Origin: Cinnamomum chago
Taxonomy: Eukaryota; Streptophyta; Magnoliopsida; Laurales; Lauraceae
Direction: 5' to 3'
Assembly: GCA_038049695.1 (NCBI GenBank)
Contig: CP142451.1
Span: 69,022,001-69,086,000, forward strand
DNA: 64,000 nt
The translations under genes were made by a program, and so were the position numbers. The notes under the pieces were generated by a model, which saw only the letters and a list, made by a program, of their open reading frames with translations, searched no databases and had not been told where the DNA came from. Positions 1 through 64,000 of this stretch are shown in pieces; positions within the stretch are counted from its first letter, which is position 1, and every line of letters starts with the position of its first letter.

Positions 1-13
1 CTGGCCACAACCC

Positions 14-979
14 ATGAGGGGAGACCCATCTTCCCGAGATCAGAGCAGGTTCTGTGCATATCACAAGCAGGGCGGGCATAAGACCGAAGAATGCAGGATA
101 CTGAGGTCACACTTGGAGAAGCTCGTCCAAGACGGACACCTGCAGGAATACATCAAGGCGGGCGCCAGGGATGACAACCAGGCTCCGCGCGAAGACGAGA
201 GGGACCAAGATAGTGATGAGTCTGAGAAACTCATAAATGTCATCCATCTAGCTCCCCCTCCCAGAGGGAGTAACCGAGCTCGCGCCGAATCCAAGCAAGC
301 CTCCCATAGTAAGCAGGTGATGGCGGTCGAACTCGGCTCAGCTCCCAAGAGGGCTCGGAGAGAGCGGCCCAAGAATTGGTTCTCAGATGCAGACTTGGAA
401 GGGGTCCAGCTCCCCCACAACGACCCGCTCATTCTCACCCTGAAACTGAAGGATTGCACAGTGCAGAGGATCCTCGTCGACCCCGGCAGTTCGTATGAGG
501 TCCTCTACTTCGATTGCTTCAAGAGGATGAGCCTGACGGAGAAGGACCTGCAAAAAGCCGGAACTCCCCTCATAAGCTTCAGTGCCAAGCCGGTATACCC
601 GAAAGGGAAGATTACCCTCAAAGTCCAGGTCGGCGGAGCATCCGTGATGGCAGACTACCTGGTGGTTGGCGCGCCTAACCCCTACAATGCCATAATGGGC
701 AGGACCTGGCTCAACAATATGGAAGCAATCCCCTCTACTCACCACCAGAAGCTGAAGTTCCCATTGGAAGGCGGAAATGGCAGGGTGGAGATTGTTACAG
801 TTCGAGGAGACCAACCGACGGCCAAACTGTGCCTAATGGCCGTAGTGTCCGGGGAGACAGAGCCCAAGCAGGTCAACATGGCCGAGATGGAGAAGAAATT
901 GGATGAGGTCGGCCAGGACCTAGAGACGAAGAGCGTAGAAGATCTGACCGAAGTCAGGATTGATCCAAACGATATGTAA
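14..979 (+). pseudogene. gag C-terminus and aspartic protease of the Tat element
   Basis: This is the 3' part of the gag-pro region. Near the start lies a knuckle-like motif FCAYHKQGGHKTEEC, the form usual at the gag C-terminus of Tat elements. A charged, disordered linker follows. From about residue 155 comes a retropepsin-type protease fold with the active-site motif LVDPGSSYEVLY (families usually show LVDGGSS or LVDTGSS) and the later motif NAIMGRTWLN. In an active element the protease would cut the polyprotein inside the virus-like particle. Reverse transcriptase follows directly downstream. The region belongs to a broken element. Confidence 0.88.
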
Positions 980-1081
980 CGATTCTTCTTGCTCAGAAGC
1001 CAACTCGCACAGCCAGAAAAGTCGGACTTGGTCCAATTCCTGGTGCAGAACAGAGAAGTCTTCGCCTGAACGCCCCACGAG

Positions 1082-2011
1082 ATGCCTGGCATTGACCCTG
1101 AGGTCATGTGCCACAAGTTGAACGTGGACCCTAACCATAAGCCGGTGATGCAGAGAGCTCGCAGGTCTAGGGTGCCGCAGACAGAGGCCGTGATCAAGGA
1201 GGTGGACAAGCTGCTTGAAGCCGGAGTGATCAGAGAAGTCCAGTACCCGGCCTGGTTAGCCAACACGGTGGTTGTCAAGAAGAAAACAGGCAAGTGGAGA
1301 GTGTGTGTCGACTTTACTGACCTCAACAAAGCTTGCCCCAAGGACAACTTTCCTCTCCCAAAGATTGACCAGATGATCGACACCACCACTGGACATGACA
1401 GAATGAGCTTCCTTGACGCGTACCGCGGCTATCACCGGATACCAATGTATGGGCCAGACGAGGAGAAGACCGCCTTCATAACGCCCAGGGGCACCTACTA
1501 TTACAAGGTGATGCCGTTTGGGCTGAAGAACACGGGAGCCACTTACCAGCGACTCGTTACTAGGATGTTCCAGGCTCAGCTCGGCAAGACCGTCGAAGTC
1601 TACATTGACGATATGGTCGTCAAGTCCAAACAGGCGCAGAACCATTTGGAAGACCTGGCTTAAGTCTTCGACACTTTGAAGAGGTTCAAGCTCAAGCTCA
1701 ATGCTTTTAACTGCGCCTTCGGTGTCAGTTCCGGCAAGTTCCTTGGAAGCTTGGTCACGCGCAGAGGGATCGAGGCGAATCCAGATCAGATCTCAGTCAT
1801 TCTCAAAGTGCAGAGTCCTACCACTGCAAAGGAAGTCCAGAAGCTCACTGGCATGGCGGCAGCACTGAATCCCTTCATCAGCAGATCCTCAGATAAGTGC
1901 CGGCCTTTCTTTCAGCTTCTTAGAAAAAGTTTAAAATTTCAATGGACTCCAGAATGTGACCAAGCCTTGCAGGAACTCAATGCCTATCTCTCTTCACCCC
2001 CTTTGCTCTAA
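1082..2011 (+). pseudogene. Reverse transcriptase region of the Tat element
   Basis: The RT palm and fingers are clear: GKWRVCVDFTDLNKACPKDNF, then a PLPKIDQMID block, the FLDAYRGYHRI motif, MPFGLKNTGATYQRL and the catalytic YIDDMVVKSK box. The thumb/connection part follows up to about 2011 (KFLGSLVTRRGIEANPDQI, then the TAKEVQKLTGMAAALNPFIS block). The motif wording is that of plant Tat elements rather than chromoviruses. It is part of the broken element. Confidence 0.93.
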
Positions 2012-2029
2012 ACTCTGATACATGGAGAA

Positions 2030-3080
2030 GTTTTGTACTTGTATTTGGCGGTCTCCGATCATGCGCTGAGCTCGGTCCTCGTCAGAGAAGAGGACAAGCT
2101 TCAAAAGCCAATTTATTATGCGAGCAAAACCCTCATTGATGCCAAGACCTGATATTTACCTTTAGAGAAGCTCGCGTTGGCACTCGTCAGTGCCTCGCGT
2201 AAGCTCTCCCACTATTTTCAAAATCACACCATAGTGGTTGTTACATAACATCCACTTAAATCTGTTTTCAAAAAGGCTGACTTTTCAGGAAGAATCTCCA
2301 AATGGGCTGTCGAACTAGGACAGTACGATATCCAGTATCAGCCTAGGACAGCGATTAAGGCCCAAGTGTTGGCAGATTTTTCTCGTGGAGTTCTCTCCGA
2401 GTTCGCGCACCAACCCAGCTCGACGCCGAACTGGGGGGCAGGGGGCATGAGGCGTCCGCGGACTTCGATGAACAATTACAAGGCCAAGCCCTCACCCCAG
2501 TTTGGAGAGTCTTCGTCGACGGATCCTCCACTTCAAGAAGAACTGGCGCCGGAGTTGTCCTCCAGTCTCCAAAAGGGCTAGTCATCGAGCAGGCTTTGAC
2601 CCTGGATTTTAAGGCGTCAAACAACGAAGCTGAGTACGAAGCCCTAATAACAGGACTAAACAGCGCCAAAATCCTTGGAGCTCAACAGCTAGTGGTCTTC
2701 AGTGATTCACAGCTGGTGGCGAACCAGCTGACTGGGTACTACCAAGCTCGCGACGACAGGATAGTTGCTTACCTAGCCCTTGCAAAGAAGATGCTCTCTC
2801 AGTTCCAGACGGCCGAAATCAGGCATATAGGCAGAGAGTCAAATTCTCACACCAACGCCCTTGCTAACTTAGCCTATGTTGTCGAAGTAGGAAGGAGAAG
2901 AAATATTGAAGTAGGATCGTTGGTCATGCCCAGCATAGAGCTCCATCCACCTCGGGAAGTACTGTGCCTTGATCTCGGCCCGAGCTGGATGGACCCCATC
3001 ATAGCTTACCTGAAGGACGACCAGCTTCCCGAAGAAAGAAGCGAGGCTCACCGAATCAAACTCAAGGCAGTCTGGTTCTG
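2030..3080 (+). pseudogene. RNase H and second (archaeal-like) RNase H segments of the Tat element
   Basis: Downstream of RT, the stretch 2030-2370 encodes a decayed retroviral-type RNase H (EEDKLQKPIYYASKTL-like and YDIQYQPRTAIKAQVLADF-like blocks). A second RNase H-like domain lies at about 2500-2880. Its visible motifs are NNEAEYEALITGL and FSDSQLVANQLTGYY, plus an HTNALANLA tail. A second, archaeal-type RNase H between the first RNase H and integrase is an established feature of the plant Tat lineage, and it is the main basis for the lineage call. Confidence 0.82.
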
Positions 3081-3119
3081 GTTGTCTCCTGAAGGCAAGC
3101 TCTACAGGAAGTCATTCAC

Positions 3120-4216
3120 AGGCCCATACCTCCAGTGTGTTCATCCAAGCAGAGTCGAGGACTTCCTCTATGAAATACACGAAGGAATCTGCGGGAGCCA
3201 CATTGAGAGAGATCTCTAGCATACCGAGCTATTAGCCAAGGCTATTGGCGGCCATATATGCAAAAGGACGTGCAGGTATACGCTAGAAAGTGTGAGAAGT
3301 GTCAAAAATTCTCTCACTCCCTCCATCAGCCAACACAAGATCTAAGTCCGCTCTCCAGCCCATGACCATTCGCCCAATGGGGGCTTGACATCGTGGGACC
3401 ACTTCACCGAGCTCCGGGGAACAGGAGGTGGCTAATTATAGCCACCGACTATTTCACCAAAAGGATCAAGGCGGAACCGTTGTCTTCCATCACAGAGCAA
3501 GATTCCAAGAGTTTTGTGTGGAAGAACATCATCACGAGGTTCGGCATTCCTAGAGCTTTGGTCTCGGACAACAGGACCCAGTTCGATTCCAACCCCTTTA
3601 GGAGCTTCTGCCAAGAATTCGGCATTCAGAACCACTACTCCACCCCGACTTACCCGCAAAGCAATGGCCAAGAAAAAATTTCTAACAAGGTGGTACTCGA
3701 TGGACTGAATAAGTGACTCGACGGAGCCAAGGGAAGATGGGTAGAAGAGCTTCCAAGCGTCCTGTCAGAACAACTCCAAGGCGCTCCACTTCGGCGACTC
3801 CTTTCTCCCTAGCCTATGGGATGGAGGCGGTCATTCCCTTAGAAGTCGGCTTCCCAACTCTGAGATCCGAACTCTTCGATCAAGGCCGGAATGAGGTGAA
3901 CCTAGCTCTGGAGCTAGACTTAGCCGACAAGCGCAGGGAAGCAGCAGCAATCAGATTGGCCGCCTATCGGCAACAGCTGGCCAGAGGCTATAATCAGAAG
4001 GTTAGAGAGAGGAAATTCTCAGTTGGCGAGCTGGTTCTAAAGAAGACACTCCCAGGCGACAAGGATCCTAATTAGGGCAAGCTAGCACCGAATTGGCATA
4101 GACCAATCAAAGTAATTTCTACTGCCAGACAATCAGCCTATAGACTTGAAGATATGGAGGGCCGACAGCTACCACGCCCATGGAATGCGTCGCATCTCAA
4201 GAAGCTCTATTTCTAA
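3120..4216 (+). pseudogene. Integrase region of the Tat element
   Basis: Blocks typical of Ty3 integrase are seen: a zinc-finger-like start (EIHEGICGSHIERDL, then a C-x2-C containing stretch near 3290), the catalytic core with GPLHRAPGNRRWLIIATDYFTK and ALVSDNRTQFDS, then PQSNGQ. A C-terminal part follows with FSLAYGMEAVIPLEVGFPT and QLARGYNQKVRERKF, and ends in a DLEDMEGRQLPRPWNASHLKKLYF-like tail near 4216. Integrase would insert the cDNA copy. This copy is part of the broken element. Confidence 0.87.
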
Positions 4217-4320
4217 ACATGTACTCTTTACTTGGAAGATTTTCAAGATCAATGAAAGAAAATTTCTTGTTGCCCTATTCAGAGTCTATAGAACTTGGCG
4301 ACCACTATCGGCAGCTCGGC

Positions 4321-4506
4321 GATAACGCCACTGATGAGATCGCCTTAGGGTCGGTATAAATACCACCTAGGCATGAAGCCATTACGGCCACTGATGAGAT
4401 CGCCTTAGGGTCGGTATATATACCACCCAGGCGTGAAGCCGTTATGGCCACTAATGAGATTGTCTTTGGGTCGGAATGAGTTCCACCCCGGCATGAAGCC
4501 ATTTCG
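4321..4506. repeat. Three tandem copies of a 60-bp unit in the Tat 3' spacer
   Basis: A unit beginning GGCCACTGATGAGATCGCC recurs with an exact 60-bp period (near 4327, 4387 and 4447); the third copy is more diverged. A further GGCCA start near 4506 marks a degenerate fourth copy. Tandem arrays in the 3' untranslated part of Tat/Ogre elements are well known and can seed satellites. No coding role is evident. Confidence 0.92.
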
Positions 4507-5286
4507 GCCATCTAGACTGCCCTAAGATCACTACATCCCACTCGCACAAATCCATTTCGGCTAAAGACAACTCGGGTTGATATGAGTTTTTTCACTCATC
4601 GGTGCCCTAAAAGCAGGTGTATCACAAAATCAATTCGGGGTATGTGTCAATCGTGTTGTATATGGTACAAAACTTATTGTGCATCAGAGTCGTTACATGA
4701 CGAAGCGGTGGAACCTTGAGCATGGGTGACAACAGAAAGTCACTACCTATTTCATAAGGTGTTCCAGCTTAGCCATGCCTCCAATTCGGATCATATCGAG
4801 CCGAACTCAAACACTTGTACAAAAAGTGAAATACAATAGAAACAAAACGCAAGAAGGAAATGTAAAAGCATAACAGAGAGAAAAAATGCACAGTTTGAGA
4901 CAAAAATTCAATTGCATTGATTCACTAGGAATTACAATTGTTTCATTACATTAAAAAAAACAGAGAGAAGATACATCAAAAGTTTATTCAGTGGCGCCAG
5001 TGTTAGCTTCCTCAGCCAGAGGAACTTCGGTTGACGCAGCAGCAGCTTCGGTCGGAGTGGGGGTGGAGCTTGCTTCCAGATCCGAGCTTAGGAACTAAGC
5101 TGGATTCTGATAATTTGGGTCGTCCTCAGGAATGCCCACCTTGTCTAGCGCAACGAGCAAGCCAAGCTCCCATGCCTTATCTCGGACGGTCAAGACCTGC
5201 AGCTCGTACAAAGTGGTTGCCTCAACCAACCCCTCGTCGTAGGCTACCTTGGTCTCGGCCTCCAACTTAGCCTCGGTTTCCTCAGT
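4507..5286. other. Non-coding spacer of the Tat element
   Basis: This lies between the tandem repeats and the antisense gene. It has no coding potential worth reporting. It holds A-rich stretches near 4830-4970, and from about 5000 the complementary strand turns GC-rich as the antisense gene begins. Confidence 0.6.
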
Positions 5287-7000
5287 CTACTCGGCCATCT
5301 TCTTTTTAAATGTTTCGATCTCGACCTTCGTAGCCTCCACCTCGGCAGTGAGACTTTGGATCGACTGTTCTTGCTCAGCTACTCTCTTCCCACTCGCCTC
5401 CACTGCGGCCTCCAGTGCCTTCCTCTGAGCCTCAGACTCAGCTCTCTCGGCGCCCTCCTGCCGAGCCCTCTCCAGCTGCACATGGGACCTCTGCACTAGC
5501 TGCAAGAAAAAAGAACACTATGAGAAAACCATGATAAAAGTCAAAATCCACAAAGAACTTGGGCTCCAAACACTTACCAGAAGCCCTGCCTGCATCGACG
5601 CCATCGCCATCGCCAGCGCCACATTATCATGGTCTCTGTGCCAGGCCATGTCTAGGGGCAGCGAGCAGGCGGCAGCGAGGGCCGCCATCACTAAAGGATT
5701 CCCGAGGACCTGGTCCTCCACTGAGACATGCCTCCCTGGACCAACCTGTAAAGAAGGTCTCCAGGGGGCAGGCCCGGGGGGTGGCACCACTGTGGTCTCC
5801 GGGGTGTCCTCGACCACAGCCTCTGTCCTCGGCCTCTTCCTAGGCCCAGCTTCTTCCTCAGCTGTGCCCCCCCCCCCCCAATTTGTTGTTGACCTTCCGA
5901 ATGCGGGGGTGGCGAAGGGACCCTGTCGACGACCGACGTTGGAGTGGCCCTGGGAGTCCGCCTTGAGCCGCCGAACGCCAGCGAACTCAGGTCCTTCACG
6001 ACGGGCTAGCGGCGGGGCGGCATCTCTTCAATTATTGGGGAGGGAGCAGGGCGGCGAGGTCGTCTGATGAGGGGGGTTCCGCTCGACTCTGCCTCGGAGG
6101 TGGAGGCCTTGGCGCCGGGCTCGACCTTGCTGGCGGTGACCTCGGGAGCTATCCGAGAAGTACCCGCCTCGGTCTCGGTCTCCCTCCTCTCCGAGCTTCT
6201 TTCCAGGGTTCTCTCTGGCGACTGCTAAGTAACCTCGACTCTCTTGTAGTAGCCTCGGTACTTAGGCTCGTAGCCGAGAAGAGCCCAGGCCGCCCTGTTG
6301 GAGAACTCAGTGCTCCTCGAGACTCGCTGATGCCAAGCCTCATTCCTCTCCAGCCGACCTGCCCGGCTTTCTTCTGTTGAGCGTCTGCATGATCAGGAAA
6401 CGAATCAGTTCGGGAAAATGAAAGAAAGGACAGAGACAAAATCAAAACCAAAAGATCTCATCTTGGAACGACCCCGGGGCGACGAGGGATGCTGTACGCT
6501 CCGACTTCTTCGGCGCCGAACTCCCAGTTGCCAGAAACAGACAAGAGGTCGTCCGCCGCGTACTTATTGGAGTCCTCGAGCGCCGTCACAAAACTCTTTC
6601 GTTTCGACTTGACTCGGAGGTAATATGTGTCCTCCTTTGATTTACAAATATCATATACGTCCTCTATGTCGTGGACGCCTAGGTCTATGTGGAGGTGCCT
6701 ATTGAGCGCAGCTGTGCCCATGATGATCTTGTAGGCGTTGGGCATCAGCTGGCAAGGGGTGAGGTTCCAGGTGCTGAGGCAAGCCCTAAGTAGTGGGTGT
6801 AACGGAAACCTAATACCTCCCTCTATAACCGCTATAAGCGGGATGGGCATCCAGCCGTCGGAGTACGACCGGCTTATATGATCTACGGGGTCTGCCCTCC
6901 GGACGAAGACATCGCCCAATATCCCATACGCCGACCTAAGTCGCTCTATGGCTTGTGGAGTATCTAACCAATGGCTGTAAACCCCCATGGCTGGTGAATG
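5287..7000 (-). pseudogene. Antisense gene of the Tat element (gypsy-type transposon protein, PF04195-like)
   Basis: Read on the minus strand, about 6460-6990 encodes a conserved block with IPLIAVIEGGIRFPLHPLLR, then LTPCQLMPNAYKIIMG and YAADDLLSVSGNWEF. This resembles the plant family annotated as putative gypsy-type transposon (PF04195), known as an antisense ORF in Tat elements. Farther along, 5287-5505 encodes an Ala/Glu/Lys-rich coiled coil with heptad character. Splice-like boundaries occur on the minus strand (for example a GTAAGT donor near 5575, a pyrimidine tract plus TTGCAG near 5500, and a TGCAG acceptor near 6390), so the gene was probably spliced. Its function is unknown. Whether this copy is intact cannot be judged. 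Confidence 0.68.
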
Positions 7001-7526
7001 AAAAAGTAGAGAAGAAGGAAAAGAACCAGAAGGAAAACAATGAATGACGAAGGACTCGAGGAACTTACTAACACAAGGGAACCTAGAACAGAAACGGATG
7101 CGGGTGCGCTGTGTGTAGATGAAAGATCTGCTCTGGGTCTTGGCTCTGGTTCTTGGAAACGCTCTTTCGAAAATGAAAAGCAAGAAAGAGGAAGAAGGTG
7201 AAGATGCATCTATTTATAAAAAGGAAGCGCCCCGTAATGGCGCCGTTTCCGAAATTCAAAAAACGCCGCTTCAGAGACTGCACGAGTACCCTGTATGACA
7301 ACGTGGCTAACTGGATGGCGACGCGTGTCATCGGCTGTTCATCTCCTGCAATGATTCAAGCATGGCATTTACTGCAATTAATTACCCCTGGTGTGCGAGG
7401 AGAAGTTGAATAAGCGCCACGTGTCAACTGCTGACGTCAGGGCGAAAATTTTCGGCGGTTTTTCGTAATTATAGCTCCCGACCCCATGGAATCCGACATC
7501 CCAAGAAGTCGGAAGCTAGGGGCAAT

Positions 7527-8336
7527 TGTGTGGGGCAATCCTTAGTGCGCAAGTTATGCTAGGGCCAGCAGTGATGCCCTCTCTTGTGCTCCATTTCGAC
7601 TGTGCGTCTCGGCACGAACGCTGATGCATTGCCGAGACCAGCACAGCTTGCCACGATCTCAGCCACATGCCTCGTCGAACAAGTAGTGCATCTCGGCTAC
7701 AGCTGAGGTGACAAGCTGCTATCTGAGACAGGTACTGACAGCCACGCCTTACATAAGGACACGTGGCAGGGTACAGGCACGCGTTAATGGGACATATACA
7801 CCATCCAAGCCGTCCGCCCTCATCAAATCCCTAACAGAGCCACATCCAGTGGCTGCAGCCATATCAGGACAGGGCCCAAGAAAGGATCTGATGGGACATT
7901 AGCTGCCAACAGATCGAGGCAAGACCAGGCTCAATATGACTAGCATTTAATGCAGTATGGGCTGATCGGACCCTCATTTAATGCAATGTGAGCTATGATG
8001 GGTCATCATTAATTACTCTATGGGCTGATGAGACCCTAGCAGTCAAATCATTAGGCCCACTCCCAGGCATTTAGGAACTTTCTCATATAAGGTGATTTAC
8101 CACCCAAAACCAGGTACGCATACATGCATACAACTTCCTAGTCGTTACTCTGCCTCTCTTCTTCTCCGACCTTTGTTCCTGCACTAACTTAGGCATCGAA
8201 GAGCCCTGTGCTGCCCACAGCCAGGGTCCTTTGACTGCTTCTTCTTTCCTTTCAGGTCCCTGAAGCGGATAGCTCTCTCCAGTCATTTGGATAAGTCCTC
8301 AAAGGCTCCCCCTAATCTTGTGAGTTAATATTTTCA
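7527..8336 (+). repeat. 3' LTR of the Tat element
   Basis: A weakly purine-rich stretch ending in CTAGGGGCAA (about 7511-7525) precedes TGTGTGGGGCAATCC, taken as the LTR start. A TATAA box sits at 8086-8090 in CTCATATAAGGTG, about 250 bp before the inferred end, as expected for a U3/R junction. The end is set at the CA of TTTTCA and is uncertain by about 10 bp because no 5' LTR is available for comparison. Confidence 0.75.
8086..8090 (+). promoter_or_regulatory. TATA box in the Tat LTR
   Basis: TATAA lies in the context CTCATATAAGG inside the LTR, upstream of a CT-rich stretch suited to transcription start. It is inferred by position only. Confidence 0.5.
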
Positions 8337-8469
8337 GCACTTACATGTTTCTTCTTCATTTTTTTTCCTTTGGAAATTTCAAGCTGTCAAGAACAAATGC
8401 ATTTCTCTATTTCTTTTCAAAAAAATAGTGGAAAAATATTTCTTGGAAATGATGCCAAACATGCCAGCA

Positions 8470-8650
8470 TGATTTTCTTTGGCGCGGTAGAAATTATGTC
8501 ATGTGTTTGGGGACCTGTGTTGAGAAGAAACCTCTTGGAGATTGAGTAGGGTCACTTAATTGCTGTGATATCCTCTATAGTGTTTCAATTCCGGAGGAGG
8601 GAATGATAGGAGGGTTTAGATGGGTTCGATAATTGTAGGTTTTGCTGGAA
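8470..8650 (+). pseudogene. LINE endonuclease remnant
   Basis: One frame reads VWGPVLRRNLLEIE, and a neighbouring frame reads a PEEG-containing stretch like the FPEERN motif of L1 APE endonucleases, a few dozen codons later as expected. It is very short and decayed. It may belong to the same LINE as the zinc-knuckle/RNase H scraps at 10.5-11.5 kb, separated by later insertions. Confidence 0.35.
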
Positions 8651-8951
8651 TTTGGAAGATTAATGTGTTGGACCTTTGTTTTAGTTTGTAATTGTTGTCA
8701 AACCTAGGATGTTGGCATGGTGTTTGAAGGCAGTATGGTGAAGGTTGCAGGCATTCAAAGTGAAATTGGGCAACTGCATATTCAAGTCATGTCAGTTAAG
8801 CATGTTGTTATGCTTATATCTTCTTATCTAACATCTGAATCAAAAAGTGGTCAACATGACTTTTGTGCATCAGTGAGAGAGATTGATTTTTGGTTTTGGA
8901 ATCAGGTCGATCTGACTTCAGGTTTTAAAGTTATGGCCCGGACACCGGGAT

Positions 8952-9335
8952 AACTCTGCTTCACTCAGGTTGCTGTTTTTCTGTGACCAGTCAGTTTCAA
9001 GGTAATTTTACACTACTTTCTAATCAATTTGGGTTAAATCTCAAAACATAAAAGTTGTAGCCCTCTGATAAATTTTTCATTTGAATCAAGAATCATGTTG
9101 TTTCGAGTTCAGAAGAGGAAGTTATGAATTTTCTACTGGAGACAACTCTGCTTCACTCAAGTTACTGTTTTTCTATGACCAGTCAGCTTCAAGGTGATTT
9201 TACACTACTTTCCATTCAATCTGGGTTAAATCCCAAAACATGAAAGTTGTAGCCCTCTGATAAATCTTTCATTTGGATCAATCATGTTGTTTCGAGTTCA
9301 GAAGAGGAACTTATGAATTTTCTACTGGAGAAAAA
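8952..9335. repeat. Two tandem copies of a 192-bp unit
   Basis: The stretch starting AACTCTGCTTCACTCA at 8952 recurs at 9144 with about 90 percent identity and runs through GTTGTAGCCCTCTGATAAAT and GTTTCGAGTTCAGAAGAGGA. Similar wording occurs in plant copia LTRs, so this is probably a duplicated part of an old LTR. Confidence 0.85.
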
Positions 9336-9779
9336 TTCTGCAGTTTTTCTGCACTGCGAGATTAATTCTTCTTGGTACTATGTTGTGGGTCACATTATGT
9401 GTTGGAATGTAATCAAGATGGCCCATCAGATTCATCTGACTCAAATAGTAGGTCAGTCCAGTCCAAACAATGAATTTCTTGTTGGGTCTTTTGTTTGGCA
9501 AGAAAGTCAACAAAATATTCTTCCTATTCTTTTTAATTGTTAGCAACTTCTCTTATTGGCTAGAGATCCAACTTTTTAGGATCTGAGATATGTGCCTTGA
9601 AAACTGAATGTTAAGAAAAAGAAAAAAACAGGGAAGACGTGCTGTGAGTGAAGAAGAAAAATAAAAACAGAGAAGATGTGCAGCTGTGTGTTGAATGATT
9701 GGAGTTTTTCGCAACAATGGGCGCTGGTTGCTTTCTTCATGGATTGGCATACAGTTTATAAGGAATCCAGAACAACAAC

Positions 9780-10531
9780 TGTTGTGTAGTGAGGGGCAAT
9801 TTCTGAAATAGTAGTGTGCTGGTTTTGAGAAAATTGCAGAGTGTTGTTTTCAAAGAGAAGAACCTACAGTGAAGAACGGATTTAGGTTGGTTATTCGTGG
9901 ATTTGTTGCATTGGAATTTAAATAAATTCCTGTTTCTGCATTAGATATGTCTTAGATCTCTACATAGTGCAGAATTATGAATAGTGGTGTGCAAGTTTCA
10001 TTGTGGTTTCCTTGTTGGGTTCTACTGCATCTGAGATTGTGTTGAATTGTTTGGATCAGACGAATATTGCAGGTGTTTGTTTTGGCTGATTGAAAATATT
10101 GCACAGCATCTGCGTATGCTATATATCACTCAAATTGGGGCTTGAGTGTACGGGTTGGTGCTCCTGTTCGTTGTTGCAGGTGAAAATTGTAAAGGGGTTG
10201 GTGCTCCTAGCAGTGGGTGCTACTAAATAGTGGAAGTGTGCACTTTGCACACTGTGGACGTAGCCTGCGGGGGAACCACGTAAAATCCCTTGTGTTCTCT
10301 TGTGATTGTGTGATTGCCTGGTTGATTGCTTTTGAAAGTGCTCATCTAATTTGCAGAATTAAAATTGAGATAAATTCGTAGATAAAAGACAATCACTGAT
10401 TCACACCCCCCCCCCCCCCCCGGTTGATTGTTTAAGAAAGTGCTCATCTAATTTGCAGAATTAAAATTGAGATAAATTCGTAGATAAAAGACAATCACTG
10501 ATTCACCCCCCCCCCCCCCCCCCCCCCCCCC
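9780..10531 (+). repeat. Probable decayed copia-like LTR end
   Basis: The block near 10240-10300 (GTGGACGTAGCC, then GGGGAACCACGTAAAATCCC) matches the wording at the 3' end of many plant Ty1/copia LTRs of the SIRE/Maximus kind, and is followed by TTCAC plus a C-tract. The window's own young element ends its LTR with the related GGATGTAGGCACGTTGGCCGAACCAC and a TTCAC-C-tract block. Left boundary and target duplication are not identifiable. Confidence 0.45.
10320..10531. repeat. Tandem duplication with two poly-C tracts
   Basis: A unit of about 100 bp starting GGTTGATTG and ending in a C-tract occurs at 10320-10421 (16 C) and again at 10422-10531 (26 C). Between the C-tracts the copies differ at only a few positions. 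Long C-tracts are slippage-prone, so lengths may also reflect sequencing error. Confidence 0.9.
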
Positions 10532-10540
10532 GGCAGGTAT

Positions 10541-11516
10541 TATTTTGACAATGGAGAACCTTCAGAAGAGAGATTATTATAGTGGACAAGTGCCCTGTGT
10601 GCCTTAAAGATGCCGAGTCAGCGAACCACATACTGGTGGCTTGTCAATTGGGCTCAAGCCCTTGGATGGCTGTTTTGTGATGGTTTTGACTACAGTTGGG
10701 TTCTTTTGGACATTCTTTTAACTGATACCTGGAGGATAGGGTGGGATTTGCAATGGAAAGAGCTGTGGAGTGTTTTTTGTTGTCATTTGGTTCATGGAAA
10801 GAGATAAATAAGCTGTACTTTGAAGGCGTTCATAAAAGCGAGGAGTCATTGGTGAACAGAGTTAAAATTCTGGGAGCTTCTTATGTTTCTATGATTCCAG
10901 TTTTTCGAGGCATTCCGCCAGATTTCACCTGGACTTGGTCTGACGTTTCTCTCTTATCCTATCAGGTTTTAAGCTTGTCCTGGATGGTCTCCACCTGCAC
11001 ATATCATCCCTAATTTAGCTTCTCAATTTTGATGGCAGTATTTATGGTAATCGGGGTCAAGTTGGAATTGGGGGTGGGGGTGGTGGTTCTACAAGATAGT
11101 TCGGCTGCTCACATCCTTTATTTTTCAGTCCAGCTGGACAATGCTCTGTCAATGAGGCGGAAATGCTTGCTTTGAGAAAGGGCCTTTGTGAAGTGCTTTG
11201 TTTGGACTGCCGTAACATCATTGTGGAAGGTGTCTCTGTTTGTGTTATCTGATGGAAAGTGCCATGGTGGAAGAGTTGTAGACTTGGCAAGAAAGTTGGA
11301 GTCTCCATTCATGTGAAGTGGGGTGCTAAATCTATCACACAGATGGGTTGGCTAGCGAGGGTGTTCGGTGACTGACTTTGCTTGTTGATAATGTCTTTCC
11401 TCCATTTTAGGGAATCTTCAGGGAGTTCTGCTGTTTTGTTTTGTGGCTTCTCAGTATGTCTCTTATGCTGGATAGCTCTTTTTAATAAAATTCAGTTACC
11501 ATTCAGGGAAAAAATG
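10541..11516 (+). pseudogene. L1-type LINE 3' fragment (zf-RVT and RNase H)
   Basis: At 10570-10650 a CPVCLKDAESANHILVACQ motif marks the zf-RVT zinc knuckle at the end of plant LINE ORF2. At about 11020-11250 a frame reads FDGSIYGNRGQVGIGG, then SVNEAEMLALRKGLCEV, the RNase H domain common in plant L1 elements. Several stops and frame changes make it a pseudogene. The end near 11500 (TTTTTAATAAAATTCAGTTACC) resembles LINE 3' tails. Confidence 0.7.
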
Positions 11517-11792
11517 GCAATAAATTGGAGAGTTTTTTTTTTTTTTTACGAATAGATTGGAGAGTTGTAGGTGACGTGCTGTGCATTTAGTTAAACACTT
11601 ACAACCACTAAGTATCACCTATTATTATGTAGAGGTATATATATCCACATGGAAATCAAATAGGTTTTCTTGCCTGTGGAAGTGCAACAAATCTCACTAA
11701 TTTTGATGTCTCGTCCTTCAGTTTAGTTATCAAAGTGGTTTGTTTCACTAGTTCACCTGCTATGTTTTCTTAGATGTCAGTGCATGTGTATA
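11517..11792. other. Intergenic spacer left of a solo LTR
   Basis: No gene is seen. A T-run lies at 11529-11544. The last 90 bases (GTTTCACTAGTTCACCTGC onward) reappear beyond the solo LTR at about 14485-14545, so the LTR entered a locally duplicated sequence. Confidence 0.6.
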
Positions 11793-14399
11793 TGTCACGT
11801 CCCCAAAAATACAACCATGGGATAACGTGAAAAATAAAAATAAATATTCATTTTTCTGTGTTTAATACAACACGAGCTTCCAAAAGTGGACCCACATATT
11901 GCAAACCATGGTGGGTCAAAATAAATTTCATTAAATTCAACGGAAGCGTTATTCAATTGGTATCCAAGGTTCATAATTAAGATCCAACACCATCATCAGA
12001 TGAAGAAATAATAATTAAAGTTGCAGAATAAATCAAATAATTACTAAATAAAAGTTTATCATTAAATAAAGTTCATCTAAAGAAATTCTAAGATGACGTT
12101 CTCTCTCAAGTAGGCTCAGATGACTCCGTAGCTATCTCCGGCTCTCCACCCAGGTTCTGCAACTGGTTCAAACGCTTCCACTCAGGTTCGTCAACTGGTT
12201 CAAACGTTTGAAACGTTTGACCACCCTCCGTCTCCACAGTAGGGTAGGGGTCGGTACCTATGCACCAATAAACAAAGTAAACAGCAAGTACGAAAGCATA
12301 ATTCATAAATAAAATACAAGATCAATGAGAGTAAAGACAAGTAATGATCATAAGAGATTAACAATGGAACAATGATGAAAATAACGTATAACCTAAATTC
12401 AATCTACACAATAGAGCAATACAATAATCACACAGAAGCACTGTTATTGCTTTGGGTGGTCAGTCCTAACTTTCAAGCGGGAAAACACGTTCGAAGGCCG
12501 GCGGTCATTAACCGGTTCGTAATCGAAATCATAGGTCGGATAAACCGGTTCGAAATTCGGATATTAGAGTGTCCGTACGCATCGGTGATCAGCCGTCCAC
12601 ATACAACTGCAGTCATTCGAATATGACCAAATCAATATACATATATACATATCATAGTAGAATAGACCTAATGATCAGTAATGCTCTTGACACAGAAACC
12701 TAAGTTAAAGTGAAGGGCTGACTGCACAATAATTTATAATCGAATACCAAACGAATAATTCGAATAAACCTCTATAATATCTCAATCGATTGCCACGCCA
12801 CATCACAGTGCATATCCAATCAATCATAAGGTATGCAACTAATAGACCAATATCAAATTCAATCATATATGCAAACCCGAATGTCAAGGAATAATCAGAA
12901 GTCAATCCTAAGGTCAAACATAAGGTATCATACCTGACAACCATAGGAACCTCTAATAGGTAAGAGATCAACACATCCCCGCTCAATCAATGGTGCATAG
13001 ACCCAATTAAGGGTTTTCCAATAGAGATGGGTTGAGCCCGAATCCATTAGGATTTCCCCGAAGTCATACAAAGTACTAAATCTCATGTTGGTAAAATACC
13101 GTTTGCCCGGACGGTATTTACTCGGTCCAATGATCCAATTAATAAAGTACAAAAAAATATAATTTTAACATATTAAAAACCATATATATGATTTATTATT
13201 AATTTGCAAATAAAAATAATCTTAATTTATAACCTAAGAATTCCATCTATAATCTTTTTCCAAATTCATTTTTTTATAAAACGGGCCCAAGGTCTAATTG
13301 GTTTCATGAAAATTACAATGGGCTATTTTCTAAAATCTAATGGGCCAAGTGTTAAAAGTAAGTTGTCATAACATGACTCATCTCTTTCCCCCACCACGTC
13401 ATCACCAATCTCTCTCTTATATACTCCCAAACCACATCAGGTTCTGTATTAACCTCACATGGGATAACATCATCAGGTCATCACCAACCTTTATTATCCT
13501 CACACATCACTAATCGAGATCCTCGCAAAAATCCCACACTTTTTCAATGCACTCACGGACCACCAATTCCCACTTCATGTCCAAGTTGTAAACGGCCACA
13601 CAGAAACCCATCCTGGAACAGGCTTCACGTCAAACGCTGCAAGGGGTATTTGGATAGTGGCCCCCACCCGGGATTAACTTCACCACACTATCGCCCACCC
13701 ATAGACGGCTGAATGCCCGGACCAGATCCATGATCGGATCGTCCAGTGGGTCACACAACCTGGTTAACTACAATTAAAATATTTTCAAGAAACTCACACC
13801 CCAAAATTTAGAATAAAAAGATAGTGTCTATATATGTGCAAGGTTTCATCCAAAAGAGAGAATCAAACATTTGAGGGCATAAAAGAAAAAAAAAAAGGGT
13901 TTCTACATGCATCCACATACGAATCAAAGAAGAATACAAGCATTAAATTTACAAATTATAATTAGGTACTTGTCTGAAATTTGCGGTTGGAAGAGACGGT
14001 TTAGAGATCCTACTGCCAAAACCCAAAGGTGCTAATACAGAGAAAAGTTGAAAGAGAGAGAGTTGTGTGTGGAAATAAAAGAGTGTGGTGGTCTATAAAT
14101 AGGAAATAAAAATAAGAGTTGTAGTCTAACTTAGATTCTAAAAAAATAGAGTTTGGGTTTTTAAAAAAATATAAAGTTTGGATTAGAGAAGGATTAGAGT
14201 TTTGGTTTAAGAAAAATTGTTCCACTAAATTGGGCTCGGGTTAACTATGGGTAAAACACCTATCCAACAAGCCTACCTCACCAACCTAAGTCTAGCGTGG
14301 TCCCCACTTAGACTAATCGTGTATTTAATTAAAATACAATCAATTATATAATAATAATAAATAATATATAATATATATATATAATACCAAAACGTCACA
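11793..14399. mobile_element. Solo LTR, 2.6 kb, probably Ty3/gypsy
   Basis: It begins TGTCACGTCCCCAAAA and ends CCAAAACGTCACA, giving a short inverted TGTCACGT/ACGTCACA pair. Flanks are GTATA on the left and GTATC on the right, an imperfect 5-bp target duplication. No pol or gag sequence occurs inside, so it is read as a solo LTR. Ends resemble those of the solo LTRs at 30.4 and 55.7 kb, which suggests related families. Orientation is unclear: TATAAATA at 14094-14101 would fit the plus strand, while the end similarity suggests minus. Paired CAAACGTTTG/AAACGTTT palindromes lie at 12201-12218. Confidence 0.72.
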
Positions 14400-14616
14400 G
14401 TATCCACATTTGCATTCCTTTAATCGGAAATAATTTCCTCACTAATATCAAAGGCTTGTCCTGGATTTTAGTTTGCAAAGCGGTCTGTTTCACTAGTTCA
14501 CTTGCTGTGCTTTCTTACATGTCGGTGCATGTAGGTATATTCCACATATGTGGTCCTCCTTTAATTGAAATTTTTTTTTTTTGTGATGTAAAAAAACTAA
14601 TATATATATATATGAG

Positions 14617-14778
14617 AAATATTCAAGTGAGGAGGTGAGAGACTCCTTTTTTTAGGGAGGTTTCAAGTACAAAAAGGCTTTTGTACTTAAAGGGAGTATA
14701 CCCTTTTGTACTTGAAACCTCCAAAAAAAAGGAATCCCCCACCACACATGGTGAGGGAATCACTCACTTGAATACCCC
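14617..14778. mobile_element. Foldback MITE
   Basis: TATTCAAGTGA at the left pairs with TCACTTGAATA at the right, and the inverted repeat continues inward (AGGTTTCAAGTACAAAA against TTTTGTACTTGAAACCT), leaving a short loop near 14690. It lies between TA repeats, so the target duplication is ambiguous. It has no coding capacity and the family is not assigned. Confidence 0.8.
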
Positions 14779-14800
14779 TATATATATATTGATATTTTGC

Positions 14801-15662
14801 AGCTGGAAGTGGTTGGTGAGGTTGGACCACCTGATGGACATGGTGGTGATGATCACTGATGCAGGCGATGCAAATCTTTCCTTCCAGAATAAATATCGGT
14901 GAGACAATATGGTTTTATTATTCTGTATCACATTAAACCTATTTTCAGCGTCTTATTTTTCCCTTGTATTCTTGGCTCAATTTGGGGATTTTGTTGAGTT
15001 TTTCATTTTTAATTTCAATTGTTAGTTTGAATGCGGATAACCTTTAAAATCTTATTCCATTGTCAAAATAATTGATGGACACATTTCCTCACCAGCGAAT
15101 CAATGAGAATTTTCTCACGCCTGTGCTGTGCTGTGATGAGCTTCCATGGTCTTGGGATCCTTTTATTTATTTAATTACTCTGTTCACAGGCTCTAACAGT
15201 GAGAGAACTGGCTGGGTGGAGTCAGAAGCAATCCAATTAGAAATGTATCGTCTTTCATTGAATAGTCTCAAGCTTTCCATGCTTAATATTTGTGTATGTT
15301 TTATTCATCAGTATTCTCCCCGTTGGTCATCTTTTGCTTCACTAAATGGCAGTCCAGAACATTCATTTTATGGAGAAACCATTTTGCAAACATGTCATTA
15401 TGAGACGCATCATTTTCCATCCATAGACCTTGACCATGGTAGGATTACTAGATGGAGTCCGGTTTACATCTGGCATGAGTCACAAGGGGTGAACACTACT
15501 AGTGTTTCTTCTGTTGTCTTGGCATATACGTTTCATTCTTAATAATCAGTCATGATAGTTGTAAACATGATATTTTAACTTCAGGAGGGATCAGAAAAGA
15601 CAAAATGCCTTGTGGAGCTTATTTCAATGCTTAAAAACATTGGAACCATCAGTGGTTCCTGA
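14801..15662 (+). other. Exon-like stretches of unrecognised origin upstream of the ARM gene
   Basis: Several splice-like signals are seen: TATTTTGCAG then a short open stretch to 14889 before GGTGAGA, TTCACAG near 15188, and AACTTCAG near 15585 followed by EGSEKTKCLVELISMLKN and a stop at about 15662. No protein family is recognised. They may be the last exons or relics of a host gene whose upstream part was broken up by insertions, or chance. Confidence 0.22.
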
Positions 15663-15712
15663 ACCCCAACTCTATTTTAACCCCAAGCTCAAAAGGTAGG
15701 CTCTGAGACACC

Positions 15713-16630
15713 ATGTCGATCCAAGTCCTTGAAGCTATTACAGAATGCCTTGCTCAAGTCCAATCAGAGTCCCATGAGATTCAACACAAGGCTCTCAGAA
15801 CCCTCTCCTACCTCACCAAGGTCAGCCCACAGAACAGAAATTTACTTGCACAAATAGATGATGCCATACCCATGTTACTCTTCCTCTCGAAATCATCAAC
15901 AACCCAGGGCCTCTCCCTATCTGTCCTCTTCAACCTCTCCCTCAACCCCAATCTCAGGCAAATCCTAGCAAAAATGGACACCATCCAGCACCTCAACTCT
16001 CTCATCCTTACTCCTAGTTCACCCGAATCTGGCATGTTCGCTGCGTCCTTGATCTGTAGTTTAGCCATGTTGGATAAGAACAAGGCCAGATTTGGGGTGG
16101 CAGGCACGGTTCAGGTGCTTGTGAAGGTCCTCAGTGGTGCTGTGCAGTTCTCAGCTGCCCACCACCTTCTTAGTTCTCTGGCTGAGCTCCTGCAGTTCCA
16201 TGGTAACTGTACCCTTGCTGTCTGGGCAGGAGCTGTGCCGGTATTGTTTCAGGTTGTGGAGAGTACTGATGGTGTAGACCTTTCTGGTTCATCCCTTGCT
16301 AGTCTGGGCCTCCTGGCAAGGTTCAAAGAAGGGATTGAGGAGATAAGGGCAAGAGATGGAGTGGTGGGTTTGCTGGTTGATGTATTGAAGAGGAGGTGCA
16401 TGTTGAGCAGGGAGGGCTCTGCTGAGCTCCTACTCCGGCTATTCGACGAAAGTGAGGAGCATGTGAGGGAGGCCGTGGGCCTGTCTGAATTCTCGTCTCT
16501 GGTCGCCGATCTCTCGGTGCGTGGCTCAGCTAAGGCCCGAGAAAAGGCTTGTATGTTGATGAGGAAGATGATGGAGGTGAACTTAGATTGCTATATGGAA
16601 GGGAACCCCATGGTTCTCCAGTGGTACTAG
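15713..16630 (+). CDS. ARM-repeat protein without U-box
   Basis: This is an intronless 305-residue protein built of armadillo-type helical repeats from end to end. Recognisable blocks include ALRTLSYLTKVSPQNRNLLA, LSVLFNLSLNPNLRQILA, SLICSLAMLDKNKARFGVAG, LLSSLAELLQFHGNC and AELLLRLFDESEEHVREAV. Such blocks are typical of plant PUB-ARM proteins and their short relatives that lack the N-terminal U-box. Without a U-box it is unlikely to be an E3 ligase itself; a protein-binding scaffold role is inferred. The start has a good context (CACCATGTC) and no upstream in-frame extension carries a U-box. No membrane or signal segment is seen. The reading frame is intact and looks like a functional host gene. 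Confidence 0.88.
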   Translation: MSIQVLEAITECLAQVQSESHEIQHKALRTLSYLTKVSPQNRNLLAQIDDAIPMLLFLSKSSTTQGLSLSVLFNLSLNPNLRQILAKMDTIQHLNSLILTPSSPESGMFAASLICSLAMLDKNKARFGVAGTVQVLVKVLSGAVQFSAAHHLLSSLAELLQFHGNCTLAVWAGAVPVLFQVVESTDGVDLSGSSLASLGLLARFKEGIEEIRARDGVVGLLVDVLKRRCMLSREGSAELLLRLFDESEEHVREAVGLSEFSSLVADLSVRGSAKAREKACMLMRKMMEVNLDCYMEGNPMVLQWY

Positions 16631-17593
16631 AATATGAAGACGAGCTGGTCTGGTTTCGACTTTGATATTACGTGGCTGATTTAATTTTGATTTTGGAGAA
16701 AGGATGATCAGAGATTCTTTTCCTTTCTCCCGTGCTAAGTGACTATACATTCCAATGGACTTATAATCATTAACGTGTGTGCGTGTTATGTTCCATTTCC
16801 CAACTGATTTGCACTCGGATTAAAGAGCTAGGGACTCAGAATTGACTTGACCATTCCTATGAGTCCAACTCAGGTGAGTTGAAGACAATGGCCTGAGAGT
16901 GACCCAACACGATTAGCTTTTTTTTTCTTTTTTCTTTTTTTAAACGATTGAATTATTTTATATACAATGTATATACATAAATTAATGTATAATATGTGAA
17001 TTCTTTATGCATATGGCATAACAGCTGTGCTGAACTGCCGGAGCAGTTTACAGCCTGCCGCCCTACTGGACTTACCTGGCCCCTTGTCTAATCTATTCTG
17101 TTAACACTCACTACCCCTGTGAATTAGATCTCACACCAACTTCACACTCATCCCAAGTTTTGTACCCGATTTGATCGATCACATGGGGAACATGTGAACT
17201 GGCACTTCATCAAACAGCTAAAAAATTGTTCAAATTTTAGGCCTTTCTACCCTCTATCCCCATATTTGACATGCATCCGGGTGGGCTCCACAGGCTGGGC
17301 GATGATTTGCTCTAGACTATGGATTTAGACTCTGGGTTTAACCTCCTCTTGCATATAAAAAAAGAGAACACAATTGCAAAGATGGTACACAAATAGATAA
17401 AAAAATATAGTGCTTGAAAGCTGAGACAATATCCAACTGTGTGCCTTTAAAGTTCTTGGCTCCATATGGCATCTAGTCCTCATTCCCCCGTAATACAAGC
17501 CATCCAGGTCATAAACTCTCAATTGCAAGGTTGAAAAGGGAAATGGGGTATGGTCCAAATTTGATGTGATTAATGGCCACTCGTGGAAGAAAT
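16631..17593. other. Intergenic, includes 3' flank of the ARM gene
   Basis: The first 200-300 bp presumably hold the 3' untranslated region. A T-rich run lies at 16918-16940. No further gene or clear repeat is seen. Confidence 0.6.
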
Positions 17594-17892
17594 CTGCCAA
17601 CTAGTATTTTTAGGTGAAAACCCCTTGGTAAATTGAAATATTCACCAAATTATGACTGTTGTCTATCCTTGGACTATGTTGTGGTTCATGGCTTCTCTTG
17701 GTTTTATGGTTTATTGGTGGTGAAATTGAGCTTCAAGATTTAAGCTGCCAATTAGTATATTTAGGTGACATGCCTTTGTTAAAGCTGAAATATTCACCAA
17801 ATCATGAGTGTTGTCTATCCTTGGATTATGTTATGGTTCATGGTTTCTCTTGGTTATATGGTTCATTGGAGAAATTGAGCTTCAAGATTTAA
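17594..17892. repeat. Two tandem copies of a 151-bp unit
   Basis: CTGCCAACTAGTAT at 17594 recurs as CTGCCAATTAGTAT at 17745, and both copies run through ATATTCACCAAAT, TTGTCTATCCTTGGA and GAGCTTCAAGATTTAAG. The short open frame across the second copy is a by-product. Confidence 0.9.
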
Positions 17893-18138
17893 GGGCCTGG
17901 TTGTTTCATGTAATTGAATACATAGGGTTAGGATTGAAGAAACAAACATGAATTTTCAAAAATGACATGGGGAAGTGGGGCATGAATACCCAGGCCACCA
18001 CCCTAGTAATTCAAATCCTAGGAAAGTAGAGCTCTTAGCTACATCTCTACCCCATGTCCTTTACCCTCCACGTCTTTAATAATCATGTGGAGCTCATTTG
18101 ATCAAGAATTCTTATATGAGTTGCAAACAACTAGGTCC
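17893..18138. mobile_element. Tourist-like MITE (PIF/Harbinger type)
   Basis: Terminal inverted repeats GGGCCTGGTTGTTTC and (inverted) GGACCTAGTTGTTTGC bound a 246-bp non-coding sequence flanked by TAA on both sides (17890-17892 and 18139-18141). A TAA target duplication with a GGGCCTG-type end is the hallmark of the PIF/Harbinger superfamily. Confidence 0.85.
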
Positions 18139-18649
18139 TAAATGTTCTTATCTGAGTTGAAAAAATTTTCATTGTGCTTTATCCATCATTACTTGGGTTT
18201 GAGCATTCTCTGGCTTCCTCTCATTAATGGACTCCTGGTGTATATTTAGTTGGACAAATTGCTGCCCCTAAATCTATCTTACATATACTTTAATTTAAAA
18301 AAAAAAAAAAAACTTTATAGCATGTAAAGAAATGCAATTACACTCGATTACTACTGCCAAAAATTATTTTTTATTTTTTTGTTCAAATAACAACCATAGT
18401 GAAGACAGTTACGGACAAGAAAGATTTTTACTATAAACAGATTCATTTTGTAACGTTCTAATTTTGGGTAGTTTCTACTGAGATTTGGACTAATTGTTAG
18501 ATTGTGTGGTCTCAATTCATCAGTTGATATAATAAATTGATTAATTTATTTATTTATCAATAAAATCATGCTTTCCTTTCATGAGATGAATGATGTTTTA
18601 TTACTTAGTGCACATGACCAATATATATATCACTACAAGAAAAAGGCCC

Positions 18650-18860
18650 AACAGCGACCAAATGTTTCAGCGATCGCAATTTTCGGTAGCTATTGCGGGT
18701 AATAGCGACCGCTATTAGCGACCGAAAATAAATCCCGTCGCAATTATTATCAGCGACTGGTCGCTGATCAGTCGCTGATTCACAGTTCCCACCATTAAAA
18801 TTGGCGCAATGGCATCAGCGACCGCATTCGGTCGCAGAAATCGGTCGCTGATCCTTTCAC
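18650..18860. repeat. 5' subterminal repeats of the CACTA element
   Basis: At least seven copies of GCGACC or its complement GGTCGC lie within about 200 bp, some paired as palindromes (CAGCGACTGGTCGCTG). In En/Spm elements such subterminal repeats bind the TNPA-type protein and are needed for excision. Confidence 0.88.
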
Positions 18861-18929
18861 CCTTCTTTTTTCCCCTTTGCCGCCACCAAAATCCCTTTTT
18901 CCCTTTGCCGCCACCAAAAACCCTCTTTC

Positions 18930-19007
18930 TCTCGCTCTCGGTCTCTCACGCTCTCTCGGTGTCTCTCTGCTCTCCCGGTCTCTCTCAAGCTCTCTCGGTG
19001 TCTCTCT

Positions 19008-19044
<37 letters not shown>

Positions 19045-19790
19045 CTAGGTCTCTCTCTGCTCTCTGTCTCTCGCTCTCTAGGTCTCTCTCTGCTCTGTCT
19101 CTCGCTCTCTCGGTCTCTCTCTGCTCTCTCTCTCCCTCTCAGTCTCCCTCTGCGTCTCTCTGCTCTCTCTCTCTCTCTCGCTCTCTCGGTTTCTCTCTGC
19201 TCTCTCTCTCCCTCTCAGTCTCCCTCTGCGTCTCTCTGCTCTCTTTCTCTCGCTCTCGGTCTCTCTCTGCTCTCTGTCTCTCGCTCTCTCGGTCTCTCTC
19301 TGCTCTCTCTCTCCCTCTCAGTCTCCATCTGCTCTCTGTCTCTCGGTCTCTCTCTTTCTCTCAGTCTCCCTCTGCGTCTCTCTGCTCTATGTCTCTCGCT
19401 CTCTCTCTGCTCTCTCTCTCTCCCTCTCAGTCTCCCTCTGCTCTGTCTCTCGGTCTCTCTCTCCCTCTCAGTCTCCCTCTACGTCTCTCTGCTCTCTCTC
19501 TCTCGCTCTCGGTCTCTCTCTGCTCTCTGTCTCTCGCTCTCTCGGTCTCTCTCTGCTCTCTTTCTCTCCCTCTCAGTCTCCCTCTACTCTCTGTCTCTCG
19601 GTCTCTCTCTCCCTCTCAGTCTCCCTCTGCTCTGTCTCTCGGTCTCTCTCTCCCTCTCAGTCTCCCTCTGCTCTATCTCTCGGTCTCTCCCTCCCTCTCA
19701 GTCTCCCTCTGCTCTCTGTCTCTCGGTCTCTCTCTCCCTCTAAGTCTCACTCTGCTCTCTGTCTCTCTCTCTCTGTCTCCAAAAAAACCC
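18930..19790. repeat. CT-rich minisatellite in the CACTA 5' part
   Basis: About 860 bp consist of variants of CTCTCGGTCTCTCTCTGCTCT and CCCTCTCAGTCTCCCTCTG with almost no purines besides G in fixed places. Long open frames here (Leu/Ser repeats) come from base composition. It lies between the 5' terminus and the likely leader exon, so it may be transcribed. Confidence 0.9.
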
Positions 19791-20147
19791 ATCTCTGTTA
19801 TCAGGCGCAGACCGATCCCACTGAAGAAACATTGCAGCCCCTTTTCTGGTCGTCTTCTCCAAAGCCAGCACGAGTTTGACCCCTTCTCCAAACCCCATCG
19901 TCTCCAACTTTTCAAAGTCTTTCTCGAACAACATCAACAAGAAGTCGAAGAAGAAGAAGAAGCAGCAAAAGTCGAAGAAGGAGAAGAAGCAAACGTCGAA
20001 GAAGAAGAAGATCCTGATCCAAGCATCCACTTTCCCAGCCCCCACTTTCTCGTCTGGATCTGATCTCTACACCATCAGAAGCATTCGACATACACTTGAT
20101 ATAAAGCTAACTTGATCTCTTCGTCAAATCTCTTCGGGAATTGAGGT
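19790..20147 (+). other. Probable leader exon of the CACTA transcript
   Basis: After the CT-rich tract comes a normal-complexity stretch with a GAAGAAG-rich part (19945-20010), ending at GGAATTGAG before a GTAAAG donor at 20147. The T-rich sequence after it resembles a plant first intron. One frame encodes a Glu-rich peptide and another a Lys-rich one; neither is recognised. Whether it is a transposon leader or a captured host 5' exon is open. Confidence 0.4.
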
Positions 20148-23027
20148 AAAGATTCTGAATTTTTGGTGAAGATCATGTAAGATCTGCTGCCTTAACTTAT
20201 AGTAAGCTAGATCTTCTAATGCTCTGATTTATCTGGCGATTTCTAGTCTAATTTTTTGGTTTTTTGTTCTAGATCTATTTGTTTAACGTTGAAAAAGGTT
20301 GAGATTTCTGTTTATTTATGTCGATTTCTATTTGTTTCGATCTGCATCGATTGAAGTAGCAAGTTCTCGATTGCTTGTTGATGAGCGAATCTGTTGGCCT
20401 CTAGGTCTCTGATTCAATTTCTTTGTAGCATGATTTTGATCGACTACCACAAGTTCACATGCATGTAGGATCGATCCATTTTAGTCAGTTGGAATATCAC
20501 TGAATTTCTCTGTGTTGATAGAAATTAATGAATTTCTTCTTATTATTATATATGTTGCTTTGAGAGTTTCTAATCACTTGTTGCAACTGTTTTCATGCAT
20601 TTGCTTGCATTCCATCCATGTGATGTTTGATTGATTTTCATTGATATAGTTTGTGTTCTATGTAATATGAAATTTAAATATGCATATCAAGTGTATGTTA
20701 TAATGCTTGTAAGAAATTTAAACATACAATACACACACACATACATTTTTTCTACAAGCATATGTATTTTTGTCATACATGGTTGTCACTATAAAGGAAT
20801 TAGTTATTTGGGGGCAGTTGGTAAGGAAATTAAGGATCGTCCATCGAGGGTCTCCTGCCCTACAAACCCCAGTGAGTCTCACTACCAAGCACCAATTGCT
20901 TGGGTTTTGCTTTCATATGTTGATCACAAAATAAGAGAATCCATGTTCTGTGGCTGCTGTATTGTTCAGTTCGGTGAACTTTCAAGTGTTGTTTCATCTT
21001 GGAATTTAGTATAACAAGAACTTCTTTTACAAAATTTCATGTTCTGTTCTTTTTAATTATTTTTTTGTGACATCACTCTTTTACACAGTTGGATTCTGCA
21101 TTCCTTTTTGGAACTATTGCAAATGAGCATGATAAAACATGTGTGTTTGCCCTTGATAGTTTGAATGATTTACTAATGGCACTTCTAGTTTGAATGGAGT
21201 GAGGTCCAAACTCATTCTGAAAGTGTCTTGTTGTTATAAGATGTAACTGTTAGTTCTTTGGCTCAACCATCATCATCGTAGTCATCATCATCATCATAGT
21301 TTTTATAAGTTAAAATATGTGGATTTCTTTGGTTGGCCTATGTGGAAGGTTACTGTTAAAAAAAATAGGCCACACACGATCGTACGAAGGTGGATAGAAT
21401 GTCAAACATTGGATGGACAATGAAGAACAAAATCTTGGGCAGCTTTCTGAAGAACTGGGGAATTCAACAAAGAACCCACTGCATAAATTTATAATCCAAG
21501 TATAAAAACTCCTCCTGAGTTCTGACTTGCCAAGTTGCCATGACTTGTGCCAGTTGACTGATCTGGATAGATGACTAGGGGTGTTCATATCCCAACCTGA
21601 GGCATATCCAGGCCCATCCTGATTTTAGAAACAAGCCTCATATCCAGCCCAAGTCTTACATCGCCGTAGGTGCTTGTCCCAAGCCTGCCCCACCCGAAAC
21701 ATGTGAGGCCCAAACCCGCTCATTTAGACGGTCAGACTGGGCCAGCCAGACATTCCCACTTCTGGCACCCAACTTAGAGCCTAAATAGTACCAGATTTAT
21801 CTAAAAATATATGTATGTAAAATTTTCAATTCATCAGATGGCCCACCTGGACCCATCGCAACAAACGTCTGAGTGTTCAGAATGTTCCTATAAAACATTC
21901 CTAGTTTCTTTCTTCTGTTTTATTTATCTAAGCAAGTTCTTTTGTTAGGAGACTATACTCTGGTTTCTGAGCAATGAATAAATGTGTAGGGCTATCAAGA
22001 ATTTTATGCTCAATCCATGTGTATTCCTTAGTAAGCAATGAATAATATCTTTATTGTTCATCCAATACAGCTACATATGTGCCAAAAAATTTGGATCGAC
22101 TTGTGGGCTACCAGGCTGAGTCATTTTTTGGTGCCCGGCAAAGATCGAACACAACCATGAATTATTTCAAACAACAAAACTGAGATTAATTTATAGCAAT
22201 TCCTTGCATTTTGACTTCATCATCCTAAACTTAATTAGGATATATGAATATAATCTCCCTTTGAGTTAGCAATATAATTTCCCATTGATTTAGCAATATA
22301 ATCTCCCTTTGATTACACCTTAAAAAACCCTAATACAATTAGCAAAATACCCCCGAACCATCCAGTTGACCAAAAATGCAAAATATAAACCCCAACACAT
22401 TAGCACCTTTGTGAATGTGAAAGGCCCACTGAACCTTATGCCAAATCTCTAACCGTTTAATAGTGATAATGAAATCAATCGTGCAACCCAACAAGAAAAG
22501 GGACGGGCACTAATTCGTTCGAGATTGCCCGAGCTCAAACCGTTAGAATGAGGTCTCTGTCAATGATATAATTTAAAACAATAGGACATGTTCAGTTTAG
22601 AAACCCGTTCAAAATTCACTTATTAGGAGTGAATTTTGAATAGTCCCCAGTTTGGGACTGTTCTTGTATGTCATGCTCCCACTTAGGCTGGTGTCAACTA
22701 CTGAAGCAAATGTATCTGTTTGTTATAAAGAAATTTTGGTTTCTTTATCCTCTATTGTTCTCCGGGTGCATACTTAGACTGTATAAATTATAGTCTACTT
22801 CGTGTACTTGGAGACCGATGGGAGATGCTGCCGAAATTTCTTTTGAACAACAGATGCACTTGTTTGAGTCGTTGACATTAGTGGGACGTCGCATACAAGA
22901 ATGGGATAGAAGCCTGACCGGTGTAATAAGGGTAGAGACATATTTAGATAGGAACCATGCATTAATTATACCTAAAGACGGCATAGTTTAATATAATATC
23001 TCTTGTCAAAATAGGTATCGTAGTATC
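20148..23027. other. Non-coding CACTA interior, likely intron and 5' region of the transposase gene
   Basis: The DNA is AT-rich with no gene recognised. Items seen are CA and CAT microsatellites (about 20724-20742 and 21270-21296) and a GGGGTGTTCATATCCCAACC stretch at 21588 that looks like the edge of another small repeat. Around 20800-21010 there is an open frame with no recognisable family. Confidence 0.5.
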
Positions 23028-26000
23028 ATGGATTACTATTCAGACCGTAGTTGGATGAGATGGCGAAAGTCAAGTGCCCAGATAGGTGCTACAGCTGAAT
23101 TTAGAACTGGTTGCCAAGTGTTTTTGGATTATGCGTATAGTCACCCGGAATGTGTCAATGGCCAGAACAAGATAAGATGTCCTTGTTTGAAGTGTAAGAA
23201 TGTAAATTATATGGACGGAGACATGGTCGCCTATCATTTACTTGTTAAGGGGTTCATGAATAATTACGAAGACTGCTGGTGGGCACATGGGCAGAGAAGA
23301 GACAGTGGCATCACCCAAGTACATAATCCCGGCAACAGTACCCATCGTATGAATGACATGGTCCATGATATTGCAGGGCCTGATTTTGATTGGGAACAAG
23401 ACAGAGAGCAAGTTATGAATTTTGATGCCAAAGCGTTCTTTAAGTTATTAGACGAGGGTAGCGAACCGTTGTGGCCTGGTTGCACCAAACAAACTACGTT
23501 GTCTGCAGTGGCGACATTACTTAACATCAAGGCTGATCACAACATGAGCCACGAGTGTTTTGAGTCGCTCTTGAAGGCGATTAAGAGTATGTTGCCTGAC
23601 GGTGAAAAATTGCCGAATAACTACTACTTTTGTAAGAAAATGGTGAAAAAGTTGGGTCTTGGATACCAAAAGATCGATGCATGTCCGAACAATTGTATGT
23701 TATTTTATAAGGAAAATGAACATAAGACAAAGTGCACGTTGTGCAGTCATGATCGGTTCAAGCCTAATAAAGAGGGTGTGACTACAAAAAAGACAAATAT
23801 ACCTTTTAAGATTTTAAGGTATTTTCCAATTACACATCGACTAAAAAGACTGTACATGTCTTCCAGAACAGCTGAACATATGACTTGGCATGCGAGATCT
23901 CCAGCTAAAGATGGGGAACTTAGCCATCCTGCAGATGGGAAGGCTTGGAAAGATTTCAACTTAGCACATCCTGGGTTTGCAATGGAACCCAGAAATGTGA
24001 GGCTTGGATTGTCCATTGATGGTTTCAACCCTTTTGGCCACTCAGTTGTTCCGTACTCCTGCTGGCCTGTGATTGTTACTCCGTACAACTTGCCTCCTTG
24101 GATGTGTATGAAACAGCCATACTTGTTTCTTTCACTCGTGATTCCTGGTCCCAAGAGTCCTGGAAAGAATCTTGATGTTTACTTGAGACCTCTTATAGAC
24201 GAGTTGAAGGTACTGTGGGAGGATGGAGTACAGACTTGGGATGTTTCCACGAAAACAAATTTCAACCTTAGGGCAGCTGTTATGTGGACTATCAGTGACT
24301 TTCCTGCTTATGGTATGTTATCTGGATGGAGTACACACGGAAAGATGGCTTGTCCATATTGTATGGAGCATACAAAGTCTTTCAATCTATCGCATGGTCG
24401 AAAGCCTTGCTGGTTTGACTGTCATCGTCGTTTCTTGCCGGTAGATCACCCGTTTCGAAGAAATAGAGAAAATTTCAGGGAAGGGAAAGTAGATAATGAT
24501 ATGCCTGCACCACGACTGTCTGGGACAGAGATGCTTGATCGTGTGATGCGATTGCCGGTCATTCAATTCGGTAAGATTGCTGCCTCAGAAATAATAAATG
24601 GGTTTGGCGATTCTCATAATTGGGTTCGGAGAAGCATCTTTTGGGAACTGCCCTATTGGTCTACAAATTTGATTCGTCATAATCTGGATGTGATGCATAT
24701 TGAGAAGAATGTGTTCGACAATGTATTTAGTATCGTGATGGGTGTTCCGGGCAAGACGAAAGATAATGATAAGGCACGGTTGGACATGAAAGACATCTGT
24801 AAGCGTCCTGGATTAGAACTAAACTCCTAATGGTAAGATAGTCAAACCGCATGCGAAGCACACATTGTCCAAAAAACAGGTTGAAGATGTGTGCACATGG
24901 ATTAAGTCTCTGAAACTACCAGATGGATATGCGTCAAATATTGCAAGGTGTGTTACAGGTGGGAAATTGCAAGGGCTGAAGAGTCATGACTGTCATGTGT
25001 TCATGGAGAGACTCATGCCTATAGCATTCCGGGACTTGCTTGATAAACCAATATGGGATGCTTTGACTGATCTTAGTCGTTTCTTCAAAGACATATGTTC
25101 AAAAACGTTAAATGAAAAGGACATGTCTATACTTGAGAAGAACATCATTGAGAGCACGTGTAAGCTTGAAAAAATATTCCCACCTAGTTTTTTTTACTCC
25201 ATGGAGCATTTACAAATCCATCTACCCTATGAAGCTCGTGTTGGTGGTCTAGTTCAATATAGATGGATGTATCCTTTTGAGAGGGTGATGGGAAACCTTA
25301 AGAGGAAGGTGAAAAATAGAGCTTACGTCGAGGGGTCTATATGTGAGGCATACAGTTTCGATGAGATATCTATGTTTGTCTCAGACTATTTTCCCGACGA
25401 AGTGTTGACAAAGGCCAATCGAGTCCCAAGACATGATGATGGGGGCAATGTTGAACTAAATGGTCGGCTTTCTGTATTTGGTCTACCGGGTCGCGCTTAT
25501 GGAAAAGGGAAGCGCATATTCCTCTCTGAACAAGAACTACATGCTGTACATACTTACATTCTTTTCAACTGCCAGGAGATTGACGACTTTGTCAGGTATA
25601 CATGATAAATAAAGATTTAACTTTATGTTTTATCCTGCAATCTCATATATTTAGCTGTTAATTGTTATAATATATGTATAGATCATACGATGACGAGTTA
25701 AAAGCAAATCAAATCGGCATCACTGATAAAGATATTCAACTCAGTTGTGATAAAAAAAATTCACTATGGCTAAAGGACAAAGTAAATTAGTTAAGTTAAT
25801 TTATGAATTCATTTAATTTAATTGAATTTTTTAAGTGATAATTCAGAAGTTAACAAATTTTGTGTAGGCTCTTAATGACGTTTCGATTCCTTCAAATGTA
25901 CATGTCCTAACTATGGGCCCAGACAGAGACCAAGTCTGCCGCAATGGTTATAAAGTAAATGGCTATGACTTTCATACAAAGACATATGCCCGCGGAAAAA

Positions 26001-26617
26001 GAACAACTAACACTGGAGTGTGTGTTCAAGGAGATTGTTACAATGAGCTTGGTCGTGCCTTTTACGGAGAGTTGGAGTAAGTCATTGAGTTGTCATACAA
26101 GGGTACTTATGGGGGTCAGATTAATTTGTTCAAGTGTCGTTGGTTTGATTCAGAAAAAGGGATACGTGTCGATCGACATGGAATCGTCGATATTGACGTC
26201 CATAGGTCCACGTACGTCAATGCACCATTTGTGTTGCCAACTCAAACACTACAAGTATACTACACTCCTAGTCCTATTAGGAAAAGGGATAGACCGCCTG
26301 CAGATTGGCAAGTTGTAATTCATACTATTGCGCGCACTCGTGTCCAATTAGTAAACGGGGAGTTCTACCAAGAGGAGATGTTACATAGACCTCCTGTAAT
26401 AACTGTGGATGACAATGATGAACTGACATAGTTAGTGGGTGGAGATGAATATGATGAATTGGATCCTGAGTCAGTACCTGTGCCAGTTGACAGTGACACT
26501 GAGGAAGAAGAGTTATTGACTGAAACTGGTACTGAAACTGAATCTGAAGAAGATGATGGTTATGAATCTCCACATGATGTTCAAGATGATTCTGAATCAG
26601 ACAACGATTGTCATTAA
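23028..26617 (+). pseudogene. TNP2-like CACTA transposase gene, broken
   Basis: It starts MDYYSDRSWMRWRK, the transposase-associated domain with CPCLKCKN near residue 60. The main tnp2 domain follows (LGLSIDGFNPFG, MHIEKNVFDNVF), then a DUF4218 block (KSHDCHVFMERLMPIAFRDL; HLPYEARVGGLVQYRWMYPFER). Introns are likely at 25596-25681 and 25782-25867, with GT and AG borders. The last exon gives the DUF4216-type end (NTGVCVQGDCYNELG; YVNAPFVLPTQTLQVYY), and an acidic tail may extend to 26617. Two faults are visible: one extra T near 24825 shifts the frame where relatives read LNPNGKIVKPHA, and a TAA at 26078-26080 stands inside the C-terminal domain. Normally this enzyme cuts at the CACTA ends. 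Confidence 0.93.
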
Positions 26618-26819
26618 ACTGTATGTTTAGTTTTATTTGCATTACGTATAGTTACATATATACATGTTCTCTATATATTTGTCATATTCATGTGCCTCTC
26701 GTCTATAGTTGTTGTAGTTAACTATTGCAAACAATTACATGTTATTATTGTCATTTTATTTGTGTATGTATAGATCAAATAAGTCATAATAACATCATGA
26801 AATTTTTATTTATGTAGAT

Positions 26820-28350
26820 GGCTTCTTCATCAGCGCCAAGAAAGCGCGGCTTGGGTCGGGGTCCGAATCAGATCCCGAAGGCCCCGGCTAATCCGGATGA
26901 GCGGATTCTCATTCAGATGCGACCTCATCCGGACAGCACGTAAGTTATCTACCTCATCCCGTTTAAAATAAGATTGCTTATCTTTAATGTAAATTGTTGT
27001 ATATTTCAGTGACTTTGCAGATAGCAAGATTGTGAAATGCATTTCACAGCTTTGTTTGCAGAACTGGCCTACGCCAGCGACTACGTGGGCGAGCACACCT
27101 CTCACCCACAAGGATGCATTTTGGACGGAATTTCAGGTATTTTTAATTAATTCCATAAGATAATATCATTACTGAACTAATATTGTTTAATAGTGTTGGA
27201 CTGCATTATCACGGTTTTAATATTAATGGTTATTGTATTTTTATTTGCAAAAAAGGTATAGATGGGACGACGCGCACGCAGCCACGATACAGACACTTTT
27301 CTGGCAAAAGTGCGCCGTCCGAACAAAAGATAACTTGAGTAAAGAACGGCAAAAAGCTTTGTAGAATGCTCAGATCTACCATCCAGGGCAGGCCGAGGAG
27401 TACATGCACGAGTACAGCCCCTGGTGGTGTGCCCCCACCATATGGGCTGGCATCTGTGAGCAATGGAAAGCTGAAAGCTGGGTTAAGAGATGTAGGACTG
27501 CCGCCGTGAATAGAGCCTCAAGTGCATCTGAAGGCAACAAGGCACCAGGCACGTATAAAGGCGGCAGTATATCCCAGCTGCAGCATGTTGCTGCTACGTA
27601 TTTTCCAAAGTTTTTGTTTTTTTTTTTTATGTTTACAATCATGGTATTAGTATGAGAGCATGTGATTAATATATATACATATGTGTGGATCCCGATTTAT
27701 ATTTGTAGGAGGCTAGTTCCCAGGGTCAGCCTATCCATTGGCTAGATGTCTACGTGGCGACCCGCGATGGTCTGCCTGAGGCTGTCCGGATAGTAGTAAG
27801 TTTTTATAACTTGTATATGTTGTTTATAAATTTTAATGTCATTCTTTAGGGTAACTATTTATTTATATTATATATATGCATATTTTTAACCTGATGACAG
27901 GAGACTTATAAGACATTGATGGACGAGCGCTATCCTGAGGGCATCCCGCGGCCGCCGATAGATCAAGAGTTGTGGGAGAGGGCATCGGTTGTCAAGAAGA
28001 ACTACGTTAAAGACCAAGGACAACGACGACGACCGACAGCGAGTGGCACAGGCAGCTCTAGTAGCCAGTCTACGTAGTCATCATGCCATCCGATGCCACA
28101 TACTGCTGCTGACTGTGTGAGAGCGATCTGTCAAGATCGTGATCTCCTTCGTACACTGCGTGTGCATCTGCAGTCCCTGGATCCTGATGAGCTAGCAGAG
28201 GCAGTGGCGACAGCAGCACAGCAGGAGACTGATGACCAGGTAATCTTACTATTTAGTACAATCAACTTAATCACTTAATTATATATTATATACTATATGT
28301 TTAACATGTTTTATTCTTTTGTTCCAGGCACGTTTGGGCGATAATGCGTG
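26820..28350 (+). pseudogene. TNPA-like CACTA gene (Transposase_24 / Ptta type), broken
   Basis: Short exons are inferred: 26820-26940 starting MASSSAPRKRGLGRGPNQ, 27011-27136 with IVKCISQLCLQNWPTP, about 27257-27600 with WDDAHAATIQTLFWQKC and YKGGSISQLQHVAA, 27711-27797 with HWLDVYVATRDGL, and 27901 onward with YPEGIPRPPIDQELW. The last exon ends LGDNA near 28350. This order matches the plant Ptta/En/Spm transposase family (PF03004), whose products bind subterminal repeats. Stops at 27361-27363 and about 28075 within otherwise conserved sequence make it a pseudogene unless splicing differs. Confidence 0.82.
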
Positions 28351-29081
28351 AGATCTATTCATGTATTCTCTTCATCTTGTTCTACCTTTGTACTTATCTA
28401 CCTTCGACTTTGATAAGTGCTAACATTACTAAACTAATTATTTTCTTTCTGAGTACTGCTATGTTTGTCTAATCCCAAGTATTTGGCATCAATAAATCTT
28501 TGTGCATTGTTTTTTCATTTTTAGCTTTGCTGTGTTAATCATAGCTACAATGGTTAGAACTTTGTGGTCTTTTTTTCATTTATTATTTGTGGATATGCTG
28601 ACAACCTATTCTTGTTCTGGTTTCACCATTTCAAACATTTCAATTTATAAGGACTTGAACTTGGGACCATATGTTAGTAGACAAGGAATCAGGTTTCAAT
28701 CTCAAAGTGTTAATTTTTTCAATGTTATTGTAATTCAATCTCAAAGGACTAGAACTTGGGACTTCCCCACTTGTTCTTTCCAAGGGTGTTATTGCGTCTT
28801 TTTTGCTATTGTAACAACATTTTATTCATTTTCATAAAACAATAACATGTTTAAAGAACAATAAAAGTTATTCTTCTTAAAGGAAAGTTATGAAATGAAA
28901 TATCTGAGCTTAACTTTGGAGAATGTTTTTAAGAATAGGCTGAACAGGGTAGGTTGCCATCTATGTTGTTGTTTTTTGTTGATTTTGTTATCATTGCTAT
29001 CATTGTTGTTGTTGTTATTGGAGTTGCCCTTCAATATATTATTTTAGTTTTGCTGACCACCTTCATCTTATTCTTTCATAG
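28351..29081. other. Non-coding stretch before the captured exons
   Basis: T-rich and intron-like, with TTGTTGTTGTT repeats near 28990-29020. The last 60-100 bp before 29082 probably came along with the bZIP exon as its upstream intron. The capture breakpoint is not visible. Confidence 0.45.
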
Positions 29082-29159
29082 GATGAACGTGAACTAAAGA
29101 GACAGAGGAGGAAGCAGTCGAATAGGGAGTCAGCAAGGAGGTCAAGATTACGCAAACAG
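29082..29159 (+). pseudogene. Captured exon of a G-box-binding bZIP factor
   Basis: A 78-bp phase-0 exon lies between CTTATTCTTTCATAG and a GTCTGC donor. It encodes RKQSNRESARRSRLRKQ preceded by DERELKRQR, the DNA-binding basic region of plant GBF-type bZIP proteins. In GBF genes the basic region sits on a small exon of just this kind, so the copy kept its intron borders and came from genomic DNA. The leucine zipper and N-terminal Pro-rich part are absent. It lies in a CACTA element with the same polarity as the transposase genes, so it is a fragment and not a working gene. Confidence 0.88.
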
Positions 29160-29599
29160 GTCTGCATATCATTTCATCCTTCTAATCAATGTCTTTCTCT
29201 TTCTTTGGAATCTCTGCAGATAACTCCTTTTAAAATAGCCTGAAGATGGTCTGCAACATAATCCCATTGGATAACACCAAAAGCAATCTTTAGCATTAAA
29301 AATATGCTGTAGTTTTCTGAATTTTCTTTTATTCATGCACAACCATTTCGTCTACGTTACCCACACATGCAAGTATTATATGTGATTTGATTTTGTTTTG
29401 TAGCTGCATTTTATTTTAATTGTATATATGTTATCTTCTAAAAAAACATGCCAATTTAGAAAACATATTGAAACAGTAAACAACCATGTCCACACTGCTT
29501 TTGCAAATTCACAGAACCCCACCTACAGATGTTTATCAACAGTGGCCATTGAGAAAATATTTTAAGAAAATCACAAAAAAAAATAAAAATAAAAATAAG

Positions 29600-29824
29600 A
29601 TTGGTGTGGATCCTAATGTAGATCCTGAGCTAGCTATTACTCTTCGAGTTTCAATGGAAAAGGAGAGGGCAAGGCAAGAAGCTGCTGCTAAAAAGGCTGC
29701 AGAAGATGCTGCTAGGCAAGAAAAAGAAGGGGAACAAGCTTCAAGTTCTCAAGATGCTCCCATGGCTGAACCTGTGAATAGCAGTTCGGGTCCTGGGGCT
29801 GACAACAAAAGATCTGATCTAACG
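29600..29824 (+). pseudogene. Captured exon of proteasome subunit RPN10
   Basis: About 75 codons encode GVDPNVDPELAITLRVSMEK, then RARQEAAAKKAAEDAARQEK, SSSQDAPMAEP and a DNKRSDLT end before a GTTAGT donor. This is the stretch of plant RPN10 (26S proteasome non-ATPase subunit 4) around its first ubiquitin-interacting motif. Plant RPN10 usually has LALALRVSMEEER here, so the copy has diverged at the motif (AITLRVSMEKER). The von Willebrand A domain is missing. The left edge is replaced by an A-rich sequence, which may mark the capture breakpoint. The exon is still an open frame. Confidence 0.9.
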
Positions 29825-29849
29825 GTTAGTCGCATCCTTTTTATTAACG

Positions 29850-30407
29850 AATAGCTTTTTTTTCCCCTTTTTGGGAGGCAAGTCAATATATTAATAAAAA
29901 AAGGTTGGGCGGAACCCACCATACAACAAAGAGTCAGCTCTATTATGACAATCTAGTAAGGTGACCAGCTATGCAGAACATACAGTGACTAACAGCAGGT
30001 GAGCAACATAAGAAGACATCCAAAAGAAAGGTGAGGAGATCAAAAACAGATAGAGCTCATAAGTTGGGCCAGCTGAATAAATTAATAAAGAATATGATAC
30101 CCCTGGGTAGTGCAGGAACTCACATTCAGAAAAAAGCATAACATCACAGCATAAATAAAATCAAGAGATGACAAAGAACAAACTGAGTTCAATGAAATTA
30201 GAAAACCATGCAAATATGATTTAAAAAATTGGGCTAACCCAAAACAAGTTGAATCTGAGCCCAGATCAGCTCAACTCAACTCAAATATGCTTTTCACTAG
30301 GGTGGTGCAAGAGTGTGGTGCAAGAGTGTCATGCATCACAGGGCGGTGGTGGTAGTAGCTGTTCACTAGGGTGGTTTTTCAACATGTCAGCTCGGCAAAT
30401 GAGGGGG
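29850..30407 (-). pseudogene. LINE 3' tail remnant and low-information spacer
   Basis: On the minus strand, GTATGGTGGGTTCCGCCCAACC then TTTTTTTATTAATATATTGAC resembles the 3' untranslated tail of plant L1 elements. On the plus strand, the two sides of the solo LTR (ACATGTCAGCTCGGCAAATGA and CAGATATGTTAGCTAAGGAC) read like the end of a LINE RNase H domain (ADMLAKDRAV), so a second LINE scrap may have been the target of the LTR. Confidence 0.35.
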
Positions 30408-33400
30408 TGTCGCGACCCCGGACCGGGAATCCTAATCCGGGATCGGGACATTATCTGAATAATGATTAATGATGATTACCTACATCCAGAAGATACAACT
30501 TATTAAATTTCCCACAGGTGTCCGCGGTGAGGATATCGCAACCATCAATGAATGTTTCTTTAAAGTGCGGAAGCGTATGGCAAATCAAATAGTCAATCCA
30601 TCCTTGGTCATCAAGGCAATAACACAAGTCTAAACACTGTATCAGAATGAGCAATGATCTATAGCATGTTACCCAAGTAAGTTAAAGTTTATACAATTAA
30701 CATTTAATTACATTTCCCCAAAAATAGAGGCCAACAAAGGCCAATATACAAAATACCAATTCCAAAGAATGGTTAAACAGTTCCCCAAAATGGTAAGTCT
30801 CTTAAAACCATCAAACGTCTACATGACGTCATCGGCACGCCACTCAACCAACTGCTGCGGTTCTACGACCGCCTCCTCGGGATAACCGACGGCGGGACCT
30901 GAGTAACAAAGAGTAGGTCAAACACGACGGTTTGGCAAATGGAGGAAATATAATGACAATAAGGGAATACATGAATTTCTCTTCAAAACATGAAAACCTA
31001 TTTAAACGACAATTTCTCTAAACGAGATAAAGCATTTATTCAAATACAAGGATGCAATGTAAAAACATGTACGGTGACCAAGGGAACGGGGAACAAGCAA
31101 GATGGCGACCACACGAAGCTAAGTCCTCTATCACTACGGTGATAGAGCAATAACTAGGCCCTGATCTCAGTCACTCGAGGCGAGGAGAAACAGGAGATCT
31201 CATATAAATACATATACAATACTATACATGACCACGGTAGCGAGCCGGGCATCGGGGACCACAGTAGCAATCTGCGGCATCGGGATAAGACCACGGTAAT
31301 GACCGGGTAGCGGGATCCAAACTGCAGCTGGCGGGACAAGAGGGGGATCTCCAAGTCGATGGATCAGACCAACAGGGTTATCCAAGCTTAGTGGTGCCGA
31401 CTCATAGGTCAAATACAATCGAGACATATGCAATGAAATCAAGTACAAGTACATAAACAAGCGGGCAAGGCGGGGGGTGCTCAAGGGCACACTATCATAT
31501 CAAGTGGTGCAATGCACTTCGGGTCAAGTAACCATTTCAAGTGTACAACCATGCTTTCGGGAAACAAGACAAGTAGTGCAAATCTTGGGATCAGTAAAGT
31601 ACTATAAACAATTGACATTTCGGGAAAACATCTATTTGAAAATGGATAGCGACCCCGTATGTCGATCACATAGCAATTTGGTACTCTTTGAGTTTGGGGA
31701 CATTCCGGGCTCCTTATACACTTAAATCTTTTCAAAACTATGAATGAAAACCTTGTGATATGGTTTCTTCCTCAAATGGCCTCATACAATGCCTAACAAA
31801 TCTCCATGATATGGAGGGGTTCCCAAAGAGTAGTCCCAATGCGTTGAAACAGTCAAACGTTGTCCAAAACATAACCTAAGCCAGACGACCCGCATCGCTC
31901 GAGCGAACTGTAGGGTTCGCTCGAGCGAGTCGCTCGCTGGGAAGGTTGTCTGGGTGAGTTCGCTCGAGAGAACTCATTGGGTCGAGCGGTTATTTAAATG
32001 CGTTCGAGCGAACAACTCACTGGAATTAGTTCTGGGATTACCGCTCGAACGACCAAGGGTCCGCTCGAGCGACCCAGCTATTGGAATGCTCCGAACCATT
32101 TCTGGACAGGTCGCTCGAGCGAAGTGTCATGGTCGCTCGAGCGAACTGTCCAGGAACAGATTCCGGACCAGTTCAGCTCCTCTCTATTTCTCCTTTTTAC
32201 AACCTCCTTTTAGCCCTTCTTACACATCAAGTGAGGAGTCTAAAAACCCCTTTCCAACAACCTCAAATCTCAAATAACCTCCATCCCATTCTTCTCCATC
32301 ACAATACATTCAATACAAGGGAGAAGGGAGAAGGAAAACATTTCACAACATAAACTTTTGAAACAAAACAAGAAGACATTCAATGCTATGAGCTACCTCC
32401 TCTCTATGATCATAATTATGCCATTAATACTCTAGCATGAGCATTCATTTCAACACAAAACAATAAATATGCATTAATGGAAAGTAACCAAAATCCATGA
32501 AAGCTTTGTAAAATCATTCATCCACTTGCCTCAAGTCTTCTAACAATAGAAATCAAGCTCTAACAATCTCCAAAGACAATGGTCCAAGCTACAAGGCAAA
32601 AATCCCCAAAATAAAGCCCTAAAATGGTCAAACAATGAGATAATAATGAAACCTTCCAATAATAAAGGTGGGGCTTCTCTATGGCCAAAGGAATACAAAT
32701 CTAGAAGATGAAGGGTAATACTTACTTGCAAGGTCCTCTAATGGCAATGGTAAGCTCAAAGGAAATCTTGAAATGGATGGTTTGCTCCACAAAACTATTG
32801 AAGGAAAGCTCTCAAGGAGATGAAGAAGGTGATGGCCTCCAATCCCCTCTTGGTGCAAGTTTGGGAGTGGATTGAGTGATGGAAAGCAAGAAGAAGAAGG
32901 AGTTGCTCACAAAGCCCTAGTTCTCTCTCTTGTGCTGGAAAATGACAATGGAAGGGAAGGGTCTCCTATGGTAGCAAGTGAGGAGTGGGCTCGACCACTA
33001 ACAATCTACTTAGGCTGAAATCATCTCTCTCGGGACCTCGGATGAATTCGACGAAGAAGGAAGAAATGTTCGTCGAAATATCTAGTTTCCAAAAAGTATA
33101 GGTTTCGCGGGCTTCGGGAATATCAAGTTTTGGGTACAGATTTGGTGCACAATGACTGTTTTGCCCCCAAGGTCAAAATTCGGGTTTCGGGATCTCAAAC
33201 GGAGTCGGGATCAACCTGAAAGTTGTAGAGCTTAACAATACCGATAAAACAAGATTAAAACAATGAATGCGAAATCTCCGATAAACCTCAATCATATGCA
33301 ATGTCATGAAAAGGAAACCCCCGAAGGGTCCCACTAAGCACCAAGCAATCAAAAATCCCCCAAAACTAATTCGAAAGCTATTCCAAACCCAACTTAGTCA

Positions 33401-33476
33401 AGATCACTAATCAAGCTTAGCACTAGCACGCAACTTAATTAGCACTAATCGGGCTCACTCGGGTCGGGGTCTTACA
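30408..33476 (-). mobile_element. Solo LTR, 3.07 kb, Ty3/gypsy-like, inside the CACTA element
   Basis: Ends are TGTCGCGACCCCGG and CGGGTCGGGGTCTTACA, flanked by GGGGG on both sides (30403-30407 and 33477-33481), a perfect 5-bp target duplication. No gag or pol is present, so it is a solo LTR left by recombination between two LTRs. Read on the minus strand its start (TGTAAGACCCCGACCC, then GATTAGTGCTAATTAA) resembles the start of the LTR at 55692 (TGTAACACCCCAACCC, then GATTAGTGCAAATTAA), so both belong to related families, possibly Del/Tekay by length and ends. Strand is relative to that copy. Confidence 0.87.
31896..32143. promoter_or_regulatory. Cluster of CGCTCGAGCG palindromes in a solo LTR
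   Basis: Five perfect 10-bp palindromes CGCTCGAGCG begin at 31896, 31918, 32062, 32112 and 32134, and several one-base variants lie between them (CGTTCGAGCG, CGCTCGAACG, CGCTCGAGAG). Each carries three CpG sites. A dimeric-protein binding site or hairpin role is inferred, not shown. Confidence 0.7.
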
Positions 33477-33797
33477 GGGGGCAGATATGTTAGCTAAGGA
33501 CAGAGCAGTTACTAATGTTTTTTAGAGCGTTTCTTCTATACAGTGCGTTTTTGAAGAGCCTACCACTTAAATACCCTTGGAAGGGGATAGGTCTAAGTGG
33601 AGTGGAAAGTGTTTTTCCATGAGAACTATTAGCCCCACACGCGATATGTGAAATGAATAAGTAATTATTTGATAATGAGCAAGTAATATACTTCTATTTG
33701 GTTGGGCATTTAAAGTTACATAAGCTCTTTGCGTATGCATGATTTCTATTTCAATGGTACTGCTTGATCTTCTGACTGTTAATATGCTTAATTGAAT

Positions 33798-34192
33798 CTG
33801 GGAGGACCTGCTCCAGCTCTCATCAAGGCTGAAGTGCCATGGTCTACCCGGAGAAGCAACCTCTCTGAAAAGGAACGTGTTTTGAAGACTGTGAAAGGGA
33901 AATGAAGTTTAGATGTGTTTGTACTTTAATGGGTGACTTCAGACATGTCTTTTTTTCATGTATATAATTCTTGATGATTGGAAAACTATGTTGCATGGAG
34001 TCTTTAAAATTAGAAACCTACCTGTGTATGTCACATTTAGGACATGAACTATGTGTTAATGATTTCTTTAATTAGATGAAGTTTAGCTATGTTTGTACTT
34101 TAATGGTTAGCTTCGGACATGTCTAAAGTGCCATGGTCTGCCCGGAGAAGCAACCTCTCTGAAAAGGAACGTGTTTCGAAGACTGTGAAAGG
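33798..34192 (+). pseudogene. Captured eIF(iso)4G exon, present twice
   Basis: At 33798-33899 the frame reads [14 protein letters not shown], then [19 protein letters not shown], the start of the MIF4G region of plant eIF4G/eIF(iso)4G, which binds eIF4A in cap-dependent translation. A second copy of the last part (34126-34192, [21 protein letters not shown]) ends at a clean GG|GTAAGG donor. In the first copy the donor has decayed. Only this exon is present, so no function is expected. The polarity is that of the other captured exons. Confidence 0.85.
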
Positions 34193-34375
34193 GTAAGGAA
34201 GTTTAGATGTGTTTGTACTTTAATGGTTAGCTTCAGACATGTCTTTTTTTCATGTATATAATTCTTGAAGATTGGAAAACTATGTTGCATGGAGTCTCTA
34301 AAATTAGCAACCCACCTGTGTAGGTCACATCTAGGACAAGAAACTGTGTGTTAATGATTTCTTTCATTATTAACT
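33832..34375. repeat. Two tandem copies of a 294-bp unit containing the eIF(iso)4G exon
   Basis: AAGTGCCATGGTCT at 33832 recurs at 34126, and the downstream intron (GATGTGTTTGTACTTTAATGG, CATGTATATAATTCTTGA, GGAAAACTATGTTGCATGG) follows in both copies. A third short echo of the intron start lies at 34075-34124. The duplication took place after or during capture, because it spans exon and intron alike. Confidence 0.9.
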
Positions 34376-34962
34376 TTAACATCATTTGTAGCTGATAAAA
34401 TGTTATTATTTGTTTTTTTTTAATTCGAGTAATATTTTTACTCGATTATTTAGAGTAAGATTTGGGCACATATTTTTATGGGATACCGATAAATAAGTCT
34501 TATACTTCAATTGAATGCAGAGTATATATCCCGCAGTTCATAACTTTCACTTGTTTTACTTTAAATGCAGAGTCTTATACTTCATTTGTTTTACTTTCAC
34601 TTCGAGGCTCTAGTTTCCGTACATACTTTTTCCTTTCCGTATCGTAACTTCTCTCACTCTCCCTCCCCTGCGCAGGTAGCAACCCTCCATCTGTCTCGCT
34701 CTCCCTCCATTCGAAAACCCCCAAATCATCGAAAACCCTCAAACTCTCTCGACTCTTTCTCGGTTTCCAGGCAGCATAAAACAGAGGAAGGGAACGAAGA
34801 AGAGGAGGAAAAGAGGAAGAAAAAAAGAGAGAGGAAGAGGAAAAGAAATGCCTTGAAAACTCAGGTATAAGGTATGGGTTTTTTCTTATCAGATTACATG
34901 TTCTGATGTCCAAACACTATAAGGCCAGACTTGGACTCGGGCCTTCATCATGCAGTAGACTT
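34376..34962. other. CT-rich then purine-rich stretch, possible captured leader exon
   Basis: A CTCTCCCTCC-rich part (34645-34720) is followed by a GAAGAGGAGG-rich part (34780-34850), ending in AACTCAG before GTATAAGG. The layout mirrors that of 18930-20147 at the other end of the transposon. No protein family is recognised. Confidence 0.35.
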
Positions 34963-35136
34963 TTATGTACTGGACTGAGATATCCCCTTATGGCGCCTTA
35001 CAGAAAACTTCTCAAAGCTAGATTCAAAATCAGCCAAATCAGATCTAGTTGGAGGCCACAGTTCCATCAATGAGTATGACACATCTTTTAGGCTGCCACC
35101 TTCAAGCCCATACGACAGATTCTTGAAAGCTGCTGG
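34963..35136 (-). pseudogene. Possible captured 3' terminal exon of an unrecognised gene
   Basis: On the minus strand an acceptor-like CTCGTCAACAG is followed by an open frame of 57 codons, PAAFKNLSYGLEGGSLKDVS, then LMELWPPTRSDLADFESSFE and a stop after SQSST. The composition is that of an ordinary plant protein and not of a transposon. I do not recognise the family. If captured, it is in the opposite orientation to the other three host fragments. Confidence 0.4.
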
Positions 35137-35598
35137 CTGTTGACGAGATAGAAACATTGCGGTGCGTGTAATTACTATCTACTACAATTTGTAATATCAG
35201 GTAACAATTTTTGGGAAAGTGGCGGGTTATTTTTTTCATTCTTTTTGTAGCAGCAAATTATATATATATCAATAGTTTAAGAGGAAATGGCAGCCTGATC
35301 TTTCATTGCATTCTTTGGCCTGTGCTAACATCATGAATATGTATAGATTTTCAAATATGGTATGTTGTACATTTGAGTTATGTATATCAATTTCAAGTTT
35401 AGAAAATTTGGAACAATTTGATAATCGTACATTTGAGTTATGTAAATCGGTTTCAATTCTAGAAAATTTGAACCATTTGATGTTTCATTTCTATAATTTG
35501 AACCATTTCAACTACTATGTGTTGGGATATAAAGCAGGTGCAGGTACAATTTTTGGGAAATGCAGAAAACAGGCAATTTTTTTTTATTTGTTCACTAT

Positions 35599-36119
35599 CA
35601 GCGACCGTATTTGGTCGCTAAAAGGTTTCTGCGACCAAAAAAGAATTTTTAAAATTTTTCTTAATTAATTAATTTTTAATTATCAGCGACCGAATGGGGT
35701 CGCTAATATGTATGTGCGACCGCACATATCAGCGACCGAATGCGGTCGCTAAAAAGTTTCTGCGACCGCAAACGAAATTTTTTTAATTTTTTTAAATTAA
35801 TTAATTTTTAATTATCAGCGACCGATTGCTGTCGCTAAAAGAAGTTTCGGCGACCGAAAAGTAATTTTTTTTAATTTTTATTTGAACTATTAGCGACCGA
35901 ATACGGTCGCAGATAGCGGTCGCTGATACTTTTCAGCGACCACATCGGTCGCTATTGGCGGTCGCTGATAATTCGGTCGCTGATGTCGGTCGCCGGAGTC
36001 CACCTAGCGACCAGATAAGCTGCGACTAAGAGTAGCGACCGGATGCGGTCGCTGATACGTTTTAGCGACCATATGCGGTCGCTGATAGGCGGTCGCTGAT
36101 AGGCTGTTTTCTTGTAGTG
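35599..36119. repeat. 3' subterminal repeats of the CACTA element
   Basis: More than twenty copies of AGCGACCG or CGGTCGCT occur in 520 bp, mostly as inverted pairs 5-15 bp apart, up to the terminal TTTTCTTGTAGTG. This is the denser counterpart of the 5' subterminal block. Confidence 0.92.
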
Positions 36120-37684
36120 TATATATATATATATCTGTCATAATGGTTTCATGAGATGAATCTGGTCTCATTAGTATATTAGATGTGATATATGTATATG
36201 GATGAGATCCTCATACATGAGACATGTGTCACAAATCTTATACTTAAAAATATCTTCACAACCAGTGATGAGACTGGGCATCTCATCTGATAAGGTTGCA
36301 GCACTTTGATCACTATGAGATAGTGTAATTTGCCTCGATCATCAGAATGGAAGATTCTGGATCACGGCGCTGGTACATTGGATGTATTGAAGAACCATAA
36401 GAAGCACCTTATGAATAATGTCTCGATTTTGAGGTCTGCTCTCATAATTTCCTAGCAATAAGCTCTCAATCCTGAGATATTGATGAACTCAAATTTCTGT
36501 CTATTCATTTGCTTTGAGTCACCAATGAGTGAGGCCAACTGTAAGTCAACACCTCGGTGTCTTGGGTACGTGGTAGTAGGATTGTGGGAACATCCAATGG
36601 TCAAGATGAAATCTATCTATATTATCTCCTTGTACCAATTAATGGATTTATCATTAGTAAGTGCGCACTCATCTCGATTAAGAGTTAATTGGATGGTATT
36701 GATGATCACTGTGATTAATTGGGGCTCAAGGATAATAAGATGTGGATCTAAGATTGAATGAGACAGATTTATTCCAATTGATTCATGGATATTGATAGAG
36801 GGGCATACTTGTGGTAATGTGAAAGTTTAGAGTCTTCATTGTAATTTATTCGTAAGACTGGAGTGCAATTGCATTTATATAGTGGTATTATTTTCAATTA
36901 ACTGTGGGCCCGGATTACACATGGGATGTGGGGTCGCGGTGTCCCAGTTGGAGTCAGCTTTCTAAGAAATTCCTAGTGGTCTCCACGCTAGCCCAAGTTA
37001 TTAGATACTAATCTCACTTGAACTCCAAAAGGAAGGAATTAAGAAGTTACTATTTCTATTTGAAGTGGGACTTCTAATAGTGGTAATAGTAAGCTACTAA
37101 TTTGTGTGGAAGTGAGACTTCTAATTTAATTAGTGAGAGAGGTAGAGAGGAGATTGTTTTAGTGCTATAAATAAGGGATGCATCCCCTTGGACGTCCTAC
37201 ACACATTGATTCACGCCCAGCCCTCTTTATTTGTGCAAGTGTTGCACAATTTTCTCATCTTCTCTCTCTTCTACTTCTCTTCTAGTTCCTTGTAGTTTCT
37301 AGTAGGGTTTTCTCTTGGAGATCCCACCCATCTTCTTGAGAAAGGAGATCTGATAAACGGGTCATAGCGTGGAAGATCAAAAGGTCTTGGAGATTCTTGT
37401 TTGATACGTGAAAGAATTTCATCATCAAAGAAAGACGTAACTTCTCCATTAGAGCATAACCAGGCTCCTAAGATATAATCTACTTCAGTGCATGATGTAG
37501 ATTTTTATGGATGCTTGTTGGCTACTGTTCTATCTTATAGATAGTTTTATTTACTGATCATGATGGCTGAGATTGAGGACATGGATCCTAGATTGAGTTT
37601 TACAGCCTTCTGGACAGTTGATCCCTGAGTCAAGTGGGTCAAAAGTTTTAAAAACTTATCCACGAGGGCCACCTATTTTCAACA

Positions 37685-38129
37685 CTAATGACATATTTAG
37701 TACTTGAACTATCAATGCAACTGTAGAGAGTTGGTTCTCATCCTTCAAACATGAAGAGCGTGATAATACCATCTGTCGAACAAGGATCACCTTATGATGA
37801 TATGATATCATCAGTGGAGAAAGAATAAGAAATCATATGAAATAAATGATTGTGTCGTCTTCCTTTTAGATTCATGTACTAGTTTACTCTTCGGCCTGAT
37901 TGGGTCTTTTTTAGTCAAAAGTGTAGTTAACTCAGTTTACACATAAATTAGGGTCCATGCTTTTGGATAAGCTGAGTTTGTAGCAACGGTTGTTCTGTTC
38001 TATGCCATGACTAATTGGATTTATGTGAAAATTAAGTTACTGAGTCTTAAACCCAAAAAAAAAAAAAAAACTGAAAAAGAAAATAAAAAGAGTTTCGCAG
38101 ATCCAAACAAGATCAGGCTCCATTTGCGA
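37685..38129. other. Intergenic
   Basis: No gene is seen. An A-run lies at 38057-38070, just before a LINE 3' fragment. Confidence 0.6.
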
Positions 38130-38893
38130 TTTTATGGTCCATTTGGAAGGAAAGGAATGATAGGATCTTTAGAGCCTCTTCTTCTACAACAACAAAGGCG
38201 ATTTCCAAGGTATCCTGAGGATTGTTGAGTGGGCTTTAAGTAGGAAGGAGTTTTCAATGTTCAGATTAAATGATATTCTTCACAATTGGAAAGGATGTAT
38301 GGGTTGTGGTCCTTTTAAGGTGAGGAGAATAGTTGCTTGGTCTCCCCCTTCCTTTGGGGTGTTTAAATTCAACGTTGATGGAGCTTTGAGGGGTAAGCCG
38401 GGGCCAGCGGGAATTGGGAGAGTGCTACAGAATTGGAAAGGAGATGTGCTAATTATGTTCTGTAAAAATGTAGGCGTTTGTGACTCTAATGAAGTAGAGG
38501 TGTTAGCTATTTTGGAAGGTCTTAGATTGTTCTCTACAAGAAATGAAGGCACCTTTCTTATTGAAAGTGATTCTTCTAATGCGATAGCTTGGGTATTAAA
38601 TCGGAAGGTGAGACCATGGAAATTTTAATTTCTTTTCAATGAAATCAGGGAGCTTTTGGCTAGAATCGTTATTTCCTTTCATCATGATGTTAGATCCGCA
38701 AAGTCTACATCAGATGTGTTAGCTAAGCAAGGGGTAATGAGATTGTCTCCTTGGGTGGGTGTGGTAATGTAATTGGGGTTGCATGATATACAATGCTCTT
38801 GTAGCATCCCCCTATTTCTCTTCCTTTGCCTTTTGTCCTTGTATTTGGCTTTTCTCTTAATAAATTTTGTTACCGTTTCAAAAAATTAAAAAA
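38130..38893 (+). pseudogene. L1-type LINE 3' end with RNase H domain
   Basis: The stretch starts in the zf-RVT tail (WSIWKERNDRIF) and runs into an RNase H domain with FKFNVDGALRGKPGPAGIGR, CDSNEVEVLAILEGL and FLIESDSSNAIAWVL, then STSDVLAKQGV. The 3' untranslated end (TCTTAATAAATTTTGTTACCGTTTC) and a short A-rich tail follow. It is 5'-truncated and frame-interrupted near 38225 and 38628. LINE 3' ends of this form are dead on arrival. Confidence 0.88.
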
Positions 38894-39514
38894 AGACCAG
38901 GATTTCTTTTCTTTTACTTATTTTCACCCATCTCTGTCTAGAGTGAGAAAATAAAAAAATGGGCCTGCCCATTTTAATGATAAATGTGATGGACCCTGAA
39001 AGGGAAAGTTCATCTTTTTTGACGTGTCACAACAGAGACCATGGATAGAAGGGCCTGAATTGGTCTTTAGACTCAATATAAGAAGAAAAGATGTCAACCC
39101 TTGAAATATCAAGAGACTAGTTCAGTGATTTCATTAACAATTCTCTTTTAAGTACCTAATTCAAAGTCGTGTATGCTAACCAAATTAATTAAAAACATAT
39201 ATAGAAGGCAAGTTGATGCAGGAATTTTACCGAGTCCGACACCATATGTATTATATCCAACTCTCCTGATCCAGTTGAAGTGGGGTCCACATTTATGCTG
39301 ATCAAGTCCGTCGATCAAGACTATCTATTATGCCCCCCAATGCCTCTGTTTCTAATGTTCAATTTCGTGCTGATTTCAGCCTGTTTCTGCATGAGAAGTT
39401 AGAAAGATAGGACATACGACCACAGCTTGTTCATCTTCCATGAATAAAATTAAGTCCTTTTGGTTGTCTAAGAAAGGGATAGTTAACAAATGAATATGAT
39501 AGCGCTCAAATTCT
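38894..39514. other. Intergenic
   Basis: No gene or clear repeat is seen. Confidence 0.55.
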
Positions 39515-39673
39515 AAATTAAAGGGGCTGAGAGGTTATCTCCATGGGAGGGTGTGATCATGTAATTGGGCTGGGGGTTGGTATAATACTCTTGTACCTTC
39601 TCCCTAACTTTTCTCCCACTTTGTATTTGTTTCCTCTTTTTAATAAAGTTTTGTTAGTGTTTCAAAAAAAAAA
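39515..39673 (+). pseudogene. LINE 3' tail, severely 5'-truncated
   Basis: It reads LSPWEGVIM-like at the end of ORF2, then TTTTTAATAAAGTTTTGTTAGTGTTTC and a poly-A of about 11. It closely parallels the tail of the LINE at 38130-38893 (RLSPWVGVVM, then CTTAATAAATTTTGTTACCGTTTC), so both belong to one family. Confidence 0.75.
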
Positions 39674-40743
39674 ATCTAAACTAAGAACACAGATAAGAGT
39701 TTTCTGCCGTCCTCCTGACTGTGCCCATCAAATCAATGGTCAGGATCACCAGCCCATTGGCCCAACTTGTGATGGATTTTCCACCCTTTCTACCATGTTC
39801 CCCACCTGTCTGAAAGCCACAGGTTATATGGCTAGAGTTATCATTGACCATCTGTTGGACCGATGATGTAGATTCCTTGACAACAGGTATAAACTTGACC
39901 CCAAATCTAGTAATTAAGAGATCAGTACTTGGAAAGAATTTAAGTACAAACATTTGCAGATAATACAGAATGTAGGTGTTGTTTAGATGCACATTTCCTT
40001 CTCAAGTACATTTCCAGCCAAGAGAAGTAGAGTGACATCAGCTGAAGAGATGACTTTCTCAATTTTACTTACTTTTTTTTTATTTTTTATATATGAAAAT
40101 GTGCTGTGTTTTCAGATAATAAAAGATACATTTCCATGAAGATCCAAGCATTCAAACCAGTCTCAAGTTTGGGTTGGGTTGGCAGGATGAGGAGGATGGT
40201 CTCTAAACTGCCCCTGACCCGATCGTTGATTGGGTTGGAAATGACAACCTGAGCCCAGTATTATAGGTTGAATTTTGGGTTAGGTTGATGGTTCAGATCA
40301 GATATTTCTATACTCTTATCACAGCAGGGCCTACAATCAGATCAGTTTGGATAGTGGATTTCCAAACTGATCATGGCAAAGTAGACAAGTCAGCCATGAA
40401 GATCGTTTTGTAAAACCGACGAACAATGGAATGGAGCCAACAAGAAGGGAGAACCAATGACCAGGTCAACTAATCACATCTTAATTAATTCAAAATGACC
40501 ACCAAGTCTTAAACCCAATTAGATTATAAACGTGAAAATTTTGACTGTTGGCCCCCCGGGTAGTTTAAATATTCAGATGAAGATGACACCTTTCCCTCCC
40601 TTTCCTTTAGAAAAAAGAAAAACCAAGTGCAAAAGTCTTCAGAGACCCCCAAAATCCTACCAAATTTCTTACCAGCAAAAAGGCCATGGGAGCAAGAAAA
40701 CCCCTTCCCTTTCCTTTCAATTCAACAATCAGGAAACTCTAAT
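39674..40743. other. Intergenic and promoter side of the kinase gene
   Basis: No gene is seen. A CT-rich tract at about 40590-40610 and CCTTTCCCTTTCC at about 40700 lie in the likely 5' untranslated region. No convincing TATA box is seen. Confidence 0.5.
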
Positions 40744-42075
40744 ATGGAGCCAAAGAGAGTGAAAATCATCGCCTCTGCAGCGGTGATCTCGCTTCTCATC
40801 CTGATCATCATCTTCCGCATCGCCCTTGGCTGCTCCACGGCCTTCTACCTCTTCACTGGAGCCGACTGTGCTGTAATTCTTGCTGTTGTTATATGGGCGT
40901 CATTCCAATACGCCACAGTTTACAGTCGAACCAAGGCATTGACAAATCGAACGGCTTTGGAAGGCGAACAGCTCCGCCTCGAATACAGCTTCCTAAGGAA
41001 GGTTGCCGGGTTGCCAGCAAAATTCCGGTATGAGGAGCTTGAGGCAGCAACAGACAACTTCAAGGCCTTGCTTGGACGGGGTTCCTCTGCATCTGTTTTT
41101 AAAGGGATCCTTGATGATGGCACACCTACTGCAGTGAAGCGGATTGAGGGGGCAGAGCATGGGGAGAGGGAGTTTCATTCTGAGGTTGCGGCGATTGCGA
41201 GTGTCCAACATGTCAACCTTGTGCGCCTACTTGGATACTGCTGTGTCCCCGGAGGCGGGTTTAAGTACCTGGTCTATGAATTCATCCACAATGGATCTCT
41301 AGATTCTTGGATCTTTCCGAGGAGAGGTGGTTCTTTCAATGGTGAAGGCGCCTGCTTGCCATGGTCACTGAGGTATAAGATTGCAATCGATGTAGCTAAG
41401 GCCCTCGCATACCTTCACCATGACTGCCGGTCACGGATCCTACACCTCGACGTGAAGCCTGAAAACATACTCCTTGATGAGAGCTTCCGAGCACGCATGT
41501 CGGACTTTGGCCTGTCAAAATTGATGGGGAGAGATGAGAGTAGAGTAGTCACCACAGTAAGAGGGACTAGAGGGTACTTAGCCCCTGAATGGCTCTTAGA
41601 GAATGGGATTTCTGAGAAATCTGACATCTACAGCTATGGCATGGTTCTTCTTGAGATCTTTGGTGGCCGTAGAAATGTCTGTTTGGTTGGCGATGGCAAC
41701 AATTCACAGCGGAAATGGTCATATTTTCCTAGGATTGTGTCTGAGAAGGTAAAAGAAGGGAAGCTCATGGAGGTGCTTGATGAGAAGCTCAAGGGTGGAG
41801 GTGTTGAAGAGAGGGAAGTGAGGGCGTTGGTGAATGTGGCTCTGTGGTGCATACAGGAGAAGGCTAAGCTTAGGCCCAGCATGGCGCGGGTGGTCGACAT
41901 GCTTGAAGGGCGCCTGCTCGTTGACAAGCCACCGGAGACTGAAATGATCATTGTCGATCTTTTGTCCATTGATGATGACAACTTAACTGGAGCGGGGGGC
42001 TCACGCCAAATGCAGAGCCAGCCCCCCACCATGTCAACCTACTCGTGCGGCATGTCGGTGCTGTCGGGCAGGTAG
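40744..42075 (+). CDS. Receptor-like protein kinase, At5g20050 type
   Basis: This is an intronless 443-residue protein. Two hydrophobic segments (about residues 8-28 and 37-57) precede a juxtamembrane stretch with YSFLRKVAGLPAKFRYEELE, wording close to Arabidopsis At5g20050. The kinase domain spans about 105-395: glycine loop GRGSSASVFKG (about 111-121), AVK lysine 132, HLDVKPEN with catalytic D236, DFG at 254 and APEW at 280. The residue before the catalytic Asp is Leu, so it is a non-RD kinase; all catalytic residues are present. No extracellular domain of size exists, so it is more a membrane-anchored cytoplasmic kinase than a classical receptor. I chose the ATG at 40744 over one 39 codons upstream because MEPKR leads straight into the membrane segment, as in the family. 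Confidence 0.93.
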   Translation: MEPKRVKIIASAAVISLLILIIIFRIALGCSTAFYLFTGADCAVILAVVIWASFQYATVYSRTKALTNRTALEGEQLRLEYSFLRKVAGLPAKFRYEELEAATDNFKALLGRGSSASVFKGILDDGTPTAVKRIEGAEHGEREFHSEVAAIASVQHVNLVRLLGYCCVPGGGFKYLVYEFIHNGSLDSWIFPRRGGSFNGEGACLPWSLRYKIAIDVAKALAYLHHDCRSRILHLDVKPENILLDESFRARMSDFGLSKLMGRDESRVVTTVRGTRGYLAPEWLLENGISEKSDIYSYGMVLLEIFGGRRNVCLVGDGNNSQRKWSYFPRIVSEKVKEGKLMEVLDEKLKGGGVEEREVRALVNVALWCIQEKAKLRPSMARVVDMLEGRLLVDKPPETEMIIVDLLSIDDDNLTGAGGSRQMQSQPPTMSTYSCGMSVLSGR

Positions 42076-42789
42076 GACTGAGTCTTTACATTTTAATGTG
42101 ACCAAGGGAGAGCCCAAACCTTCGGCTCAACTTGGTGCATGGACAGAAAGTTCTTCTGTTTTCTTATATTAAGTTCGGGTCATAAGATTTGTTGTACATT
42201 TTAAAAGGGGTATAAACTCCCTCGTCGATTAGATAAATTTTCTTTTCAGATCTCACCCTTGAGCAATCATTTTATGTTTTGGTCATCACATTTTTTTTTT
42301 TTTTTTTGTACATTAATCAATTTGTTGTTCCCTTATCAATTTAGTTGGATGAAAGAAAAACTCATCTACTGTTTTCTTCTTTGCCATCTTCTTAAAAACT
42401 GCCTTCTTTCTAGCCTCCCACACCCTTGGATGTTCTATCCAACAAACTCAAACACAGTAAAGGCCATAAGAACTTGCTGGACTAAATTGAGTCTACTTAA
42501 TAGGTATTAGGAAATGATGACGACGAAGAAAATCATGAGAGAGAGAGAGAGAGTGTGTGTCAAGGACAAGGACAAGCAACAACAGCTGATCAAGAGAAGT
42601 TGCCATATATATGTGAAATTTCTTCTGACTCATTTACACAAAAGTATTCTATATAATTGGAGATGAGTGTTACAAGATCAATACCTCAATTTCAGAGCCC
42701 CTGAATCCCCTTTTAGAACAGATTGGAGGGCGGATATTGCAGTCTAGATGATAAAAAGTTTTGATTGTGGGTTCGGCAAAACTGGTTGG
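42076..42789. other. 3' flank of the kinase gene
   Basis: It probably includes the 3' untranslated region. A T-run lies at 42291-42307 and a GA then GT microsatellite at about 42537-42560. No further gene is seen. Confidence 0.55.
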
Positions 42790-43000
42790 GATGAAATAAT
42801 TATTAACATCTAAATGAAAGAGAAGTTTGCACCTGTATTAAAAAAAGATGAGTTGAAGCACCACATCGAGTCTTTGAAAAAGTCAAATGACCTCATGAGA
42901 GAGGGTCTAAACTTAGCGGGTTTGGATGGGATGCAAATATGAAAAATGGTTAGTGCAGATCTTGCAGTATGGAATGATTATATGAAGGTAAATTGTAACT
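42790..43000 (+). pseudogene. Myb/SANT-like domain remnant (PIF/Harbinger-related)
   Basis: One frame reads MKEKFAPVLKKDELKHHIES, then LKKSNDLMREGLNLAGLDG and, after an in-frame TGA, KMVSADLAVWNDYMK. This is the Myb_DNA-bind_3 layout (LKNRYKSLRKQY, L.SGFGWD, V.A...VWDDYIK) found in PIF/Harbinger partner proteins and their host relatives. It is too decayed to function. Confidence 0.6.
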
Positions 43001-44465
43001 TAAGAGTAATTACTATACAATTCTTGCTTGTTATTTGAAATCTTGAAGCATTATTGCGACAATGGAAGTTGCTGTGGAGCCTTTATAGGCAATTTGAAGT
43101 AACAGACTATAGAACAAATTATGCTCCAGAGTCTCCAGATTATGAATCCATGTTCATTATATTTGGAGATACAATCTCTGATAGTACCTTAGGTTAGAAG
43201 GTTAGGCTAGTTGAAGGCCGAAATAGGAAGCCTAGACTAAGCTATCCATGTTGTTAGAATTGATATAAGAGTTTTGCACTAAACTAGTGGTACTTTAGAG
43301 TTACAGAAAAGATTTGGATTCTATCATCCTTCCTTTAGACCAGCGAGAGAAAGGTCTTCAAACTCTTGGGAAACTCATTTTCAATGCATTCATCTGGCAT
43401 ATATGGGCTGAAAGAAATGGAAGGATTTTCAGAGGTAAAACACACTCAAGTAAGGCTGTGGAGAGGAAAATTGAGCAAACCGGTGGCAGCAGGCTTCTAT
43501 ATCTTGGGCTGTCCTTACCAAATGAAATCGCCCATCATTGGAACATCCCACCATTTACTTCAGGGATTTGGTCCAAATCGAATTTCATTCTGATTCAAGG
43601 ATGGAGGATATCCATTTATCCAACAAATAATCAAGTGGTAGGAATTCTTTGGAGTAATGTTCATAGGCCGGTGGCATCTCATATTACCCAGGATGTGACT
43701 TATCTCATAGCGGTGTATCAAATATTACAGATTATCCCAGAAGATATCACACACATCACTATTGAGGCTGATTCAATTATACATCAAATTCTTCACAACC
43801 CTCAAAATTCGGATTGGAAGATGCGCTTTCAGGCAAGAAGATTACATGCTTTTGTTCAAAAATATGAGCAAATTCAGTTTTTGACTCTACATCCACGTCC
43901 TGTTCGTTTCAGTAAAGTGCTAAGCAGAAATTCAAGTAATCCTCTTGAAAATACTAATGCTCTTTGTTAGGTATTTTGTTTTTGCAATTTGATGGATGCA
44001 TTTGCATATTGGCATCTTTTGAATTCACACACATGCATTGATTTAAAATATCTTGAAATCTAGTTTTACCCATGCATAGCTTTTAAGATTTGGAAAAGCT
44101 TTTGTTTTATGCATGTTTTGGTTTTAAACTTGGATGCATTGGTTTTAGAACCCAAAACTCTTTTGAAAACCTATTTCCTTGTGCACTACATTTGGAAAAT
44201 CATCTTGTGTATTTAGGTTTAAGTCTTGCATACATTCTTCACAAAAAGAATCATTTTGTATGCAATTTCATTTGAAAAGAGTTGTATTCAAATCAAGCTA
44301 GCCTTTGGTTTTAAACCTTTGAATCATTTTAGGCTTTGTGTGTTTCATGTTTTTAAATATTTTAAAACATGTTTTTAAGCTTGGTTTAGTGACCCACAAA
44401 ATTCCACAAAGAAAATCTTCAAAATGCAAAAGTTGGAATTTTTGGGGGTGTCCCGGCAGTGTCGC

Positions 44466-44596
44466 CGGTCGACCGAGACCTCGACCGAGAACACTGCAGG
44501 GCAAATGGACTGTTTTTTTTGAACTGAAGCCCCAACGGTCAGAAATATGACCGTTGTGCTTTCTCGGTCGACCGAGACCTCCTTGCCGGTCGACCG
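44466..44596. promoter_or_regulatory. Cluster of CGGTCGACCG palindromes upstream of the LTR TATA box
   Basis: Perfect CGGTCGACCG palindromes lie at 44466-44475, 44565-44574 and 44587-44596. Between them, CAACGGTCA and TGACCGTTG form an inverted pair with a 6-base gap (44533-44556). The last palindrome is 28 bp upstream of TATAAA (44624). The same cluster is in the 3' LTR (50109-50239). Proximal promoter elements are the simplest reading. Confidence 0.7.
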
Positions 44597-45276
44597 AGAA
44601 CTAGCCGTTGGCAACTTTTTGGCTATAAAGTCCATTCATTTCCAACCTTTTTCAAGGCTTAAAACTTGAACTTTTGAGAGCATTTTGGAGCCAAAGAAAG
44701 GGGAAGAAGTTGGAAAGGCTAGAGGGCCATTTGGAAATCAAATGCTTGAGATTTAAAAAGGTAGACCTTACTTATCATTTTGATTTCCATTAAAATTAGA
44801 ATCCATGCATGACAAATCTTTGTATTTCCTTTTATGCATGATTACTAGTTTTTAAAGAGTTGTTTTGCAAACTCATTTTCATCATTGGTATATTAGATTG
44901 GTTTGCAATCACTCTTATCAAATCACATGCTTTCTTATACTTTATTTTTCATACAACTTGTGATTCTTTGAAATTCATGTCATTAACAAGTTGTTTCTCA
45001 TACATGTGATTTGCATTAGACTTCAATCCAATATTTCATGAGCTTTGAACTTTGAAATGCTTCAAGCATATAATTGATTAAGCTTTCTTTTTAAACTTGA
45101 TTGAAGTCATCACACACACACATCATAATCATACACTTTTGCATACATAGAGTGTTAGTGTGAGTTTGTATTAAACTTTCATATACGCCTATTTAAGAGG
45201 CAATTTCATTGAGCTAAAATTGTAATCTCTTAGAGTGTTGAGTAAACACTTTCTTTGAGAAATCTTGAATTGTGTA

Positions 45277-45440
45277 AGGTTATTGCTTAGCCTAAGAAAA
45301 GCATTTTGTAAAGGTTATTGCTTAGCCTCTAAAAGCACATTGATAGGTTATTGCTTAGCCTTGAAAAGCATCTTGTAAAGGTTGTTGTTGAGCCTTAGAA
45401 AAACAACATTGTTAGGGTTATTGCTTAGCCTTTGAAAAAG
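45277..45440. repeat. Short repeats GGTTATTGCTTAGCC in the LTR
   Basis: The motif AGGTTATTGCTTAGCC, or its variant with GTTGTTGAGCC, recurs about every 30-45 bp five times, each followed by an AAAAGCA-like spacer. An identical set lies in the 3' LTR near 50920-51083. Confidence 0.85.
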
Positions 45441-45703
45441 CATACTTAGTGGAAATCCGGTGGGGTGATTGGATCACAAGCCGGTAGTGGATGTAGGCAC
45501 GTTGGCCGAACCACTATAAACATTGGTGTTGTGGTGCATGCTATGTGGTGATTGTATTTGTATTAGCTTCCGCATTTTGTTTGTTAATCATCACATGTGA
45601 CTAGTTTATGCTAAGAAATTAAAATTGGTTTAAATTGGTCATAGTTGTAGCACACCCTATTCACCCCCCCCTCTAGGGTTAGGATCCATAGCGGACTTTC
45701 ATT

Positions 45704-45715
45704 TGGTATCAGAGC
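45704..45715 (+). promoter_or_regulatory. Primer-binding site (initiator tRNA-Met)
   Basis: TGGTATCAGAGC starts two bases after the 5' LTR and complements the 3' end of plant initiator tRNA-Met, the usual primer for copia and many other plant LTR elements. Confidence 0.93.
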
Positions 45716-45801
45716 CTCGTGCTCTATCCCTTAGGATCAAGTGTTTGGAACTCTTGATTAGGTGTAAAAACCTAGAGTTAAAACCCTAGAGTTGTGCTTA
45801 T

Positions 45802-47202
45802 TTGAAAATCATTAGAATGGACTCCACTAGCCTAGACTTTGTAGATTCTTCTAGACCTCTCACTCTTCCTTCTATTAGAGATTCAAACCATCAATTAAAT
45901 GAATATCAATTTGACTCAAAAGAGGAAGAAAATGAGTATGATGAAGATGATCTTCAACAAGCCTATAATGAATTATATACATTATCTACAAAGCTTGATA
46001 AAAGAAACAAAAGCTTAAGAGAAGAATCTATGAATCTAACCAAAGAGCTAGCCTCTTCAAAAGATGAACTTAGAGAGAAAGAAGAAGTAATAAAATGTCT
46101 AGACTCTAAGTTCATGATCTCTTTAAATAATCTATCTAACATTCAAGATGAACTAAAAGAATTAAAGATGGATTATGATAATGTCAATAAGGAAAATTTA
46201 ATTCTAAGAGATCAAATTACAAGACAAGATAAAGACTTTAACAACTTAGAAGCCAAGTTAATTAAAAGTAAGTTAAAAACTCAAGAACTTGGATCTAAAG
46301 TTGTTAATGAATTAAAACTTGCCAATGAAGAGCTAATCAAATATAAGGAAATTGAAAATGAACTTTCAAAAGTCAAATATGAAAATTCAATCCTTATAAC
46401 CAAAGTCACTCAACTTGAAAACTATAAACAAAAGTATGAGTGCAAGGTTACCCAAAGTGAAGATAGACTTGAAAAATTATTTAAAATGGGTAAACCTCAT
46501 GGAGATAGGACGGGTATTGGATTCAATAGGAATATGTCTTATGACCCTAAATTCACCAACACTTTTGTGAAAGGTGAGTCCTCATTCTCTAGCACTCACA
46601 CTTCTTTGCCCATGTCTAAATGTAATTATTGTGGCATTGAAGGACACTTTAGGTTTGAGTGCAAACTAAGAAAGAGAAGCCATGTGTCTAAACCCATCTT
46701 TGAACTCAAAAATGGAAAATCAAACTTGAAGGGTAAGACACTAAAAATCAAGGAAAACTCCAAAAAGACTAAACAAGTTAAATCCTTTAAAATGGAGTCT
46801 CCTAAAATAGATTCTAAAAAGCTTAAACAAGTTAAATCAAGCTTGAAAGAATCTAAGAACAAAAAGCTTCTCAATCTATCTCCCTTATATGAACCAATGA
46901 AAGAACTTTTGAAGAAAGTTGCTAAGTTAAATCTAAAATTCAAAAGTCAAGTAAAGGGAGAAAGTAAGAAGAAAAGAAAAGTGAAACAATCCCCAAAGAA
47001 ACAAACTCACCAACATCAAAAGACTATTCACCATTCTAAGCCAAATTTAGTAAAATCTAAATATCATGGTGATAAGTTTAAATTGAAAATTTATCAAGTT
47101 AAATCTCCTATAGTTGGTGAGAATTCCAAGATAGATCTCAAAGTTCAACCCTCCCAAGACCTTAGGTGGATTCCTAAAGTTATTTACCTAGACAAACCTT
47201 AA
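45802..47202 (+). CDS. Gag-like protein of the young element
   Basis: One open frame encodes 466 residues. Residues about 45-240 are a long Glu/Lys/Leu-rich coiled coil. At about 273-286 sits a CCHC zinc knuckle, CNYCGIEGHFRFEC, the nucleic-acid-binding hallmark of retroelement gag. The C-terminal part is very Lys/Ser-rich with repeated KKLKQVKSS and KKTKQVKSF blocks. The classic N-terminal capsid domain of copia gag is not evident, so it is an unusual or derived form. An ATG five codons downstream (MDSTSLDF) is a possible alternative start. It likely packages the element's RNA while the polymerase comes from elsewhere. Confidence 0.82.
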   Translation: MKIIRMDSTSLDFVDSSRPLTLPSIRDSNHQLNEYQFDSKEEENEYDEDDLQQAYNELYTLSTKLDKRNKSLREESMNLTKELASSKDELREKEEVIKCLDSKFMISLNNLSNIQDELKELKMDYDNVNKENLILRDQITRQDKDFNNLEAKLIKSKLKTQELGSKVVNELKLANEELIKYKEIENELSKVKYENSILITKVTQLENYKQKYECKVTQSEDRLEKLFKMGKPHGDRTGIGFNRNMSYDPKFTNTFVKGESSFSSTHTSLPMSKCNYCGIEGHFRFECKLRKRSHVSKPIFELKNGKSNLKGKTLKIKENSKKTKQVKSFKMESPKIDSKKLKQVKSSLKESKNKKLLNLSPLYEPMKELLKKVAKLNLKFKSQVKGESKKKRKVKQSPKKQTHQHQKTIHHSKPNLVKSKYHGDKFKLKIYQVKSPIVGENSKIDLKVQPSQDLRWIPKVIYLDKP

Positions 47203-49190
47203 GGCCTTGATCTCATTGACCAACCTATTCTTTTTAAGTTAAATCACTTTGTTGGTCATGTTGCTTTGCATTTTGTTTCTATATAGTTACATTTATTAAA
47301 ATGCATTGCTTCTTTATGATCATTTGATTTTGGTTTCATGCACCATTCTAAGTTACATGTCATGGTTTTCAAAATCATTTGATTATAATTTCTTCATGTT
47401 TGATTTGTCTTTTGCACACATATGTCTTGCATTGCATTTCTTTACATGATCAATTGATTGTGATTTCAAAAGCTTTCATAGCTAGACTCTTCATGATCAA
47501 TTGTTGAATCATTTGTGTTTATGTCATAGTAAGATTATTTGAACAAATGATTTGAATCAATTCAAGTTTTCCATGGATTTATAAGTTATACTTTTATATG
47601 GAGAACATTGTTTTGAAAAAATCAACTTGTATGTGTTTTAATGAAGTTATATCTTTTCAAATACAATGTTGATAATTGATCTTCAAAATCATTCCTTTAT
47701 GCTCATTGTTGGATTTTGTTTTTCAAAATGATTTGAAGATTGTTTTGAATGGAAATGCTTTTTAATCTCATTAGTTATATTCATCTAAGCATGTTCCATT
47801 ATTCTCATTTCCTTTTTCTTTTGGTTGTATTATCTTTAGAAATGGAAATGTATGTTGTTTGCATCTTTGCTTATTTAGCTATTCTTTTTTTATGCAAATG
47901 ACAATTGGTTCCATGTATGGTTGTGATATTGGTAGTATTTGTAAAAACCATACTAGAACCCAAATCCATCCTCTATGCCTAATAGTCATTTCTTTGTGGA
48001 TGGTTATGATGTTGATTCATGTGTATTCTCTTGATATCATCCTTATACATGTTTCAACCTCATATTAGTGTTCTTGATCATATGAACCTTTTTGAAATCC
48101 ATTACTTGTATTTCATAGTTATATCTCTTGTTTGATGGATTTCTTAGTGTTGAATTCATATGATCTAGACACTTTGGAAATTGCATGCATTACAAAGCTT
48201 TATCCTTTTGCATTGCAATTTGCCTTGTTCATCACTATGCTCTTTAGGAATATCATTAAAAGTGATGAATATGCATTTATGATGCTTGATGGAAGTGTAT
48301 CACATCCTTGCTTTTACTCATGTTATCATATTCAATTGGTTTCATTTGGTATAATGTTCCATTGATTTCATATCCAATTGATATCTTATCTTGTGTATGT
48401 GATAGACCTTGTGTGCTTTGGACTAATCTTCATAGTTATATAATTGTTCCACGTCACACACCATTAGCATCATAATGCTCATGATTGCCACCTCTTTTTG
48501 CTCTCATAGGTAAATCTCATGACCACCATGTTTTAATCATATTGGTTGGTTATTATTTGAGGTTGGCTTCATGATTGAATTTCATTTCACTCTTTCATGC
48601 ACTTTAATAGTCATATTTATTGATTGATTGAAATGAGTTCAAAACTTACATAGCATATGATTTTCATAAGTAATATTGATTGATGCTATGTTTGAGTAAA
48701 CCCCATATCTTGGATAGCTCTAATTTGGATTTCTCATAATAGTTATTCTTTTAAATCCATTTTAGAGTGATTGAGTTTATAGTCATATCCTTTAATCTCA
48801 ATTGATATGTTTGTTTCAATTGATATCCATGATTGCTTCTCCCATTAGACCTAGCTCTCTTTTGGTAATTTGATCATATTGTGCTTAATAGTTAAATGAA
48901 TCTAATCCTTTCCTTGAAGTTAACCCTCACTTGGTTAAACCATCTTCTTCTTGCATTTAATAGTTATATCTTGTCAAAGTTTGACAAAAGAAGAGAATGG
49001 ATTGAGGGGGAGTGTAAACCTTCATAGGAAGAATTAGTTTTGATCAAATTCACCCTTGGAATGCTAATGAGCCCTTAGAGTTAACTTACATACATGATAG
49101 CCTGTTATGTTTTTCATTTTCGATTACATTTGTTAACAGGTGCTACTAAAGGTATTCTTCTTGTCTCATGTGTGTAGGTACCTTTGCAAT
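47203..49190. other. Non-coding interior of the young element
   Basis: About 2 kb of T-rich, stop-rich sequence with recurring words (GATTGATTTCAT, TCATGATCAATTG, TAGTTATAT), where autonomous copia elements would carry pol. No trace of pol domains is recognisable in any frame. A purine-rich GATTGAGGGGGAGTG lies near 49000. Confidence 0.75.
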
Positions 49191-49198
49191 TTAATGTC

Positions 49199-49607
49199 AA
49201 AGGGGGAGAGAGAGTTCAAGTGTGACTCAAAGATCTCCTACTCATCAAAGGGGGAGAGATTTCGAGAGTTCAAGTACTCGAAGATCTCCTATCCATCAAA
49301 GGGGGAGAAAGCTTTCAAGTTCTCAAGAGGAGAAAGAAGCATGGTCAAAGGGGGAGAGCAATTAGAAGAAAGAAAGCTTGGAGCTAAAGAAGATGCTTGG
49401 CCATAGAGAGGAAGATGATAAGAAAGCTTGAAGAATGATCAAGCACCAAGCATCAAGAAGATTGAAGAAAAGAGCCCAAGAGCCCAAGCTAAGAGAAGGA
49501 GCATCCAAGAAGAAGATTTCAAGACTTGTCCAGCTGAGGGGGAGCTGAAGACAGAGTGTGTAATTTCAATGATGAGTAAGTTGCCATCAAATTGCAAAGG
49601 GGGAGAT
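49199..49607 (+). repeat. Purine-rich repeats and polypurine tract of the young element
   Basis: TCAAAGGGGGAGA-type tracts occur near 49199, 49247, 49298, 49347 and 49596, with a GAGGGGGAG variant near 49536. The first three are part of a unit of about 50 bp (AGTTCAAG, AAGATCTCCTA, ATCAAAGGGGGAGA). The last, GCAAAGGGGGAGAT, abuts the 3' LTR and is the likely primer for plus-strand synthesis. Confidence 0.85.
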
Positions 49608-51350
49608 TGTTAGGTATTTTGTTTTTGCAATTTGATGGATGCATTTGCATATTGGCATCTTTTGAATTCACACACATGCATTGATTTAAAATATCTTGAA
49701 ATCTAGTTTTACCCATGCATAGCTTTTAAGATTTGGAAAAGCTTTTGTTTTATGCATGTTTTGGTTTTAAACTTGGATGCATTGGTTTTAGAACCCAAAA
49801 CTCTTTTGAAAACCTATTTCCTTGTGCACTACATTTGGAAAATCATCTTGTGTATTTAGGTTTAAGTCTTGCATACATTCTTCACAAAAAGAATCATTTT
49901 GTATGCAATTTCATTTGAAAAGAGTTGTATTCAAATCAAGCTAGCCTTTGGTTTTAAACCTTTGAATCATTTTAGGCTTTGTGTGTTTCATGTTTTTAAA
50001 TATTTTAAAACATGTTTTTAAGCTTGGTTTAGTGACCCACAAAATTCCACAAAGAAAATCTTCAAAATGCAAAAGTTGGAATTTTTGGGGGTGTCCCGGC
50101 AGTGTCGCCGGTCGACCGAGACCTCGACCGAGAACACTGCAGGGCAAATGGACTGTTTTTTTTGAACTGAAGCCCCAACGGTCAGAAATATGACCGTTGT
50201 GCTTTCTCGGTCGACCGAGACCTCCTTGCCGGTCGACCGAGAACTAGCCGTTGGCAACTTTTTGGCTATAAAGTCCATTCATTTCCAACCTTTTTCAAGG
50301 CTTAAAACTTGAACTTTTGAGAGCATTTTGGAGCCAAAGAAAGGGGAAGAAGTTGGAAAGGCTAGAGGGCCATTTGGAAATCAAATGCTTGAGATTTAAA
50401 AAGGTAGACCTTACTTATCATTTTGATTTCCATTAAAATTAGAATCCATGCATGACAAATCTTTGTATTTCCTTTTATGCATGATTACTAGTTTTTAAAG
50501 AGTTGTTTTGCAAACTCATTTTCATCATTGGTATATTAGATTGGTTTGCAATCACTCTTATCAAATCACATGCTTTCTTATACTTTATTTTTCATACAAC
50601 TTGTGATTCTTTGAAATTCATGTCATTAACAAGTTGTTTCTCATACATGTGATTTGCATTAGACTTCAATCCAATATTTCATGAGCTTTGAACTTTGAAA
50701 TGCTTCAAGCATATAATTGATTAAGCTTTCTTTTTAAACTTGATTGAAGTCATCACACACACACATCATAATCATACACTTTTGCATACATAGAGTGTTA
50801 GTGTGAGTTTGTATTAAACTTTCATATACGCCTATTTAAGAGGCAATTTCATTGAGCTAAAATTGTAATCTCTTAGAGTGTTGAGTAAACACTTTCTTTG
50901 AGAAATCTTGAATTGTGTAAGGTTATTGCTTAGCCTAAGAAAAGCATTTTGTAAAGGTTATTGCTTAGCCTCTAAAAGCACATTGATAGGTTATTGCTTA
51001 GCCTTGAAAAGCATCTTGTAAAGGTTGTTGTTGAGCCTTAGAAAAACAACATTGTTAGGGTTATTGCTTAGCCTTTGAAAAAGCATACTTAGTGGAAATC
51101 CGGTGGGGTGATTGGATCACAAGCCGGTAGTGGATGTAGGCACGTTGGCCGAACCACTATAAACATTGGTGTTGTGGTGCATGCTATGTGGTGATTGTAT
51201 TTGTATTAGCTTCCGCATTTTGTTTGTTAATCATCACATGTGACTAGTTTATGCTAAGAAATTAAAATTGGTTTAAATTGGTCATAGTTGTAGCACACCC
51301 TATTCACCCCCCCCCCCCCCTCTAGGGTTAGGATCCATAGCGGACTTTCA
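49608..51350 (+). repeat. 3' LTR of the young element
   Basis: It matches the 5' LTR at a constant offset of 5643 bp up to the C-tract near 51307 (14 C against 8) and ends GCGGACTTTCA. CTCTT follows, copying the sequence left of the 5' LTR. Confidence 0.95.
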
Positions 51351-51630
51351 CTCTTCATTATTTATATAGACAAAATTTAGAGGATATTGCATAGCTATGG
51401 AAATTGTTCTTTATTCCATTGATTTATTCAGATTGTTTTTCTTTTTTTCATTATGTGAATAGAGGGGTATGCCCCTTTGGAAGCATCTTCCATATGGAAG
51501 ACTTCCTTTTCTGTAAATTATTCTTTGAGAAATAAAAGAGCTAACTTATCATTCAAAAAAAAAAAAAAAAGATAACCTGTGTGTAAAAAACCTTTCAGTT
51601 TGTTATATAGTTCTTAGAAATGGCCATTAA

Positions 51631-52105
51631 GGGGCATTTAGGAAACTCTGCTATAATTAGTAAGAGCTAATTACATTAAGGTCTTAAGTAACAAGCTCTA
51701 ATTTTAACTTCTGATTTACAATTAGTTTGTTTGGTAAAACTACAGGCTCTTATTTCACAAGGTAATTGGGGCTCACCTTTTGGAATTGTGATAATTGGAG
51801 TCCACCTTTTAAAAATTACAATATAGAACCCACAGTTTACATTATTTTAAAATTTTATCTAGTCATTTTCGTCTAATTAAAACACTTGTAAATTTTGTGT
51901 TGTCCACTTTGATTTGCTTTAGCTAAAAAAGATAAAAAAAAAAAAATAGCCCCCTTAGCTTATTATTTTAAGAGGCAAAAGCTCTAACTTATAAATAAGC
52001 TTTGAAAATAAAAAATACAATTAGAGGATACCAAACGCTCTATATATGTGAATAAGCTCTAAATAATGAAATAAAAGCTTATTTTTAGAGTTTTCAAACG
52101 TCTCC
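51631..52105. mobile_element. MITE with TTAA target duplication
   Basis: GGGGCATTTAGGAAACTCT at the left and the inverted counterpart of GGAGACGTTTGAAAACTCT at the right form imperfect terminal inverted repeats of about 19 bp. TTAA flanks both sides (51627-51630, 52106-52109). The interior is non-coding and AT-rich. The superfamily is not certain: the ends resemble PIF/Harbinger, and TTAA contains the TTA/TAA core. Confidence 0.75.
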
Positions 52106-52413
52106 TTAACTTTTCTTGTCATGAATTGATGATGATCGAATGTTTATCCGAGATGTTTATAACTTGTAATGATTTCAAAGTTTAAAGTCTAATATTATTG
52201 TTGTGGTGATTGTTAATGCGACTCAGAGGTGAATTGAATGCTTCTGTTTGCCTCACGCGTAGTGAGTCTTGTATGATTCATTTAACTTATTCATTATCAT
52301 TTAACTTGGGTCCCGGCCAAAGTGGCTGGGGTATAAAAAAAAAAAATCATTTTAACTCCATCAAAATTTAGATGTAGATGGGAGTAGAAAATGACATGGA
52401 CTTTCTGATAATT

Positions 52414-52532
52414 GCTTCATCATCAATAGCAATAACATCTGATATATTATTACTATGGAACCAAACCAAAAATTTTGCTTCATCATCAATAGCAATAATA
52501 TCTGATATGCTATTACCATGGAACTAAAAATT
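52414..52532. repeat. Two tandem copies of a 63-bp unit
   Basis: GCTTCATCATCAATAGCAAT occurs at 52414 and 52477, each followed by a TCTGATAT-TATTA-C-ATGGAAC stretch. Confidence 0.85.
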
Positions 52533-52963
52533 CATGAGAAGTACAATGTGGGTGAGGGACAGAAATCTTGAATCTTTCAAGCGAATGCGACACGGGTCTA
52601 TTTATGGAGTTTACATTAGCAAAAGGGTCAGGGATGGATCGACAAGGATCACCCAAAGGCGTAATAAGGGTAGGGGTCATTGAGAGGGATGAGAGATATG
52701 GGAAAAATTTGGAAATCTTGAATCCTCGACCATAGTTCCAATATTGCATCTCTTAATTCGGATGACGTAGTAATGCATTCGAAATCAATTAAAAAAAAAG
52801 TCCCATATCTGAATATGTAGGCGACATTGTGGACAGAACTGTTGAGTTCCCCGACTTTTTGTTAGGACAGGAGACATGAAATACAAGATGAATCCGGGAA
52901 GAGTGGCAATTCCAATTTTTATGCAATTGACCATTTGACCTGATTCTGTGCAATATGCTATAA

Positions 52964-53633
52964 ATAAATTCACAGTAGAATTCATTGACATCTAAACTCC
53001 TTAATTTATACAAGAGCGATACACCGGTTAGATAATAAATTTAAATTCAAATTCTTTATCTATCCCTAAAATTTCAAACAACCTAAATTTAATCTCTAAC
53101 ATTCCACCTCAATTAGATGATCCTTTCTAAAAAAGGATCTCTAATTGTTAATAAAAATAAATTAAAACCATATATATGAGAACTTTTAATAGAAATGATC
53201 TTTAAGTCTTCATGGGGATCGCCGTCTGTCGCAACCTGCTCCTCTGGAGTCTGTCGGTGCCGATGGTCCAGTAGATCAGATCTAACATGACCCCAGAAGC
53301 TTTGATCGATGAAGATTTAATGAAGATAACGAGATCATAAGGCTTGAATGCTTGAATGCTTGAATGGATGGAGGAAAGAGAGGGCATTTGATTGATTTTA
53401 TTGAAAACAAAAAAATTGACGGTGACTATTGCGGAATATAGGATTGTACCCAGTTTGATCGTAAGATCATCATTGAGCCCAGCTTTCATACATAAAGACT
53501 TTTAGATAAATTCACCGTAGAATTCATTGACATCTAAACTCCTCAATTTATACAAGATGAGATAATAAGTGTAAATTCAAATTCTTAATTTATCCGTAGA
53601 ATTTCTAACAACCTAAACCTAATCTCTAACATG
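52964..53633. repeat. Direct repeats of about 135 bp, 540 bp apart
   Basis: GTAGAATTCATTGACATCTA begins both copies (from about 52964 and 53504), which run through TTATACAAGA and end AATCTCTAACAT. The wording recurs in plant copia LTR ends on the minus strand, so a decayed copia LTR pair or partial LTR is possible. The DNA between the copies holds no gene. Confidence 0.7.
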
Positions 53634-53945
53634 TGAAGCCAATTTAGTGGAATGATGAATAGCAATTGAAGACTGCCAAAGGGCTGCAGCTGTTGAATAC
53701 TTCAAAGTTCAAATGATCATAATGTATGATGTTTGTCCACTTCAATAGGGCTGACAGCTTGATCAACCCATAGATTTTTATACAACCTCAAATGGTGTCA
53801 TCTTGATGGATTCATGTTAAGGAAGTGTTCAGCCTTCTATCCATCGATTAGGGTTGATTTTAATTATATTCATACACACATGGGAGGGCTGAAGTGGACC
53901 CCATCAAGTTATTGTGAAATTCATGGATTAAAGGCTAATTTAGTT

Positions 53946-54620
53946 GGAAATGAGACCTAAGCCACCTAGCCACATGGGTTAACCATAATGGACCAAACTC
54001 ATCAAGCGCTGAATGTGATGGTATAGGGGTCGGCCAAAATAGGCCCCACATATCGTCTATCATTTAGAACATAAAAAACCATGCAAGATGGCATGTAAAA
54101 TGGACCAAATTAAACTCAACCATGGAAATGGGACCTAGCCATTAAGCCCACATGGGTTAATCATGATAAACCAACCCTCACGAAGGGATGGTTGTGATAA
54201 TATGGGGGCGGAAAAAGTGGGCCCCAATATTAATCACTTAAAACATGAAAAACATGCAAGATGACATGTAAAATAGGGCCAAATTAAAGTCACCCATGGA
54301 AATGGGACCTAGTCATGATCTAACCCAAATGGGTTAACCATGATGGCCTAGCCCTTACCAAGGGCTGGTTGTGATGATAAAGGGGGTTGACAAAGTGGAC
54401 CCCACCTATTTATCACTCTTTTTTGTATGACACCCAGTTATCAATTAAAATATGAAAAAACATGCATATATAGTGACTTGGAAAATGGGCCTTACAAGGG
54501 TCGACCATGGAAATGGGACCCACCCATTTGATTTCTCATGGGCTAAACATGGTGGACCAGCCCTTATAAAGTGCTGGTTTGGATGGTGTAGGATAGGCCA
54601 TGGGATGGTCCGAAAGATCA
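53946..54620. repeat. Minisatellite of about 175-bp units
   Basis: Units start GGAAATGGGACCTAG (or close variants) at 53946, 54124, 54298 and 54509, so steps are 178, 174 and 211 bp. Shared inner blocks are CACATGGGTTAACCATGAT, a GCTGGTTGTGATG-like block, GTGGGCCCCA and ACATGCAAGATG. Copies are about 75-85 percent alike by eye, and the last is partial. Confidence 0.82.
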
Positions 54621-55691
54621 TAAGATGATATGGGTTTATTCCACAATTCTAAGTCAAATTGATCCAAATTTGGCCCTTAAAACTCAAAATCAGCTTGATC
54701 CAAACCATTGATAGAGCCCCATAACCAACCACAAAACAAATTGGGTGGGCTATAAATCGACACATCCTGAATTAAATAGAAATCAAAGTAACTTAACCCA
54801 ATGTACAGTAACCTTAAATTTAGTCTTTGAGATTGACTTTGTCAGTAACCTTTTGGTGAGATCTACTCGAACACTTTAAGAGGCTAGGGGCATTTGTTTG
54901 ATCATTCTTGGTGTTCAGATGTGTGTCACGTGGACTTCTTTCGGTTGTAACAGCTGAATTGTCTTGTTAAAAGCCTCCCAGGGCCACTCGCAACCCGACG
55001 AACACAATCTCAAGGTCTCCCGCTGCCATGCAAATCCGAAACTACGACCTTGTAAAGCTAATGGTCCATGTATAATCAAACGAGCTCATATTGGGCCCAA
55101 ATTTGGATGGATGGCCTAATTAATCAAAATAGGACCCAAGTTGCCGAAAACACTTTGGGGGCTCAGGCTCATTTGGATTAATGGGCTTTCTTGGGCCCAA
55201 TTCCGGAAAGTGCCCGAAATGACATTAGCTTGGGCTCAAATTTGGCAAGGGTCTTCTCATAAGCTTTAATTTGAATGTCTGGCCCAGGGGGGTCGGGGGC
55301 CGCCTCGGGTTCTGAGTTTTAGGACTAATTTGGCTTAATGGTCCTTATCGGCCCATTTCCCCAAAACATCAGAAACAACATCAAAATGATCCTAACATGA
55401 GTAAGTAAGAGCTCCCTTGTGAGTTAAGTGGCCAACTGAGATGCTCATACAGGGATGATCTGTAACCTTTAGGTGATTAAATATAAATAGAAGCAAGTTT
55501 ATAGGATGAATTGATAGGAAGGTGTTTACTTCTTTCTGCACCAGGAGATGATCACAAATCCAGTTACATGAAGTTCGTAAGTTAAGAAAAAGAGTGTTGC
55601 ATATGGTTATACAGGACTCCTTATTGTAGCCTAGAAAGGAGAGTTTTCAACACATTGTAGTTTATACACAACTGTCATTATGAAGGATAAT
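54621..55691. other. Intergenic
   Basis: No gene is seen. Loose repeats of TGGGCCCAA-type words lie at 55090-55360; they may be remnants of another repeat but no boundary is visible. Confidence 0.5.
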
Positions 55692-58429
55692 TGTAACACC
55701 CCAACCCAAATTAACATTGATTAGTGCAAATTAAATGTGTTTTAGCCAAATTAATTGTATTTAATCACTAATTATGATAATTTGTGTCAATTAACCCCTT
55801 TAGTCTGAGTTAGTTGAGTCTTGAACCTTGGATAGGTGAGTTGGAACCGAATGGACTCGGGTGGGTAGAGTCAAAGACTTTTTCGTAATAATAGATTTTC
55901 ACATTTGCATCATTTGCACATCATTTTTGCGTCATCACTTGTATTTCAACGAGTACGTCGATTTTCATATTGGACTCTACTTCATTTGACCAACCATTGA
56001 ACTAGTGGACTCCCATTTGACTCAAAATGGAATTATGAAATTTAGTGGGCTTTCTCGTAAACAAGAGAACCTTACCTCTTATAATCCCTTCAATGAGCCC
56101 ATCCCTTTCATTTCTTTTCATTCCTTTCCTCTCTAATCTCCTTCTTCTTCTTCACTTCGTTTCTCTTTCTTTCTTTCTCCAAGCACTTCAACGAGTGAGT
56201 GCATGTACCTTGGAAGCTAGGAGGATAACTTATCTTCATCATCTTCATCTTCTTCTTCCTATCACCATTGTTGACAAGAACCCCTCTCCTTCACACATTA
56301 CTCTTGCCAAACTTGGATTACGTGTCAAGGTAAGAGCCAAAACCCCTTTTCTTTTGTGTTTGAGGAGTTGTATTAGAGTCAAGGGACTCTTGGACAATCA
56401 TTCAAGTAGGTTTATTCCTTTTTCCATGCACATTGTGTCTAGGGTTTGGATAATTGGGAGGTTTTGGGTACTTTGAGCCAAAAGTGTCAAGAGAGGTCTT
56501 TGAAAGCTCATTTGAGGCAAGTATAAGCTTAATATTGGATTTACATCATGTTAATTTCATTGATTCAATGAGACTCTTACTCAATATTTTTTATTTCTTA
56601 ATAAATGAATGAAATGAATTGTTTTTAGGGTTTGTAAATGATGGAATTGGATGGAGGGTTTATATGTTGTAAATTGGAGCATGAAGGCTCTATTTTTGTG
56701 TAGGTTTGGTGTTAGAAGAAGTATAGGAAGGGAAGGAAAGGAAGCACCATCAGAAATTCCAAAAATTGGAATTCTGGAGTGAGCGCTCGAGCGCGCAAAG
56801 GGCCGCTTGAGCGGACCCACTCACTGGAAATTCCGAAAGTGAAAATCTGAAGCGAGCGTTCGAGCGCGCCAGGGGACGTTCGAGCACGCTACCCCTCTAG
56901 ACACCTCCGCTCGAGCGGATATGGACCCGCTCGAGCGGACCTGAAGCCATCTATTTGGGCTTTTTGGGCCCAATTAAAGGGAGTATTAACACTCCGAGCC
57001 TATATTAACCCTCCTTATCCTCCATTAAGTGGATTATAGAGAAACCTTGTTTTCATAGGGAATTAGGACTCCTTAAGGCCCTTATGACTTTAAAATGGAG
57101 CCCTTAACCCCTCATTTGGTCTAATGGGAGATTTTAGTCCAACACTATGTCATGAAGGTTGGTTAGAAATTCAACGTACCTCGTATAATAAGTGACACCC
57201 AATCAAAGTAGTAGTACGTTGACTTCCAAACCCATCTTGTATTGGAAGGTGAAGGACTAAGAATATAGGTTAGGGTTGGATAATAATATACCTCGGATTC
57301 CTTAAAATTATTTGCATTTCATACTGAAACCCAATTTCCTCATTGATATCAAATCTTAATTGATTAGAGTGGTTGCATTCTTAGTATTAATTATAGTCAT
57401 ACTTTCAAATTTCAATTCGTAGCATTGCTTATTGTACGGCTGTTCCAATATTCGTTGAAATTGTGGATTGAGTAAGTATTTGTGATATGTGAATATTATT
57501 CGAATTTATTATGGACAAATAAAATACAAACTTACTCAAATCCAATTATTATTTCGATTGTTATTGATTCGATTGAGTCGGCACTACTTAGCTTTGACCC
57601 GACGGGGTTGAACTTGGTCTATTTATTCGAGACTACTGCAGTAAGTCATCTGGAGTACCGGAACTCCAGACCTGGGTAGCCAGTTAGCCTTTGGTCGGGC
57701 CGCTGGTGACATCCCAACTAGATTTGCTCTATTTTGAGAGGATGAGCTTAAGGTAATAGCCAAATTAGTATGTTTTCTTGTTACTTGATTCACAAGCATA
57801 ATTATTCAAATTTTAGCACAATTTGCTTAGTCATTACGTACCATTGACTTCTATGAATATAATCGTCTTTTAATTCGATTTTGGAGCATTATGTATTTCC
57901 TTATTAATGTCTATACTTGCTAGATAGTCGTATTAAGATATTACTCTTTGTGTCACAGTTGCAGGTGCAGCTCCCGGCCTGAAGAGGCCAGAACAAGGGC
58001 CAACTTAGATTCTTCTTCCTCAAAGCATGAGTTATACATTTTGAAGATGTTACAGTCAGTGTGACTAGCCCATTTTTGTGTGGGTCATACATATTATTCT
58101 TTTGATTATACTTTTGGTAGTATTGTATAGGGTTCTTTCATTACACCCACTTTTGTAATTATGTATACACTTGTAAAATTCTTTTGTATTAAATTTGAAC
58201 AATTGTTTGGACTGAATGAAAAATGATACTCTTATGTATGAATTACAACTTCCGCTATGAATTAATTGCTATTGATATGCTAAGTGAGCTTGACTCATGT
58301 GTGGAAAAGTTGTATTTCTCTCATTCGTGTGTTGTATTTGGCTCGAGACAGGCACAACATTACGGGAGTACGTGTGTCTCACCTCGGGATTTACCCTAGG
58401 CCAGGGTGATTTGGGACCGAGATGTGACA
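55692..58429 (+). mobile_element. Solo LTR, 2.74 kb, Ty3/gypsy-like
   Basis: It starts TGTAACACCCCAACCC and ends GGACCGAGATGTGACA. ATAAT flanks both sides (55687-55691 and 58430-58434), a perfect 5-bp target duplication. No coding domain lies inside; a 143-codon frame near 56045 has no recognisable family. Start and end wording are related to the solo LTR at 30408-33476 on the opposite strand. Its last 357 bp were later caught in a tandem duplication. Confidence 0.87.
56784..56937. promoter_or_regulatory. Cluster of CGCTCGAGCG palindromes in a solo LTR
   Basis: Perfect CGCTCGAGCG at 56784-56793 (extended GCGCTCGAGCGC), 56908-56917 (extended CCGCTCGAGCGG) and 56928-56937, with variants CGCTTGAGCG and CGTTCGAGCG between. 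A CTATATTAA stretch lies about 60 bp downstream. Confidence 0.68.
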
Positions 58430-59465
58430 ATAATTTCAATGGTTTCTATTATTGTGGTTGTGAACGTAGGTTTAAAGTGTTGGAATTAGTAGATATATAT
58501 AAAGTAAAGTTGTCAGATCAAAGGATAGTTCTAAGTTCTAAATTTTGAATGATAGACATTTTACACTTGGTTATATTGGTATTCATAGTATGGACCCATT
58601 TATCCTATTGACCTAAAACAACAAGTTATATCCAAATCTTAGGGTTTGGTCCTTCTAGTAATTGGGCAATCGTGGTTTCATTGACATCCCTAGGTCCATG
58701 TGTGCGAATTGGTGCTTCATTTTATCATGATAAATTTACTTACTCAGAGGACCCATTAGGCCCTTGCCCCTCATACTTTTTGTGTGGGTCACACATATTA
58801 TTCTTTTGATTATACGTTTGGTAGTGTTGTATAGGGTTCTTTCATTACACCCACTTTTGTAATTATGCATACACTTGTAAAATCCTTTTGTATTAAACTT
58901 GAACAATTATTTGGACTGAATGGAAAATGATACTCTTATGTATGAATTACAACTTCCGCTATGAATTAATTGCTATTGATATGCTCAGTGAGCTTGACTC
59001 ACGTGTGGAAAAGTTGTATTTCTCTCATTCGTGTGTTGTATTTGGCTCGAGACAGGCACAACATTACGGGAGTACGTGTGTCTCACCTCGGGAATTACCC
59101 TAGGCCAGGGTGATTCGGGATCGGGATGTGACAATAATTTCAATGGTTTCTATTATTGTGGTTGTGAACGTAGGTTTAAAGTGCTGGAATTAGTAGATAT
59201 ATATAAAGTAAAGTTGACAGATCAAAGGATAGTTCTAAGTTCTAAATGTTGAATGATAGACATTTTACACTTGGTTATATTGGTATTCATAGTATGGACT
59301 CAATTATCCCATCGACCTAAAAAAACAAGTTATATCCAAATCCTTCTGGTAATTGGGCAATCGTGGTTTCATTGACATCCCTAGGTCCATGTGTGCGAAT
59401 TGGTGCTTCATTTTATCATGATAAATTTACTTACTCAGAGGACCCATTAGGCCCTTGCCCCTCAT
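58073..59465. repeat. Tandem duplication of about 704 bp across an LTR boundary
   Basis: TTTTTGTGTGGGTCA at 58073 recurs at 58777. Each copy holds the last 357 bp of the solo LTR, then ATAATTTCAATGG and about 335-347 bp of flank up to GGCCCTTGCCCCTCAT. Copies differ at a few percent of sites and by one small deletion in the second. Because the LTR-flank junction is present in both, the duplication came after the insertion. Confidence 0.95.
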
Positions 59466-61940
59466 CCTTATACATGATAATTAGTGTGAGGGACATGTGC
59501 CCAACATGGGCTAAAAAAAGAAAAGAAAAGATAAAGATTTATTATTTTTGAAACTAATATTATGAATAAAATAAATAGATATATTATTTAACTTTTTGAA
59601 ATTTTCTATTTCAAAGAACAGAAGTTGTAATTATGATTTTTTTTAAATGAGATGCTTTGCTGATGATTGGATGCATTGAATTGTATGCATTTCCTTTTCA
59701 TTACTTTTGGGATAGGTGATCTAATGGTCGTATGTAGATTTGATGTATTTGTAGTATGATCAATGATTGATGGTAAGATACTTGTAAAAGTCTCCTTATA
59801 GATAAGGGTCATCATGAAAAGAAAAATAATAATTAGATGAGGACTTCTTAGACTAATAGTGCAAGAGTCTGGATTATCTTGAACTCTCATGTAATATTCT
59901 ACTCGATCAGATAGGGCCCACAAAAATGGCATAACCACAATGATTTTTAGCCATTGCAATTGTCCCATTATTGTAGTCATCTGATATGCACCATTGTAGC
60001 TTTGATTTGGAATTGGGTTCTAAATGACAAGGTTTAAAGAATTTTAAGGTTTAGGAAATATTTAAAAGATTTTAGAAATTTTTGATAATGTCAAATGATT
60101 ATTTTCCTTTTACAAATGATAACAATGTGATTTTCCTAATTAATAAGGGATAAGTATTATGAAAACTCGTTTGAGAGATATGAGATGAAAGTGGAGAATC
60201 TTTTAGGATATGTTGATATGGAGTTAAATTAGGAGATAATAAATAACCAACATTAGAGGAGATTTGGGGAATATATCTATTTGAATTCTAATAAAGCTTT
60301 GCTAAAATTCTTGGAAATGATGGTTAGCTAAAACTTTCGGGGATGCGCCACGTGTTGCTCTCTCATGAAGGGGCTAATGCTTTAATATATATAATTCCTT
60401 CATTTTCAACCCCATCTTTATTCCAAAACCAAACATTGACAAAAATTCCCCCAATCATTTCAACATCTGAAACTGAAAAATGACAAAGCTATCACCCCAC
60501 CTGTCTCTAATAAGACATCCTTTAATTCTCTATCATTTTCTTGTCTCCATTATCTCCTAAGTGGCAAATAAAGTCAGTGAGGGGTTAAATCATCTAAAGT
60601 TCTCATTCTCACACACCAAACTAAGTGGCAACAGCATTTGTTTTTGCTCATTAGAATACGGAAAGAAATCTCAATTAACATGTTCTCTTCTCCCCATTTG
60701 GCTACTTTAATGAAAATGCTTTTTAGAACTAGTAAGAACTAAAGAAGTAAAGGGAATTTCTCATAGTTGTGATTCTCTAATGAGAGAGTTGACAAACTGC
60801 TTGGATGCTCTGAATCTATTTGGCGCTAGTTGTACTTGTGTTCTCAATTATATATGCTATTATATCCATTTGGGTGTGACCTTTATTTTAATTAACGTGT
60901 TTCCAATTAATGAATAGTTGTTTTGGTGTGACCTAGAACTCTTCAAAAAGTTGCATAAAAGGCTAATAAAAAGGCTAAGTTGCCAAAAGGATCCCCCTTC
61001 TTGCAAATGGAAAAATTCTTAATAGAAAAGTTCGAATGTAATGTGCTAGAGAAAATAATGAAACTACCCTTTTGTAGATAGATATGCCTTCATTGCACTT
61101 AGTGCCTAATTGTTTGCATGGAATTGACTTCCTATGAATTTATATTAAAATGGGCTCCAATGAAGGAATGTTAAAGATGTTAAGGCGAAGGATAGAACCC
61201 TAAATTTCATGGAACTTGATTTACCTAGGTAAAGCACAAAAATAATTTTTCGGAGAGATTATTTGATCGTCATTTGTGGATCTTTACTTTTGTTTATTAA
61301 AATTTAGGCACTTTGATAGGACTAAATTTCTTAATTATCATAAAATTCAATTTCATGCAAACAAGCAACCACTTATTATAGAAGACTAGATTTAAGGTTG
61401 ACCTAATGTATAGAAGTGTTTGACACAATTATATTATATTAAAGCGAAGCCTTTCCATTATGATTTTTACAATTTGATGTGATTTTGACTGCAACTATAT
61501 TCAGACTTTAATCTAATTTGTACTTCTCTTCTTCCTTTTTATCTCTGGTAACTGCCACTTCTGTTTTTGAAAGATATTTTTTTGGTAACTACCCACTTTT
61601 TATAACTACGCACGTCAGTTCCCGATCTTTTTTTTTAGTTTATGTAAAACTGTCTTTCTTCCCACATATCCTATTCCATTTTTGTGTATTCTCCAATTTT
61701 CTTTTACCTCACTACTTCTCGTATTCCCTTTCTAATCTACCTACTCTCTTTTGCGAAAATAGGTACGGTGATATATATATATCTAATTTTTTTTTTATAA
61801 TTTAGGGTATCTCCCACCTAGCTCAATCGTCAATTGCGAAATAGGTATGGTCATTTTTTTTTCGTGTATTTTCTTTCTAAAAATTCTACCGTTGTGCATG
61901 AATATTTGATTTGCATTATATGAATATGCTTGTGCTTAGC
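59466..61940. other. Intergenic
   Basis: AT-rich, with no gene recognised. A TATATATAATT stretch near 60390 could serve as a promoter, but nothing coding follows. Short open frames near 59606 (minus) and 61518 (plus) look like chance. Confidence 0.55.
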
Positions 61941-62111
61941 ACGGGTTACCGTCATAGTATAAGATTAATGGGATAAGGCTAAGATTATAGTGATCATAAT
62001 GATTCTGTATGAAAATTTTGTAGTTTGCCTTGCTAACTGAATTTGTAGTCCCGAGAGCCTTAGTTGCACGGGTTACTGTGCCAGTATAAGATTAATGGGA
62101 TAAGGCTAAGT

Positions 62112-63016
62112 TGTAAGAGTTTTAGTTGGCTAATTCATTGGGTTATGGACAAAATCGGGACACTTAAAGTTGTAAATTTTATTTAGAAAGGACTGCTCAA
62201 GATCAACTTGCAAAGAAGCATAGTCATTCTGGGAACTGACAGAGTTCGCTCGAGCGATGCTCCATCCGCTCAAGCGAACCCCTCACAAAAACTTCATCGC
62301 TCGACCCAACATGTTTCTCCACTCGAGCCAATTTACTTCTGAAGTGATCGTCTGAGACAGAGACGAGTTCGCTCGAGCGAACTCCCTATCCGCTCGAGCG
62401 AACCTAGGAAAGTTGTATTGCATCCGGAAACACCTTCCTAATTTCACCCAAGACAATCTTCCCATCCTAATTGCATCGCAAGTCTTGAGACACGAGTTTA
62501 GGCTTATTTATAGCCGTTCTCTCTCTCTTCCAAAGGACTTCTGATCAAGATTAAATCCCCGGAGAAGATTTTGAGAGATCCATTCATCCCCCCTAAACCT
62601 TCAAGTTCGTGTGTTGAAGATCAAGTGTTGGGATTAATTTCGTTCTGCTCTCCTGAAGTAGAGACACCTTGAAGACGAATTCAAGGTGGTTTGCTCAAAC
62701 ACGGTTGAAGGTGAACGACGAGTAGTCTACAAGATCAAAGCAGTCCTTAGGTTGAGTCACCAACTGGGAAAGGGTTGTAAGTCCTCTTGTAACTTTCGTT
62801 TCAAATGGTGCTTGGTTGTCTGTTGGCCCAAACGGTAAGGCCCGTGGTTTTTCCCGAGTAGGGTTTTCCATATACAAATCTTGTGTCCTTCTCATAGTGT
62901 GGTTTGATTGCTTTTAATCTGATTTAGGACTAATTACTAGTTTAATCACGAGTGGATTGATATTTAATAGAGATCTGGTTATTGGGACCTCCACCTGTGT
63001 TAAGGCAGGAATTTCA
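62112..63016 (+). mobile_element. Solo LTR, 905 bp
   Basis: It starts TGTAAGAGTTTTAG and ends GGCAGGAATTTCA. TAAGT flanks both sides (62107-62111 and 63017-63021), a perfect 5-bp target duplication, and the surrounding tandem repeat confirms both junctions. A TATTTATAG stretch (62505-62513) before a CTCTCTC leader suggests the promoter and the plus strand. Superfamily is not assigned, though copia-like is plausible from its length and leader. No internal coding sequence is present. Confidence 0.88.
62247..62400. promoter_or_regulatory. Cluster of CGCTCGAGCG palindromes upstream of the LTR promoter
   Basis: Perfect CGCTCGAGCG at 62247-62256, 62370-62379 and 62391-62400, with variants CGCTCAAGCG and CATCGCTCGACCC between. 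The TATTTATAG box lies about 105 bp beyond the last one. Confidence 0.7.
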
Positions 63017-63105
63017 TAAGTTAATAGTGATGATAATGATCCTGTATGAATAATTTGTAGTTTGCCTGGCTAAGTGAATTTGTGGTCCCAACAGCCTTAG
63101 ATGTA

Positions 63106-64000
63106 ACTCGAACAATGTTAAAGATTGGATTGTTTTCCACCAGCAATGTTCTCCTACGGGTAGATTGTATATTGCTTATATGCAATCTAGCACGGAGAGC
63201 CCACCTAGATGCCTTCTTATTAGTGAGGAGTGGGGTACATGGAAAGTCTTCCTATGGATAAGGGTCAATAGAAAAAATGAGTCATGTCTTAGCCCTTGAT
63301 TTAAAGGGTGTGGTCTTTAATTATACAATAGATTTTTTTGAAGTTGAATCCAATTTTGTTTACATGCTAATTAACAATGCCATGAGTAGGTAGGTATGTA
63401 CGTACCTTTGTAGTTTCTCATTGCTTGGGCCTTTGGATGTTTCTTGTCTCTGGTTATGTTCTGTTTCCCCTTTTAATACGATAGCCTCTTGTACGAACGA
63501 ACAGTTGGTGGCTATTGGGCTAGCCCAAGCCTGACCTGAATTAGTTCATGTGGTTTGCTTGAGCTCACCCCTAAGACCAAATGAAGCCTTTATTTTTGTG
63601 CCCAACCTGGAGTTAAAAATCTGAACTCGTGGAATATATTTTGGCTGGTTGTAGCTATGGATTTTGGCCATTTTATGAATATATCTCCAAAAATATGTAG
63701 TAATTCAATTTCATGAAACAAACAAGCTGTTATGAAGTCTAAGCAAAGTACTCTTATTTAAATGAAAAGAAATTAGAAAATAAAGATAAAGTTCCAAAAA
63801 ATGGCCATCACATATTCAAAGAGTTCTCATCTACATCAAATCCTAAGAAAGTTAGGTCTCATAATTACATCTCAACTTACGTCCTCTACCCGACCTCTAA
63901 TAGTTCGCTTTGTTGAATCTGTTTTATCATAAATTTCATGCAAATGGTGGCAACTTTTAGTATCAACTTGACAGACACACACACATAAAAAAAAAAGACC
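63106..64000. other. Intergenic
   Basis: No gene is seen. GCCTTTGGATGTTTCTTGTC, then CCCCTTTTAATAC near 63430-63480, loosely resembles a LINE 3' end without a clear A-tail. A CA repeat with an A-run closes the window. Confidence 0.5.

Follow-up and report, generated by a model that had tools for sequence, protein, structure and literature searches.

Host gene fragments and cargo turnover in a largely transposase-bearing CACTA family of Cinnamomum chago

How did exons of several unrelated host genes come to lie side by side within a single CACTA element? The uptake of host DNA by cut-and-paste elements is still debated, and in the C. chago assembly donors and many sister copies occur together, which opens the breakpoints to comparison at single-base level. 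The window, the whole stretch of 64,000 nucleotides that was analysed (contig CP142451.1, positions 69,022,001 to 69,086,000), contains one such element. The original prediction described it as a CACTA transposon with exons of a GBF-type bZIP, RPN10 and eIF(iso)4G downstream of its own genes. Its features, in window coordinates, are:

18631-36119, plus (tnp2 orientation): whole CACTA element, 17.5 kb, on C1, with TIRs, tnp2 region and weak TAT/TAT flanks
18631-18659, plus: 5' TIR, with AGCGACC-type subterminal repeats next to it
22992-24827, plus: predicted tnp2-type transposase open frame (Transpos_assoc, Transposase_21)
26820-28351, plus: second transposon gene region, limits by eye, ~97-99% identity with sister copies
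28762-29589, plus: GBF-type bZIP tract with intron sequence on both sides of the basic-region exon (29082-29159), donor C11:49716495-49717714
29602-30095, plus: RPN10 tract (UIM1 exon, truncated, ending at 29824, then an intact splice donor and intron sequence), from the gene at C11:36398662-36401945
30096-30412, no strand: fragment common to sister copies, resuming at 33479-33551 beyond the LTR-like insert
30413-33478, no strand: solo-LTR-like insert, TG..CA, 3.07 kb, GGGGG flanks, separating the RPN10 tract from that of eIF(iso)4G
33552-34658, plus: eIF(iso)4G tract, exon segment duplicated internally, best genomic relative C4:18.378 Mb
34659-34986, no strand: tract with a dispersed repeat (about 34705-34911; genome search, best 40 of 111 candidates scored)
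34987-35338, plus: fourth tract, apparent last exon ending ..SSPYDRFLKAAGC-stop and downstream DNA, donor C12:17363112-17363468
36091-36119, minus: 3' TIR; subterminal repeats at about 35599-36119

On its TIRs, subterminal repeats and predicted tnp2-type transposase, the element is classed as CACTA (En/Spm). The CACTA-type TIRs are 29 nt each and 86% complementary, and the short AGCGACC-type subterminal repeats are present in both orientations. Genome-wide, 62 5'-type and 48 3'-type family TIRs were found at up to two mismatches, a threshold at which reversed control patterns gave no genome match. The flanking TAT/TAT is weak as a 3-bp TSD because it falls inside AT repeats. The tnp2 region matched Transposase_21 (E 5e-91) and Transpos_assoc (E 1.6e-15) in Pfam; DUF4218 and DUF4216 follow downstream of the open frame, in other frames, up to about 26428, and the second transposon gene region gave no Pfam match. 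The predicted layout, with host fragments in the 3' half, thus held up. The LTR-like insert is missing from all nine other copies spanning the site, and is best read as a later nested insertion, not as cargo.

A search of the same genome with the three exons, as had been proposed, located their parents at C11:49.72 Mb, C11:36.40 Mb and C4:18.38 Mb (the last as best match). Differences from these loci amount to 33/833 positions (4.0%) for the bZIP tract, where the donor has three extra stretches, 25/493 (5.1%) for RPN10 and 58/1060 (5.5%) for eIF(iso)4G. All three proposed captures therefore stand, but a fourth tract, 4.9% (17/350) from its donor at C12:17.36 Mb, had been missed, which brings the host genes represented to at least four, and the tracts exceed the exons. 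The same tracts differ between the window and its sister copies by 0.3-2.5%, less than from any donor. All donors lie off the chromosome of the window copy, two on C11 (13 Mb apart) and one each on C4 and C12. Homology continues across introns and then ends abruptly; the introns inside the tracts imply that genomic DNA was copied, in line with the multi-gene genomic capture originally proposed. At the bZIP-RPN10 join, TTGG is common to both donors (read by eye).

The gene assignments rest on several kinds of match. The bZIP exon is recognized by Pfam (bZIP_1, E 8.7e-8). The RPN10 sequence (29602-29824) has no Pfam match, but aligns with 8amz_W (E 2.2e-19) and, at E 6e-9 and weaker, with chains named 26S proteasome subunit 4 / RPN10. 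Pfam likewise gave no match to the eIF(iso)4G exon itself (about 33800-33898), which is identified through C4:18.38 Mb, where MIF4G is found in the sequence that follows (E 2.6e-23). For bZIP, C3:124.64 Mb (79% to the exon) was dropped as donor, as C11:49.72 Mb matches the introns too; eIF(iso)4G-like matches at C2:7.03-7.05 Mb (84-85%) were passed over for C4:18.38 Mb, and C10:47.49 Mb (29%, E 1.5) is not RPN10. A plastid origin of 33555-33695 (76% to plastid-like C14, and C13) was rejected as a separate capture, since the stretch falls within the eIF(iso)4G donor tract.

Dispersed sister copies in the same genome carry the window's cargo block, with breakpoints in common, and this makes a native origin of the exons at this locus less likely. 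Further sister copies share the 5' core and hold different cargo in the corresponding slot:

metallothionein: sister copy, sense, peptide by eye, then Pfam
MYB-CC: sister copy, sense, Pfam or PDB match
DHU1 with WD40: sister copy, sense, Pfam or PDB match
PP2A-A HEAT: sister copy, sense, Pfam or PDB match
SH3_15: sister copy, sense, Pfam or PDB match
NDR: sister copy, sense, Pfam or PDB match
TOP1: sister copy, antisense, Pfam or PDB match

The family thus seems to gain and lose pieces. Foreign slot sequence is present in at least 25 copies. The full 701-base tnp2 query lies at the matching place in 18 of these, the window copy included; two others match it partly, two have lost the stretch and three are not among the best 40 of 362 candidates. 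Such copy counts are lower bounds, because the genome searches scored the best 40 of 60, 40 of 244, 40 of 111 and, for tnp2, 40 of 362 candidates; the six-frame Pfam scans took in the cargo parts of 11 stretches. In the copy at C12:3.14 Mb, bZIP is joined directly to the fourth tract. Two cargo types whose left neighbours differ have the same RPN10 left end, give or take about 1 bp, an arrangement that counts against simple trimming.

Deletions between copies left 18 junctions, or 15 distinct ones after exclusion of three variants of the LTR empty site. Their mean microhomology is 2.6 bp, versus 0.71 in 40,000 random pairs, and none of 20,000 resamples reached the observed mean; the 12 junctions that are free of filler bases have a mean of 3.1. 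Values are exact on the window sequence wherever the BLAST overlap differed. They pertain to deletions between copies, the capture joins having been read by eye, with some ambiguous.

The reading that we favour, with a probability of roughly 0.7, is that gap repair, being error-prone, acts on a single slot inside the elements of a largely transposase-bearing CACTA family. Members would keep both ends, and often the tnp2 region, together with a variable slot that would begin past the second transposon gene (at about 28351-28751) and end at the subterminal repeats from about 35334. When repair of an excision gap is interrupted, the copying strand may switch loci or the ends may join early; genomic pieces of unlinked host genes would in this way be copied into the slot, and then be trimmed, joined and partly replaced through microhomology-mediated events. 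This route, and any order of captures, we infer; none of the family copies found proved to be empty or to predate capture, and the captures are therefore unproven in their order and number. Similar junctions could also arise from end joining or from recombination between elements, a counterpoint to gap repair.

That the matches are due to chance, or reflect a native gene cluster, has next to no probability: no supporting point was found, identity is ~89-96% across hundreds of bases, introns included, and the sister copies are dispersed. Aberrant excision, in which two nearby related elements lose their facing ends and move with the host DNA between them, has been put forward for Pack-TYPE elements, Pack-CACTA among them (PMC8903248, PMC13317346), and accounts for tracts with introns. 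It makes predictions different from those of gap repair, and it appears improbable here, as repeated rounds would be needed to gather four tracts, each from a different and distant locus, and the cargo is internal, with tnp2 upstream of it. Moreover, none of the four donor tracts has any of the 110 family TIRs (up to two mismatches) closer than 1 Mb, although elements can leave. That one repair event brought in all four tracts by switching template several times, with deletion and some fresh captures afterwards, is a special case of the gap-repair explanation. The four donor differences look alike, and the bZIP-fourth tract join at C12:3.14 Mb is what deletion predicts. Nevertheless, several captures close in time would fit similar differences too, and the different genes found in sister copies call for captures of their own; we consider the single event unlikely, if clearly better placed than aberrant excision.

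Read-through transcripts might yield useful chimeric proteins, such splicing being reported for soybean Tgm-Express1 (PMC1947982), and the original prediction envisaged a spliced fusion of transcription, proteolysis and translation domains. As predicted, the three exons lie on the plus strand with open frames. The claim that intron borders are kept holds for the bZIP exon, the only cargo exon with both AG and GT intact. RPN10, correctly named, is not a full exon: it starts within the exon at 29602 and keeps its donor site, but lacks an acceptor. The eIF(iso)4G exon, also correctly named, has lost its donor site in all nine copies spanning it, and its acceptor as well in the window copy. With RPN10 devoid of an acceptor and eIF(iso)4G of either site, the sequence makes a three-way fusion from the window copy unlikely. 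The majority RPN10 exon of the copies differs from the donor at 2/223 sites, versus 21/270 in the intron, which might be put down to selection; in our judgement it should not be, because the donor exon itself is constrained. Among 14 copies, some of them partial (the C1:28.05 Mb copy, with 73 exon bases, was left out), the RPN10-exon variants are 15 nonsynonymous versus 4 synonymous at an opportunity of 3.3:1, and this variation looks neutral. Selected cargo is thus very improbable, and the captured pieces look like passengers.

Gene capture by CACTA elements, and the shuffling of plant genes that comes with it, is already well known; the useful part here is the well-resolved turnover of cargo. 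Tgm-Express1 at the soybean wp locus likewise encloses intron and exon pieces, of five unrelated host genes, between CACTA ends, but it measures 5.7 kb and its chimeric transcripts have been demonstrated, whereas the window element has tnp2, measures 17.5 kb and is known from sequence (PMC1947982). The Tpn1 family of Japanese morning glory also combines conserved ends with internal host sequence, and has 3-bp TSDs; the interiors of its non-autonomous members are substituted by host sequence, while here many cargo copies retain the tnp2 region (PMC5105172). In Chenopodium, CACTA elements with coding domains contain host fragments, and capture-prone regions were noted by the authors; those fragments lie 5' of ORF1, in contrast to the present slot 3' of the transposon genes with pieces of several genes (PMC8978399). 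On wheat 3B, 140 CACTA-mediated capture events were described, the genes in question lying between two members of one family; the available text of that report contains no within-family slot history (PMC4290129). The literature searched, which took in few subscription papers, contained no earlier account of one-slot cargo turnover in a transposase-bearing CACTA family.

Like Pack-CACTA elements, the window copy has host gene fragments between CACTA TIRs. Pack-TYPE elements are, however, defined as non-autonomous, and a transposase match places an element in the autonomous class (PMC8903248); elements like the window copy, with its predicted transposase, are therefore not counted. Transposase-bearing elements can carry multi-gene cargo outside the Pack-TYPE definition.

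More tentatively, and with the odds somewhat against it, a repair-prone slot 3' of the transposon genes in this largely transposase-bearing family may repeatedly gain, trim and swap host pieces, mostly in sense orientation. Were this general, capture would not depend on transposase loss, and annotation rules that exclude transposase-bearing elements would overlook it. Relative to the transposase, nine of the ten named genes are sense (bZIP, RPN10, eIF(iso)4G through its donor locus, metallothionein, MYB-CC, DHU1, PP2A-A, SH3_15 and NDR) and one, TOP1, is antisense, a count in which metallothionein was chosen by eye on a stretch scanned on one strand at most. The corresponding two-sided binomial probability, post hoc and worked by hand, is about 0.02.

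The CACTA element in the window (18631-36119, on contig C1) has 29-nt inverted repeats at both ends, starting CACTACAAGAAAA and 86% complementary between the two element ends, and its subterminal repeats are of the AGCGACC type. The CACTA termini of the original prediction are borne out by these terminal inverted repeats (TIRs) and by their genome-wide matches; with up to 2 mismatches allowed, the 5' TIR has 62 and the 3' TIR 48, against 0 for reversed control patterns. The TAT flanking both ends lies within AT repeats and is only suggestive of a target duplication. Pfam matches in the tnp2 region are to Transposase_21 (E 5e-91) and Transpos_assoc, together in one open frame of 612 residues (22992-24827), and to DUF4218 and DUF4216, downstream in other frames; introns or a frame change in the window copy may underlie the shifts. 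A long CT-rich degenerate repeat region occupies 18922-19802, just inside the 5' end. Two short family TIR pairs, C4:81664342-81664550 (~0.2 kb) and C3:105816270-105822066 (~5.8 kb), are probably non-autonomous derivatives.

The slot, the variable region between the second transposon gene and the 3' subterminal repeats, holds the following cargo (C-numbers are contigs of the same assembly).

Contents of the slot in the window copy
28762-29589: tract 1, bZIP; donor C11:49716495-49717714, 95-96% identity, both introns flanking the basic-region exon included
29602-30095: tract 2, RPN10; donor RPN10 gene, exon matches at C11:36398662-36401634
30096-30412 and 33479-33551: fragment without known source
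30413-33478: solo-LTR-like insert, TG..CA ends, GGGGG flanks on both sides
33552-34658: tract 3, eIF(iso)4G; match at C4:18.38 Mb, 89% identity counting gaps
34659-34986: inter-tract stretch, taking in a dispersed repeat
34987-35338: tract 4; donor C12:17363112-17363468, open frame terminated by a stop

When the parent loci were sought in the same genome and the tract limits mapped, the proposed capture of three genes from genomic DNA was supported, with bZIP and RPN10 on C11, the best match to eIF(iso)4G on C4, and the bZIP introns and an RPN10 intron included. The RPN10 tract begins inside an exon and ends in the following intron. At the bZIP donor an upstream exon reads like GBF; three donor stretches, either lost from the element or gained by the donor, are absent from the element, each with 2 bp of microhomology. 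The sequence following the C4:18.38 Mb match encodes MIF4G, and we take this gene for an eIF(iso)4G, not for some other member of the eIF4G group. Within tract 3 (33824-34342) a 225-nt stretch is duplicated at a spacing of 294 nt (92%), as it is at the C4:18.38 and C11:3.59 Mb loci. Positions 33555-33695 (and stretch L038), inside the tract and its donor, are ~76% like plastid DNA, which may have entered the intron of the donor long ago. From mirrored matches (L046, L047, L078) in the plastid-like contig C14 (152,753 bp), a hand calculation puts its large single-copy region at ~93.7 kb; together with the spread of matches over 12 chromosome-size contigs, this would fit a Lauraceae host. A possible tandem array at C2:7026511-7053634 comprises four eIF(iso)4G-like matches within 27 kb.

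Those sister copies (other family members in this genome) that share the 5' core at ~97-99% switch to other sequence at or near 28751, 28768, 28778, 28812, 29040 and 29388.

Cargo of sister copies
C2:106.07 Mb: RPN10, metallothionein (E 3e-5; peptide first read by eye), MYB-CC (E 3.9e-9)
C4:47.47 Mb: bZIP DNA up to a break at 29040, followed by DHU1 (E 3.8e-33) with WD40 and, after that, MYB-CC
C12:3.14 Mb: bZIP (up to 29388) fused to the fourth tract (from 35085), then PP2A-A HEAT (E 2.4e-8) and SH3_15 (E 5.5e-10), presumably KEG-like
C10:14.25 Mb: NDR (E 1.2e-5)
C12:37.37 Mb: topoisomerase I, antisense (E 6.5e-6)

Six-frame Pfam scans covered the window cargo and the cargo parts of stretches L014, L015, L016, L018, L019, L020, L021, L075, L076 and L077, leaving out L061 (the metallothionein stretch) and the remaining copies; L016, L018 and L020 gave no match above cut-off. 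In a second copy group (L026-L028) only 28199-28697 is common with the window within the stretches compared, and one member shows what we read as leucine-rich-repeat-like frames. The full 701-base tnp2 query lies at the matching place in at least 18 of the 25 copies with foreign slot sequence (window included); it is matched in part at C3:83.61 and C2:103.15 Mb, and its stretch is lost at C5:78.66 and C3:105.82 Mb. This search scored the best 40 of 362 candidates, which did not include C12:3.14, C2:106.07 and C5:59.71 Mb.

Interrupted gap repair following excision would lead one to expect such a cargo pattern: the element would excise, repair of the gap would be interrupted, and pieces of distant genes, introns included, would be copied in, cut and joined at short microhomologies, within elements keeping their ends and often the tnp2 region. 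The rival Pack-CACTA model would need elements beside each donor, and 0 of the 110 listed TIRs (up to 2 mismatches) fall within 1 Mb of any of the four donor tracts, although an element may move away again and the listing did not extend to ends of greater divergence. Bases are missing relative to the window at 18 junctions, of which three, the empty LTR site, were left out. Mean microhomology at the 15 analysed was 2.6 bp, versus 0.71 for random pairs, and 3.1 bp at the 12 without filler; the observed sums were reached by 0 of 20,000 resamples. At the bZIP-RPN10 join TTGG is common to both donors; the bZIP left and RPN10 right joins are less clear. In four copies without the bZIP tract (C7:24.33, C4:75.33, C2:106.07 and C3:54.01 Mb) the sequence to the left of RPN10 is a different one and RPN10 starts at the same base to within ~1 bp, a coincidence that stays without explanation.

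Earlier papers describe CACTA elements with host gene pieces in soybean (PMC1947982), morning glory (PMC5105172), Chenopodium (PMC8978399), Arabidopsis (PMC8903248) and wheat (PMC4290129), and the window element is a further case. The Pack-TYPE definition, as worded in one source (PMC8903248), demands a non-autonomous element, whereas here copies bearing tnp2, a predicted transposase, hold the cargo and so fall outside this part of the definition. Unusual are this cargo in tnp2-bearing copies and a single-slot turnover readable from copies and donors within one assembly.

That intron borders are kept holds fully for the bZIP exon, with AG and GT both present in the window and five aligned sister copies, and not for the other two exons. 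RPN10 retains its GT (29825) and lacks its own acceptor. The eIF(iso)4G donor site is GA in all nine CACTA copies spanning it (window included) and GT in six aligned genomic relatives; its acceptor is CTG in the window and at C5:16.66 Mb, and CAG in nine other aligned CACTA copies. Because of these losses, the suggested spliced fusion of all three exons through their own borders is not expected from the window copy.

Among 14 CACTA copies (window included, some partial) the RPN10 exon carries 15 nonsynonymous and 4 synonymous variants for an opportunity of 512:154, a ratio as for unconstrained sequence; the apparent openness of the cargo frames comes from their youth. Pointing the other way, the majority RPN10 sequence of the copies differs from the donor at 2/223 exon and 21/270 intron sites, and constraint on the donor exon would explain part of the low exon value. 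Window and donor differ at 33/833, 25/493, 58/1060 and 17/350 sites (bZIP, RPN10, eIF(iso)4G, fourth tract), values from which the four captures seem of similar age. As window and sister copies differ by only 0.3-2.5% in these tracts, the captures seem older than the spread of these copies. The LTR-like insert, which has several TCGCTCGAGCGA palindromes, is private to the window among the ten copies compared and is thus a later arrival, its site being uninterrupted in all nine others spanning that point.
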